Source: Bacteroidaceae bacterium (lineage in GTDB: Bacteria; Bacteroidota; Bacteroidia; Bacteroidales; Bacteroidaceae). Taken from it: DNA of 45,054 nucleotides. The notes under the pieces are model-generated. The model searched no databases. It was not told where the DNA came from and saw only the letters and a program-made list of their open reading frames with translations. Positions 1-45,054 of the stretch are shown piece after piece. The translations under genes and the position numbers were made by a program. Within the stretch, counting starts at the first letter, position 1; the number at the start of each line of letters is the position of its first letter. The stretch spans positions 1-45,054 of the forward strand of contig JAGBFX010000026.1 of NCBI GenBank assembly GCA_017936265.1. Reading direction: 5' to 3'.

Positions 1-193
1 GGGATGCGCAAAGCGAATTCCACTCGTTATAGACGCCCGCGGCAGCGAGGGGGATGCGCAAAGCGAATTCCACTCGTTATAGACGCCCGCGGCAGCGAGG
101 GGGATGCGCAAAGCGAATTCCACTCGTTATAGACGCCCGCGGCAGCGAGGGGGATGCGCGAAGCGAATTCCACCCGTTATAGACGCCCGCGGC
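1..193. repeat. Tandem 50-bp repeat, about 3.9 copies
   Basis: Copies start at 1, 51, 101 and 151. The first three are identical. The last is 43 bp long and differs at 160 (a to g) and 174 (t to c). Each unit starts gggatgcgc and contains an EcoRI-like gaattc and the block agacgcccgcggc. On the minus strand the unit contains a gcgcatccc motif that resembles the cgcatccc and cgcaaccc motifs of the repeats at 4204-4642. The array begins at the window edge, so it may be longer. No coding function is visible. Confidence 0.95.
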
Positions 194-274
194 CCCTATT
201 GTGTTACATTTTGAACCAACCAAGCCCCGGATATGTTATCATTAGTGTTTAAATAACTCTAAATACTGATAACT

Positions 275-1723
275 ATGTCTACATTAACAAAAAGCGTGAA
301 GTTAGGCGTTGCGACACTGGCAATCATGAATGTGACCGCTGTAGTATCGTTGCGCGGACTGCCTGCCGAGGCAGAGTACGGACTCAGTTCGGCATTCTAC
401 TACCTGTTTGCAGCCCTTGTATTCCTTATTCCGACATCATTCGTGGCGGCAGAACTTGCAGCGATGTTTCAGGACAAGCAAGGCGGTGTGTTCCGCTGGG
501 TGGGCGAGGCCTTCGGCAAGCGCACTGGGTTCGTTGCCATATGGCTGCAGTGGGTCGAGAGTACAATATGGTACCCTACTGTGCTTACCTTCGGAGCCGT
601 GTCACTGGCCTTCATCGGGTTCGACAGCGCCAAGGACATGACCCTGGCAGCAAACAAGTTCTACACCCTTGTAGTGGTGCTTGCCATATATTGGGCTGCG
701 ACACTCATCTCACTCAAAGGACTCGGCTGGGTCAGCAAGGTGGCGAAGATCGGAGGTCTTGTCGGTACAATCATCCCCGCGGCGCTGCTCGTGGTGCTTG
801 CAATCATCTATCTCATCGCAGGCGGGAAGTCACAGATGGACTTCAGCGGCAGTTTCTTCCCCGACATAACCAAGCTCGACAACCTTGTGCTCGCATCGGG
901 AATATTCCTCTTCTACGCAGGAATGGAGATGACCGGTATACACGTCAAGGACATGGAGAACCCCAGCCGCAACTACCCGCGTGCCGTGTTCCTGGGTGCC
1001 ATAATCACAGTCCTCATATTCGTGCTCGGCACGTTCGCCCTTGGAATAATCATTCCACAGAAGGATATCAACCTGACGCAGAGCCTGCTTGTAGGCTTCG
1101 ACAACTACTTCAAGTTCGTGGGCATGTCGTGGCTGTCGCCGATAATTGCCATTGCGTTGGCATTCGGTGTGCTTGCAGGAGTGCTCACATGGGTATCGGG
1201 CCCGTCAAAGGGTATCTTCGCCGTTGGCAAAGCGGGCTATCTGCCACCGTTCATGCAGAAGAGCAACAGCATCGGCGTACAGAAGAACATTCTGCTCATC
1301 CAGGGCGGTATAGTGACACTGTTGAGCCTTCTGTTTGTCATAATGCCTTCGGTACAGAGTTTTTACCAGATACTATCGCAGCTGACAGTGCTCCTCTATC
1401 TTATCATGTACCTGCTGATGTTCGCTGCAGCCATATATCTGCGCTACAACATGAAGGATGCAAAGCGTCCGTTCCGTCTGGGCAAGAGCGGCAACATGCT
1501 CATGTGGATTGTCGCAGGAGTGGGATTCTTAGGCAGCCTGCTGGCATTCGTGCTCAGTTTCATTCCACCTGCACAGATTGCAGTGGGCAGCAGCACCGTA
1601 TGGTATGCAGTCCTTATCATAGGTTGCATAATTGTCGTGGGAGTTCCTTTTGTAATATACGCCATGCGCAAGCCGAGCTGGGTGGACAAGGATTCGCAGT
1701 TCGAGCCGTTCCATTGGGAGTAA
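275..1723 (+). CDS. APC-family amino-acid transporter, GadC-like
   Basis: This is a 482-residue inner-membrane protein with about twelve hydrophobic segments. It is rich in glycines in the first helix (VSLRGLPAEAEYG) and has the pattern of amino acid-polyamine-organocation antiporters, closest in feel to the glutamate/GABA antiporter GadC and its relatives (inference from family resemblance). It would exchange an amino acid for its decarboxylation product or a related substrate. E. coli GadC is 511 residues; this one ends soon after the last helix with FEPFHWE, so the C-terminal plug seems short or absent. No decarboxylase or glutaminase gene lies next to it, so the substrate is unknown. Its last codons lie inside a perfect palindrome (1712-1769) that probably ends transcription. 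The start follows an A-rich leader after the repeat array. Confidence 0.85.
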   Translation: MSTLTKSVKLGVATLAIMNVTAVVSLRGLPAEAEYGLSSAFYYLFAALVFLIPTSFVAAELAAMFQDKQGGVFRWVGEAFGKRTGFVAIWLQWVESTIWYPTVLTFGAVSLAFIGFDSAKDMTLAANKFYTLVVVLAIYWAATLISLKGLGWVSKVAKIGGLVGTIIPAALLVVLAIIYLIAGGKSQMDFSGSFFPDITKLDNLVLASGIFLFYAGMEMTGIHVKDMENPSRNYPRAVFLGAIITVLIFVLGTFALGIIIPQKDINLTQSLLVGFDNYFKFVGMSWLSPIIAIALAFGVLAGVLTWVSGPSKGIFAVGKAGYLPPFMQKSNSIGVQKNILLIQGGIVTLLSLLFVIMPSVQSFYQILSQLTVLLYLIMYLLMFAAAIYLRYNMKDAKRPFRLGKSGNMLMWIVAGVGFLGSLLAFVLSFIPPAQIAVGSSTVWYAVLIIGCIIVVGVPFVIYAMRKPSWVDKDSQFEPFHWE

Positions 1724-1769
1724 AGAGAAAAAGAGACCATGCGGTCTCTTTTTCTCTTTACTCCCAATG
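1712..1769 (+). terminator. Perfect 27-bp hairpin overlapping the transporter stop codon
   Basis: The left arm 1712-1738 and right arm 1743-1769 are exact reverse complements, with a four-base loop (atgc). The left arm encodes the last residues and stop of the APC gene. The right arm carries a T-rich run (tctctttttctcttt). It probably terminates transcription after the transporter. Confidence 0.75.
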
Positions 1770-1816
1770 ATAAATGCCCGTTATTTGCTATCTTAGCGAA
1801 AAATGGACAATTTGAT

Positions 1817-4141
1817 ATGAGAAACATATTCCCCGCAGTTGCAATATTGCTGCTGCTTTCGTGCAGCACACATCAGAGCACCGATTACGCCTCACTTGTC
1901 AACCCCCTCATAGGTACCGACTACAAAGGGAATGTATACCCCGGCGCACAGGCACCGTTCGGCATGGTACAGCTGAGTCCAGACAACGGGCAGCCCGGTT
2001 GGGACTGGATTGCAGGCTATTTCTACCCCGACAGCACCATAGCCGGGTTCAGCCACACGCACCTGAGCGGCACAGGCGCCGGCGACCTCTATGACATCAG
2101 TTTTCTACCCGTAACATACCCTTTGAAGGAGGCCTCTGCTCCACTGGGGATACATTCAATGTTCAGCCACGAGCGCGAAGAGTGCTGCGCGGGATACTAC
2201 CGCGTTCACCTCGACAGCTACGGCATTGACGTTGAGCTTACCGCCACCGAACGTTGCGGTATACAGCGCTACAGCTACCCTGCCGACAGCGCCACAGTAC
2301 TGTTGAACCTCGGCAAGGCCACCAACTGGGATGCAACGACAGACACCTACGTCGCACAGGTCGACAGCTGCACCATAGAGGGCTACCGCTACTCCGACGG
2401 TTGGGCACGCGGGCAGCAGGTCTATTTCCGCACACGATTCTCAAGCCCCATCAGAGCCATGCAGTGCGACAGCACCACCGTTGCCGACGGCACAACGGTG
2501 AAAAAGGTTGCAGGCACCATACGTCTTGATTTCTCACTCGACAGCCGAAGAGAACTGACCGTTGTGACAGCCCTCTCGGGAACCGGCCTCGCGGGAGCAG
2601 AAAAGAACCTCAATACAGAGGCCCCGCACGATGATTTTGACATCTACCGCAAGAAGACGCAAGAACATTGGAACAGCCGGCTGTCGCGCATCGAAGTCAA
2701 GGGAGGCAGCGAGGATGAACGTGTATGCTTCTACACAGCACTCTACCGCACCATGCTCGCCCCCACACTATACTGCGATGTAGACGGACTCTACCGCGGA
2801 GCCGACGGCAAGAACCACAAGGCAGACGGCTGGAAGAATTTTTCCACTTTTTCGCTGTGGGACACGTTCCGTGCAGCACATCCGCTCTTCACATATACCG
2901 CCCCCGAATATGTGCCCGACATGATAAACTCATTCATAGCCTTCCATGACCAGCACGGCAGGATACCGGTATGGAACATGTGGGGAAGCGAGACCGACAT
3001 GATGATAGGATACCACTCGGCACCGGTCATTGCCGATGCCTACCTCAAAGGCTTCGGCGGCTTCGATGCGGAAAAAGCCCTTGCGGCATGCGTCGCCACA
3101 GCCAATTGCGATGAGTATCGCGGCATATGGCTATACAAACAGCTGGGATATGTGCCGTACGACGTAACCGACAAATACAATGCCGACAACTGGTCAATGT
3201 CGCGCACCCTTGAATACGCATACGATGACCATTGTATAGCCCGTATGGCCGAGGCTATGGGACATGACAGCATAGCTCAGGTATTCTACCGTCGCGCGGA
3301 GAACTGGCGCAACCAGTACAACCCAGTCACCACATTCATGCAGCCACGCGACAGCAAGGGAGTGTTCCAGGCGGCATTCAGCCCCGATGAATACACCGCG
3401 CACATCTGCGAGAGCAACGCATGGCACTATATGTGGAGTGTTCAGCACGACATTGACGGACTCATAGACCTTTTAGGCAAGGAAAGGTTCGCAGCAAAGC
3501 TCGACAGCATGTTCACATACTCCCCCGCCGAGAATGCCGAACTGCCGATCTTCAGCACAGGCATGATTGGACAGTATGCCCACGGCAATGAGCCGAGCCA
3601 CCATGTGGCGTACCTTTTCAACAGGATTGGGCAGCCTGAAAAGACACAGCAGTATGTAACGCAAATCATGCGCGGGATGTACCGTAACAGTCCCGACGGC
3701 ATTTGCGGAAATGAGGACTGCGGACAGATGTCGGCATGGTATGTGATGAGTGCTATGGGATTCTACCCCGTTGACCCCTGTGGCGGAGAATACGAGCTTG
3801 GCATGCCGTTGTTCCCCGAGATTACCCTGCATCTGCCAGGCAGCAAGACATTTGCGGTATCATGTCATTCTGAGCGTAGCGAAGAATCTCAAGATGAGCA
3901 CAACGCAAAAGAACAATGTCATTCAGAAACGAAGTTCGCCGCCCGTGGGGGCCAAAGGCAACATAGTGAAGAATCTCCCAAAAGTCACACCCAAGAAACA
4001 GAAAGTGATTCTTCGGTCACTCCGTTCCCTCAGAATGACACAGCCCGCCACCGTAAGGCATTCCTCAACGGCAAGCGCGTAGAAGGCACAACAATTACCC
4101 ACCGCGACATAATCAACGGCGGAGTGCTGGAGTTCAAATAA
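1817..4141 (+). CDS. GH92 family alpha-mannosidase, lipoprotein, with inserted repeat element
   Basis: This 774-residue protein is a GH92 exo-alpha-mannosidase; the family is calcium dependent and trims mannose from N-glycans or mannan. The chosen ATG is followed directly by a hydrophobic leader and the lipobox LLSCS, so it is probably a lipoprotein. A longer frame from 1739 would start inside the upstream terminator hairpin. Family blocks seen: NPLIGTD and PFGMVQLSPD near the N terminus, GFSHTHLSGTG, CESNAWHYMW with the likely acid Glu532, GNEPSHHVAYLF, and GNEDCGQMSAWY with Glu633/Asp634 in the base region. Residues about 683-741 are encoded by a palindromic repeat element (CHSERSEES at its start) and are foreign to the family. 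The normal C-terminal block resumes with FLNGKRVEGTTITH and the protein ends at GGVLEFK. Confidence 0.93.
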   Translation: MRNIFPAVAILLLLSCSTHQSTDYASLVNPLIGTDYKGNVYPGAQAPFGMVQLSPDNGQPGWDWIAGYFYPDSTIAGFSHTHLSGTGAGDLYDISFLPVTYPLKEASAPLGIHSMFSHEREECCAGYYRVHLDSYGIDVELTATERCGIQRYSYPADSATVLLNLGKATNWDATTDTYVAQVDSCTIEGYRYSDGWARGQQVYFRTRFSSPIRAMQCDSTTVADGTTVKKVAGTIRLDFSLDSRRELTVVTALSGTGLAGAEKNLNTEAPHDDFDIYRKKTQEHWNSRLSRIEVKGGSEDERVCFYTALYRTMLAPTLYCDVDGLYRGADGKNHKADGWKNFSTFSLWDTFRAAHPLFTYTAPEYVPDMINSFIAFHDQHGRIPVWNMWGSETDMMIGYHSAPVIADAYLKGFGGFDAEKALAACVATANCDEYRGIWLYKQLGYVPYDVTDKYNADNWSMSRTLEYAYDDHCIARMAEAMGHDSIAQVFYRRAENWRNQYNPVTTFMQPRDSKGVFQAAFSPDEYTAHICESNAWHYMWSVQHDIDGLIDLLGKERFAAKLDSMFTYSPAENAELPIFSTGMIGQYAHGNEPSHHVAYLFNRIGQPEKTQQYVTQIMRGMYRNSPDGICGNEDCGQMSAWYVMSAMGFYPVDPCGGEYELGMPLFPEITLHLPGSKTFAVSCHSERSEESQDEHNAKEQCHSETKFAARGGQRQHSEESPKSHTQETESDSSVTPFPQNDTARHRKAFLNGKRVEGTTITHRDIINGGVLEFK
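3863..4040 (+). mobile_element. Palindromic MITE-like element inserted in frame in the GH92 gene
   Basis: The element is bounded by 12-bp perfect inverted repeats: tgtcattctgag at 3863-3874 and ctcagaatgaca at 4029-4040. Inside these, gaagaatc (left) and gattcttc (right) also pair. A second, diverged copy of the left end starts at 3917 and resumes around 3964, so the unit is composite. The element is 178 bp and is flanked on both sides by ca. A 2-bp target duplication would give 180 bp, or 60 codons, which keeps the frame open (inference). Related remnants lie at 4404-4431 and 26072-26151. Confidence 0.8.
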
Positions 4142-4203
4142 AGAATCAAGGAAATGTATCATAACGAGAAATGACTATCATCTTGTCATTCTATATTTGC
4201 ACT

Positions 4204-4395
4204 GTCATTGACTCGTTTTGCTTTTCGCAACCCAAACGGCATAACCTGCGGCTATGCTGCGTTTGACCTGTAGCTGCAAAACTCGTCGATAACAAAAAAA
4301 GGTCATTGACTCGTTTTGCTTTTCGCAACCCAAACGGCATAACCTGCGGCTATGCTGCGTTTGACCTGTAGCTGCAAAACTCGTCGATAACAAAA
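4204..4395. repeat. Two identical 94-bp direct repeats
   Basis: Copies at 4204-4297 and 4302-4395 are identical and 4 bp apart. Each begins gtcattgactcgttttgc, contains ttttcgcaaccc, and ends gcaaaactcgtcgataac. The gttttgc and gcaaaac blocks near the ends can pair. An inner pair, aaacggcata with tatgctgcgttt, can also pair with small gaps, so each copy can fold. There is no coding evidence. Confidence 0.92.
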
Positions 4396-4403
4396 CGTTG
4401 TTT

Positions 4404-4431
4404 TGTCATTTCGGGCGCAGCGAGAAATCCT
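4404..4431. repeat. Remnant of palindromic repeat end
   Basis: The stretch reads tgtcatttcgggcgcagcg and then agaaatcc. It matches the left end of the element at 3863 in outline (tgtcattctgagcgtagcgaagaatc). No right end is seen nearby, so it is likely a solo or decayed end. The following bases to 4554 hold no gene. They include another copy of the tgccgccttttcgcaaccc motif, around 4450, and a GC-rich block at 4501-4525. Confidence 0.55.
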
Positions 4432-4554
4432 GCTTTTCGCTTTTACAATGCCGCCTTTTCGCAACCCATGCGGTACAAACCCAGTCTAAGCTACGCACAT
4501 AGGGCGGGCCGACCTCGCCCCTACGGGATGTCGAAGCTTCGCCTTATTATTTTC

Positions 4555-4642
4555 AGCTTTGACAGTGCCGCCTTTTCGCATCCCGCAGGGCGTGACTATG
4601 CCACGCCACCTGCGACCAACTGCTGCCGGCACTGTCGAAGCT
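4555..4642. repeat. Hairpin-ended repeat unit next to the antiporter stop
   Basis: Arms at 4555-4570 and 4627-4642 pair over 16 positions with one mismatch (core gacagtgccg with cggcactgtc). The interior holds ttttcgcatccc, matching the ttttcgcaaccc of the 94-bp repeats in the same relative place. It appears to be another member of one structured repeat family with a changed stem. It may also act as terminator for the minus-strand antiporter gene, which stops at 4648. Confidence 0.65.
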
Positions 4643-4647
4643 TCGCT

Positions 4648-6663
4648 TTAATGCGTCTCTCCACCTTCTACCTTGTATGCACCCGGATAGATGAGAAGAA
4701 CGCTTGTGTTCTGATAGTCACGCTGCAACTGCACGAATATATGGTCGTGCGACGGGCGGAAGGAGATTGAGCCCCTGCGTGCGCTTACGATAATGAGCAA
4801 GTGGTCATCGTGTATTATGCTCGCCAGACGCTTGAGGTCGTTACCGCCGTCTGTCTCGAAGAACTGTGCGTCGATAGGGTCATAGTTATTGAGCATCTGC
4901 TGGATTTTCGCCATCGTATCGGGGTGTCCGTGATACATTATCTTGCAGTCAAGACCGCTTGCCATGCGGGCCGTCTCCTCTACCCAATATGAGAAGCCCG
5001 CCTCATACTCGGCCTTGGCAGGGAATGTGATATGTATGGTACGTATTGTATTCAACGGAATATTCATGCGCGCCATAACAACCTGACAATCAAGCGCATT
5101 AAGCACTTCGGGCAGTACTCCGCCCAAGAAACTGTCATTGGCTGTCTCCTTCTGGTGGAAGCCTACGATGAGCTCGCGGTAATCGTTCTCCTTGACCTCG
5201 TGAATGATACCGTGCGCGAGGTTGGTTGTCAGACGCATCTTCGTGAGCAGAGGGATATTGACCGAGGCTGCAATCTCCGCAGCAAGGTCAAGGACCTTAG
5301 TCCTTTCGCGACGCTGCTTCTTGTCCTCATCGAGCACGACCGTAATGGCCGACAGAGGTATCTGGCTGTTCTCTTTGCGCACAAGCAGCGCAAGGTCCAT
5401 AAGCTTGTCAACAGCCGTGGGGTTGGCAAGCGCAAGAAGAGTCTTCTTGGAGTCGAGTGCGGCAGGACGCGCCAAAAGGTCGCTCGACACTACAAGCCTG
5501 CGAGACGCCCTGTCCGATACTATTGAACTGACAATACATGTCACAAGAATAAGCAGAATCGTTCCGTTGAGCACGTCCTCATTCAACAGGCCAATCTCAT
5601 GACCTACAATGGCTGCGGCAAGAGTGGCTGCCGCCTGCGATGTGCTCAATCCGAACATCAGATACTGTTCGCCTGTGGACATCTTGTATGCCTTGCTTAC
5701 AAGGAACGATGCCAACCACTTGCCCAGCAAGGCTGTGGCAACCATTACAACAGCCACAAGCAGTGAGCCACCACCATTGAAAAGTACCGTTATGTCAATC
5801 ATCATACCCACACCTATAAGGAAATAAGGAATAAATATGGCATTTCCTACAAAATCGATGCGTCGCATGAGCGGAGAGGAGTGCGGAATAAGACGGTTGA
5901 GCACAAGACCTGTAATGAAGGCGCCCAATATACCCTCCATGCCCGCCAGTTCCATGAGGCCCGCACCAAGGAAGAGCATCGCCAACACAAAGATATATTG
6001 TATGACGCTGTCGTTGTATGTACGGAAGAAGTAACGGGCGATACGTGGAAAAGCAAATATTATCAACCCCACAATAGCCAACAGTTTGACAAGCATCCAT
6101 ATCACGAACCATACGCTTGCCTCGCCGGTGAATGTTCCGGCCACCACGGCAAGCACAAAAAGGGTAAGCGTGTCAGTGATTATCGTTCCGCCAACCACGA
6201 AATTGACACAACGAAGCCTCGAGAGACCGTAACGCGCCACGATGGGATAGGATATCAGCGTATACGAAGCATACATGCTGGCAAGCAGCAGCGATGCCAT
6301 GAGGCTGTACTCAAGAATGAACATGTTGCTGAGCATACCCAAGGCAATGGGTATAAGGAACACAGCCAGTCCCATTAGCAACGCACCGCCACGGGCCTGT
6401 TTCATCTCCTGCATGTTTATCTCAAGACTGGCAAGGAACATTATATAGTAGAGCCCGACATTGCCGAAGAGCTCGAAGCTGTCATCACGTTCGATGATGT
6501 TCAGTCCCTTGGGGCCAACGAGCAGACCAGCCAGAATCATGCCGATGATATGGGGCATCCTCAACTTGTTGAATATAAGAGGGGCAAAGAGTACTATACA
6601 TAGTACACCCAGGAATATCCAAGTGGGTTCAGAGACCGGGAAAAGAGAACAGAAATTCATCAT
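4648..6663 (-). CDS. CPA2-type cation/proton antiporter with C-terminal USP-like domain
   Basis: This 671-residue protein has an N-terminal membrane half (about residues 10-385, roughly twelve helices) of the Na+/H+ or K+/H+ exchanger type. The blocks RMPHIIGMILAGLLVGP near residue 40 and LGAFITGLVLNRLIP later are typical of CPA2 carriers. An Asp in the GGTIITDTLTLF block lies in a membrane segment and may take part in ion exchange. The C-terminal half (about 400-671) is soluble and looks like a universal-stress-protein-like regulatory domain. Two ATG codons lie in tandem at the start (MM). It follows the DUF3078 gene by 12 bases on the same strand and is probably cotranscribed. The transported ion cannot be told from the sequence. 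Confidence 0.88.
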   Translation of the reverse strand: MMNFCSLFPVSEPTWIFLGVLCIVLFAPLIFNKLRMPHIIGMILAGLLVGPKGLNIIERDDSFELFGNVGLYYIMFLASLEINMQEMKQARGGALLMGLAVFLIPIALGMLSNMFILEYSLMASLLLASMYASYTLISYPIVARYGLSRLRCVNFVVGGTIITDTLTLFVLAVVAGTFTGEASVWFVIWMLVKLLAIVGLIIFAFPRIARYFFRTYNDSVIQYIFVLAMLFLGAGLMELAGMEGILGAFITGLVLNRLIPHSSPLMRRIDFVGNAIFIPYFLIGVGMMIDITVLFNGGGSLLVAVVMVATALLGKWLASFLVSKAYKMSTGEQYLMFGLSTSQAAATLAAAIVGHEIGLLNEDVLNGTILLILVTCIVSSIVSDRASRRLVVSSDLLARPAALDSKKTLLALANPTAVDKLMDLALLVRKENSQIPLSAITVVLDEDKKQRRERTKVLDLAAEIAASVNIPLLTKMRLTTNLAHGIIHEVKENDYRELIVGFHQKETANDSFLGGVLPEVLNALDCQVVMARMNIPLNTIRTIHITFPAKAEYEAGFSYWVEETARMASGLDCKIMYHGHPDTMAKIQQMLNNYDPIDAQFFETDGGNDLKRLASIIHDDHLLIIVSARRGSISFRPSHDHIFVQLQRDYQNTSVLLIYPGAYKVEGGETH

Positions 6664-6675
6664 CTAAAGACCTTT

Positions 6676-7959
6676 TTACCAAGAATATGTAATACCGAGA
6701 GTCATAAACTCCTTAATCTGCCAATAGCCATACTCATCATCGTAGAGGCCGCGTGCACTGTCATCAAAACGCGCATGGAGACTGAGTGAAGCTGTAAGGT
6801 AGCGGTTAAGAGATATGTCGAATTTGTTCTCCCATTGGAAGAAAGCGCGTGCATAGTTGGTATAATACTCGGCACGTGAATACCAGTCGACAATCTTGAA
6901 TATCTTCTGTGACGGGACAGTCACTACCACCTGCGTACCGAAGTCCTCCTTGTGATGACGTCCGGCCCTTATACCATAGCGCGATGTCAGGTCGCCATAG
7001 CGGACAAAACGATAATTATAGGCCGAGAGCGGAGCTACATAAATCTCGAACCTGAACTTCTCCCATGAAGGTTTGTAGTTAAGACCGACCGAGAAGTTGG
7101 CATCGAAAGGCGCCATGAAGTTAGAGACAAAATCATGACTGTTTGTGGGATAGTTGGGCAAGGACTGTGACTCGAGTTTCATCTTTGCGGAAAGGTCAAG
7201 GTTCTTCACAAGTTTATAACCCAACGTAGACTCTATGCGCAGACGGTCGGTATTTGTCTTGAAGCTGTGGAGAGTATCGGCCTTTGTCGTCGCGAAGCCG
7301 AGGTCCACATCAAAATGGGTCTTGAATGTGATGCGGTTCTTGTCGTCGTAATTGAGGTCAAAGTCAAACTCACCGAGCATGGTATTGTTGCTCTCGCCTC
7401 CTTGGAACCAGTTCCCTGAAATGTAGTTCTGAGTGAATTTCAAGCCCACACGACCTCCCGTAGACCAATATTTAGGTTTTACCACAGTCGTTTTCATGCC
7501 ACCGTCCACATTCTCGGGAATCTTCATCATTGGCTTGTCAAAAGTTATGGAAGGCTGTTTTCCCTTGTCATCGACACCTGAATAGACATTCTCGCTGCGA
7601 AGTTCCTCCTCGGTCATCATAATCCTGTCGGGATGTGTAGCATAGACATCGAGCAACAGCTTGTCAATAACTGCCGCGCGTTTCTCATCCATGGCAACCA
7701 TCTCGCTCTCGGCCACTTCGCCCTCCTCACTGCATGAGAATGCTCTGCTGACAACTGCGTCATAAAGAACCGGTGTAGAGAACATCCTTGAATAGACATG
7801 ATTGCTCTTCTCCTCTTCATACTCCGTATCTACATTGTTCGCCTGAGCCACAAGGCCATCGATACCCTTATCAAAATAGTTGTACACGGCACTTCTTTGG
7901 GCATGCAATGACATCAGAGGCGAAAGGAACAACAATAAAAGCAAATACCTGGTTTTCAT
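6676..7959 (-). CDS. DUF3078 domain protein, probable outer-membrane beta-barrel
   Basis: This is a 427-residue protein with an N-terminal signal peptide (MKTRYLLLLLFLSPLMSLHAQ). The ATG at 7959 is preferred over the one at 7989 because the signal peptide starts there. The second half (about residues 165-427) has the alternating aromatic and charged strands of a DUF3078 protein, with blocks such as WSTGGRVGLKFTQNYISGNW and a final aromatic residue (GITYSW), as in outer-membrane barrels. No function is known for the family. It probably forms a two-gene unit with the antiporter downstream. Confidence 0.82.
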   Translation of the reverse strand: MKTRYLLLLLFLSPLMSLHAQRSAVYNYFDKGIDGLVAQANNVDTEYEEEKSNHVYSRMFSTPVLYDAVVSRAFSCSEEGEVAESEMVAMDEKRAAVIDKLLLDVYATHPDRIMMTEEELRSENVYSGVDDKGKQPSITFDKPMMKIPENVDGGMKTTVVKPKYWSTGGRVGLKFTQNYISGNWFQGGESNNTMLGEFDFDLNYDDKNRITFKTHFDVDLGFATTKADTLHSFKTNTDRLRIESTLGYKLVKNLDLSAKMKLESQSLPNYPTNSHDFVSNFMAPFDANFSVGLNYKPSWEKFRFEIYVAPLSAYNYRFVRYGDLTSRYGIRAGRHHKEDFGTQVVVTVPSQKIFKIVDWYSRAEYYTNYARAFFQWENKFDISLNRYLTASLSLHARFDDSARGLYDDEYGYWQIKEFMTLGITYSW

Positions 7960-8140
7960 AAGTAATAAGCTGTTTATAAGATTTGGCATATGGCATCAAG
8001 CGACACCACAATCTGTTTTAAAACGCGAAGATAATGCTTTTTAGTCATTTTTAAAAATTGATATGGAATATTTGCGCACGCGCATGAAAGCCGACGGCAC
8101 ATTTTACGCATATTTTAACTGCACTAATCATTATTTTTTG

Positions 8141-8148
8141 TAACTTTG
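8141..8148 (+). promoter_or_regulatory. Candidate -7 promoter element for yidC
   Basis: The sequence taactttg matches the Bacteroidetes -7 consensus TAnnTTTG, 46 bases before the yidC ATG. No clear -33 TTG is seen at the usual spacing. The motif overlaps the alternative TTG start of the long frame, which argues for the ATG at 8194. Confidence 0.6.
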
Positions 8149-8193
8149 CGCGAAATTGTCAAAATTAACCGAATAAACGCTATTTTACAGCTT

Positions 8194-10122
8194 ATGGACA
8201 AAAGAAGCATAATTGGATATATCCTCATCGGTCTGGTTCTTGTTTTCTATTTCTACTACAACCAGCCATCAGAGGAGCAGATACAGGCACAGAAGGAATA
8301 TGCCGCAGCCCAGAAGAGAGAGGCGCTGAAGAAAGACAGCATCTCAATGGCCGAGGAGGCCATGAAAATGGCTATGGTAAATGACAGGAACAATTTCTTC
8401 TACAACGTCCTCAGAGGCGAGAACAGGAACGTCGCCATCGAGAACGGGAAAATCAAGGCCGAGATTTCGACCTACGGCGGCCGCGTGGCATCTGTCACCA
8501 TAAAGGACTACAACAGCCAGGACGGCGGCCCGCTTGTACTTTTCGACAGCAAGGACAAAATCAATGTTACCGACAGCAACAGGGAACTTAACGGAAGCAA
8601 CACTGTAAACTTCTTCTTCAAGAGCAACCTCGCTGACAGGAACATAAACACTAACGAGCTGTTCTTCATCCCTGTAAATGCAACCGACAGTTCAGTAACA
8701 ATGCGACTCAACTTCGAGGAGGGCAACCGATACATTGACTTCAACTATTCACTCAAGGAAAACAGTTACATGATGGACCTTGAGATTGTCGCCCACAACA
8801 TGAACGACATCATTGCCAACGATGAGGTAGGCATCACATGGAAACAGTTCATGCGCCAGCTCGAGCCAGGCTATGACTTCGAGCAGAGATTCTCTAGCCT
8901 TACCTACAAGCTTGCAGATGATGATTCGGACTACCTGAGCGAGATGACCGATGACAACGAGAAACTCGATGAGGATGTAAGCTGGATTGCCTACAAGAAC
9001 CAGTTCTTCTCTTCGATAATGATTGCAGGCGACAGGTTCAGCAATGTCGACATAAACTCCGAGACCATACAGAAGGACAAGGGCCTGCTGAAAAGATGTA
9101 CGTCAAAAATGCAGACAGCGTTCGACCCCACAGGCAATGAGCCGACAACGCTGCAGTTCTACTTCGGCCCCAACAAGTTCGACATTCTCAAGGAGAGCAA
9201 CGCGCTTGTATCAGGTAGCAACGAGGACCCCGAGCTGCAGGAAATCATATACTTCGGATGGCCAATCGTACGTTGGATCAACCGCTACTTCATAATGCCG
9301 CTGTTCGACATCCTCTCGGGATTCGGCCTCAACATGGGCATTGTACTTATCCTTCTTACACTCATTGTAAAAGTGATAGTATATCCATTCACAAAGAAGT
9401 CATATGTATCATCTGCAAAGATGCGTGCGCTCAAGCCATACATTGATGAGATAAATGCAAAGTATCCCAAGCAGGAAGATGCGCTCAAGAAGCAGCAGGA
9501 GACAATGACACTGTACCAGAAGTACGGCGCAAGCCCCATGGGCGGATGCTTGCCGATGCTCATACAGATGCCAATCTTCATTGCATTGTTCAACTTCGTG
9601 CCGAATGCCATCGAGCTGCGCCAGCAGAGCTTCCTTTGGGCGAACGACCTCTCTTCATATGACGCCATCCTCAGTTGGGACACGAATATATGGCCCATAG
9701 GCAATCACTTGAGCCTCTTCTGTCTCCTTTTCTGCTTGACACAGATACTCAACACCTACTACACAAGCAAGATGCAGCCAAGCATGGGAAGCACTCCCGA
9801 GATGGAGCAGCAGCAGAAGATGATGCGCTGGATGATGTACATCATGCCGGTAATGTTCTTCTTCATGTTCAACGAGTACTCATCGGGCTTGAACTTCTAC
9901 TACTTCGTATCTACCCTAGCGAGTGTATTCATCTTCATATACTTGAGAAGGGCAATCAAGGAGGATGAGCTGCTGAAGAAGATGGAGGCATATGCCGAGA
10001 GCAACAAGAACAAGCCCGCAAAGCAGACCAACATGATGTCACGTCTTGAAGCACTGCAGGAACTACAGAAAAAGCAACTCGAAGAGAGAGAAAGAATGAG
10101 AAACGAAAGAAAGAACAGATAA
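8194..10122 (+). CDS. yidC: Membrane protein insertase YidC
   Basis: This 642-residue protein inserts and folds inner-membrane proteins, alone or with SecYEG. It starts with a membrane anchor (IIGYILIGLVLVFYFYYN), followed by a large periplasmic beta domain (about residues 60-360). The conserved core of five helices starts near residue 370, with the family blocks ASPMGGCLPMLIQMPIFIAL and SSGLNFYYFVSTL. The tail is lysine/arginine rich (LEERERMRNERKNR), as is common for YidC. The ATG at 8194 is chosen because it is followed at once by the anchor helix; the upstream TTG overlaps the promoter. A 209-codon gene follows after 12 bases. Confidence 0.97.
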   Translation: MDKRSIIGYILIGLVLVFYFYYNQPSEEQIQAQKEYAAAQKREALKKDSISMAEEAMKMAMVNDRNNFFYNVLRGENRNVAIENGKIKAEISTYGGRVASVTIKDYNSQDGGPLVLFDSKDKINVTDSNRELNGSNTVNFFFKSNLADRNINTNELFFIPVNATDSSVTMRLNFEEGNRYIDFNYSLKENSYMMDLEIVAHNMNDIIANDEVGITWKQFMRQLEPGYDFEQRFSSLTYKLADDDSDYLSEMTDDNEKLDEDVSWIAYKNQFFSSIMIAGDRFSNVDINSETIQKDKGLLKRCTSKMQTAFDPTGNEPTTLQFYFGPNKFDILKESNALVSGSNEDPELQEIIYFGWPIVRWINRYFIMPLFDILSGFGLNMGIVLILLTLIVKVIVYPFTKKSYVSSAKMRALKPYIDEINAKYPKQEDALKKQQETMTLYQKYGASPMGGCLPMLIQMPIFIALFNFVPNAIELRQQSFLWANDLSSYDAILSWDTNIWPIGNHLSLFCLLFCLTQILNTYYTSKMQPSMGSTPEMEQQQKMMRWMMYIMPVMFFFMFNEYSSGLNFYYFVSTLASVFIFIYLRRAIKEDELLKKMEAYAESNKNKPAKQTNMMSRLEALQELQKKQLEERERMRNERKNR

Positions 10123-10134
10123 TAATATTTAGAA

Positions 10135-10764
10135 ATGGGATTTTTCGATTTTTTCAAGAAAAAGAAGGATACTGAGCGCGTTGGCGGCATGGAGGACTTC
10201 ATGACACTCATACGCGTATATTACCAGGCTGCAATCGCAGCAAATGTAGGCATCACCAACATCGGCATGTTGCCCGACCTTGCGACCTTCAAGCGCACGC
10301 TCAAGGTCCCCACACAGAATAACAAGCTCGGTGTGGGCGAGAAAGGACGCTGCAAGAAGATGATTGAGGAGCTCTACGGCATGAATGAGAGTTTCTTCAA
10401 GGAGATTGACGCCTCGGTCAAGAAGAACTGCAAGAAGATACAGGATGCCCAGACATTCCTCTTCGCATTCCAGGGCTTCAACAATGACCTGATGATGCTC
10501 GTAGGAAACCTCATGAAGTGGAAGTTCCGCGTACCGGGATTCATGCACAAGCTGCTCCACAGCATGACCGAGAAAATCATTGACGACATACTTACCAAGA
10601 ACAACTGGAAGGATGAGGCAACATTCCGCACCGTCTATTCAGTACGCCAGTACAAAGAGAAACTGGGCTACTCACAGGAGTGGATGACAGAGTATGTATA
10701 CAAGATTATCACACTTGCAAAGAAAGAGCCACAAAATAACATGGAAGATACCGAGAAGAAGTGA
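10135..10764 (+). CDS. Hypothetical protein downstream of yidC
   Basis: This is a 209-residue soluble protein that I do not recognise as a named family. It begins MGFFDFFKKKKD, which resembles an amphipathic, membrane-touching N terminus, and is otherwise helical and lysine rich. It has no signal peptide or membrane segment. It starts 12 bases after yidC and is followed by a terminator, so it is probably cotranscribed with yidC and may serve in membrane biogenesis. That role rests on position only. Confidence 0.75.
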   Translation: MGFFDFFKKKKDTERVGGMEDFMTLIRVYYQAAIAANVGITNIGMLPDLATFKRTLKVPTQNNKLGVGEKGRCKKMIEELYGMNESFFKEIDASVKKNCKKIQDAQTFLFAFQGFNNDLMMLVGNLMKWKFRVPGFMHKLLHSMTEKIIDDILTKNNWKDEATFRTVYSVRQYKEKLGYSQEWMTEYVYKIITLAKKEPQNNMEDTEKK

Positions 10765-10780
10765 TACTTACAAACACATG

Positions 10781-10821
10781 AAAAGAGGAACCACACAGCT
10801 GTTGTTCCTCTTTTTCTTTTT
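10781..10821 (+). terminator. Rho-independent terminator after the yidC operon
   Basis: Arms aaaagaggaac (10781-10791) and gttcctctttt (10804-10814) pair perfectly. The loop can pair further through acagctgt. A T-rich run follows. Confidence 0.85.
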
Positions 10822-10882
10822 AGCAGAAGCCGCCTGCCGCCATTTTTCTTGGCAAAACAGCTGCATCTCCAACAGTTTTTCA

Positions 10883-10890
10883 TACATTTG
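10883..10890 (+). promoter_or_regulatory. Candidate -7 element for the GH18 gene
   Basis: tacatttg matches TAnnTTTG, 23 bases before the ATG. No -33 at ideal spacing was found. Confidence 0.5.
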
Positions 10891-10913
10891 CAATATAAGA
10901 AAACATTACACTC

Positions 10914-13900
10914 ATGAAAAGATACAGCATTGCATTTGTCCTACTCCTTACGTCATTGTGCATCACCGCACAAGTAACCAATAATGCCATCGATTTTGAC
11001 AGGAACGGCCGCTTGTCATTGGGCGTCATAGACAACAACACTGCGACATCGGGCACAACCTTACAGTTGTGGATGAGCCCGTATCATTGGATTCCGGGAG
11101 CGAACATTGCATCCTGGGGCAGCGACCTCAACATGCAGCTGGGTACACTTGGTGAAATTGTAATAAAAAGCAATGGCGACACCTTGTCATTCACCGATGC
11201 AAACCTGACCACTGGAAATTGGGCGCATATTACCCTGTTGCTTAACGGCAAAGACATAAGCCTGCTTGTCAACAATACCAATGAACAAAGCAGCACATTG
11301 GCAAAAGCATTCACTCCCCCGACTACAGAGCCGTTAATACTTGGTGGCGGCTTCCTTGGGCGTATTGACGAAGTGCGTGTGTGGAATACCATCCTACCGG
11401 CAGACTACAACCGCTTCTGGAACAACACGATTGACAGTTTCAACCCGCAATGGGAACACCTTGCCGCATACTGGAAGTTCGACCAGACACGCCTAGCCAT
11501 CAATGTATATGACTACAGCGGCAGGGGGCACAACGGCACATTCAGCACAAATGGTGTCAAGCGCGTTGCAGTTACAGACAACCCCAAATTCACTTACCGC
11601 CGCAACCTTGCCTACGCCGACTGTAGCCGTTTCTTTGACCGTGGCGTGCAGCATGGGCAATATCTCAAGAGCAACATCATAAGCATGATTGGCGCCACAG
11701 CCCAAGCCGACGGTTCACTAAAATACAAGCAACCCGACAACAGGGGCATCATCACAGGCGGCAGCCATCTTTCCGAGTACAATGGACGCTACGGAGTGCT
11801 TGACCTGGCCGGTGAAGAGGCAGAGATGAATGTAGGCAAAGAGGCGCTCATAGCCTACAACAACAGCACATACCTTGAGAGAACATCAGCCTATACATTC
11901 ATGACCTGGTTGTCTCTCGACAGCTGGACACCGGGAGCATACCTCATTCAAAAGGAGAGCAACAGCAACAATGGCATCTCGTTGCGTTTGGGCAATGTTC
12001 AAGGCGAGTTCATCCTGCGTTGCAATGGTGTTGAATTCAAATATGCCACAGCTGTAGAGCCCGGCAAATGGCATCATATAGGTTTCTCGACCAATTCAGC
12101 CACCCTTGGCAACGAGTTTCTCTTTGTTGTTGACGATGCTACAGTCACTCCCACATACAGCCATACTGCTGCAGCCACAACATCACTTGGCAATCTAAAA
12201 GCCACAGACTGCATCATTGGCAAAGGCATTGACGGCAAGATCGACGAGACAATCACATGGTCACAGAAATTCGGAGCTGCCGACATCATGGCACAAGGCA
12301 TCACACCTGTTGAGCCCGGCATTGGAAAGACTATAACAGGAGCCTACTCCCGCAGCGTCGACGGCCTCTGGAAATTTGACCTGCCCGAGGACCTTGGCCG
12401 CGACAGCTACTCCACCCCCGAGTGGTTCAGAATGATAAAAGCCACATTCGACGGCTATGAGGGAGCGCGCGTAACCATCAGCATCGACAAGTGGTCCGAT
12501 GAGTTCTTCACCAAGATAAACAACAACGCACAATACCGCGAAACACTTGCCAATGCAATATCGTCTATGGGCAACGAACCATTCCTCGATGGCGTAGACT
12601 ACGATTTCGAGTGGAACAACAACTGGAGCGGCATCGGTACATTGTGTCAGTTGGTACGTTCCAAGCTGCACGACGAAAAGATTCAGGCAGTATCACCACA
12701 TGAGCTATACTACAACTTCCCCGTCGACAAGATGCAATATGTCGATTACTTCAATTTCCAGGACTACGGCCCTGCCAACAAGAACATATTCAACTTCAAC
12801 AACTACAAGAACTTCTTCGGCAAGGCGAAAAATCACGGATACCCCGTAGAGAAGATAATGCTCTCATACGCAACCACCACAAGCGGAGCCATGTACAGCA
12901 ACGGCAGCCGACCGGCAAACACACACCCCGAGTTCTACCCCACAGGCTGGAGGTCAATGCCATATGAGACATTCACATACACCCAGAACAGTTATGAAGT
13001 AGGCGACGGGCTTACACGTTATTTCACAGGCATGGAACAGGTTTGGCTGCGCAGCGAATATATGAACAACAACGGCTGCGCCGGAATATTCTATTGGGAT
13101 ATGGGCAACGACACCCGTGACTGCAACGACCCTCGTTCACTTGCTACGCACGCATCATTTGCCATAAACAGCAACGTACAAAAAATAGTTGAAAAGGTAG
13201 ACACCGCAGCCGAAGCTCCTGCGGAATATGAATATGAAGAGAGTACAACAGGTTACTTTCGTATACGCGGTGCCGACGACGGACACGCGACACACTATAT
13301 GTACCAGAACGGAGATGAACTTTTTGCAGGCGATAAGGGAGGCGAAGTGCGCAGCATCTTCTGCTTCGAAGAGGCTACAGAAACCAACTCCTACTACCTG
13401 AAAGCCAATGATGGCCGCTACATACAGGACCGCAGTGGACTGCAGACAAAGCAATCAGTCTACCGCTTTGACACCATACCGGCATCATACAGCATCAAAG
13501 GAAAAGAATATGACTACCCCGAGGGACACTATTGCCTTGAACAGACATATTACACCCCCGGCAAGCCCGATTTTACCGATGTACAGCGCTGCCTCAAATG
13601 CAACGGCAACAATGAGGGAGTATCCACATGGGGCCCATGGACTGCCGCATCGCATTGGGCAATAGAGCCTGTTTATGGCTACGAAATATTCTCAGTTACT
13701 CTCATTGACATTGAGGCCATTACCTTCCTCAAGTCCGGTTATACAGGAAACAGCAAAATTTATGACGGTGGTTTCATAGCCATTAACGCAGGCGAAGAGA
13801 TTGCAGCCGAGGAAATTATTGCAAGTTGCGGCAAGGAGATAGCCGTCACCATCAACAATAGCACAAAGAGCATCTCCGTCACAAGCAGTACCGTTTCAGG

Positions 13901-14024
13901 CATTGACTACATAAGAGACAACACACAACACAAAGTTATATATGACATTACCGGCCGCGAAGTGCAGGAAATCACATCTCCGGGAGTGTATATTGTGAAC
14001 GGCAAGAAATACATCAAGCGATAA
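10914..14024 (+). CDS. Secreted GH18-family glycosidase with LamG-like domains
   Basis: This 1036-residue protein has a signal peptide (MKRYSIAFVLLLTSLCITAQ). It carries two laminin G/concanavalin-like lectin regions at about residues 25-165 and 290-450. A GH18 barrel (chitinase or endo-beta-N-acetylglucosaminidase type) lies at about 455-740. The GH18 signature DGVDYDFE spans 559-566, with Glu566 as the expected acid. A beta-trefoil-like module (about 775-915, YFRIRG to WAIEPV) follows; it resembles one in the sialidase at 20480-23845. The last 30 residues (VIYDITGREVQEI to the end, KYIKR) match the C-terminal module of three other secreted proteins here. It probably cleaves chitobiose cores of host N-glycans or a similar GlcNAc polymer outside the cell. 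Whether it is chitinase or endo-GlcNAcase cannot be told. Confidence 0.88.
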   Translation: MKRYSIAFVLLLTSLCITAQVTNNAIDFDRNGRLSLGVIDNNTATSGTTLQLWMSPYHWIPGANIASWGSDLNMQLGTLGEIVIKSNGDTLSFTDANLTTGNWAHITLLLNGKDISLLVNNTNEQSSTLAKAFTPPTTEPLILGGGFLGRIDEVRVWNTILPADYNRFWNNTIDSFNPQWEHLAAYWKFDQTRLAINVYDYSGRGHNGTFSTNGVKRVAVTDNPKFTYRRNLAYADCSRFFDRGVQHGQYLKSNIISMIGATAQADGSLKYKQPDNRGIITGGSHLSEYNGRYGVLDLAGEEAEMNVGKEALIAYNNSTYLERTSAYTFMTWLSLDSWTPGAYLIQKESNSNNGISLRLGNVQGEFILRCNGVEFKYATAVEPGKWHHIGFSTNSATLGNEFLFVVDDATVTPTYSHTAAATTSLGNLKATDCIIGKGIDGKIDETITWSQKFGAADIMAQGITPVEPGIGKTITGAYSRSVDGLWKFDLPEDLGRDSYSTPEWFRMIKATFDGYEGARVTISIDKWSDEFFTKINNNAQYRETLANAISSMGNEPFLDGVDYDFEWNNNWSGIGTLCQLVRSKLHDEKIQAVSPHELYYNFPVDKMQYVDYFNFQDYGPANKNIFNFNNYKNFFGKAKNHGYPVEKIMLSYATTTSGAMYSNGSRPANTHPEFYPTGWRSMPYETFTYTQNSYEVGDGLTRYFTGMEQVWLRSEYMNNNGCAGIFYWDMGNDTRDCNDPRSLATHASFAINSNVQKIVEKVDTAAEAPAEYEYEESTTGYFRIRGADDGHATHYMYQNGDELFAGDKGGEVRSIFCFEEATETNSYYLKANDGRYIQDRSGLQTKQSVYRFDTIPASYSIKGKEYDYPEGHYCLEQTYYTPGKPDFTDVQRCLKCNGNNEGVSTWGPWTAASHWAIEPVYGYEIFSVTLIDIEAITFLKSGYTGNSKIYDGGFIAINAGEEIAAEEIIASCGKEIAVTINNSTKSISVTSSTVSGIDYIRDNTQHKVIYDITGREVQEITSPGVYIVNGKKYIKR

Positions 14025-14035
14025 CGCAGCATGAC

Positions 14036-14602
14036 ATGAACACCGAGAAACATCCCCTGCAACCCTTCCTGCCCGAGAATGCAAGGATACTGATGCTCGG
14101 CAGTTTCCCGCCACCGAAGGCACGGTGGTCAATGGAATTCTTTTACCCGAACTGGATAAACGACATGTGGAGGATTTTAGGGCATATCTTCTACAACGAC
14201 AGGCATCATTTTGAAATCAAGGGCGAGAAACGTTTCGACAAGGAAAGAATCGTTGAGTTCTGCACAGACAAAGGAATTGCACTCTACGATACGGCATGCG
14301 AGGTAAGACGGCTGAAGGATAACGCGTCGGACAAGTTCCTGGAGGTAGTAACCCCGACAGACATCAAGGCCCTGCTTGCTGCGCTGCCCCACTGTACAGC
14401 TATTGTAACCACAGGACAAAAGGCCACAGATGTCATTGTCGCAACATTCGGATGCGAAGAACCGGTAGTGGGGAGCAAAAGTACATTCGAGGTTGAAGGC
14501 AGGGTACTGCACTTGTGGCGTATGCCTTCAACGTCACGTGCCTATCCGTTGCCTCTTGAGAATAAAGCGGAATACTACCGCCAGCTGTTCAAGGAAGAAT
14601 AA
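14036..14602 (+). CDS. Uracil-DNA glycosylase superfamily protein
   Basis: This is a 188-residue cytosolic protein. The blocks LMLGSFPPPKARW with FFYPNWINDMWRILG near the N terminus, and RMPSTSRAY near residue 162, fit the two active-site motifs of the uracil/hypoxanthine-DNA glycosylase superfamily (family 6-like by memory). It would remove deaminated bases from DNA. It starts 11 bases after the GH18 stop, an odd partner for a secreted enzyme; cotranscription is possible but a shared role is not implied. Confidence 0.75.
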   Translation: MNTEKHPLQPFLPENARILMLGSFPPPKARWSMEFFYPNWINDMWRILGHIFYNDRHHFEIKGEKRFDKERIVEFCTDKGIALYDTACEVRRLKDNASDKFLEVVTPTDIKALLAALPHCTAIVTTGQKATDVIVATFGCEEPVVGSKSTFEVEGRVLHLWRMPSTSRAYPLPLENKAEYYRQLFKEE

Positions 14603-14636
14603 TGGCACAAAAAGGGGCCACACACATAAAAAAGAC

Positions 14637-14644
14637 TATTTTTG
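14637..14644 (+). promoter_or_regulatory. Candidate -7 element for the C10 protease gene
   Basis: tatttttg matches TAnnTTTG, 26 bases before the ATG. No good -33 is visible. Confidence 0.5.
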
Positions 14645-14669
14645 CACTGAATAAACAAAAACGGAAAAA

Positions 14670-16598
14670 ATGAAAGGATTCTTACACACAGTCACAGCAA
14701 TAGCCAGTCTGCTACTCATGTCTGCAAACGCACAGGCACAGGAGAGAGCCGGCGCGACCGAAACTGAATATGGCAACATTGTCGTATATCTTGAGACAGC
14801 CGAATGGGGGCAGGATTCCCCATACAACAAATTCTGTTTCACAAGCAATGGAAGTCAGGCCGTAACAGGTTGTGTACCCACCGCATACGCAATACTCATG
14901 CATTACCACAAGTGGCCCAACTGTGCAAATGAAAAGAAGGTATACCATTCCGGTACAGGAGAAACCATCATGTTAGGGCACAACTATGAATGGGATAATA
15001 TGTTGCCAAGCTACAGGAATGGATATACCGAGGAACAGGCCACAGCTGTTGCTACACTTATGCGCGACCTTGGCTGGGCCTATGGTGTTGAGTATGGCAC
15101 AAGCAACACAGCATCGGGTGCAGGAGGCGAAGGAGCAGGCAAACTCATAGAGATTTTCAAATACAAAAGCGAGTCACCCAACACATCATCGGCAACAATG
15201 GCTACCAGCAGGGATATACTAGCCAACGATAAACTTTGGATACAATACATAAAAGAGAGCCTTAACGCCGGTTGCCCCATACCCTACTCATCAACAACCA
15301 CAAGCGGCGGACGACACATCTTCATCCTCGACGGTTACACCGACAACGGTTACTTCCACTTCAACTGGGGCTGGGGCGGTCAGGGCAACGGCTGGTTCAA
15401 ACTCGATGATATGAAGCCGGATGCATACAGCGACTACTCAAAATCGCACAGGGCATACTTCATGCTCAAACCCGACATTGCAGAGGCTGTCACATACACT
15501 GTGAGTGTCAGCGTCAATGACAACAATGCCGGTACAGCGACCGTAAATGGCAAAAGCAGCACAACCGTCGGCGAGGGCACTGCGGTTACTCTCTCGGCAA
15601 CACCGAACGAGGGCTACACCTTCTCGGCATGGACACTGAACGGGCAAACAGTCAGCACCAACAGGACATACACAACAACCGTATCGGCCGATGCAGAATA
15701 CATTGCCAATTTCAAGGAACAAGAAGAGACCGGGACCATTGCGGAATTCACAATCAAAGCCGAATCGACAATAGGCGGAACAGCAACAGTTAACGGCAAA
15801 AGCGAGGTGGTTGCAAAGGAAGGGAAGCAGCTGTCTCTCCTTGCGACAGCCGAAGAGGGATACATCTTCATAGAATGGAGAGTTGGAACTGAAGTTGTCA
15901 GCACCGAACAATTTTTCAACACCACAGCACAATGCGACAGGACATACACCGCGGTTTTTGAAGAGCTTGCCGGAACTGTAACAGTCGAGGTCAAAGGCAG
16001 TGGCGGATATGCCTATGTGGGCGACGGGACAGACAGGAAACAGACCGTAGCCAAAGGAAGCACGGTCTTCATTAAGGCGACTCCCGCCGAAGGCTCGGGA
16101 AAGAAGTTCGCATACTGGTCAACAGAAAATACTGTAGCAAGCGGCAAGGGAGTGATTTTCAGCAACGAAAACCCATACCGGTTCGTGGCGAATGCCGATG
16201 CGGTGTTCTATGTGAATTTTGTACCTGAAGAGACCGACCTTAACGTGACGATAGAGGCTGCGGCAACTGCCGGCGGAACAGCAACTATCTATGGAGAGCA
16301 GAAACAGACTATTGCACTTGGCAGCAAGCTCATATTCGAGGCCAAAGCTGATGAAGGATACCGTTTCACATGCTGGACAATAGACGGAGAGGCCGTGAGC
16401 ACTGAGCCCATATACGCCACCATTGCCCGGGAGGCAATGACAGCAACAGCAAACTTCGAATCACTTGGCAACACAGGCATAAAGGATGTCGAGACAGTGA
16501 AAGAGAATGCCATATTTGACCTCTCGGGTCGCAAGGTGGAGAACATTGAAAAAGAAGGGGTATACATAATCAACGGGAAGACCATATTGAGACGTTAA
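14670..16598 (+). CDS. Secreted C10 (streptopain-type) cysteine protease with InlB-like repeats
   Basis: This 642-residue protein has a signal peptide (to about residue 24), then a papain-fold C10 catalytic domain (about 35-270). The nucleophile is Cys68 in TGCVPTAYA and the base is His216 in GGRHIFILDGY, followed by the family block FHFNWGWGGQGNGWF. Four divergent Listeria/Bacteroides-type beta repeats follow (about 275-610, each with a G-TATVNG or similar core and a GYTFSAW-type end). The end module (IFDLSGRKVENI ... ILRR) matches the other sorting-like tails in this window. Streptopain itself carries a long inhibitory propeptide, but here only about 10-15 residues separate the signal peptide from the catalytic domain. 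It may cleave host or bacterial proteins outside the cell. Confidence 0.9.
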   Translation: MKGFLHTVTAIASLLLMSANAQAQERAGATETEYGNIVVYLETAEWGQDSPYNKFCFTSNGSQAVTGCVPTAYAILMHYHKWPNCANEKKVYHSGTGETIMLGHNYEWDNMLPSYRNGYTEEQATAVATLMRDLGWAYGVEYGTSNTASGAGGEGAGKLIEIFKYKSESPNTSSATMATSRDILANDKLWIQYIKESLNAGCPIPYSSTTTSGGRHIFILDGYTDNGYFHFNWGWGGQGNGWFKLDDMKPDAYSDYSKSHRAYFMLKPDIAEAVTYTVSVSVNDNNAGTATVNGKSSTTVGEGTAVTLSATPNEGYTFSAWTLNGQTVSTNRTYTTTVSADAEYIANFKEQEETGTIAEFTIKAESTIGGTATVNGKSEVVAKEGKQLSLLATAEEGYIFIEWRVGTEVVSTEQFFNTTAQCDRTYTAVFEELAGTVTVEVKGSGGYAYVGDGTDRKQTVAKGSTVFIKATPAEGSGKKFAYWSTENTVASGKGVIFSNENPYRFVANADAVFYVNFVPEETDLNVTIEAAATAGGTATIYGEQKQTIALGSKLIFEAKADEGYRFTCWTIDGEAVSTEPIYATIAREAMTATANFESLGNTGIKDVETVKENAIFDLSGRKVENIEKEGVYIINGKTILRR

Positions 16599-16627
16599 CT
16601 ACTCCTCTACCAGAAATAAGCAAAAAA

Positions 16628-16673
16628 CATTATAATTACAGCCGACAGTACTCTGTCGGCTGTAATTATAATG
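16628..16673. terminator. Perfect 21-bp palindrome between convergent genes
   Basis: Arms 16628-16648 and 16653-16673 are exact reverse complements with a four-base loop (tact). The palindrome lies between the C10 protease gene (plus) and the porin gene (minus), so it is probably a bidirectional terminator. Confidence 0.8.
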
Positions 16674-16684
16674 GACACTTTCTA

Positions 16685-17968
16685 TCAGAAGTCATACCTT
16701 GCAGAAAGATTCACACGGTTGGCATTGAATGTGCGCTTGTCAAAATCGACACGCCATCCATGCAGATACTCGATACCGACCTGCAGATTGTCACTCACAT
16801 TGTAGAAGACGTTCGCAACAGCATATTGCCCTTTACGGAAACCATCGGGATGTGCCTCGGCATAGCCGTTGCGTGAATGGAGCGCAGTCTGGCTGTATGC
16901 AGCCGACGCGAACCACTTAGGGTTGAAGTTATACTGCACACCGGCATACCACGACTCGCTGCTAAGCATCATTGCCTTGCCGGGAGAGTCCGGGTTAGGA
17001 ACGACATCGACTCCAATATTTGATATGTTGTTCACAAGCGAACCGATACCCTCGCCGACAGTAAGCTGTCCTTTCAACTGCAACTTCCCTATCGTAGCCA
17101 GCATACTGGCCTGTACACCCCAACCGACCTTGTCAGTATCGACGCCTTTTACCTTATCCGTATATGATATATCACGCATTACTGCACCCAGACGTATGTG
17201 GTTATTGGGGTTATTATGCAGGTTATACTGTACAAAAAGAGGGATATTAGGGCAACGCTGCGCACCGACATCGATATATTCGCCACCTGTAGCATTTACA
17301 TTAGGAGCCTCAACAGCGATACCCATAGATAGTCCGAAATCGAAGCCATACCTGAACTGCAGTTGCGTCGCACGATAGAAGGTCATACCACAAGGACCGC
17401 CATAATCGATTGTTGTCGGTATAGCATTGATATCCATAAAAGTACCAATCGTATAACCGAATGTAAAATATTTTGTGCTCATGTAGGCATTCTGCAATTG
17501 GAAACCGAGGCCAGCGCCACGCCAATCGGCCGAGGTATAGACAATAAAATCGCCGAGGATTCTGCTTGAGCCTACAAGCTTGAGGAAGAGTGTTGAGTTA
17601 CTCATGTCCATCCTATACTGGCTCGAAGGCGCATCATTGCGCTGTATTGCCGAAGGGAGGAAATCGACATTAGCGACAGCCTTGTCAAAGTCATACTCGA
17701 TTTTTGTCTGCAGATAGCCACCTATGCCAAGTCCCCAACGCCCTTTCTGGTCAACAAGCACAAAACGTGGTGCTCGGGGGTCGTGATGATAGACACTCTG
17801 AGAGTTCTGGAAGATTTCCACCACATCGGGCGCCTCATTGACAGTCTCGCTGATGCATATCATCGGCACCACATCATCAGTAATCTCAACCCAGCGCTGC
17901 GCACTGGTAACAGCAAAGGACGGCAACAGCAGTGCCGACATTGCGATTCTTCTAAAAATTCTCTCCAT
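16685..17968 (-). CDS. DcaP-like outer-membrane porin
   Basis: This 427-residue protein has a signal peptide (MERIFRRIAMSALLLPSF then AVTSAQ). The frame is open to 18112, but the ATG at 17968 is chosen because the signal peptide starts there. The mature part is rich in amphipathic strands and ends RVNLSARYDF, with the terminal Phe of an outer-membrane barrel. The blocks GRWGLGIGGYLQTKIEYDF and SADWRGAGLGFQLQNAYMS fit DcaP-type trimeric porins. It faces an AraC regulator across a 266-bp gap, so it may be that regulator's target (inference from position). Confidence 0.8.
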   Translation of the reverse strand: MERIFRRIAMSALLLPSFAVTSAQRWVEITDDVVPMICISETVNEAPDVVEIFQNSQSVYHHDPRAPRFVLVDQKGRWGLGIGGYLQTKIEYDFDKAVANVDFLPSAIQRNDAPSSQYRMDMSNSTLFLKLVGSSRILGDFIVYTSADWRGAGLGFQLQNAYMSTKYFTFGYTIGTFMDINAIPTTIDYGGPCGMTFYRATQLQFRYGFDFGLSMGIAVEAPNVNATGGEYIDVGAQRCPNIPLFVQYNLHNNPNNHIRLGAVMRDISYTDKVKGVDTDKVGWGVQASMLATIGKLQLKGQLTVGEGIGSLVNNISNIGVDVVPNPDSPGKAMMLSSESWYAGVQYNFNPKWFASAAYSQTALHSRNGYAEAHPDGFRKGQYAVANVFYNVSDNLQVGIEYLHGWRVDFDKRTFNANRVNLSARYDF

Positions 17969-18137
17969 AATACAACTGTTTTGGAAATTGTTACAGTATA
18001 TAAACATGAAGGAGGGAATTTTGTTTGTTTGGAAAGAAAAACCCTTAAAAAGGTACAAAAAAGCAAGCATACTCCCCGTTCTTATAAAAAATGACAGAGA
18101 AACAGACTTCAAACGTGAAAAATGTCAACATTTTTAC

Positions 18138-18145
18138 TATCTTTG
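18138..18145 (+). promoter_or_regulatory. Candidate -7 element for the AraC gene
   Basis: tatctttg fits TAnnTTTG exactly. It lies 90 bases before the AraC ATG in the 17969-18234 divergent gap, which would leave a leader of about 80 bases. No clear -33 was found, and I could not identify a porin promoter on the minus strand. Confidence 0.55.
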
Positions 18146-18234
18146 CACCAAATTGCAAAACAGGCAGCAAATAACAGTACCCGATGAGGATTTACTACAT
18201 ATAAACACTGCTGTATGCACACATATACTATACA

Positions 18235-19149
18235 ATGACAGGAAACACTATTGCCAAGAACAAGAAGGTAGAGAACTTCAAATATCTTCAGGTCTCTCCA
18301 CGCGACAAGACATGGGGGCTTGCTGTAACCACTGTGGGGTTCCAGCATGTCCACCCGGGCGAGACCTACCCGCTATCCTCACACCCCGACGGATATAATT
18401 TCCCCGAGAACAAGCGCAGGGTACTGAACGAGTATCAGCTTGTATACATCACACGAGGTTCGGGCTACTTCGAGAGCGCATCATGTTCAAGGACAAGAAT
18501 TGAGGCCGGCATGATGTTCATGCTCTTCCCGGGAGAGTGGCACACGTTCGCTCCCGACCCCGAGACCGGATGGGATGACCATTGGGTGGGATTCAACGGC
18601 TCGTTCATGGATGAAAAGATAACATCGGGGTTCTTCACATTCAAGAACTGCGTCTTCCGCACAGGCATCGATGACCGCATAACGAACACCTACCATGAGA
18701 TTCTCGATATCATCGCCAATGAGAAGAAGGGATTCCAGCAGATTGCAGCAGGGCTCACGATGTCGCTAATAGGACGCATATACTACAAGGACCTGAACCA
18801 TGCTTCGGATGACAGCTACATAATGCGCATCATAAATCAGGCGAAGGTAATAATGAAGGAGGATATGAGCGGAGACATGGACCTTGAGAGCATTGCTAAA
18901 GCACTTAATGTAAGCTATTCGCTCTTCCGCAGGGAGTTCAAGAACAAGTGCGGGATATCGCCGGGACAGTACCGCCAGGAGCTGAAGCTTGCCAAAGCAA
19001 AGGAACTGCTCTACTCCACCAATATGAGCATTGCCGAGATTTCATCAAAGCTGAACTTCGAATGCATAGGACAATTCTCCACGTTCTTCAAGAAGAAAGT
19101 CGGTGTCCCGCCGCTTGAGTTCCGCAAAAGAGGCACAAAAAATCTCTAA
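18235..19149 (+). CDS. AraC-family transcriptional regulator
   Basis: This 304-residue protein has an N-terminal cupin-like sensing domain (about residues 25-170, with QLVYITRGSGYFES and FMLFPGEWHTFAPD) and a C-terminal AraC double helix-turn-helix (about 200-300). Typical DNA-binding blocks are seen: LNVSYSLFRREFKNKCGISP, then SIAEISSKLNFECIGQFSTF and FKKKVGVPPLEFRK. Such cupin AraC proteins usually sense a sugar or related small molecule. The divergent porin gene is the closest candidate target. Confidence 0.92.
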   Translation: MTGNTIAKNKKVENFKYLQVSPRDKTWGLAVTTVGFQHVHPGETYPLSSHPDGYNFPENKRRVLNEYQLVYITRGSGYFESASCSRTRIEAGMMFMLFPGEWHTFAPDPETGWDDHWVGFNGSFMDEKITSGFFTFKNCVFRTGIDDRITNTYHEILDIIANEKKGFQQIAAGLTMSLIGRIYYKDLNHASDDSYIMRIINQAKVIMKEDMSGDMDLESIAKALNVSYSLFRREFKNKCGISPGQYRQELKLAKAKELLYSTNMSIAEISSKLNFECIGQFSTFFKKKVGVPPLEFRKRGTKNL

Positions 19150-19169
19150 ATGGCGTTAACTATCGCTAA

Positions 19170-19177
19170 TATATTTG
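19170..19177 (+). promoter_or_regulatory. Candidate -7 element for the SIMPL gene
   Basis: tatatttg matches TAnnTTTG, 54 bases before the ATG. No -33 TTG is seen at proper spacing. Confidence 0.45.
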
Positions 19178-19230
19178 TTTGACATTGAAACAATGCGCAT
19201 ATTTGGAAAACAAAAAAAGGAAAGAGAACC

Positions 19231-19941
19231 ATGAAAAAGATTTTATCAATTACAGCACTCATCGCAGCACTGTTTCTTGCAGTACCATGCCATGCCCAAC
19301 AGAACACCCAACCGTACATTGACATAAACACCACCGTCAAGCGCGAGGTAACACCGAATGAGCTGTTCCTGAAGATTATAATCAGCGAGAGCGAGTATAA
19401 AGGCAAGAAAAGCCTCGAAGAGATGCAGGAGGCCATGTTGGGAGCATTGAAGGAGAACCGTATCGACATCCAGGAATGCCTTACCCTCAACTACATGGGC
19501 AGCGAGGTAAGCTATACAACCTTCTCGAAGAAGATAAAGCCGAAGACCGAAGCCACATATATGCTCAAGCTCTACGACGCAACAATAATGCAGCAGGTTA
19601 TAGCCTCGCTCGAAAAGCGTCAGATTTCAAATATTGAACTGGCACAGGTAAAGTTCACAAAGGAAAAGGAGCTGAAGGATGAGATGGCCGTAGAGGCAAT
19701 GCAACAGGCACAGGCCGAAGCAAGGGTGCTTGCTGGTGCTATAGGACAGGAGATTGGTAAGGCTACGAGCATCAGTTCATGGATGAATGGTGGACAGACT
19801 CAGCCACGCCTCTACAAGTCGCGTGCAAATGCAATGCTCGAAGATGCTGTCGCTGAAGAGGTTTCCTACGCGCCCGCCATTATCAGCATAGGAAAGATTA
19901 CATACAACTTTACCGTCAATGTACGCTTTGAACTGAAATAA
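19231..19941 (+). CDS. SIMPL (DUF541) domain periplasmic protein
   Basis: This 236-residue protein has a signal peptide (MKKILSITALIAALFLAVPC then HAQQ), followed by a SIMPL/DUF541 domain over the rest. It begins with the family's paired strands (PYIDINTTVKREVTPNELFL) and ends IGKITYNFTVNVRFELK. The family is periplasmic or cell-surface, of unclear role; members have been linked to stress resistance. A cysteine in PCHAQ makes a lipoprotein possible but the lipobox is poor. DoxX follows after a hairpin. Confidence 0.85.
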   Translation: MKKILSITALIAALFLAVPCHAQQNTQPYIDINTTVKREVTPNELFLKIIISESEYKGKKSLEEMQEAMLGALKENRIDIQECLTLNYMGSEVSYTTFSKKIKPKTEATYMLKLYDATIMQQVIASLEKRQISNIELAQVKFTKEKELKDEMAVEAMQQAQAEARVLAGAIGQEIGKATSISSWMNGGQTQPRLYKSRANAMLEDAVAEEVSYAPAIISIGKITYNFTVNVRFELK

Positions 19942-19958
19942 CAGACACGAACAAACTT

Positions 19959-20000
19959 ATGATGTGCGGTGTTTCCTAAACAAGAAATACCGCACATCAT
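19959..20000 (+). promoter_or_regulatory. Hairpin that pairs with the DoxX start codon
   Basis: Arms 19959-19975 and 19984-20000 pair over 17 positions with one G-T-type mismatch and an eight-base loop. The right arm includes the A and T of the DoxX ATG (19999-20001). No T-run follows, so a plain terminator is less likely than a structure that limits DoxX translation or an RNA processing site (inference). Confidence 0.55.
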
Positions 20001-20430
20001 GTATTTAAGAAGAATAAAAGATTATCTGCTGCTGGCACCGAAGTGTTCAACCACCGAGTCGCTCGTACTGCTTACCGCACGTGTCATTTTCGGGTTCCTG
20101 TTCATGAGCCATGGAATCGCCAAATGGATAATGTTCAAGGATTTTACCGAGGCGTTCTATGACCCCATAGGCCTGGGAGCGACACTTTCGTTCTGGCTTG
20201 TACTCTTTGCCGAGATTGTATGTTCATTCGGAGTCATTCTGGGCGCCCTGTTCCGTCTGAGCCTTATACCGATAATATTCAACATGTGCATAGCCGTATT
20301 CGTGGTCCACGGTACTGCACCGCTGAACGTTGTGGAGTTGGCACTGATGTACCTTACCATCTTCGTGCTGATGTTCTTTACCGGCCCGGGCGAGTTCTCG
20401 ATTGACCGCATAATAAGGAAAATGGGATAA
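19999..20430 (+). CDS. DoxX family membrane protein
   Basis: This is a 143-residue protein with four membrane helices. The family block ARVIFGFLFMSHGIAKW lies near residue 28, followed by FWLVLFAEIVCSFGVILGAL. DoxX proteins are small membrane subunits of uncertain role, in some species linked to redox or thiol stress. The ATG at 19999 is chosen; a GTG at 19969 would place the start within the hairpin. The stop lies inside a palindrome (20426-20465). Confidence 0.87.
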   Translation: MYLRRIKDYLLLAPKCSTTESLVLLTARVIFGFLFMSHGIAKWIMFKDFTEAFYDPIGLGATLSFWLVLFAEIVCSFGVILGALFRLSLIPIIFNMCIAVFVVHGTAPLNVVELALMYLTIFVLMFFTGPGEFSIDRIIRKMG

Positions 20431-20465
20431 ATAAAAGCCGATGTGCACATCGGCTTTTATTTATC
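20426..20465. terminator. Perfect 40-bp palindrome between convergent genes
   Basis: Arms 20426-20445 and 20446-20465 are exact reverse complements (core aaaagccgatgtg). It overlaps the DoxX stop and lies 15 bp before the sialidase stop, so it should terminate both strands; AT-rich tracts flank the stem on both sides. Confidence 0.85.
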
Positions 20466-20479
20466 ATGGGTATTGTCTG

Positions 20480-23400
20480 TTACTTGACAAGTACCTTCTG
20501 ACCTTCCGAGGTCACGTAGATACCGTGTACAGGCTTCTCTACACGATTACCCTTGAGGTCGTAGAACTTGAGCTGACCGTCCCCGGCCACAATGCTTCCG
20601 ATAGAGGTAACCTCGCCCTTCTGCAAAATAATTGACGCAGCCTCGCTGTCGGATGTGTAGTATGCTGTGTTGGCAGCAACTGTACCTGAAGATGCAGCGC
20701 GTTTTACAAACTCGCCATTGTTCAATGTGTACACATTGGAACCACTCACGTTCTTGCTCTTGAGCACACCTGCAAGGCGGTTCTCGCCCTCGAAAACAGC
20801 AGCCTCGCCGCCGACGCCGATAGCGTATGTACCATTCTCTGCAGCAAGGATTACCGGAACACCGGCTGCTACAACTGCACCACTGTACTCGGTCAAAGGA
20901 GCGACAACTGTTCCTTCAACCTCAACCGAGGTTCCTGCAGTATAAGCCACAACACCCTCGGGGAGAGTCATTGCAAAAGGCATGCAGACTGCTGCAAAGC
21001 CGTCAATTGTGAGTTCAAACTCATCGACCGGCTCAATATACCATAGCGACGCAGGAGCATTGTTTGTCCAAGGCACAAGACGCACATTGTCACCTGCAAG
21101 GTGAAGACCTGTGTTGCTGCCGGTCTTGTTCTGGCAGATGATTGAACTCTTTCCGTCAACAGTACTGCTTATCTTCCACTTTCCGGCAGAGGTTGTTTCT
21201 GTAAGTACGGCCGGCTGTGTCTCGTTTGCGCCAAGAGGGCCAAGGTAGTACTCGAAGTTGCCGTTGTACAGGTAATACTCTTTCTCGTTGCCTGTGGGCA
21301 CAAATGAGAACAACTGGTTTGCGTTGCTTACATTTGATGTTGCTGTTGATACACGGCTTGCCTCGGGGTTGAGGTAGAGAGTCGCGCCGCTGCGCTCGGT
21401 GTTGCGGATACGGTACCACTTGCCCGCCTCGACCTCAAGCTTAGGCAGGTTGGCAATGGCTGCGTTGATAGCCTCATATGCCTCATATGAAGGAGCAGTC
21501 TTGTATGCCTCGATGAGCGCCCCAAGAGCATCAACAGAGTTCTTGTCGGGAGCGCCTACATAAGCAGGGGCATCTGCATCGAATGCATCGAGCTTTGAGT
21601 CAAGACCGGCAGCAACGATGGCTGTCTTGTCGACATCAGCATCATATACATATGCACTGTCGGTGAGGTACTCTACGCTGTAGTTCTTGTATACGATAGT
21701 GTAACCGCCGTTTCCGCCATAAGTATCCTCCTCATAGAGGAAACCGATGTTATTATCCTTCTGCAGGCACATTGTAGAATATGCACCCGAGAGATAACTT
21801 GCCTGATGACGGCCGTCCCAATCGGCAGCAATCGCCTGTGGGGTAACAAAGTCGGCAAGTGTCTCAAGCTCCTTATAATATATACCTACATTCGCACGGC
21901 CGGAACCCAGAGGCACTGATTGGAATGCAAGGTACACCTTCTTGTCATCGGCTGTACGCTTTGCAGGAACAAAGAGGATTTCGCCATTGGTAGAGTTGTT
22001 CACAGCTATTGTACCATTGTTGCTGGCATTTGAATACTGTGCCGTGCCCCATGTACCCTCGGCCTTCTTGCTGTCGGTGTATGAGAAGATGTTGTAGATG
22101 CGTCCGCCGCTTGTACGTGAACTGATGATTACAGAACCGTCGGGTAGCTCCTCGGCCTTGGGCTCGTCACCGCCGCTCGGGATTGGAGAAACCTCGGCAC
22201 CGCCAAGCACAGTCCAGCTCTCGCCGAAGTTGTCGCTGTAAAGTACAAAGTTTACGTGTGTGCTGTTCACGTTCTTCACAAGCACTGCGCAGTAGATACG
22301 GTAGTAGTCACCCACCTTTATGTACTGGCTCTGTGAAATCTTGCCCGAACCCACGAACATTGCACGCACGGGGCCATGCGATGTATTGTCGAACTGGGCA
22401 TAGATGTGTGCTTCACGGTCAACAGGTGTGCTCCATGTCTCGCCGTTGTCCTCACTGTAGAAGTGAGCGATACCCTGGTGGTTGTTGCGTGTACCGTTGG
22501 GGAATGAAACATTACCCGAACATGTAATCAAGAGTACACGGTTGCTCTCACGGTCGGCAACGATAGCCGGGTCGCCAAAGCCTACATACATATCGTTGTT
22601 CGAGGGGTCGACACCTGCAGCACCCTTACCCTCAATAACGTTGAATATATCACCCCAAGTCTCACCGTTGTCCTTGCTTATACGGGCACGGATGTCGATG
22701 CGGCCGTTTTTAGCCATACCGATATCGGCACGGCTATGACGGTAGTCTGCAACAGCAATGATATTACCGTTGCTTGCTGTTGTAATGGCCGGAATACGGT
22801 AAGGGATTGTTGAGGGAGTGGTTGTAAATACATCAACAGAAGGCTCAGGTGTACGCACATCAAGTTTCATATGAACAATGAAGTTGGAGTATGTGATACC
22901 CTTGTTGGCACCGGTCTGCGAGAAAGAGACCATGCGTGCTGGCTCTGCAACCTCAACATCAAGATGCTGTGATGTAGCAGATGATGTGTAGCTCTTGCCA
23001 TCCACATTGAGTGTCAGCACATAGCTGCCGTCGTTGTTTGTATTGACGAAATCAAAGCTATAGCCTACCACGACCATACCCTCGGGAGCAGTAAGTGTAT
23101 ATGTACATGTGCCTGACTGGCCTGAATAACCGGCAATGTAATTGCCCGATGTAGTCATGTTGTTGGCATTTGCGCCAAGAGAGAAACCTGCGAGCACGCT
23201 GCTCTCCCATTTTGAGTGCCATGTTCCGTTTGCGTTGCTTGCGGTAAAGTTACCGTTTGACGCAAGAATTTCTGTAGATGTTTCGGCTGCAGTGAATACG
23301 ATTGTTGAGCCTGCGTCTGCACCCTCTGCCCAGAAAGCGAGTTTGCCGATACCGCCGAAGTTGTTCACTGCATAGTCTGTTCCATGAATCTTCATGAAAT

Positions 23401-23845
23401 AACCGTCAACATCGGCAATCTTGTCCGATGTAGAGAAATCCCAACGGCCTACATAACCATCGGGGAGAGCATCGGCAACCTGCATTGTAGGATAGGTTGA
23501 ACCACCTGTACCACCATAACCGGCAAGAGTACTCATGGTCTTCTTTGATGCAAGCACCTTTGTTGCACCGGCCTGCTTGTTATATACGGCATAGCCGTCA
23601 GTATCATTGCCGACAAAGCACCAAAGCTCCTCATCGGCACCTGTTACAAGAGCAGAACCTAATGTAATGAACTCGGCACCTGCATTGTCTTTGATTAGCT
23701 TTGCACCATCGCCGATGCCCATGGTGTACCAGGTTGTACCCTCGGCAAACTCGCCATTCTCAATGGTGGTTACCTTGAAAGGAACCTGAGCCCACACACT
23801 TGCCACAGCGAAGAGTGAAAGCAGAAAGGTAAAAGTTTTCTTCAT
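20480..23845 (-). CDS. GH33 sialidase, secreted, multidomain
   Basis: This 1121-residue exo-alpha-sialidase releases sialic acid from glycoproteins. It has a signal peptide (MKKTFTFLLSLFAVASVWA). The N-terminal beta-sandwich region (about 20-335) is probably carbohydrate binding. The six-bladed propeller (about 340-720) has the RIP motif in PYRIPAITT (Arg350). Asp boxes are SKDNGETWG (near 390), SEDNGETWS (near 463) and SDNFGESWT (near 540). Other catalytic blocks are DYRHSRADIG and a later LFVPAKRT. A linker of about 60 residues, a beta-trefoil-like module (WYRIRN to WYIEPV) shared with the GH18 enzyme, and a C-terminal module (FYDLKGNRVEKP ... KVLVK) follow. It is alone, without sialic-acid uptake genes nearby. 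Confidence 0.95.
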   Translation of the reverse strand: MKKTFTFLLSLFAVASVWAQVPFKVTTIENGEFAEGTTWYTMGIGDGAKLIKDNAGAEFITLGSALVTGADEELWCFVGNDTDGYAVYNKQAGATKVLASKKTMSTLAGYGGTGGSTYPTMQVADALPDGYVGRWDFSTSDKIADVDGYFMKIHGTDYAVNNFGGIGKLAFWAEGADAGSTIVFTAAETSTEILASNGNFTASNANGTWHSKWESSVLAGFSLGANANNMTTSGNYIAGYSGQSGTCTYTLTAPEGMVVVGYSFDFVNTNNDGSYVLTLNVDGKSYTSSATSQHLDVEVAEPARMVSFSQTGANKGITYSNFIVHMKLDVRTPEPSVDVFTTTPSTIPYRIPAITTASNGNIIAVADYRHSRADIGMAKNGRIDIRARISKDNGETWGDIFNVIEGKGAAGVDPSNNDMYVGFGDPAIVADRESNRVLLITCSGNVSFPNGTRNNHQGIAHFYSEDNGETWSTPVDREAHIYAQFDNTSHGPVRAMFVGSGKISQSQYIKVGDYYRIYCAVLVKNVNSTHVNFVLYSDNFGESWTVLGGAEVSPIPSGGDEPKAEELPDGSVIISSRTSGGRIYNIFSYTDSKKAEGTWGTAQYSNASNNGTIAVNNSTNGEILFVPAKRTADDKKVYLAFQSVPLGSGRANVGIYYKELETLADFVTPQAIAADWDGRHQASYLSGAYSTMCLQKDNNIGFLYEEDTYGGNGGYTIVYKNYSVEYLTDSAYVYDADVDKTAIVAAGLDSKLDAFDADAPAYVGAPDKNSVDALGALIEAYKTAPSYEAYEAINAAIANLPKLEVEAGKWYRIRNTERSGATLYLNPEASRVSTATSNVSNANQLFSFVPTGNEKEYYLYNGNFEYYLGPLGANETQPAVLTETTSAGKWKISSTVDGKSSIICQNKTGSNTGLHLAGDNVRLVPWTNNAPASLWYIEPVDEFELTIDGFAAVCMPFAMTLPEGVVAYTAGTSVEVEGTVVAPLTEYSGAVVAAGVPVILAAENGTYAIGVGGEAAVFEGENRLAGVLKSKNVSGSNVYTLNNGEFVKRAASSGTVAANTAYYTSDSEAASIILQKGEVTSIGSIVAGDGQLKFYDLKGNRVEKPVHGIYVTSEGQKVLVK

Positions 23846-24273
23846 AAAATGTAATAGTTAAAAGTTAATAAAGTCCAAACTGTACACGATTATCAGGCCA
23901 CAAAGTAAGCCTAATTTAATCGGTTTCAAAAATATAACTTTTTATTTAACAATCACTATATTTTTTGTTTATATTTATTAATACACTGCATTTAATACAA
24001 TATTATTCCTCACGAAAACCGAGAAGATATCCCAAGAATACCTGAACCGCAAGCAACGTATAACAGAAGCCCGAATCACAAAAGTTTCTATCCGCCTTTC
24101 CGAGAGCAATCAGCCACATCCAACGTCATTTTTTATAAAAAAACAAAATATATGCGACATTTTATCATGCAGACATAGCAACAGAGCCATTTTTTAATTA
24201 TATTCGCGAAGTAAAACGTATAAATGTATTTGATACAGCAAAAAATAGAATAATTAACTAAACTTTTTTATTT
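23846..24273. promoter_or_regulatory. 428-bp AT-rich divergent intergenic region
   Basis: The gap lies between the sialidase (minus) and the Ig-like-repeat protein gene (plus). It is AT-rich, especially 23935-24000 and 24120-24273. A TAnnTTTG motif (tatttttg) is read on the minus strand at 23934-23927, about 80 bases before the sialidase ATG. A TTG exists upstream but at a poor distance (15 bp). No RNA gene or repeat was recognised. Confidence 0.45.
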
Positions 24274-25911
24274 ATGAAAAAATTTACACTTTTATTTTTA
24301 TCAATGTTCTGCATGCTGGGCACAGCCGTGGCACAGGACAATGGTGATGGCAAGGACGAGGGCAAGGACGATGGCAATGCTGCTTTTGCTTTGGAGTATT
24401 CTAGCCCGGCAGACGGCGAAAATGTTTTCACGGTGTACAACATACGCCTGCAGTTCAACAAGGATGTTGTTACCACACTGCCCGATGGTGGTATTGATGT
24501 AAAGAACAACACTACTGGCGAGGTTGTAAAGATTACACGCCTTGACAACAACGAGTGGCTGGAGAAGTCAACTGTTGTATTCTTGTTTGAGCAGAAGAGC
24601 GTTTATGATGAGAAAGAAGGCAAGGAGCAGTTGCAGGATCAGTATATTGAGACCCCGGGCCAGTGGAGCTATACAGTGCCTGCTGGTTGCATCAAGAGTG
24701 TTGACGGAGAGGAGTTTGCCGAGCAGACATTTACATTTAACATTGCATCAGCAATGGATATCGAGAGCGTATCGCCAAGCGAAGGTGTAACAAAACTCGA
24801 TAAGATTGAGGTTACATTCCCCAAATCAATTGCAAGTGTTGCAACAAGTAAAATGACACTTCTTGACAACTCTTGGATGCCAGTTTCAAACTTCAAGAGC
24901 GAGGTTACATACAGCGATGACCGCAAGACTGTGACACTGGAACTTGAGACACCTATCACAACTCCCGGCACATACAACCTTGACATATACCAAGGAGTAT
25001 TTCTTAGCGAGGATGGTGCGCTGAACAACTACAGATATGTATCATTCCAGATTATTGACACTGCTCCATCTTTCTCTCTCAACTATAAGGAGGGCGAGAA
25101 GGTCAAAGAGCTTGGCAATCTTGAAATCACATTCAAGAACGTGAACGAGGTGAAGCTTGTTGAAGGTGCAGAACCAATTATTGTTTACATCCCCGGCGAT
25201 AGCGAGATAGAGGGTACAGCTACTCTTGCCGACAACAAAATTACCGTATCATTCGGTAAGCTGACCGAGGAGGGTATATATACATACGCTATTCCTGAGG
25301 GCTTCTTTACGATGGACGGTGTTGCAAATGAATACACATCAGTCAGCGTCGAGCTCTACACATTTGAGATTACTCCGCTTGAAGTGGTATCAGTCACTCC
25401 TGTAGAGGGCGATGTTGCAGAACTCGGCAAGATCATTATCGAATTCAACCAGAATGTAACACTCTCAATGGACGAAAACTGGCAACAGATTTCACAGGAG
25501 ATTGTATTGAAGGGCGAGGACAAGGATTACACCTTGACCTACAACTCAATGTCAAACCTCGGCAAGACTCTCGAGTATCTTGTAAATGCTGAATGGACAG
25601 GTTATGAGTATGCAGTAACACCAATTACTGATGCTGGCAAATATACACTCGACCTTTCACAGATTATTGTTGACCATGCCGGCGAAAGTTACATTGATGA
25701 ATGGGGCTACAATAATATAATGTGGCACAGCAAGAATCAGGCATGCAAGGGCACAAAGACATGGACCATTGTAGCCGGCGAATCATCAGTTGACGATGTT
25801 ATTGTTGAGAATGGCGAAAAGGTTATCTACGACCTCACAGGCCGCCGCATCGAGAACATTACCAAGGCAGGTATTTACATTGTAAACGGCAAGAAGGTGC
25901 TTGTGAAGTAA
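24274..25911 (+). CDS. Secreted protein with Ig-like repeats and C-terminal sorting-like module
   Basis: This is a 545-residue protein with a signal peptide (MKKFTLLFLSMFCMLGTAVA), then an acidic Gly/Asp/Lys linker (DNGDGKDEGKDDGN). About four domains of 90-110 residues follow, each starting in a pattern like SVSPSEGVTKLDKIEVTFPK or SVTPVEGDVAELGKIIIEFN, as in bacterial Ig-like SbsA/Big_5 folds. The tail (VIYDLTGRRIENITKAGIY ... KKVLVK) is the window's shared C-terminal module. No catalytic motif is seen; it may be an adhesin or surface scaffold. It is divergent from the sialidase. Confidence 0.8.
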   Translation: MKKFTLLFLSMFCMLGTAVAQDNGDGKDEGKDDGNAAFALEYSSPADGENVFTVYNIRLQFNKDVVTTLPDGGIDVKNNTTGEVVKITRLDNNEWLEKSTVVFLFEQKSVYDEKEGKEQLQDQYIETPGQWSYTVPAGCIKSVDGEEFAEQTFTFNIASAMDIESVSPSEGVTKLDKIEVTFPKSIASVATSKMTLLDNSWMPVSNFKSEVTYSDDRKTVTLELETPITTPGTYNLDIYQGVFLSEDGALNNYRYVSFQIIDTAPSFSLNYKEGEKVKELGNLEITFKNVNEVKLVEGAEPIIVYIPGDSEIEGTATLADNKITVSFGKLTEEGIYTYAIPEGFFTMDGVANEYTSVSVELYTFEITPLEVVSVTPVEGDVAELGKIIIEFNQNVTLSMDENWQQISQEIVLKGEDKDYTLTYNSMSNLGKTLEYLVNAEWTGYEYAVTPITDAGKYTLDLSQIIVDHAGESYIDEWGYNNIMWHSKNQACKGTKTWTIVAGESSVDDVIVENGEKVIYDLTGRRIENITKAGIYIVNGKKVLVK

Positions 25912-25932
25912 TAACAGGCAATCCGACAGCAT

Positions 25933-25968
25933 CAGCGGGCAGGGCCTTCCCTTGCCCGCTGTTTTTAT
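25933..25968 (+). terminator. Rho-independent terminator
   Basis: cagcgggca (25933-25941) pairs with tgcccgctg (25953-25961), with further ggg/ccc pairing inside, followed by tttttatt. Confidence 0.85.
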
Positions 25969-26071
25969 TCAGGACAAGCTGTGAGCAGCAGTATCGCTAC
26001 AATATTACCATGACGTGAAAAAGATATAACGATACAGAAATGTATTAGGGATACATTATACATTCATTATT

Positions 26072-26151
26072 GTGCCATCCTGACACAGCGAAGCGGCGGA
26101 AGAAGCTCAGCACCCTTTCTCAAGAGATGCTCCACTACGTTCAGCATGACA
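26072..26151. repeat. Decayed palindromic repeat element
   Basis: The left end, gtgccatcctgacacagcga, and the right end, ctacgttcagcatgaca, form an imperfect inverted pair. They resemble the terminal motifs of the element at 3863-4040. The rest of the 25969-26263 gap is AT-rich and shows no gene. Confidence 0.55.
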
Positions 26152-26263
26152 AAAATGCTTTAGATAACACCTGCATGCTTATATCTAACTCACGTACCAT
26201 AAAACCGCGAAAGAGAGTTTCAGAATACACATCACTGTAGGTACATACATATCATAGAGAGAA

Positions 26264-26299
26264 AAAATAGGCTGCTGAAATCTTTCAGCAGCCTATTTT
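26264..26299 (-). terminator. Terminator of the SusCD/TlpA operon
   Basis: 17-bp perfect arms (26264-26280 and 26283-26299) have a two-base loop. Read on the minus strand the stem is followed by a T run (the A run at 26262-26267). It lies 19 bases after the last gene. Confidence 0.85.
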
Positions 26300-26318
26300 A
26301 ATATTTATACTATAGATA

Positions 26319-27440
26319 CTAATCCTTCTGGTCAAGATAGTAAAGGTCGCCAGAGAGAATCTGTTCGATACGCATTATCAGTTCATCCACATCCATATCA
26401 AGAGTAACCGCAAGCCCCTCGGGTTCTACAACGATTATTCTCGGAGCGTTCTCTACGCCAAGGAGCTTAGCTGCAGGCGAATCCGCACCCAGACCGTCAC
26501 ACGCATTCAGCCATCCGTCGCGCTCCATGCCGTTGCTGCTTACAGCCGCTTTCCATGCTGCGATGTCGCTCTCAATGGCAACGCTTACAATAACTATCTG
26601 CTCCTGGTTCTCCTTGACAATATCATAGAGGTTGCCAACCTCTTCAATCATCGCAGTCGACTTCTCGCAACCGTCAGTCCAGAAGTTCAGCACCACATAC
26701 TTGCCGCGGAAATCGGACAGATGTTTTGTCTCGCCACCGATGAGAGACAAACGGATATCCGGAACCTCGCTACCCACTTTCAGATTACCTGCAAGCACTT
26801 TGTTGCGCATGGAGAGGTAATAAGGATGGCTATGTAAAGGAAGCGCTATAGTCTTCAACATCTGGTCGGCATATGTCGGGGTCAATAGATGCAACAGCCA
26901 ACGTTCAATCATCAGCGGAGTCATCGGTGAAGCATTGTGGTCAATGAGATACCTTATCGCCTGTGACATAGTCTTGACATTCTCCTTTGATTTGAGGCTC
27001 TCATCAGAATATTTCTCAGCCTCAAGATTTCCGTTATTCAGGATTGCCTTGAACCCGGAGTACACATCATTTGTAGGAGTACCGCCGACACGGCTCTCAC
27101 AAACCTGAGCTGCCGATGCTGTGGTTACCTCAACTGTACCTTCTTCAACAAAAAGTTCTATGCCAGCTCCTTCGTCAAAGCCCCTTATCTCATACATCAG
27201 AACCGGCTCATCCTTGGATATCTCGCACTTGAAAGTATACTTGCCCTTCTTTACCTTGGCTGTTGCCACCTCTATCTCGCGCCCCGACTCATCTGTCCGG
27301 GTCAGAGTGACAGACTTTACCTTCTTCCCGTCATTCAACTTACAGTCGGCTATTGTGCCGTTAATGACACATATTCCCTGTGCTGTTGCTACCATACAGG
27401 CAACAACCGCCACCATAGCAGATAATAATCTTCTTAGCAT
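26319..27440 (-). CDS. DUF4369/TlpA-type thioredoxin-fold protein, resolving Cys lost
   Basis: This is a 373-residue envelope protein with a signal peptide (MLRRLLSAMVAVVACMVATAQG), a DUF4369-like N-terminal beta domain (about 22-120), a helical linker and a TlpA/ResA-like thioredoxin domain (about 225-365). The usual WCxxC site reads FWTDGCEKS: Cys258 remains but the second Cys is Ser261. It therefore cannot form the normal active-site disulfide; it may act as a monothiol or as a binding protein. The proline-loop position is also unusual (ENAPRIIVVEP). It is the last gene of the operon, 12 bases after its canonical paralogue, which suggests duplication and divergence. Confidence 0.85.
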   Translation of the reverse strand: MLRRLLSAMVAVVACMVATAQGICVINGTIADCKLNDGKKVKSVTLTRTDESGREIEVATAKVKKGKYTFKCEISKDEPVLMYEIRGFDEGAGIELFVEEGTVEVTTASAAQVCESRVGGTPTNDVYSGFKAILNNGNLEAEKYSDESLKSKENVKTMSQAIRYLIDHNASPMTPLMIERWLLHLLTPTYADQMLKTIALPLHSHPYYLSMRNKVLAGNLKVGSEVPDIRLSLIGGETKHLSDFRGKYVVLNFWTDGCEKSTAMIEEVGNLYDIVKENQEQIVIVSVAIESDIAAWKAAVSSNGMERDGWLNACDGLGADSPAAKLLGVENAPRIIVVEPEGLAVTLDMDVDELIMRIEQILSGDLYYLDQKD

Positions 27441-27452
27441 AGCTTTCTACTT

Positions 27453-28604
27453 TTATTTGTTTGCACCATCAACGATGCCTTTCAATTTCTTTACCATCTC
27501 CTCGCCTCTGAGACCGAACTGCACGACATTACCGTCCGGGTCAATGAGTACAGTGTGAGGAACACCTTTTACACCGAACAGTCTTATACCATCACTGTTC
27601 CACCCTTTAAGCACCGACACATGCATCCAGTTCTTGTGTACAAGTTGATTTTTCTCGATACAATTGACCCAATCCTCCATATTATTGTCTATCGAATAGC
27701 TGAAGACAACAAGATTGTCACTCTTCTCGGAATATGCCAGAGCCTCCTTAAGGAAAGGAATCTCACGACGGCAAGGAGCACACCAGCTTGCCCAAAAGTC
27801 TATGAAGACATACTTGCCACGGAAGTCTGATAGCGACACCTCCTTGCCGTCGGGAGTACGTCCACTGATATCGGGAGCCTCGGAACCTTCCTTGAGGTTT
27901 GCCGCACGGATATCATTCATTAGTTCCTTGTACATCGCCTGTCGACGCAGTTCTACGGGGACGGCATTCAAGAACCCCTTTATCACGTCAGTAGTGAATG
28001 TGGGAACCATTGCAAACTTGATGACATATAATGCAACAGGCGAATCAATGTTCTGGTATATAAAATCCATGATAGCCACCTTAAAATGCATATTGTTCAC
28101 ATAGAATGTAGGAGAAGAATACCTTGACTCGGCCTCAGGGTTACCCTTTACCCCTTCGGGGAGGTTCTCCAAAGTCTCCTTCATACGGTCCTTACTCTCC
28201 TGGATGCAGTTGTTGTACAGGTCAAGGTAGCTCTGATAGATATCATTGCATGGTGTACCTCCAATCCTTGCCGCGACGGGATATGCCGCATCGAACGGGC
28301 CGACCTTTATCTCGCCTTCCTCAAGGAAAATATGCAGACTACCATTGTCAAAGCCTGTTATACTGCATAGTCCGACAGACTCGGGTGCCGTTCCCTCCAG
28401 AATGAACTTATTGTCCTCTACCGGAGCTGTGGCTATGACAACTGGCTGTCCGTCTACCATGTGCTCGAGTTTTACCTCTTTTACCGTCTCATCGCTGTAA
28501 CACAGCCTTGTGCTTGTCATAGTGCCCCTTATGACAAATTTTTCCTCCTGCGCCGAAGCAAACGTTGCCACGGACAACAGAGCAAATAGCAATAACTTTC
28601 TCAT
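27453..28604 (-). CDS. DUF4369/TlpA-type thiol-disulfide oxidoreductase (CAPC)
   Basis: This is a 383-residue envelope protein with a signal peptide (MRKLLLFALLSVATFASAQ), an N-terminal DUF4369-like domain (about 20-130) with the block GFDNGSLHIFLEEGEIKV, a helical linker and a C-terminal thioredoxin domain (about 240-380). The active site is WASWCAPCRRE with Cys275 and Cys278, and the cis-proline loop GVPHTVLIDPDG follows. It probably reduces disulfides or keeps thiols reduced in the periplasm. It is the seventh gene of the operon. A 162-bp gap with a palindromic repeat separates it from the upstream paralogue. Confidence 0.9.
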   Translation of the reverse strand: MRKLLLFALLSVATFASAQEEKFVIRGTMTSTRLCYSDETVKEVKLEHMVDGQPVVIATAPVEDNKFILEGTAPESVGLCSITGFDNGSLHIFLEEGEIKVGPFDAAYPVAARIGGTPCNDIYQSYLDLYNNCIQESKDRMKETLENLPEGVKGNPEAESRYSSPTFYVNNMHFKVAIMDFIYQNIDSPVALYVIKFAMVPTFTTDVIKGFLNAVPVELRRQAMYKELMNDIRAANLKEGSEAPDISGRTPDGKEVSLSDFRGKYVFIDFWASWCAPCRREIPFLKEALAYSEKSDNLVVFSYSIDNNMEDWVNCIEKNQLVHKNWMHVSVLKGWNSDGIRLFGVKGVPHTVLIDPDGNVVQFGLRGEEMVKKLKGIVDGANK

Positions 28605-28675
28605 ATGTTATATTGTTTGAAATTCCCAATAGTGGGCATGCCCTTTAATTCATATCCTCAGTCCTCCTCTGTACG

Positions 28676-28753
28676 AACTCCCTCCCGGCTCCTTCGGGCT
28701 CTCCCTCTTTTCAAAGAGGGAGAGCCCGAAGGAGCGCTTGCGGTGGAGGAGTT
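28676..28753. repeat. Palindromic repeat in the operon gap
   Basis: Arms 28688-28710 and 28713-28735 are exact 23-bp reverse complements (gctccttcgggctctccctc and so on) with a two-base loop. An outer pair (aactccctccc with ggaggagtt) adds an imperfect stem. It looks like a dispersed palindromic element inserted between two thioredoxin-fold genes. It could weaken transcription of the last two genes or stabilise upstream mRNA. Confidence 0.8.
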
Positions 28754-28766
28754 TCCGATTGCAGTT

Positions 28767-29870
28767 TCATAGGTTCTCCTCGAGGAAAGCCCTCAACTGC
28801 TCGCCACGGAGCCCTGTCGCCACAATGTTATTGTACTCATCAAGGATGAAGAGTGCAGGAACACCTGTAACATTGTACAAGCGCACAATTTCGCAGTCCC
28901 AGCCCTTGAGCGATGAAACATTAACCCAACTCAAGCCGTCTTTTTCCACAGCTTTCTCCCATGCTGCCTTGTCGGTATCGAGCGACACACCGATAATCTC
29001 CAGACCTTTCTCATGGAACTCATCATACAGTTTCCTAAGCGCCGGATTGTTCAGACGGCATGGGCCACACCAGCTTGCCCAGAAATCAATAATCTTAATC
29101 TTTCCCTTGACACTGCTCATTGTAACGGCATTGCCTTCGGCATCATTCAATGTAAAGTCAGGAGCCTTCGCTCCACCTTCAGTCTTTGCCAGACGTGCGA
29201 TACGCTCCTTGATAATGCGGCCGAACTGGCTTGACTTGGCACCAGGACCCAGTGAACTGTACATTTTCCTTGTCTCTCTCAACGGCAACTCACGCATGAC
29301 AATGTTCGAATAGAACGTATATGCCGTAATGACATTGTCATTAGCTGCAAGGAAGTCATCTGTCAGTTTCCTCAACTTATCCTTTTCATCCTTAAGGGTA
29401 TCGTTCACAAGGCTTGCGCTACGGAATTTCCTTTCGGTACGCAATGCATCGTAACGTTCCTGCAAGCCGTCTGCTACAGCGCGCAGGGAGTCCGAGGCTT
29501 TTATATGTTCCGTATATCTCTCATTAAGCACACCGCCTTTTATGTAAAAGTCCTCCCCTTCGCTCAAGCAAGCACTATATGTCGTGCCAGGCTCGGCAAG
29601 CAGCATAAAACCGCCCGAGAACCCCTCGACAACGAGTTGTGTCACCAATGGCTCATCAACTGCTGCCTTCAGGTCAAACTTGCCCTTCTTGAAGTCACAA
29701 AAACCCAGAGTGTCGGAACTCTCCTCGGTTGAGCGGGCTATCAGGTAGAGACGTCCCTTCTTTATGCCCACAATCTTTCCCTTTATTCTTACATTATCCT
29801 CTTGCGCGACAACCACAGCCGAGCAGCACATGAGGAATAACATCATAAATGCAATCTTTTTCATAGCCAT
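28767..29870 (-). CDS. DUF4369/TlpA-type thiol-disulfide oxidoreductase (CGPC)
   Basis: This is a 367-residue envelope protein with a signal peptide (MKKIAFMMLFLMCCSAVVVA), an N-terminal DUF4369 domain (VRIKGKIVGIKKGRLYLIA), a coiled helical linker (about 120-210) and a thioredoxin domain (about 225-365). The active site is WASWCGPCRLN with Cys268 and Cys271. The start is coupled to the upstream PKD-like gene: its stop and this ATG overlap by one base (tgATG on the minus strand). It probably exchanges disulfides with a periplasmic or surface partner encoded in the operon. Confidence 0.92.
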   Translation of the reverse strand: MAMKKIAFMMLFLMCCSAVVVAQEDNVRIKGKIVGIKKGRLYLIARSTEESSDTLGFCDFKKGKFDLKAAVDEPLVTQLVVEGFSGGFMLLAEPGTTYSACLSEGEDFYIKGGVLNERYTEHIKASDSLRAVADGLQERYDALRTERKFRSASLVNDTLKDEKDKLRKLTDDFLAANDNVITAYTFYSNIVMRELPLRETRKMYSSLGPGAKSSQFGRIIKERIARLAKTEGGAKAPDFTLNDAEGNAVTMSSVKGKIKIIDFWASWCGPCRLNNPALRKLYDEFHEKGLEIIGVSLDTDKAAWEKAVEKDGLSWVNVSSLKGWDCEIVRLYNVTGVPALFILDEYNNIVATGLRGEQLRAFLEENL

Positions 29871-31630
29871 CAGTACATCATCTTATATATATAATCGTTC
29901 ACAAACTGTATGTCCTTAATCTCGCCCCAAAGGTTACCCTCATTGTCCTTATCATAGAAGAGAGGCGCATAATCCTCATCCAAATCGGCAGCCGTATTCA
30001 GCTTGACCTCGGCAACTGCGCCGTTGACACCATTGAACAGCACGATGTTCAGGTAAAGACCAAGGTCGGCGCTGAAAGCGGAACTCTCCTCGGTACGGAA
30101 CTTGATTTTAGTAACATCGTAGCCCTGCGGAGCCTCATAGACGACAAACCTGTCACCATTGGAGACATTGTATCGGTAAACAGTATTCCCCTCAGCAAAG
30201 AAGAGGTTCGTTGTCGTAAACCATGAATTATATGTTATCGTATACATGTCGGTAGGAGTCAAGCCCACGAGTTTCTTCTCGCTCACGATGGTGTATGCCG
30301 ACAATTTCTCCTCTTCACCATCCTCACCTGCAGCAAGCCTCCTTTTAGCCTTGCTGCCATCGCCAATGTCCTGCATGAGCAACTCATAACGATAATAGTC
30401 GCCGCTCGCATCATCCTTGAAGATGAAGTATGCATTCTGCTGGCTGTAGTTATCACGATAATTCATATAACCCATAACCGCAGTCATGTCTGCCGGAGAC
30501 TTCTGCAAAGCAGTGAATTTAACATTCGCATCAAGCAATGGGTTTCTTGACACAGAAGAAGGACTTATTGAGGCGCCCTCATTCGTCGCAAAGCCGCTGT
30601 CCTCCTTAGACGAGTAAAGGAAACGTCCGTTCTTGGCATCCCACATCAAGAAACGGTTATTTGTAATTGTAGCTGCCGTAATCTCATAATCGGTCTGGTG
30701 CGGCAGGTCTGTGCTACCCTCGCATGCAAAACCGGGCTTGTAGAGGGTATGTAGATGATTGCCCACATACACGCTGCCATCCTCGGTAAGAACTACCTTG
30801 CACATTGTATAGTTCGATGGGTCTCCGGTCTGTACACTCCTGCTGTAAGAGAACTCAACGTTCTCGGGCTTGAATATCTGTTGTGCAGTATACTTGACAT
30901 CCATTCCATGAGGATTGTACGCCTTTGTCTCGCCGTCACTGCCATACACAATGAGAGAACTTGTCACACCTATGTTGGCAAGGTTATCAGGGATATCAAT
31001 AAATGTGGTATAACCGAAACCTGTGGCATTCTCATAATGATTCTCATCCCCGGTAACAGCCTTGACATCGGTATATATTTTTGTCTCGTTACCGACAACC
31101 TCTATGTTGCCAATCTTGCGGTCTCCCTCTTCGCCATGCATGACAAAGAGACTGTTCTTGAATACGGGACGAGTGGTTATCATGAACGAAGAGTAGTGCG
31201 ACAAATCGGTTGTCCGGTCATATATCTGCAGGAAGATGTTATAGGACATTGCTTTTCCTACAGGAAGATCAAATTCAAGGAATCCTTTGGACAGGATAGT
31301 ATCCTTGACACCTTTGCCATGCTCATCAACATACGACCTGAACCAGTAGAAATCAAGATTGTCGAGGGTTTTCTCAAGCGTCTGCTCAACAACTGCCTCA
31401 ATGCGACGTGTCCTGTCCTCCTCATCCAATGCCTGCTGTACCTCAATGATGTCGCCTCCGGCCGACATGACCACAGAAGGAGAAAATGTGACGGACTTTA
31501 TCTCATTCATCGTATTCAGAGTGTAGTCATAGTTACCTTTATCCTTGTAACAGCCAACAAGCATCAGCGCCGACACAAGGAACATGAACACCCTACTATT
31601 GCTGTATATTCGCTTCATCATATTTTCCAT
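29870..31630 (-). CDS. PKD-like family surface lipoprotein
   Basis: This 586-residue lipoprotein has its lipobox at LMLVGCYKDKGNYDY, with Cys about residue 27. Several ATGs crowd the start (MENMMKR), so the start is uncertain by about 12 bases. The N-terminal part resembles PKD-like lipoproteins found next to SusD and DUF4843 genes in Bacteroidales, and the middle part shows beta-propeller-like strands (FLMWDAKNGRFLYSS). By analogy with SusE/F-like proteins it may be a surface ligand-binding component, but no binding residues are known. Its stop overlaps the next gene by one base. Confidence 0.82.
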   Translation of the reverse strand: MENMMKRIYSNSRVFMFLVSALMLVGCYKDKGNYDYTLNTMNEIKSVTFSPSVVMSAGGDIIEVQQALDEEDRTRRIEAVVEQTLEKTLDNLDFYWFRSYVDEHGKGVKDTILSKGFLEFDLPVGKAMSYNIFLQIYDRTTDLSHYSSFMITTRPVFKNSLFVMHGEEGDRKIGNIEVVGNETKIYTDVKAVTGDENHYENATGFGYTTFIDIPDNLANIGVTSSLIVYGSDGETKAYNPHGMDVKYTAQQIFKPENVEFSYSRSVQTGDPSNYTMCKVVLTEDGSVYVGNHLHTLYKPGFACEGSTDLPHQTDYEITAATITNNRFLMWDAKNGRFLYSSKEDSGFATNEGASISPSSVSRNPLLDANVKFTALQKSPADMTAVMGYMNYRDNYSQQNAYFIFKDDASGDYYRYELLMQDIGDGSKAKRRLAAGEDGEEEKLSAYTIVSEKKLVGLTPTDMYTITYNSWFTTTNLFFAEGNTVYRYNVSNGDRFVVYEAPQGYDVTKIKFRTEESSAFSADLGLYLNIVLFNGVNGAVAEVKLNTAADLDEDYAPLFYDKDNEGNLWGEIKDIQFVNDYIYKMMY

Positions 31631-31678
31631 ATTATAGCCTTACGATAGTTATTTGTATTCAACAAGTACCTGATTTTA

Positions 31679-33028
31679 TCAGTCAAGTTCCACAACCGGG
31701 ATATCATATTGTCTTGAAGGCGGACGCTTGTCGTTTGCTGCCTTGACTACGCGGTAACACTCCTTGAGACGTTCCTCGCCAGCGAGCTGTTCCACGCCCA
31801 GCGGTGTGCTGTCCCACATATATGTGTCATTCTCCTTGTCATACACGAACGGCAACACCGATGCTGCAACAAAATCCTCGGCACCGTCATTCTTGAGCAT
31901 TGTCTTCAATATGAACTGATACTTGTCGGCACTGTACTCGCCGAAATATCTCTTTACGATATCGGCAGTTCCAAGACCTCTCGGGTCCTCCCACCAATAA
32001 GGGATTCTCAGGTTATAGTTCACATTGTTCCTTATCTCAACCCAGCAAAGAGCCTTGAACTCCGAGATTGGAAGACCCGACTGCGCATAGTTGTAATACT
32101 CGTTCAGCATGTACAGTACATCGTCCTTGTGGAAGGTCGTGCCTTCTTCCTCCATTTTCTGTTTCGCATCCTCGCTTGCAAACAACTCTGCCACATCCTT
32201 TGTGGTGGCACCACCAAGCATTGTGACGAACCTGCAGAACTTGTTTGCCCTGAAGATGCCAAGATTCTGTTCATAACCACTCCAGAAGTATGGCACCGTA
32301 TATGCCGGGTAATCAGTCTCCTTGAGAATAGGCAAATCAACTGCAACCGGCTCCTCGGGTTCATTGGCGAGTATCGCATTCACGGCACTGACATTCAGGT
32401 CTATGATAGAGTTGAACAGGTGCATTCCCGTCCCACTGTCGTAGAGGTCCTGGCAGAAACGGTTGTTTCCTGTATGGTTGGCAAGGAATATCTGTTTTTC
32501 CTTGCTCCACCCGCCAAGATATGTCTCGACATGGCTGAACCACTCCATCGGTTTCTCATACGACTCTGTCACATAGAGATTCACCTCATTGAAGCCATTG
32601 ATACCGGTACCGATATCCCCACTTCCGTCAAGGTATATGCACACGCCATATATCGCATCCTCGACCTCGGGGCGTCTTACTTTTACCTCAATCTCCTTCT
32701 CATACTCATTGTTGGAGAATACCACCTCATCTATTGTCACATCCGCCAACTCGTAGCCGTCAATCTCCTTTGTCTTTACCGCAAGCGTACGGGCTTTATC
32801 AGTGAGGTAGCCAAGCAGCTTTACCTTCAATGTAACCGGGACAGTGTCGGGCTTGCCCACAATATGGTCGCTGAAGTTGAGCATCCTCTCAAAGTCCGAC
32901 GCATGCTGGTAGTCGAAATATGCACCGTTGGCATCTTTGTCAAAGAGCTCTGGCTCAATCTTCTCACAGGCTGTAAATGCGAATGTCAGGCTGAACAGCC
33001 ATACTATATAGTGAAATCTTTTCTTCAT
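31679..33028 (-). CDS. DUF4843 domain lipoprotein
   Basis: This 449-residue lipoprotein has a signal with lipobox LTFAFTACEK. It has a DUF4843 N-terminal domain (about 35-260) with the block GAYFDYQHASDFERMLNFSDH. The C-terminal part is mixed and not recognised. DUF4843 proteins occur regularly after SusD in Bacteroidales and are probably surface-exposed. It lies 34 bases after the SusD gene. Confidence 0.85.
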   Translation of the reverse strand: MKKRFHYIVWLFSLTFAFTACEKIEPELFDKDANGAYFDYQHASDFERMLNFSDHIVGKPDTVPVTLKVKLLGYLTDKARTLAVKTKEIDGYELADVTIDEVVFSNNEYEKEIEVKVRRPEVEDAIYGVCIYLDGSGDIGTGINGFNEVNLYVTESYEKPMEWFSHVETYLGGWSKEKQIFLANHTGNNRFCQDLYDSGTGMHLFNSIIDLNVSAVNAILANEPEEPVAVDLPILKETDYPAYTVPYFWSGYEQNLGIFRANKFCRFVTMLGGATTKDVAELFASEDAKQKMEEEGTTFHKDDVLYMLNEYYNYAQSGLPISEFKALCWVEIRNNVNYNLRIPYWWEDPRGLGTADIVKRYFGEYSADKYQFILKTMLKNDGAEDFVAASVLPFVYDKENDTYMWDSTPLGVEQLAGEERLKECYRVVKAANDKRPPSRQYDIPVVELD

Positions 33029-33062
33029 ATATCAAGTATTCTTGTTTAAACAGCTTCTTAAC

Positions 33063-34496
33063 TTACTCCACTGGATTCTCCTCCTCGGCCCAGCCGAACT
33101 CAATCTCTGCGTCAGGCAGCGGGAAGAGGAAATTCTCCTCGGCAAGCACACTCTCGGCACAATGTGCCAATGCGCCCGTAATGCCATGAGTCTTGAGGAA
33201 CCAGAAATATTGCCCCTCGCCGTAGAACTCCTTGCGATACTCCTTGTTCAGAGCCGCAACACGTAGTTCATCGGTGTCACATGAGACATTCTTCGCCTTT
33301 GAGATACCTCTTTTGTTGCGTACAAGGTTCACATATCGGGCTGCATCAACGCCATCCTCTACAGCCTCGCAAGCGATATAATACATCTCGGACAAGCGTA
33401 TCAAAGGAATAATCTCATTGTCATTATCGACATATTTAAGCGAAATGGCATTCTGCTGTTCGTTATTCCTGTAGAAAGCGGTTCCTTTGGCCCGTATATC
33501 CTCGCTCTCGCTACCCACACTCTCGAAAATTATGTTGAGAGTGGAGATATTGAGATAGTATTTTGTCGCCAGTTTATCACTTACTGCAAAATAGTCGGAA
33601 AGGTTATCCTCCAGTTCATGCATGTTAAGACCTACGATGACCTCCTTAGACAGTATGGGGTCGTTGTCGTTCCCGCTCTCGAGCGCAAGTCCACACTCCT
33701 CAATGACCTTGAGGGCATGCAACGCAGCGCTATCCTTCTCGCCGGCATAGTTGTATACACGCGCCAAAAGAGCGTTGATTGCATGATAGTTGAAACGCAT
33801 ATGCCTGCCTTCAATGCGGTCACTCAGGTCAAGTTCCTTCTCATAATCCAGGCATTCCCTTGCCTCCTTTAGGTCGATTATGATATTTGCCAGCACCTCA
33901 CTTGCAGGCAGCTGCGGCTGCTTAGAATGGTCAGCAACAGTACGATAAGGGATACACTTCATCTCTCTCACGCTCTCATTCCCGGCATAATTAGCAGGTC
34001 CCCAACCACGCAAAAGGTCAAAATGCAGAAACGCGCGTATGGCAAGAGCCTCTCCGCGTATCATGCGACGGGTTATTGAATCGGCAATGACAGCCTCTCC
34101 ATTAAGATTCCACCATTTGAGAAGATTATTGGCATTGGCTATCGTATTGTACTGCGAGCCCCATATGCTGGCAAGGGTACCTTTGGTATTATATGCGCCA
34201 CTTGTCTCCCTGTCATATATGTATACACTATTACGGTCGGTAGTTCCCTCGGGCAGCTTGTCATACATCTGCGCAAGCTGGTCCATAAGGCCGAAGGTAA
34301 GGTTCTTGCCATATGTATTCTCATCGGTCATTGATATATAAAGACCGGCAAGGGCATTCTTGAAACCGTTCTCTGTCGTGAACAGTTCCTTCGCCGGGAG
34401 ATCGGTATTCGGAGCCACATCAAGCCAATCGGAGCATGAGGCAAGAGAGAAGAGACCAGTCAGGCCGGCTATTAACGTATATATTGTCTTTTTCAT
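33063..34496 (-). CDS. SusD/RagB family outer-membrane nutrient-binding lipoprotein
   Basis: This 477-residue lipoprotein has its start at 34496, where the signal peptide (MKKTIYTLIAGLTGLFSLA) and lipobox SCSDWLD begin. An open frame upstream to 34577 overlaps the SusC gene and lacks such a signal. The family block LDVAPNTDLPAKELFTTENG is seen, then tetratricopeptide-like helices, and the C-terminal block RLSEMYYIACEAVEDG ... YVNLVRNKRG. It would form the lid of the SusC transporter and capture substrate at the cell surface. The substrate is unknown. Confidence 0.95.
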   Translation of the reverse strand: MKKTIYTLIAGLTGLFSLASCSDWLDVAPNTDLPAKELFTTENGFKNALAGLYISMTDENTYGKNLTFGLMDQLAQMYDKLPEGTTDRNSVYIYDRETSGAYNTKGTLASIWGSQYNTIANANNLLKWWNLNGEAVIADSITRRMIRGEALAIRAFLHFDLLRGWGPANYAGNESVREMKCIPYRTVADHSKQPQLPASEVLANIIIDLKEARECLDYEKELDLSDRIEGRHMRFNYHAINALLARVYNYAGEKDSAALHALKVIEECGLALESGNDNDPILSKEVIVGLNMHELEDNLSDYFAVSDKLATKYYLNISTLNIIFESVGSESEDIRAKGTAFYRNNEQQNAISLKYVDNDNEIIPLIRLSEMYYIACEAVEDGVDAARYVNLVRNKRGISKAKNVSCDTDELRVAALNKEYRKEFYGEGQYFWFLKTHGITGALAHCAESVLAEENFLFPLPDAEIEFGWAEEENPVE

Positions 34497-34521
34497 TTTT
34501 GTTTTCTTTTTGGTGCATTGA

Positions 34522-37500
34522 TTATCGGAACATGAACGACAAAGAGAATGTGTATGAACGTGCGAACGGATAGTCAAGACCTCGTTCCATTCTGATTGGC
34601 GATATGCGCGCGATATCGTTCGTTGTGAAGTTCAGTGCAAGCACATCAATGTTCGCTTTGCGCAAGAACTTGAAGTTCTCTCCTGTTAGCCTGTAGCCAA
34701 CGTTCAGCGTGGCGAACCTAATCTCGTTGTCATCCATGATGAAGCGTGTGCTTGCAGGTGTGTTCGCTCCTGTCGGGCTGAAACCGACATAAGGTTTCAC
34801 GTCACCGGGTTTCTCCCAGCGTCCCTGCCCCGCACGACGGTCAAGGTTGTAGGCCACGTTCTGATTCTCAATCTTGTCCACAAGAGTCTGGTTATATACC
34901 ACTCCACCATACTTGTACGTAAATCCGAGCGAACAAGAGAAATCCTTCCAGTTGATGTTTGTAGATACCGTACCGCTTATCTTAGGGTTAGCGTCTCCAA
35001 CAGGCACCTTATCGTTGGCACTCCATACAAACGTCTTCGTGCCGTCACGTTTCAGGTAGACCTCCTTACCCGTCACCGGGTCGACACCGAGTGAGCGCAC
35101 TACATAAAGCGTTGTAGTAGACTCGCCCTCACGGTACTGCGGCAATGGGGCAGCAGCAGACTTCATCTGTTCCTCGTTGACCTTCTTGAGGTAATCAGAG
35201 AGTTTGCGTATCTTGTTCCGGTTACTGTTGGCGTTCGCAGTGATTGTCCAGAAGAACTGCTTGCGCAGGTTCTGCACAGCGATGACATTCAACGACACAT
35301 CGAAACCACGGTTCTGCAGTTCTCCGGCATTCATTACCATTGTCGGGAAACCTGTCGACGGAGCCAGGTCATAGCTTGTCAGCAGCTCCTTGGTTATGTT
35401 GTTGTAGTAGTTGAACGTCACATTGACGCGGTTCTTCCAGAATCCGAAGTCAACCGACAAACTTGTATTGTGTGTCTTTGCCCATCCGAGCTCGGTATTG
35501 TTGAGACCGCTCAACAGAGCACCCAGGACAGGGAATGAGCTATAAGGGCGCATAGTGCCCGAGAATGTATAGTATTCAATGGCATCGGAAGGGCTGAAGT
35601 TCTGTTCTCCGGTGACACCATAGCTCGCACGGAACACGAGGTTCGAGAGATAACCCTGCAACCATTTCTCGTTGTGAGCATTCCAACGTCCGCCCACCGA
35701 CCAGAAAGGAACAAGGTCGTGCTTTGCATATCGTGATGACGCCTCGCCACTTATGTTGAAGTCAACAGAGTAACGGTTGTCATAGCTGTAAGAGAACTGG
35801 CCTATCAGACCTATTGAACGCGAGATGTTCTCGGTACCGATATTGCTCATGTTTGTCTCCATCTTGTTACCGAAGATAAAGTCATCCATGTGCTTATCGG
35901 GATACCCCGTTGCCGAAAGATTCACATAGTTGTTCTTGTCCTCGCTTATTGTCCAATTGGCAAAGACACTGAACAAATGCTTCTTGAGGACAAGATTATA
36001 GTTCACACCGAGGTTGCTTGACCAGGAAGACATGTTACCGGTACTCTTGTTATAGCTTCCCTTGCGTGTGAGGTCATCCTCAAGTTCAAAGCGCGTGTGG
36101 TCGGCAGGATAGAACTGGTCGGTTCCGGCCATACCTCTTGTATAGGAAAACTGTTCAGTGATTCTCAGGTTCTTCAGCAGCATATACTCCAGACTGAGGC
36201 TGGTTGTCACACTGAGGCTGTTGCTCATATCCTTTATACCTACGGTAGCATCGTAGAGCGGATTGGTTATTACCTTGCTCTGACCGCTCACGGTATTGTT
36301 GTCAAGCACCTTCATCTGCCGGCCATTGGCATCAAGAGGTATATAATACGGGTTCAGCCTTGTATACTGCGAGAATGAGCCATAGGGCGAGTTCTTGCTG
36401 TCCGACTCGGAGATGCCCACATTTGCACGCATAGTAAACTTCTCCTTCAGATATGTCATGTTGAAGTTAACACCCTTGGTCTGGTTCTCCGACTCCTTCA
36501 TCACACCAGGCTGTATAGAGGCATTGACGTCAAGACTGTAGCGGAATGCCTCGGTACCACCTGCGACGCTCACCGAGTGACGGTGCTGTATGGCTGTGCG
36601 CAGAGGTTTCGACAGCCAGTAAGTGTTGACACCACCAAGCACGTTACGTCTGTACTTGTTGTACAGGTTCATGTGAGCAGCGTTATGTGGGTCGTAGAGA
36701 CCGGCCCTCCACTCAGTATTGAGCTTTGTAGCCGCATCCATCATGTTGTAATCGGTGAGGTCAGGCGTCTGAACGGTTGTCGTACCATTATAAGACACAG
36801 ACAATGCACCGTCGGGAGCAACCTTGGTCTCAACGACAACAACACCGTTTGCCGCACGTGAGCCATAGACCGATGTAGCTGCGGCATCCTTCAGTATTGT
36901 AATGTTCTCGACACGCTCAGGGTCAAGGTCAAGGATTCTGCTCAAAGGGACAGTGAAACCGTCAAGCACGAAGAGCGGAGTGTTCGGACGGCTTGACACA
37001 TTGTCGAGCATAAGGTCCATGCTGTTCAGGGACTTCGAGCCCAATGACTGGTCACCGCGTATCTGGAAATCAGGCTCCGCATTAGGGTCAGAACCTGCAT
37101 TGTTGTTCTCGATAATCTTGAAGCTGGGATCGAAGAACTGCAGACCCTTTAGGATATTGGTAGGGTTCATCTTTCTAAGGTCATCGCCCTTTACCTCGAC
37201 ATAGTTACCCGTAAAACTGTTCTTGCTGCGACGACTGATACCCGTAACCACGACATCATCAAGTTCGATGCTTGGCTTGAGTTTCACTACAAGATTGTTC
37301 TCGTTCTTTACAATCTGCTTGGAAACAGGATTGTAACCGACATAGGAGACACTGATAGACTCGTTCTTGTGCAGGCGCAGGCTGAATTTTCCGTCAAGGT
37401 CAGTCATGCCGCCGCGTGCTCCGTTACTCTTGCCCGTACCATCCGTTATGAGCACAGTAGCACCGATGAGGGGCTCCTGCGTATCATCATCAAGCACAAG

Positions 37501-37890
37501 GCCCGATACTGCCAGCAGTGTATTGTCAGACTCGGTGAAAGTATCAGGCTCAAGGATTATCCGGTTGTTATCCTCGTAGCGGATTATCACATTCTGGTCG
37601 CCCACAAGTTCACCGAGCACCTTATCCAGCGGCTTATCCTTGACAGCAAGCGTTGTAGGCTTGTTGATATTCCATAGCGACACATTCTGCAAGGTTATCT
37701 TGGCATCGGCAGCCTCGGCAACCATCTCCAGCACTTTACCCAAAGGCTGGTTGCTGACCCTGAGAGTCACAGGCTTGTTCTTCAACTCACCTGACGACTG
37801 CGCATGCGCAGCTGTCATGCTGCACAAAAGCATTATCGCGACCAGGGATATCTTGCAGAAAAACCTCAAATTAAAGACAGCTTTCCTCAT
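34522..37890 (-). CDS. SusC/RagA family TonB-dependent receptor with STN domain
   Basis: This 1122-residue outer-membrane transporter has a signal peptide, a secretin/TonB N-terminal (STN) domain (about 35-115, VTLRVSNQPLGKVLEMVAEA), a carboxypeptidase-regulatory-like domain (about 125-205) and a plug with SusC blocks (LKDAAATSVYGSRAANGVVVV). A 22-strand barrel ends SYTFSLSFMFR. It imports a substrate held by its SusD partner using TonB energy. STN-bearing SusC proteins usually signal through an anti-sigma factor and ECF sigma factor, but none is seen in this window. It is the second gene of the operon. Confidence 0.96.
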   Translation of the reverse strand: MRKAVFNLRFFCKISLVAIMLLCSMTAAHAQSSGELKNKPVTLRVSNQPLGKVLEMVAEAADAKITLQNVSLWNINKPTTLAVKDKPLDKVLGELVGDQNVIIRYEDNNRIILEPDTFTESDNTLLAVSGLVLDDDTQEPLIGATVLITDGTGKSNGARGGMTDLDGKFSLRLHKNESISVSYVGYNPVSKQIVKNENNLVVKLKPSIELDDVVVTGISRRSKNSFTGNYVEVKGDDLRKMNPTNILKGLQFFDPSFKIIENNNAGSDPNAEPDFQIRGDQSLGSKSLNSMDLMLDNVSSRPNTPLFVLDGFTVPLSRILDLDPERVENITILKDAAATSVYGSRAANGVVVVETKVAPDGALSVSYNGTTTVQTPDLTDYNMMDAATKLNTEWRAGLYDPHNAAHMNLYNKYRRNVLGGVNTYWLSKPLRTAIQHRHSVSVAGGTEAFRYSLDVNASIQPGVMKESENQTKGVNFNMTYLKEKFTMRANVGISESDSKNSPYGSFSQYTRLNPYYIPLDANGRQMKVLDNNTVSGQSKVITNPLYDATVGIKDMSNSLSVTTSLSLEYMLLKNLRITEQFSYTRGMAGTDQFYPADHTRFELEDDLTRKGSYNKSTGNMSSWSSNLGVNYNLVLKKHLFSVFANWTISEDKNNYVNLSATGYPDKHMDDFIFGNKMETNMSNIGTENISRSIGLIGQFSYSYDNRYSVDFNISGEASSRYAKHDLVPFWSVGGRWNAHNEKWLQGYLSNLVFRASYGVTGEQNFSPSDAIEYYTFSGTMRPYSSFPVLGALLSGLNNTELGWAKTHNTSLSVDFGFWKNRVNVTFNYYNNITKELLTSYDLAPSTGFPTMVMNAGELQNRGFDVSLNVIAVQNLRKQFFWTITANANSNRNKIRKLSDYLKKVNEEQMKSAAAPLPQYREGESTTTLYVVRSLGVDPVTGKEVYLKRDGTKTFVWSANDKVPVGDANPKISGTVSTNINWKDFSCSLGFTYKYGGVVYNQTLVDKIENQNVAYNLDRRAGQGRWEKPGDVKPYVGFSPTGANTPASTRFIMDDNEIRFATLNVGYRLTGENFKFLRKANIDVLALNFTTNDIARISPIRMERGLDYPFARSYTFSLSFMFR

Positions 37891-37918
37891 AAATATTAAG
37901 AGTTATATGTATTCATGG

Positions 37919-38887
37919 TTATTGCAGGAGCATGTCAAGGATACCCTTATGGAATGCGCTGCAGTTGTACTTCTCGACATAGTCCTTGTATAGCACGTCG
38001 GCTCTCTCAATTTCCTGGCCATTCATTATGAAATTGCGCAGCAATATATAAAGGAGGAAATCCCTCTGCTCGCCACTGTAGAACGCGGCAATCTGCTGGT
38101 ACATCTCCTCCATTACCTTAGGCATGCTGTACGAACCACCCTTCTCCTTTGCATCCTTCTCGTTCATGTAGAAACAGTAGCGCATGAGCAGACTGGCATA
38201 CTCAGGGCAGCTCAGCGACTCAGCGTCACTCCTGGTCACATAACCGTCCATAATGCTCCAATAGTCACCGATTTCCTGTTCACCGATGGCAAGTCCCCTG
38301 ACACTCTCATACATGACAGGATACTCAATGAACGACATATAGACAAGATTGTCAATCATCGCCTTAACATAGTTCTTGGCCTCATCACTCGCCTTGCTTC
38401 GTGCAATTATTGCATCGGCCTTCTCGAGCAGAGTGCGTGAATCGGCGATACGGTCCTTCGGTTTAATGTCAAGTGCCACGCATCCAAGAAGCTGGCTCTT
38501 GTAGCGAAGAGTACGCTTGAGAGTCTCAATACTCCTTAGAAGGCGATTATTGTTGACAGCACGCTCCGAGCCACTGTATTCAACCTTCACATTCTTGCCG
38601 TCATAGTTCACATCCACATGCAGGCTGTCGCCAGGCTGCAGCATCACATTTGTACGGCCATTGATGGTAATACACACAAGGCGGTCACAGTCGAAGTTGT
38701 AGAGATGCTCCTCGCCAGGATTTGTATGGAACTCCTTTGCTATGAGAGGAGTCTGAATACAGTCGAAATAGACCATATCATTCTGGTAACCATAAACCTG
38801 AGCACTCAACGTTGTTCTCTGCTGCGCTGTCGACATATTGACAACAGCCAATAGCGAAATCAATAAAAACATCAGTCTTGTTTTCAT
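37919..38887 (-). CDS. Secreted protein resembling the N-terminal part of TlpA-like proteins
   Basis: This is a 322-residue protein with a signal peptide (MKTRLMFLLISLLAVVNMSTAQ). It then has a beta domain with the block VMLQPGDSLHVDVNYDGKNV, which looks like the N-terminal part of the DUF4369-type thioredoxin proteins, and a long helical part. It stops where a thioredoxin domain would normally begin. No CxxC is seen in such a context. It is the first gene of the operon, 28 bases before SusC. Its role is unknown; a partner or ligand-binding piece for the TlpA paralogues is possible. Confidence 0.78.
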   Translation of the reverse strand: MKTRLMFLLISLLAVVNMSTAQQRTTLSAQVYGYQNDMVYFDCIQTPLIAKEFHTNPGEEHLYNFDCDRLVCITINGRTNVMLQPGDSLHVDVNYDGKNVKVEYSGSERAVNNNRLLRSIETLKRTLRYKSQLLGCVALDIKPKDRIADSRTLLEKADAIIARSKASDEAKNYVKAMIDNLVYMSFIEYPVMYESVRGLAIGEQEIGDYWSIMDGYVTRSDAESLSCPEYASLLMRYCFYMNEKDAKEKGGSYSMPKVMEEMYQQIAAFYSGEQRDFLLYILLRNFIMNGQEIERADVLYKDYVEKYNCSAFHKGILDMLLQ

Positions 38888-38983
38888 AGCTGTAAAGTAT
38901 TTTCAATTTTATAACGTTCCGGTTTTAATAGATACAAAAAAGCATGTAAGACACTCCTTGGTCTACACACTATTTAACTGTGG

Positions 38984-39014
38984 CAAAAATATCATAAAAG
39001 CATATAAAAACAAA
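38984..39014 (-). promoter_or_regulatory. Promoter of the SusCD/TlpA operon
   Basis: On the minus strand TTTG (39014-39011) and TATTTTTG (38991-38984) are separated by 19 bases. This matches the Bacteroidetes -33/-7 layout. Transcription would start near 38978, giving a leader of about 90 bases. Confidence 0.75.
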
Positions 39015-39130
39015 CAAGCGACAAATAAAAACTTCAAAAACATTAAAACTTATGTTAAAAACAGGAGAACTTGCACGGATGTGGCAAAGAAAGAGCTTGC
39101 AGAAAGGAGTTCCGGCAGAAAAGACGACAC

Positions 39131-39157
39131 AAAAAGGCGAAGTCTGCACCCCGCCTT
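39131..39157 (-). terminator. tracrRNA terminator
   Basis: On the minus strand aaggcg (39157-39152) pairs with cgcctt (39139-39134) and is followed by TTTTT. Confidence 0.8.
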
Positions 39158-39206
39158 GAATGTTCTCACAACGGAATAATCCTTATTGTGAATTGCTCAA
39201 AATTGT
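39131..39206 (-). ncRNA. Putative tracrRNA of the type II-C CRISPR system
   Basis: The plus strand at 39185-39207 nearly copies the 5' half of the CRISPR repeat as read on the minus strand (ATTGTGAATTGCT then CAAAATTGTT). A minus-strand RNA would therefore pair with crRNA over about 22 positions, with a two-base bulge on the crRNA side. Downstream in the RNA the sequence AAGGATTATTCCGTTGTGA resembles the nexus of the S. pyogenes tracrRNA (AAGGCTAGTCCGTTATCA). The RNA then forms a final stem and T run at 39157-39131. Length is about 76 bases. It is divergent from cas9. Confidence 0.9.
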
Positions 39207-39210
39207 TCAG

Positions 39211-39218
39211 CAAATGTA
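39211..39218 (-). promoter_or_regulatory. -7 element of the tracrRNA
   Basis: TACATTTG on the minus strand matches TAnnTTTG and ends 4-5 bases before the anti-repeat. No standard -33 is seen. Its upstream region overlaps the cas9 promoter. Confidence 0.65.
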
Positions 39219-39235
39219 GAAATAAAAATCAGAAC

Positions 39236-39266
39236 TTGAAATATTATTAGAAAATATTTACCTTTG
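39236..39266 (+). promoter_or_regulatory. cas9 operon promoter
   Basis: TTG (39236-39238) and tacctttg (39259-39266) are 20 bases apart, fitting the Bacteroidetes consensus. The expected start is near 39273, leaving a leader of about 24 bases. Confidence 0.78.
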
Positions 39267-39296
39267 AAAAAGAAGATTCGCAAAAAAAATGCAACT

Positions 39297-42200
39297 ATGA
39301 AAAAAATACTTGGTTTAGACTTGGGCGTAGGCAGTATAGGATGGGCATATGTACACGAAGCAGAAAACAGCAGTGAACAATCATCAATTGTCAAATTGGG
39401 AGTTCGAGTAGTTCCACTGACAGTTGATGAGCAGCAGAACTTTGAAAAAGGCAAGAGCATCACTACAAATGCAGACAGAGCACTAAAGAAAAGCATGCGT
39501 CGCAATTTGCAACGATATAAACTCAGGCGCGACAACCTTATAGATTGTCTTTTGAAGAACAAAATAATCTCTAATGAGACAATATTGAGCGAAAGTGGCA
39601 ATAATACTACTTTTGAGACATACCGTCTGCGCGCAAAAGCAGCGACAGAGATGGTATCACTTGAAGCTTTAGCAAGAATACTGCTTATGCTTAACAAGAA
39701 ACGCGGATATAAGAGCAACAGAAAAGCGAACAAGCAGGAAGACGGCACCATAATTGACGGAATGAGTATTGCCAAGGATTTATATGAGAATGACATTACA
39801 CCTGGACAATATGTATTAAAACGTTTAAACGAAAATAAGAGACATATCCCAGAGTTCTACAAATCGGACCTTCAAAAAGAGTTTGACAGAATATTCTTTT
39901 TTCAGCAGTCATTCTATCCGACAATTCTTACACAGGAGTTGTACACGGCAATTCTAGGCAAGAGCGGTAAAGCGACATATGCAATCCTCAGCAGCAACAA
40001 TATACCGGTTGCCGAGAATAAAGGAAAAGACAAGAATAGAACTGCATACGGTTGGAGAAACGATGCTGTCATCAAACAGCAACCAATCGAAACAGTTGCT
40101 TACGCATTAATGGAACTGAATGCAGCAATAAGCAACGGCAGCAATTACCTTGGCGCAATAGGAGACCGTAGCAAAGAACTATATTTCAACCGGATGACAG
40201 TAGGGCAGATGCTTATGAAGCGGTTAGCGGAGAACCCGAATGCAAGCCTCAAGAATATTGTTTATTACCGTCAAGACTATCTTGATGAGTTTGAGTGCAT
40301 TTGGGAGACACAAAGAAAATACCACAATGAATTGACCCAAGAACTCAAAAAGGAAATACGCGACATCATTATTTTCTACCAAAGGGAACTCAAGAGCAAG
40401 AAAAGTTCCATTAGCCTATGTGAATTTGAAAAAAGAGAAGTAGAGGTAAGCATTGACGGAACCACAAGAAAAAAGATTACCGGATGCAGAGTTTGCCCTA
40501 AATCCTCGCCACTTTTCCAGGAATTCAAGATTTGGCAAATGCTGAACAACATACGTGTCTGCGATACAGAGACCAATGAAACATGGCCTCTCGACATTGA
40601 GGAAAAAGATGTATTGTTCAAAGAGCTGAATATAAAGCAAAAGCTCAGCAAGAATGAGATTCTGAAGATATTATACCGCAACAGCAAGCATCTTGACCTG
40701 AACTACAAAGAGATTGAAGGCAATAGAACATTATTTGCATTAGTCAATGCCTGCCAGTCTATTATCGTTGCAACAGGACACGATGAATATCCGTTCTCCA
40801 AGATGAGAGCATCCGAAATCTACGAAATCATCCATAGAATATTCGGTGCAGTCGGTTTCAACACAGATTTCTTGCATTTTGACTCAAATTGCAAGAATCT
40901 TGAAGATGAGCCGATGTTCAAGCTTTGGCATCTATTATACTCATACACTGATGATAAATCAAAGACAGGAAACGAGAGTTTAATAAATAAAATCCGTGAA
41001 TTGACAAACATGGATGAGGAATGTGCGCGCATTCTTGCCAACATATCCTTCATGGATGATTACGGCAGTCTCTCCAGCAAAGCCATCAGGAAGATACTGC
41101 CACACATGCAGGAAGGCAATGAATATAGCGTTGCATGCATGTACGCCGGCTATAATCACTCACACTCGTTGACAAAGGAAGAACTGCTTAACAAGGTATA
41201 TGTTGATACTATTGAATTGTTACCACGCAACAGTCTACGGAATCCTGTAGTCGAGAAGATTCTCAATCAAATGATTAACGTGGTAAATGCCATAGTCAAA
41301 GAGTATGGCAAACCTGATGAAATACGCATAGAACTTGCACGTGAGCTAAAAAGCAATGCAAAAGAGCGCAAAAGAGCTACGGAAGCAATAAGCGAGGCCA
41401 ACAAGAAGAATGAAACTGTAAGAAAGATTCTCATAGAGAAGTTCGGCATAAAGAATCCAAGCAGAAACGATATAATAAGATACAGACTATATGAGGAACT
41501 TGAGAAAAACGGATATCACACGCTCTATTCTAACACATACATACCACAGGAAGAGCTATTTACCAACAGGTTCAATGTAGAACATATAATTCCGCAAGCA
41601 TGCATGTTTGATGACTCATTCTCCAACAAGACACTGGAAGCCATGGATATAAACATAGAAAAGGGCAAGGAGACAGCATACGACTACGTACTTGCCAAAT
41701 ATGGCAATGAGGGAATGGCTCAATATAAAGCACGCATAGATTATCTGTATAATGCAGGTGCAATAAGGAAAAGTAAGCGTGACAAGCTGTTGATGCAGGG
41801 CAAAGATATCCCTAATGGTTTCATAGAACGTGACCTGCGGGACACACAGTACATTGCACGCAAGGCGCATGAGATACTTGAGCGTCTTGTTCCGCATGTA
41901 ATATCCACGACAGGACAGATTACGGAGCGTCAGCGAGAAGACTGGCATCTTATTGATGTGATGCAGGAACTCAATTGGCACAAATATCATGAGCTTGGAC
42001 TGACCGAAACCATTGTTAACCGCGAGAACAAAGAGATACGCAGGATAAAAGAGTGGAGCAAGCGTAATGACCACCGCCACCATGCCATGGACGCGTTAAC
42101 AATTGCATATACAAAACGCAGCATCATACAGTATTTGAATAACCTGAATGCAAGAGATGATAAAAACGGGGAAATCTATGGAATAGAACGAAAAGAATTG

Positions 42201-43400
42201 GAAAGAGACGCTCATGGTAAGCTGCGCTTTAAATTGCCGTTCAAAAAATTCCGCGAAGAAGCAAAAATTGCGCTTGAAAGCATACTCATATCTATAAAAT
42301 CCAAGAACAAGGTTGTAACAAAAAACACAAACAAGACAAAGAGCAAAAACGGCGGAACAAACAAAAGGACACAATTGACGCCACGCGGACAACTACATCT
42401 GGAAACAATCCATGGTAGTATCCAGAGATATGCGACATATGAAGAAAAGGTTGGTTCATCATTCAATGCAGAAAAGATTGCCAAGGTTGCAAACAAACGC
42501 GAACGCGAGGCACTGTTGGCGAGATTGAATGAATTCTGTGGAGATGCGAAGAAAGCCTTTACAGGCAAGAACAGCCTTGAAAAGAATCCCGTTTACCTTG
42601 ATGCTGCAAGAACAGCAGCCGTACCAATAAAAGTAAAGCTCGTAGAATTGGAAACAGTATATACAATACGAAAAAGCATTGACAAAGACCTGAATATAGA
42701 AAAAGTAATAGACAAACGAATAAGAAAGATACTTGAGTCACGTCTGAAAGAGTATGGCAATGACTCTAAGGCAGCATTCTCCAATCTTGATGATAACCCA
42801 ATATGGCTAAACAAAGAAAAAGGTATCTGCATCAAGCATGTCACAATTAGCGGAATAGCCAATGCCGTTTCACTCCGTGAGAAAAAGAACCATAACGGAG
42901 ACTACATTTTGGATGACCACGGCAAGAGGCAGCCTGTTGATTTTGTAAACCCCGGTAACAACCACCATGTTGCGATATACATTGATGAAGATGGTAATTA
43001 CCAGGAGAACATCGTATCATTCTTTGACGCTACAGCGCGCGCCATTAATGAGCAACCGATAATAGACTACGAATACAACTCTGAAATGGGATGGAAGTTC
43101 TGTTTCACACTAAAGCAGAACGAATACTTTGTATTCCCTAACGAAAAGACAGGCTTCAATCCCGAAGATATAGACCTGACAAACCCCAAGAATTACCATT
43201 TGATATCCCCGAATCTGTTTAGGGTACAGAAGTTATCTTCAAAGGACTACTGGTTCAGGCATCATTTGGAGACCACTGTAGAAGACAATAAAGTTCTTAA
43301 AGGAATAACCTGGAAACGTATCAGGACACTACAAGAACTCAAAGGCGCAATAAAAGTAAGGATTAACCATATTGGACAAATAGTGCAGATTGGAGAATAG
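39297..43400 (+). CDS. cas9: CRISPR-associated endonuclease Cas9, type II-C
   Basis: This is a 1367-residue RNA-guided DNA endonuclease. RuvC-I is at the N terminus (ILGLDLGVGSIGW, Asp8). The arginine-rich bridge helix is at 61-81 (RALKKSMRRNLQRYKLRR). A long recognition lobe is followed by RuvC-II (IRIELARE, Glu679), HNH (VEHIIPQACMFDDSFSNK, His763 and Asn777) and RuvC-III (HHAMDAL, His929 and Asp932). The C-terminal 400 residues include the PAM-interacting region. All expected catalytic residues are present, so both nuclease sites should work. In HNH the residue before His is Glu instead of the Asp of S. pyogenes. The ATG at 39297 gives the standard N terminus; an upstream TTG at 39264 lies inside the promoter. 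cas1 follows after 3 bases. Confidence 0.98.
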   Translation: MKKILGLDLGVGSIGWAYVHEAENSSEQSSIVKLGVRVVPLTVDEQQNFEKGKSITTNADRALKKSMRRNLQRYKLRRDNLIDCLLKNKIISNETILSESGNNTTFETYRLRAKAATEMVSLEALARILLMLNKKRGYKSNRKANKQEDGTIIDGMSIAKDLYENDITPGQYVLKRLNENKRHIPEFYKSDLQKEFDRIFFFQQSFYPTILTQELYTAILGKSGKATYAILSSNNIPVAENKGKDKNRTAYGWRNDAVIKQQPIETVAYALMELNAAISNGSNYLGAIGDRSKELYFNRMTVGQMLMKRLAENPNASLKNIVYYRQDYLDEFECIWETQRKYHNELTQELKKEIRDIIIFYQRELKSKKSSISLCEFEKREVEVSIDGTTRKKITGCRVCPKSSPLFQEFKIWQMLNNIRVCDTETNETWPLDIEEKDVLFKELNIKQKLSKNEILKILYRNSKHLDLNYKEIEGNRTLFALVNACQSIIVATGHDEYPFSKMRASEIYEIIHRIFGAVGFNTDFLHFDSNCKNLEDEPMFKLWHLLYSYTDDKSKTGNESLINKIRELTNMDEECARILANISFMDDYGSLSSKAIRKILPHMQEGNEYSVACMYAGYNHSHSLTKEELLNKVYVDTIELLPRNSLRNPVVEKILNQMINVVNAIVKEYGKPDEIRIELARELKSNAKERKRATEAISEANKKNETVRKILIEKFGIKNPSRNDIIRYRLYEELEKNGYHTLYSNTYIPQEELFTNRFNVEHIIPQACMFDDSFSNKTLEAMDINIEKGKETAYDYVLAKYGNEGMAQYKARIDYLYNAGAIRKSKRDKLLMQGKDIPNGFIERDLRDTQYIARKAHEILERLVPHVISTTGQITERQREDWHLIDVMQELNWHKYHELGLTETIVNRENKEIRRIKEWSKRNDHRHHAMDALTIAYTKRSIIQYLNNLNARDDKNGEIYGIERKELERDAHGKLRFKLPFKKFREEAKIALESILISIKSKNKVVTKNTNKTKSKNGGTNKRTQLTPRGQLHLETIHGSIQRYATYEEKVGSSFNAEKIAKVANKREREALLARLNEFCGDAKKAFTGKNSLEKNPVYLDAARTAAVPIKVKLVELETVYTIRKSIDKDLNIEKVIDKRIRKILESRLKEYGNDSKAAFSNLDDNPIWLNKEKGICIKHVTISGIANAVSLREKKNHNGDYILDDHGKRQPVDFVNPGNNHHVAIYIDEDGNYQENIVSFFDATARAINEQPIIDYEYNSEMGWKFCFTLKQNEYFVFPNEKTGFNPEDIDLTNPKNYHLISPNLFRVQKLSSKDYWFRHHLETTVEDNKVLKGITWKRIRTLQELKGAIKVRINHIGQIVQIGE

Positions 43401-43403
43401 CCT

Positions 43404-44668
<1,265 letters not shown>

Positions 44669-44670
44669 AA

Positions 44671-44703
44671 ACAAAAAACCCAGCCAACCGCTGGGTTTTT
44701 TAT
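44671..44703. terminator. Bidirectional terminator between cas2 and the array
   Basis: cccagc (44679-44684) pairs with gctggg (44690-44695) around a five-base loop, with an A run before and a T run after. It can end cas2 transcription from the left and array transcription from the right. Confidence 0.88.
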
Positions 44704-44776
44704 TCGGACAACATCATTTTTTATTTCGCGTAGACACCTCATATCGTATTATAATACAATAAGATACAAACATTGA
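44704..44776. promoter_or_regulatory. AT-rich tract next to the CRISPR array, possible leader or trailer
   Basis: This 73-bp stretch has a perfect 12-bp palindrome gtattataatac at 44746-44757, twenty bases before repeat 1. The last 16 bases (aagatacaaacattga) loosely resemble the middle of the repeat. It could be the site where Cas1-Cas2 recognise the array end, but this is inference. Confidence 0.4.
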
Positions 44777-45054
44777 GATGTTTCCGATATTTCAAAGATA
44801 CAATTTTGAAAGCAATTCACAACTTGTTCAATCGTTGGGTTGCCGATATGTATGATGTTTCCGATATTTCAAAGATACAATTTTGAAAGCAATTCACAAC
44901 TTATCGCTGTTTGGCTCTGCTCGTCCTGCGATGTTTCCGATATTTCAAAGATACAATTTTGAAAGCAATTCACAACCAAAGGGGCTTGCTCATACTCTTG
45001 CGTGGAGATGTTTCCGATATTTCAAAGATACAATTTTGAAAGCAATTCACAACC
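44777..45054 (-). CRISPR. CRISPR array, type II-C, four repeats visible, open at window end
   Basis: Four identical 47-bp repeats lie at 44777-44823, 44854-44900, 44930-44976 and 45007-45053. Spacers are 44824-44853 (30 bp), 44901-44929 (29 bp) and 44977-45006 (30 bp); base 45054 begins the next. Read on the minus strand the repeat starts GTTGTGAATTGC, the usual type II orientation, so crRNAs are transcribed toward cas2. The anti-repeat at 39185-39207 confirms this. Each repeat holds TTG at its positions 2-4 and TATCTTTG at 24-31 (minus strand), a promoter layout with 19-bp spacing. Confidence 0.98.

Follow-up and report, generated by a model that had tools for sequence, protein, structure and literature searches.

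Locus and repeats

The window analysed here is a 45,054-nt stretch of Bacteroidaceae DNA, and its distal end is a type II-C CRISPR locus: cas9, cas1 and cas2 are followed by a 108-bp region and then by an array that runs to the contig end (Table 1). Assignment to type II-C follows from the adjoining cas9, cas1 (matching a type II model) and cas2, with no further reading frame before the array; neither csn2 nor cas4 was found in the cas9-cas1-cas2 operon. The array has four 47-nt repeats (44777-45053), identical over all 47 positions, for which the minus strand is the crRNA strand. Read on that strand, each repeat is GTTGTGAATTGCTTTCAAAATTGTATCTTTGAAATATCGGAAACATC, with TTG at positions 2-4, TATCTTTG at positions 24-31, and 19 nt between them. 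The consensus for the Bacteroidota housekeeping sigma factor is described as TAnnTTTG at -7 with TTG or TTTG at -33 (PMC7366714), and the repeats fit it. The initial annotation had claimed this -33/-7 layout for all four repeats, and both the coordinates and the TTG-N19-TATCTTTG spacing hold on the minus strand. Its further claim that the same layout occurs elsewhere is right for the operon with the SusC-type gene; the site upstream of cas9 (39236-39266) has a spacing of 20 rather than 19 nt. There are five matches to TTG-N19-TAnnTTTG in the window, i.e., the four repeats and the minus-strand site at 38984-39013, with a mean of 0.56 expected and at least five in 0 of 100 shuffles; because a single sequence accounts for all four repeats, only two of these matches are independent, and the window alone proves little.

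The array is interrupted by the contig end. The same repeat occurs in an array at the end of another contig of the same genome, C5, which has three further perfect copies plus a decayed repeat that is altered in its 5' half and reads GTTTTGAATCGTTTTCAAATTGTATCTTTGAAATATCGGAAACATC in crRNA sense; we take the two contigs to be neighbours. The decayed repeat is preceded by a 30-nt spacer-like stretch and a possible remnant of an older repeat with TTG-N18-TAGCTTTT (L002 1424-1530). On the cas2 side of the array, the leader-like region contains, at 44670-44704, an inverted repeat that has runs of A and T and may be a two-way terminator for the transcripts of the cas operon and the array.

Upstream of cas9, the anti-repeat of the predicted tracrRNA (39185-39206, minus strand) is complementary to repeat positions 1-24. 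Over the 66 loci scored (of 67), in a profile that includes a few spurious alignments, pairing covers positions 1-24 and drops to 0.23-0.38 at positions 27-31. Since pairing ends at about position 24, it leaves the -7 box unexplained. The cas9 and tracrRNA promoters point away from each other inside a 56-bp stretch (39211-39266).

Table 1. Features of the window that bear on the CRISPR locus, in order of position
Feature	Position	Strand	Details
Promoter TTG-N19-TATTTTTG	38984..39013	-	upstream of operon with SusC-type gene (SusC/RagA model)
Predicted tracrRNA	~39206-39131	-	approximate, predicted ends; anti-repeat 39185-39206, AAGGATTATTCCGTTGTG, GC hairpin with T run
tracrRNA promoter, -7 box TACATTTG	39211..39218	-	no exact TTG 18-20 nt upstream
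cas9 promoter TTG-N20-TACCTTTG	39236..39266	+	~30 nt before ATG at 39297
cas9, 1367 aa	39297..43400	+	TIGR01865, E 2e-157
cas1, type II	43404..44336	+	TIGR03639, E 5e-98
cas2	44336..44668	+	TIGR01573, E 5e-20
Leader-like region, cas2 to array	44669..44776	.	downstream in crRNA sense; presumed role
CRISPR repeat nearest cas2	44777..44823	-	-33 TTG 44820-44822, -7 TATCTTTG 44793-44800
Predicted start, repeat nearest cas2	near 44785-44788	-	predicted from consensus
CRISPR repeat	44854..44900	-	-33 TTG 44897-44899, -7 TATCTTTG 44870-44877
CRISPR repeat	44930..44976	-	-33 TTG 44973-44975, -7 TATCTTTG 44946-44953
CRISPR repeat, contig end	45007..45053	-	-33 TTG 45050-45052, -7 TATCTTTG 45023-45030

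The motif across Bacteroidota

How widespread is the motif in II-C repeats? For the order, 156 of 393 sampled genomes have a Cas9 match, and for the phylum 67 of 395; 80 and 60 Cas9 regions, respectively, were taken from these, and a further 80 came from the 528 relatives confirmed in named genomes. Arrays were found in 166 of the 219 loci examined (L002 included), one of which (L102) was dropped as false; the array finder misses some arrays, such as a long one in L278. Distinct repeats number 149 in the 165 arrays; 126 are at least 44 nt long, and 62 of these are left after removal of repeats within 8 edits of another. Two ways of orienting a repeat, by its resemblance to the anti-repeat and by homology, agree for 78 of 137, disagree for 4 and are undecided for 55. 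Orientation by the anti-repeat is good for long repeats. It fails for 36-nt repeats, which often match at the other end and were therefore excluded from the main count.

The initial annotation had raised the question of whether the motif is conserved above expectation in these repeats, and it is. Exact TAnnTTTG occurs on the crRNA strand, between position 17 and the repeat end, in 38 of the 62 non-redundant long Bacteroidota repeats, against about 2 expected (dinucleotide shuffles: mean 2.1, at most 6) and 1 on the opposite strand of that segment. The other 24 of the 62 have no exact match; five of the six fixed bases are present in 57, versus 24.7 in shuffles. The spacing between TTG and the motif peaks at 19 nt: among 37 repeats it is 18 in 7, 19 in 15, 20 in 6 and 21-23 in 9, with 36 of the 37 falling within 18-22. 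The six fixed positions of the motif carry 1.11-1.96 bits of information each, and the nine columns that follow carry -0.02 to 0.15 bits; shuffled 3' segments with the same anchoring give 0.17-0.93 bits. Among type I-like repeats of the same order (22 loci, 8 with arrays), TAnnTTTG was found in none of 8 distinct repeats on either strand.

The same motif is associated with tracrRNAs and with genes. Of 163 distinct tracrRNA anchors (one of which, L278, is not from Bacteroidota), 129 have TAnnTTTG at a distance of 18-40 nt before the end of the anti-repeat, compared with 5 after shuffling, and up to 84 of the 129 have TTG at 18-20. A looser anchor gives 130 of 165 for Bacteroidota. A matrix built from tracrRNA promoters alone recognises 49 of the 62 long repeats (shuffle p<0.05). 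In the same loci, TAnnTTTG occurs 2.1 times per kb upstream of genes, 0.54 times in shuffled sequence, and 0.26 and 0.43 times in coding sequence in sense and antisense, respectively. The gene-upstream rate is thus 3.9 times the shuffled and 8 times the coding-sense rate, and TTG is enriched at 18-20 nt. When divergent genes are included, the two strands of intergenic regions are about equal (2.1 sense versus 2.0 antisense per kb). In 267 tandem intergenic regions, the motif occurs 78 times in sense and 36 times in antisense, and the composite with TTG 26 and 8 times. There is support, from its sequence, strand and spacing, for reading the repeat motif as a Bacteroidota promoter that is conserved far above chance. 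We consider it very probable that the repeats carry a promoter of the host type, meaning that every spacer could be transcribed separately.

The TATCTTTG block could instead have been retained for integration by Cas1-Cas2, for RNA processing or through common descent, and resemble a promoter only in looks. Repeats do have common ancestry, and the motif and its flanks are equally retained in decayed first repeats and equally invariant inside arrays. In 64 decayed first repeats, the mismatch rate is 0.036 at the fixed motif positions, 0.030 after the motif and 0.288 at positions 1-18. Motif-specific constraint is rejected for these repeats: the entire 3' half is retained, not the -7 box in particular. 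A TTG at 17-22 is retained in 11 of 45 strongly decayed first repeats, with 6.2 expected, and is mostly lost. The decay fits better with a published pattern, in which mutations of the first II-C repeat fall mostly in the first 15 nt, possibly acting against extraneous crRNA (PMC12080349), than with constraint on the motif. Motif-specific constraint is also rejected inside arrays, with 0.55 changes per 1000 at the -7 box and 0.60 after it; TTG at positions 2-4 has 0 changes in 6354 in internal copies. Retention for another reason is nevertheless unlikely in our judgement. The nine bases after the block are almost completely turned over, and its distance from TTG in the repeats agrees with that at gene promoters of these loci. 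TracrRNAs are not repeats, yet they are preceded by the same motif, and relatives in another phylum, with Cas9s nested inside the Bacteroidota tree, lack its exact form.

Decay and internal variation, together with damaged boxes and 36-nt repeats, limit the claim of a working promoter in every repeat or array. By the reasoning of the initial annotation, it would speak against the promoter if close relatives with active arrays had lost the -7 motif from their repeats. Such loss is seen in part, in six loci that form a small clade and have 6-30 repeats per array: the damaged box is CATCTTTG in L232, L251, L254 and L257, TCTCTTTG in L246, and CGTCTTTG in L256. Among the 36-nt repeats of Bacteroidota II-C loci (L235, a truncated long repeat, was left out), exact TAnnTTTG occurs in 2 of 22 distinct repeats, for which orientation is unsure. 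Several others have GATCTTTG at positions 24-31, or end in TACATT or TAGATT (L168, L169, L171, L174 and L177); such ends resemble the end-of-repeat -10 box of Neisseria. The 36-nt repeats may use other promoters.

There is further variation among individual loci. In L053, L092, L093 and L096, CGATCTTTG is shifted to positions 32-41, close to the spacer, and transcripts might start at the spacer itself. In the L057 repeat the -7 box is doubled, with TATTTTTG and TATCTTTG separated by ten bases. The arrays of L231 and L270 are reversed relative to cas9, unlike most loci of their set.

Direction of transcription and relation to known systems

In 88 arrays with both ends readable (L079 was left out because its end is masked), the repeat that is upstream in crRNA sense is the more degenerate in 65, the two ends tie in 23, and the cas2-side repeat is the more degenerate in 0. 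In the genome studied here, the decayed repeat on C5 is likewise at the old end of the array, upstream in crRNA sense. Thus, new spacers seem to enter at the cas2 end, downstream of transcription. New spacers were shown by experiment to adjoin cas2 in R. anatipestifer (PMC6008519), and II-C systems in general are described as acquiring spacers at the last repeat, with a promoter in each repeat (PMC12080349). With the old end upstream and the leader downstream, a promoter in the leader cannot make the crRNAs of these arrays. Transcription from the leader would yield the strand opposite to the tracrRNA-pairing repeat, which already contradicts a leader-driven array. In R. anatipestifer, where the cas2-side leader was supposed to drive the array, promoters were predicted in the leader with the BDGP tool, and the authors reported that the repeats had none (PMC5006608). 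BDGP was trained on eukaryotic promoters. We consider a leader-driven array very improbable for the locus described here.

Alternatively, the array might be transcribed mainly by read-through from beyond its old end, with the repeat promoters weak or silent. On C5, a gene that looks phosphatase-like by eye is directed at the array, and no terminator-like stem was found in the intervening sequence; expression of the F. columnare array is very low, at eight reads (PMC8092290). However, a published survey reports Rho-independent terminators upstream of II-C arrays (PMC12080349), and read-through would not conserve a promoter within repeats. Read-through as the main source of crRNA is therefore improbable.

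If the repeats do act as promoters, the 47-nt repeat would consist of two modules. Positions 1-24 are complementary to the anti-repeat of the tracrRNA and include the -33 TTG, and positions 24-31 carry the -7 box TAnnTTTG, which would be used by RNA polymerase with the Bacteroidota housekeeping sigma factor. Transcription would start ~5 nt past the -7 box, near position 36, with each repeat driving the spacer below it. Overlapping transcripts would run toward cas2, and the leader palindrome may end them. As new spacers seem to enter downstream, at the cas2 end, the repeat would be a promoter that arrives with every new spacer. The initial annotation held that this arrangement makes crRNA 5' ends independent of processing. 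A start near position 36 speaks against that claim, because it would leave ~12 nt of repeat before the 30-nt spacer, requiring either trimming or a tolerated 5' extension.

In Neisseria meningitidis and Campylobacter jejuni, the -10 box is at the end of the repeat and transcription starts inside the spacer. Here, by contrast, the TAnnTTTG box is in the middle of the 47-nt repeat and a repeat tag of ~12 nt is predicted. Otherwise, these II-C systems resemble the locus described here in having cas9-cas1-cas2, in transcription of the array in the direction of its acquisition end, and in repeat-borne promoters, which here are predicted (PMC12080349, PMC5006608). The initial annotation had regarded the Bacteroidota promoter as an independent solution. 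This is disfavoured, since repeat promoters and last-repeat acquisition are described for II-C generally (PMC12080349); it is simpler to suppose that the layout is ancestral and that the promoter sequence within it is specific to the host.

There are closer parallels within Bacteroidota. TTG has been proposed as a repeat-encoded promoter in F. columnare, which has a 36-bp repeat and eight reads toward the leader (PMC8092290), and in F. psychrophilum, which has a 46-bp repeat and RNA-seq toward the leader (PMC10309648). Thus, the general idea of a promoter in each repeat is not new. Both systems share the phylum, the proposed repeat promoter and transcription toward the leader with the locus described here; unlike here, the accessible parts of these papers name only TTG for the repeats, and TAnnTTTG for cas9 alone (PMC8092290, PMC10309648). 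R. anatipestifer CRISPR1, likened here by its published description, has 47-bp repeats, 30-bp spacers, an anti-repeat upstream of cas9, a 107-bp leader with a palindrome, and new spacers beside cas2 (PMC5006608, PMC6008519). It differs in that its authors state that they found no repeat promoter (PMC5006608). For B. fragilis, the II-C leader could not be assigned, and the accessible portion of the paper does not name a repeat promoter (PMC5704556). A report of TAnnTTTG in II-C repeats was not found in the open-access literature searched, some of it accessible in part. The repeat promoter is probably a Bacteroidota version of a known II-C feature that has been suggested in part before. The present analysis contributes the complete -33/-7 box and a measure of how widely it occurs, together with a tracrRNA promoter that matches it and a contrast to the Fibrobacter phylum.

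Repeat promoters of this kind would have several implications. First, they would offer a reason for the 45-49 nt length of many Bacteroidota II-C repeats. Second, they would correct the published statement that there is no promoter in the 47-bp Riemerella repeats. Third, they would allow the 5' ends of crRNAs in many Bacteroidota to be predicted to the base. Fourth, they would make it testable whether transferred CRISPR arrays need to be re-tuned to the sigma factor of the host.

Comparison with the Fibrobacter phylum

One of the named Cas9 relatives is a Fibrobacter succinogenes MAG (L278). Among 167 genomes of its phylum, 22 have a Cas9 match, and DNA regions were taken from 13. Exact TAnnTTTG occurs in 0 of 7 repeats (L331, a near-copy with one base different, and L338, a 36-nt repeat, were left out) and 0 of 12 tracrRNAs scored in this phylum. 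The repeats retain the GTTGTGAATTG start without the exact motif. Six of the seven match TAnnTTTG at five of six fixed bases, a level that shuffles often reach, and the tracrRNA-trained matrix beats shuffles (p<0.05) in one of the seven. TATATT is present in all 12 tracrRNAs, and two further tracrRNAs read by eye agree. A clean swap of the -7 box for the host -10 is only partly seen in the repeats, with exact TATATT in 2 of 7.

In a FastTree tree of Cas9 with 171 rows, the 11 Fibrobacter-phylum rows need 7 label changes, and these Cas9s are nested at several places among those of Bacteroidota. Of six independent pairs on the tree, four or five have lost the motif on the Fibrobacter-phylum side and 0 show the reverse (sign test, p 0.06-0.13), such that the paired comparison is suggestive and not significant. 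Fisher's test, which ignores kinship, gives p 0.005 for 38/62 versus 0/6. By eye, the Fibrobacter-phylum repeats fall into about three families, with near-identical repeats beside far-apart Cas9s; hence, the tree gives an inflated impression of the amount of repeat data.

The sequences upstream of genes in the two groups of loci also differ. Upstream of genes in the Fibrobacter-phylum loci (13.7 kb), TATATT is present at 2.2 times and TAnnTTTG at 1.7 times the shuffled level, the latter at 13 sites, of which three have a TTG at 18-20. In the Bacteroidota loci, the corresponding values are 1.2 times for TATATT and 5.9 times for TAnnTTTG. The contrast in promoter habit is real, although on 13.7 kb it is not absolute. 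It is possible that the repeat has two parts with different histories, a tracrRNA-pairing half conserved across phyla and a promoter half that, like the tracrRNA promoter, is rewritten to suit the host sigma factor. We place this proposal just short of an even chance; we had held it to be even, and lowered it because TAnnTTTG is mildly enriched upstream of Fibrobacter-phylum genes. If true, sigma compatibility of the repeat would limit which arrays move between phyla.

Misbinned contigs are possible among the Fibrobacter-phylum loci. Five loci (L331, L335, L339, L340 and L343) have near-identical repeats of the Fibrobacter type (GTTGTGAATTGCTTTCAGATTTTCTAGTTTTACTAG...) with Cas9s from three far clades; cas9 seems to be exchanged while the array stays with the host.
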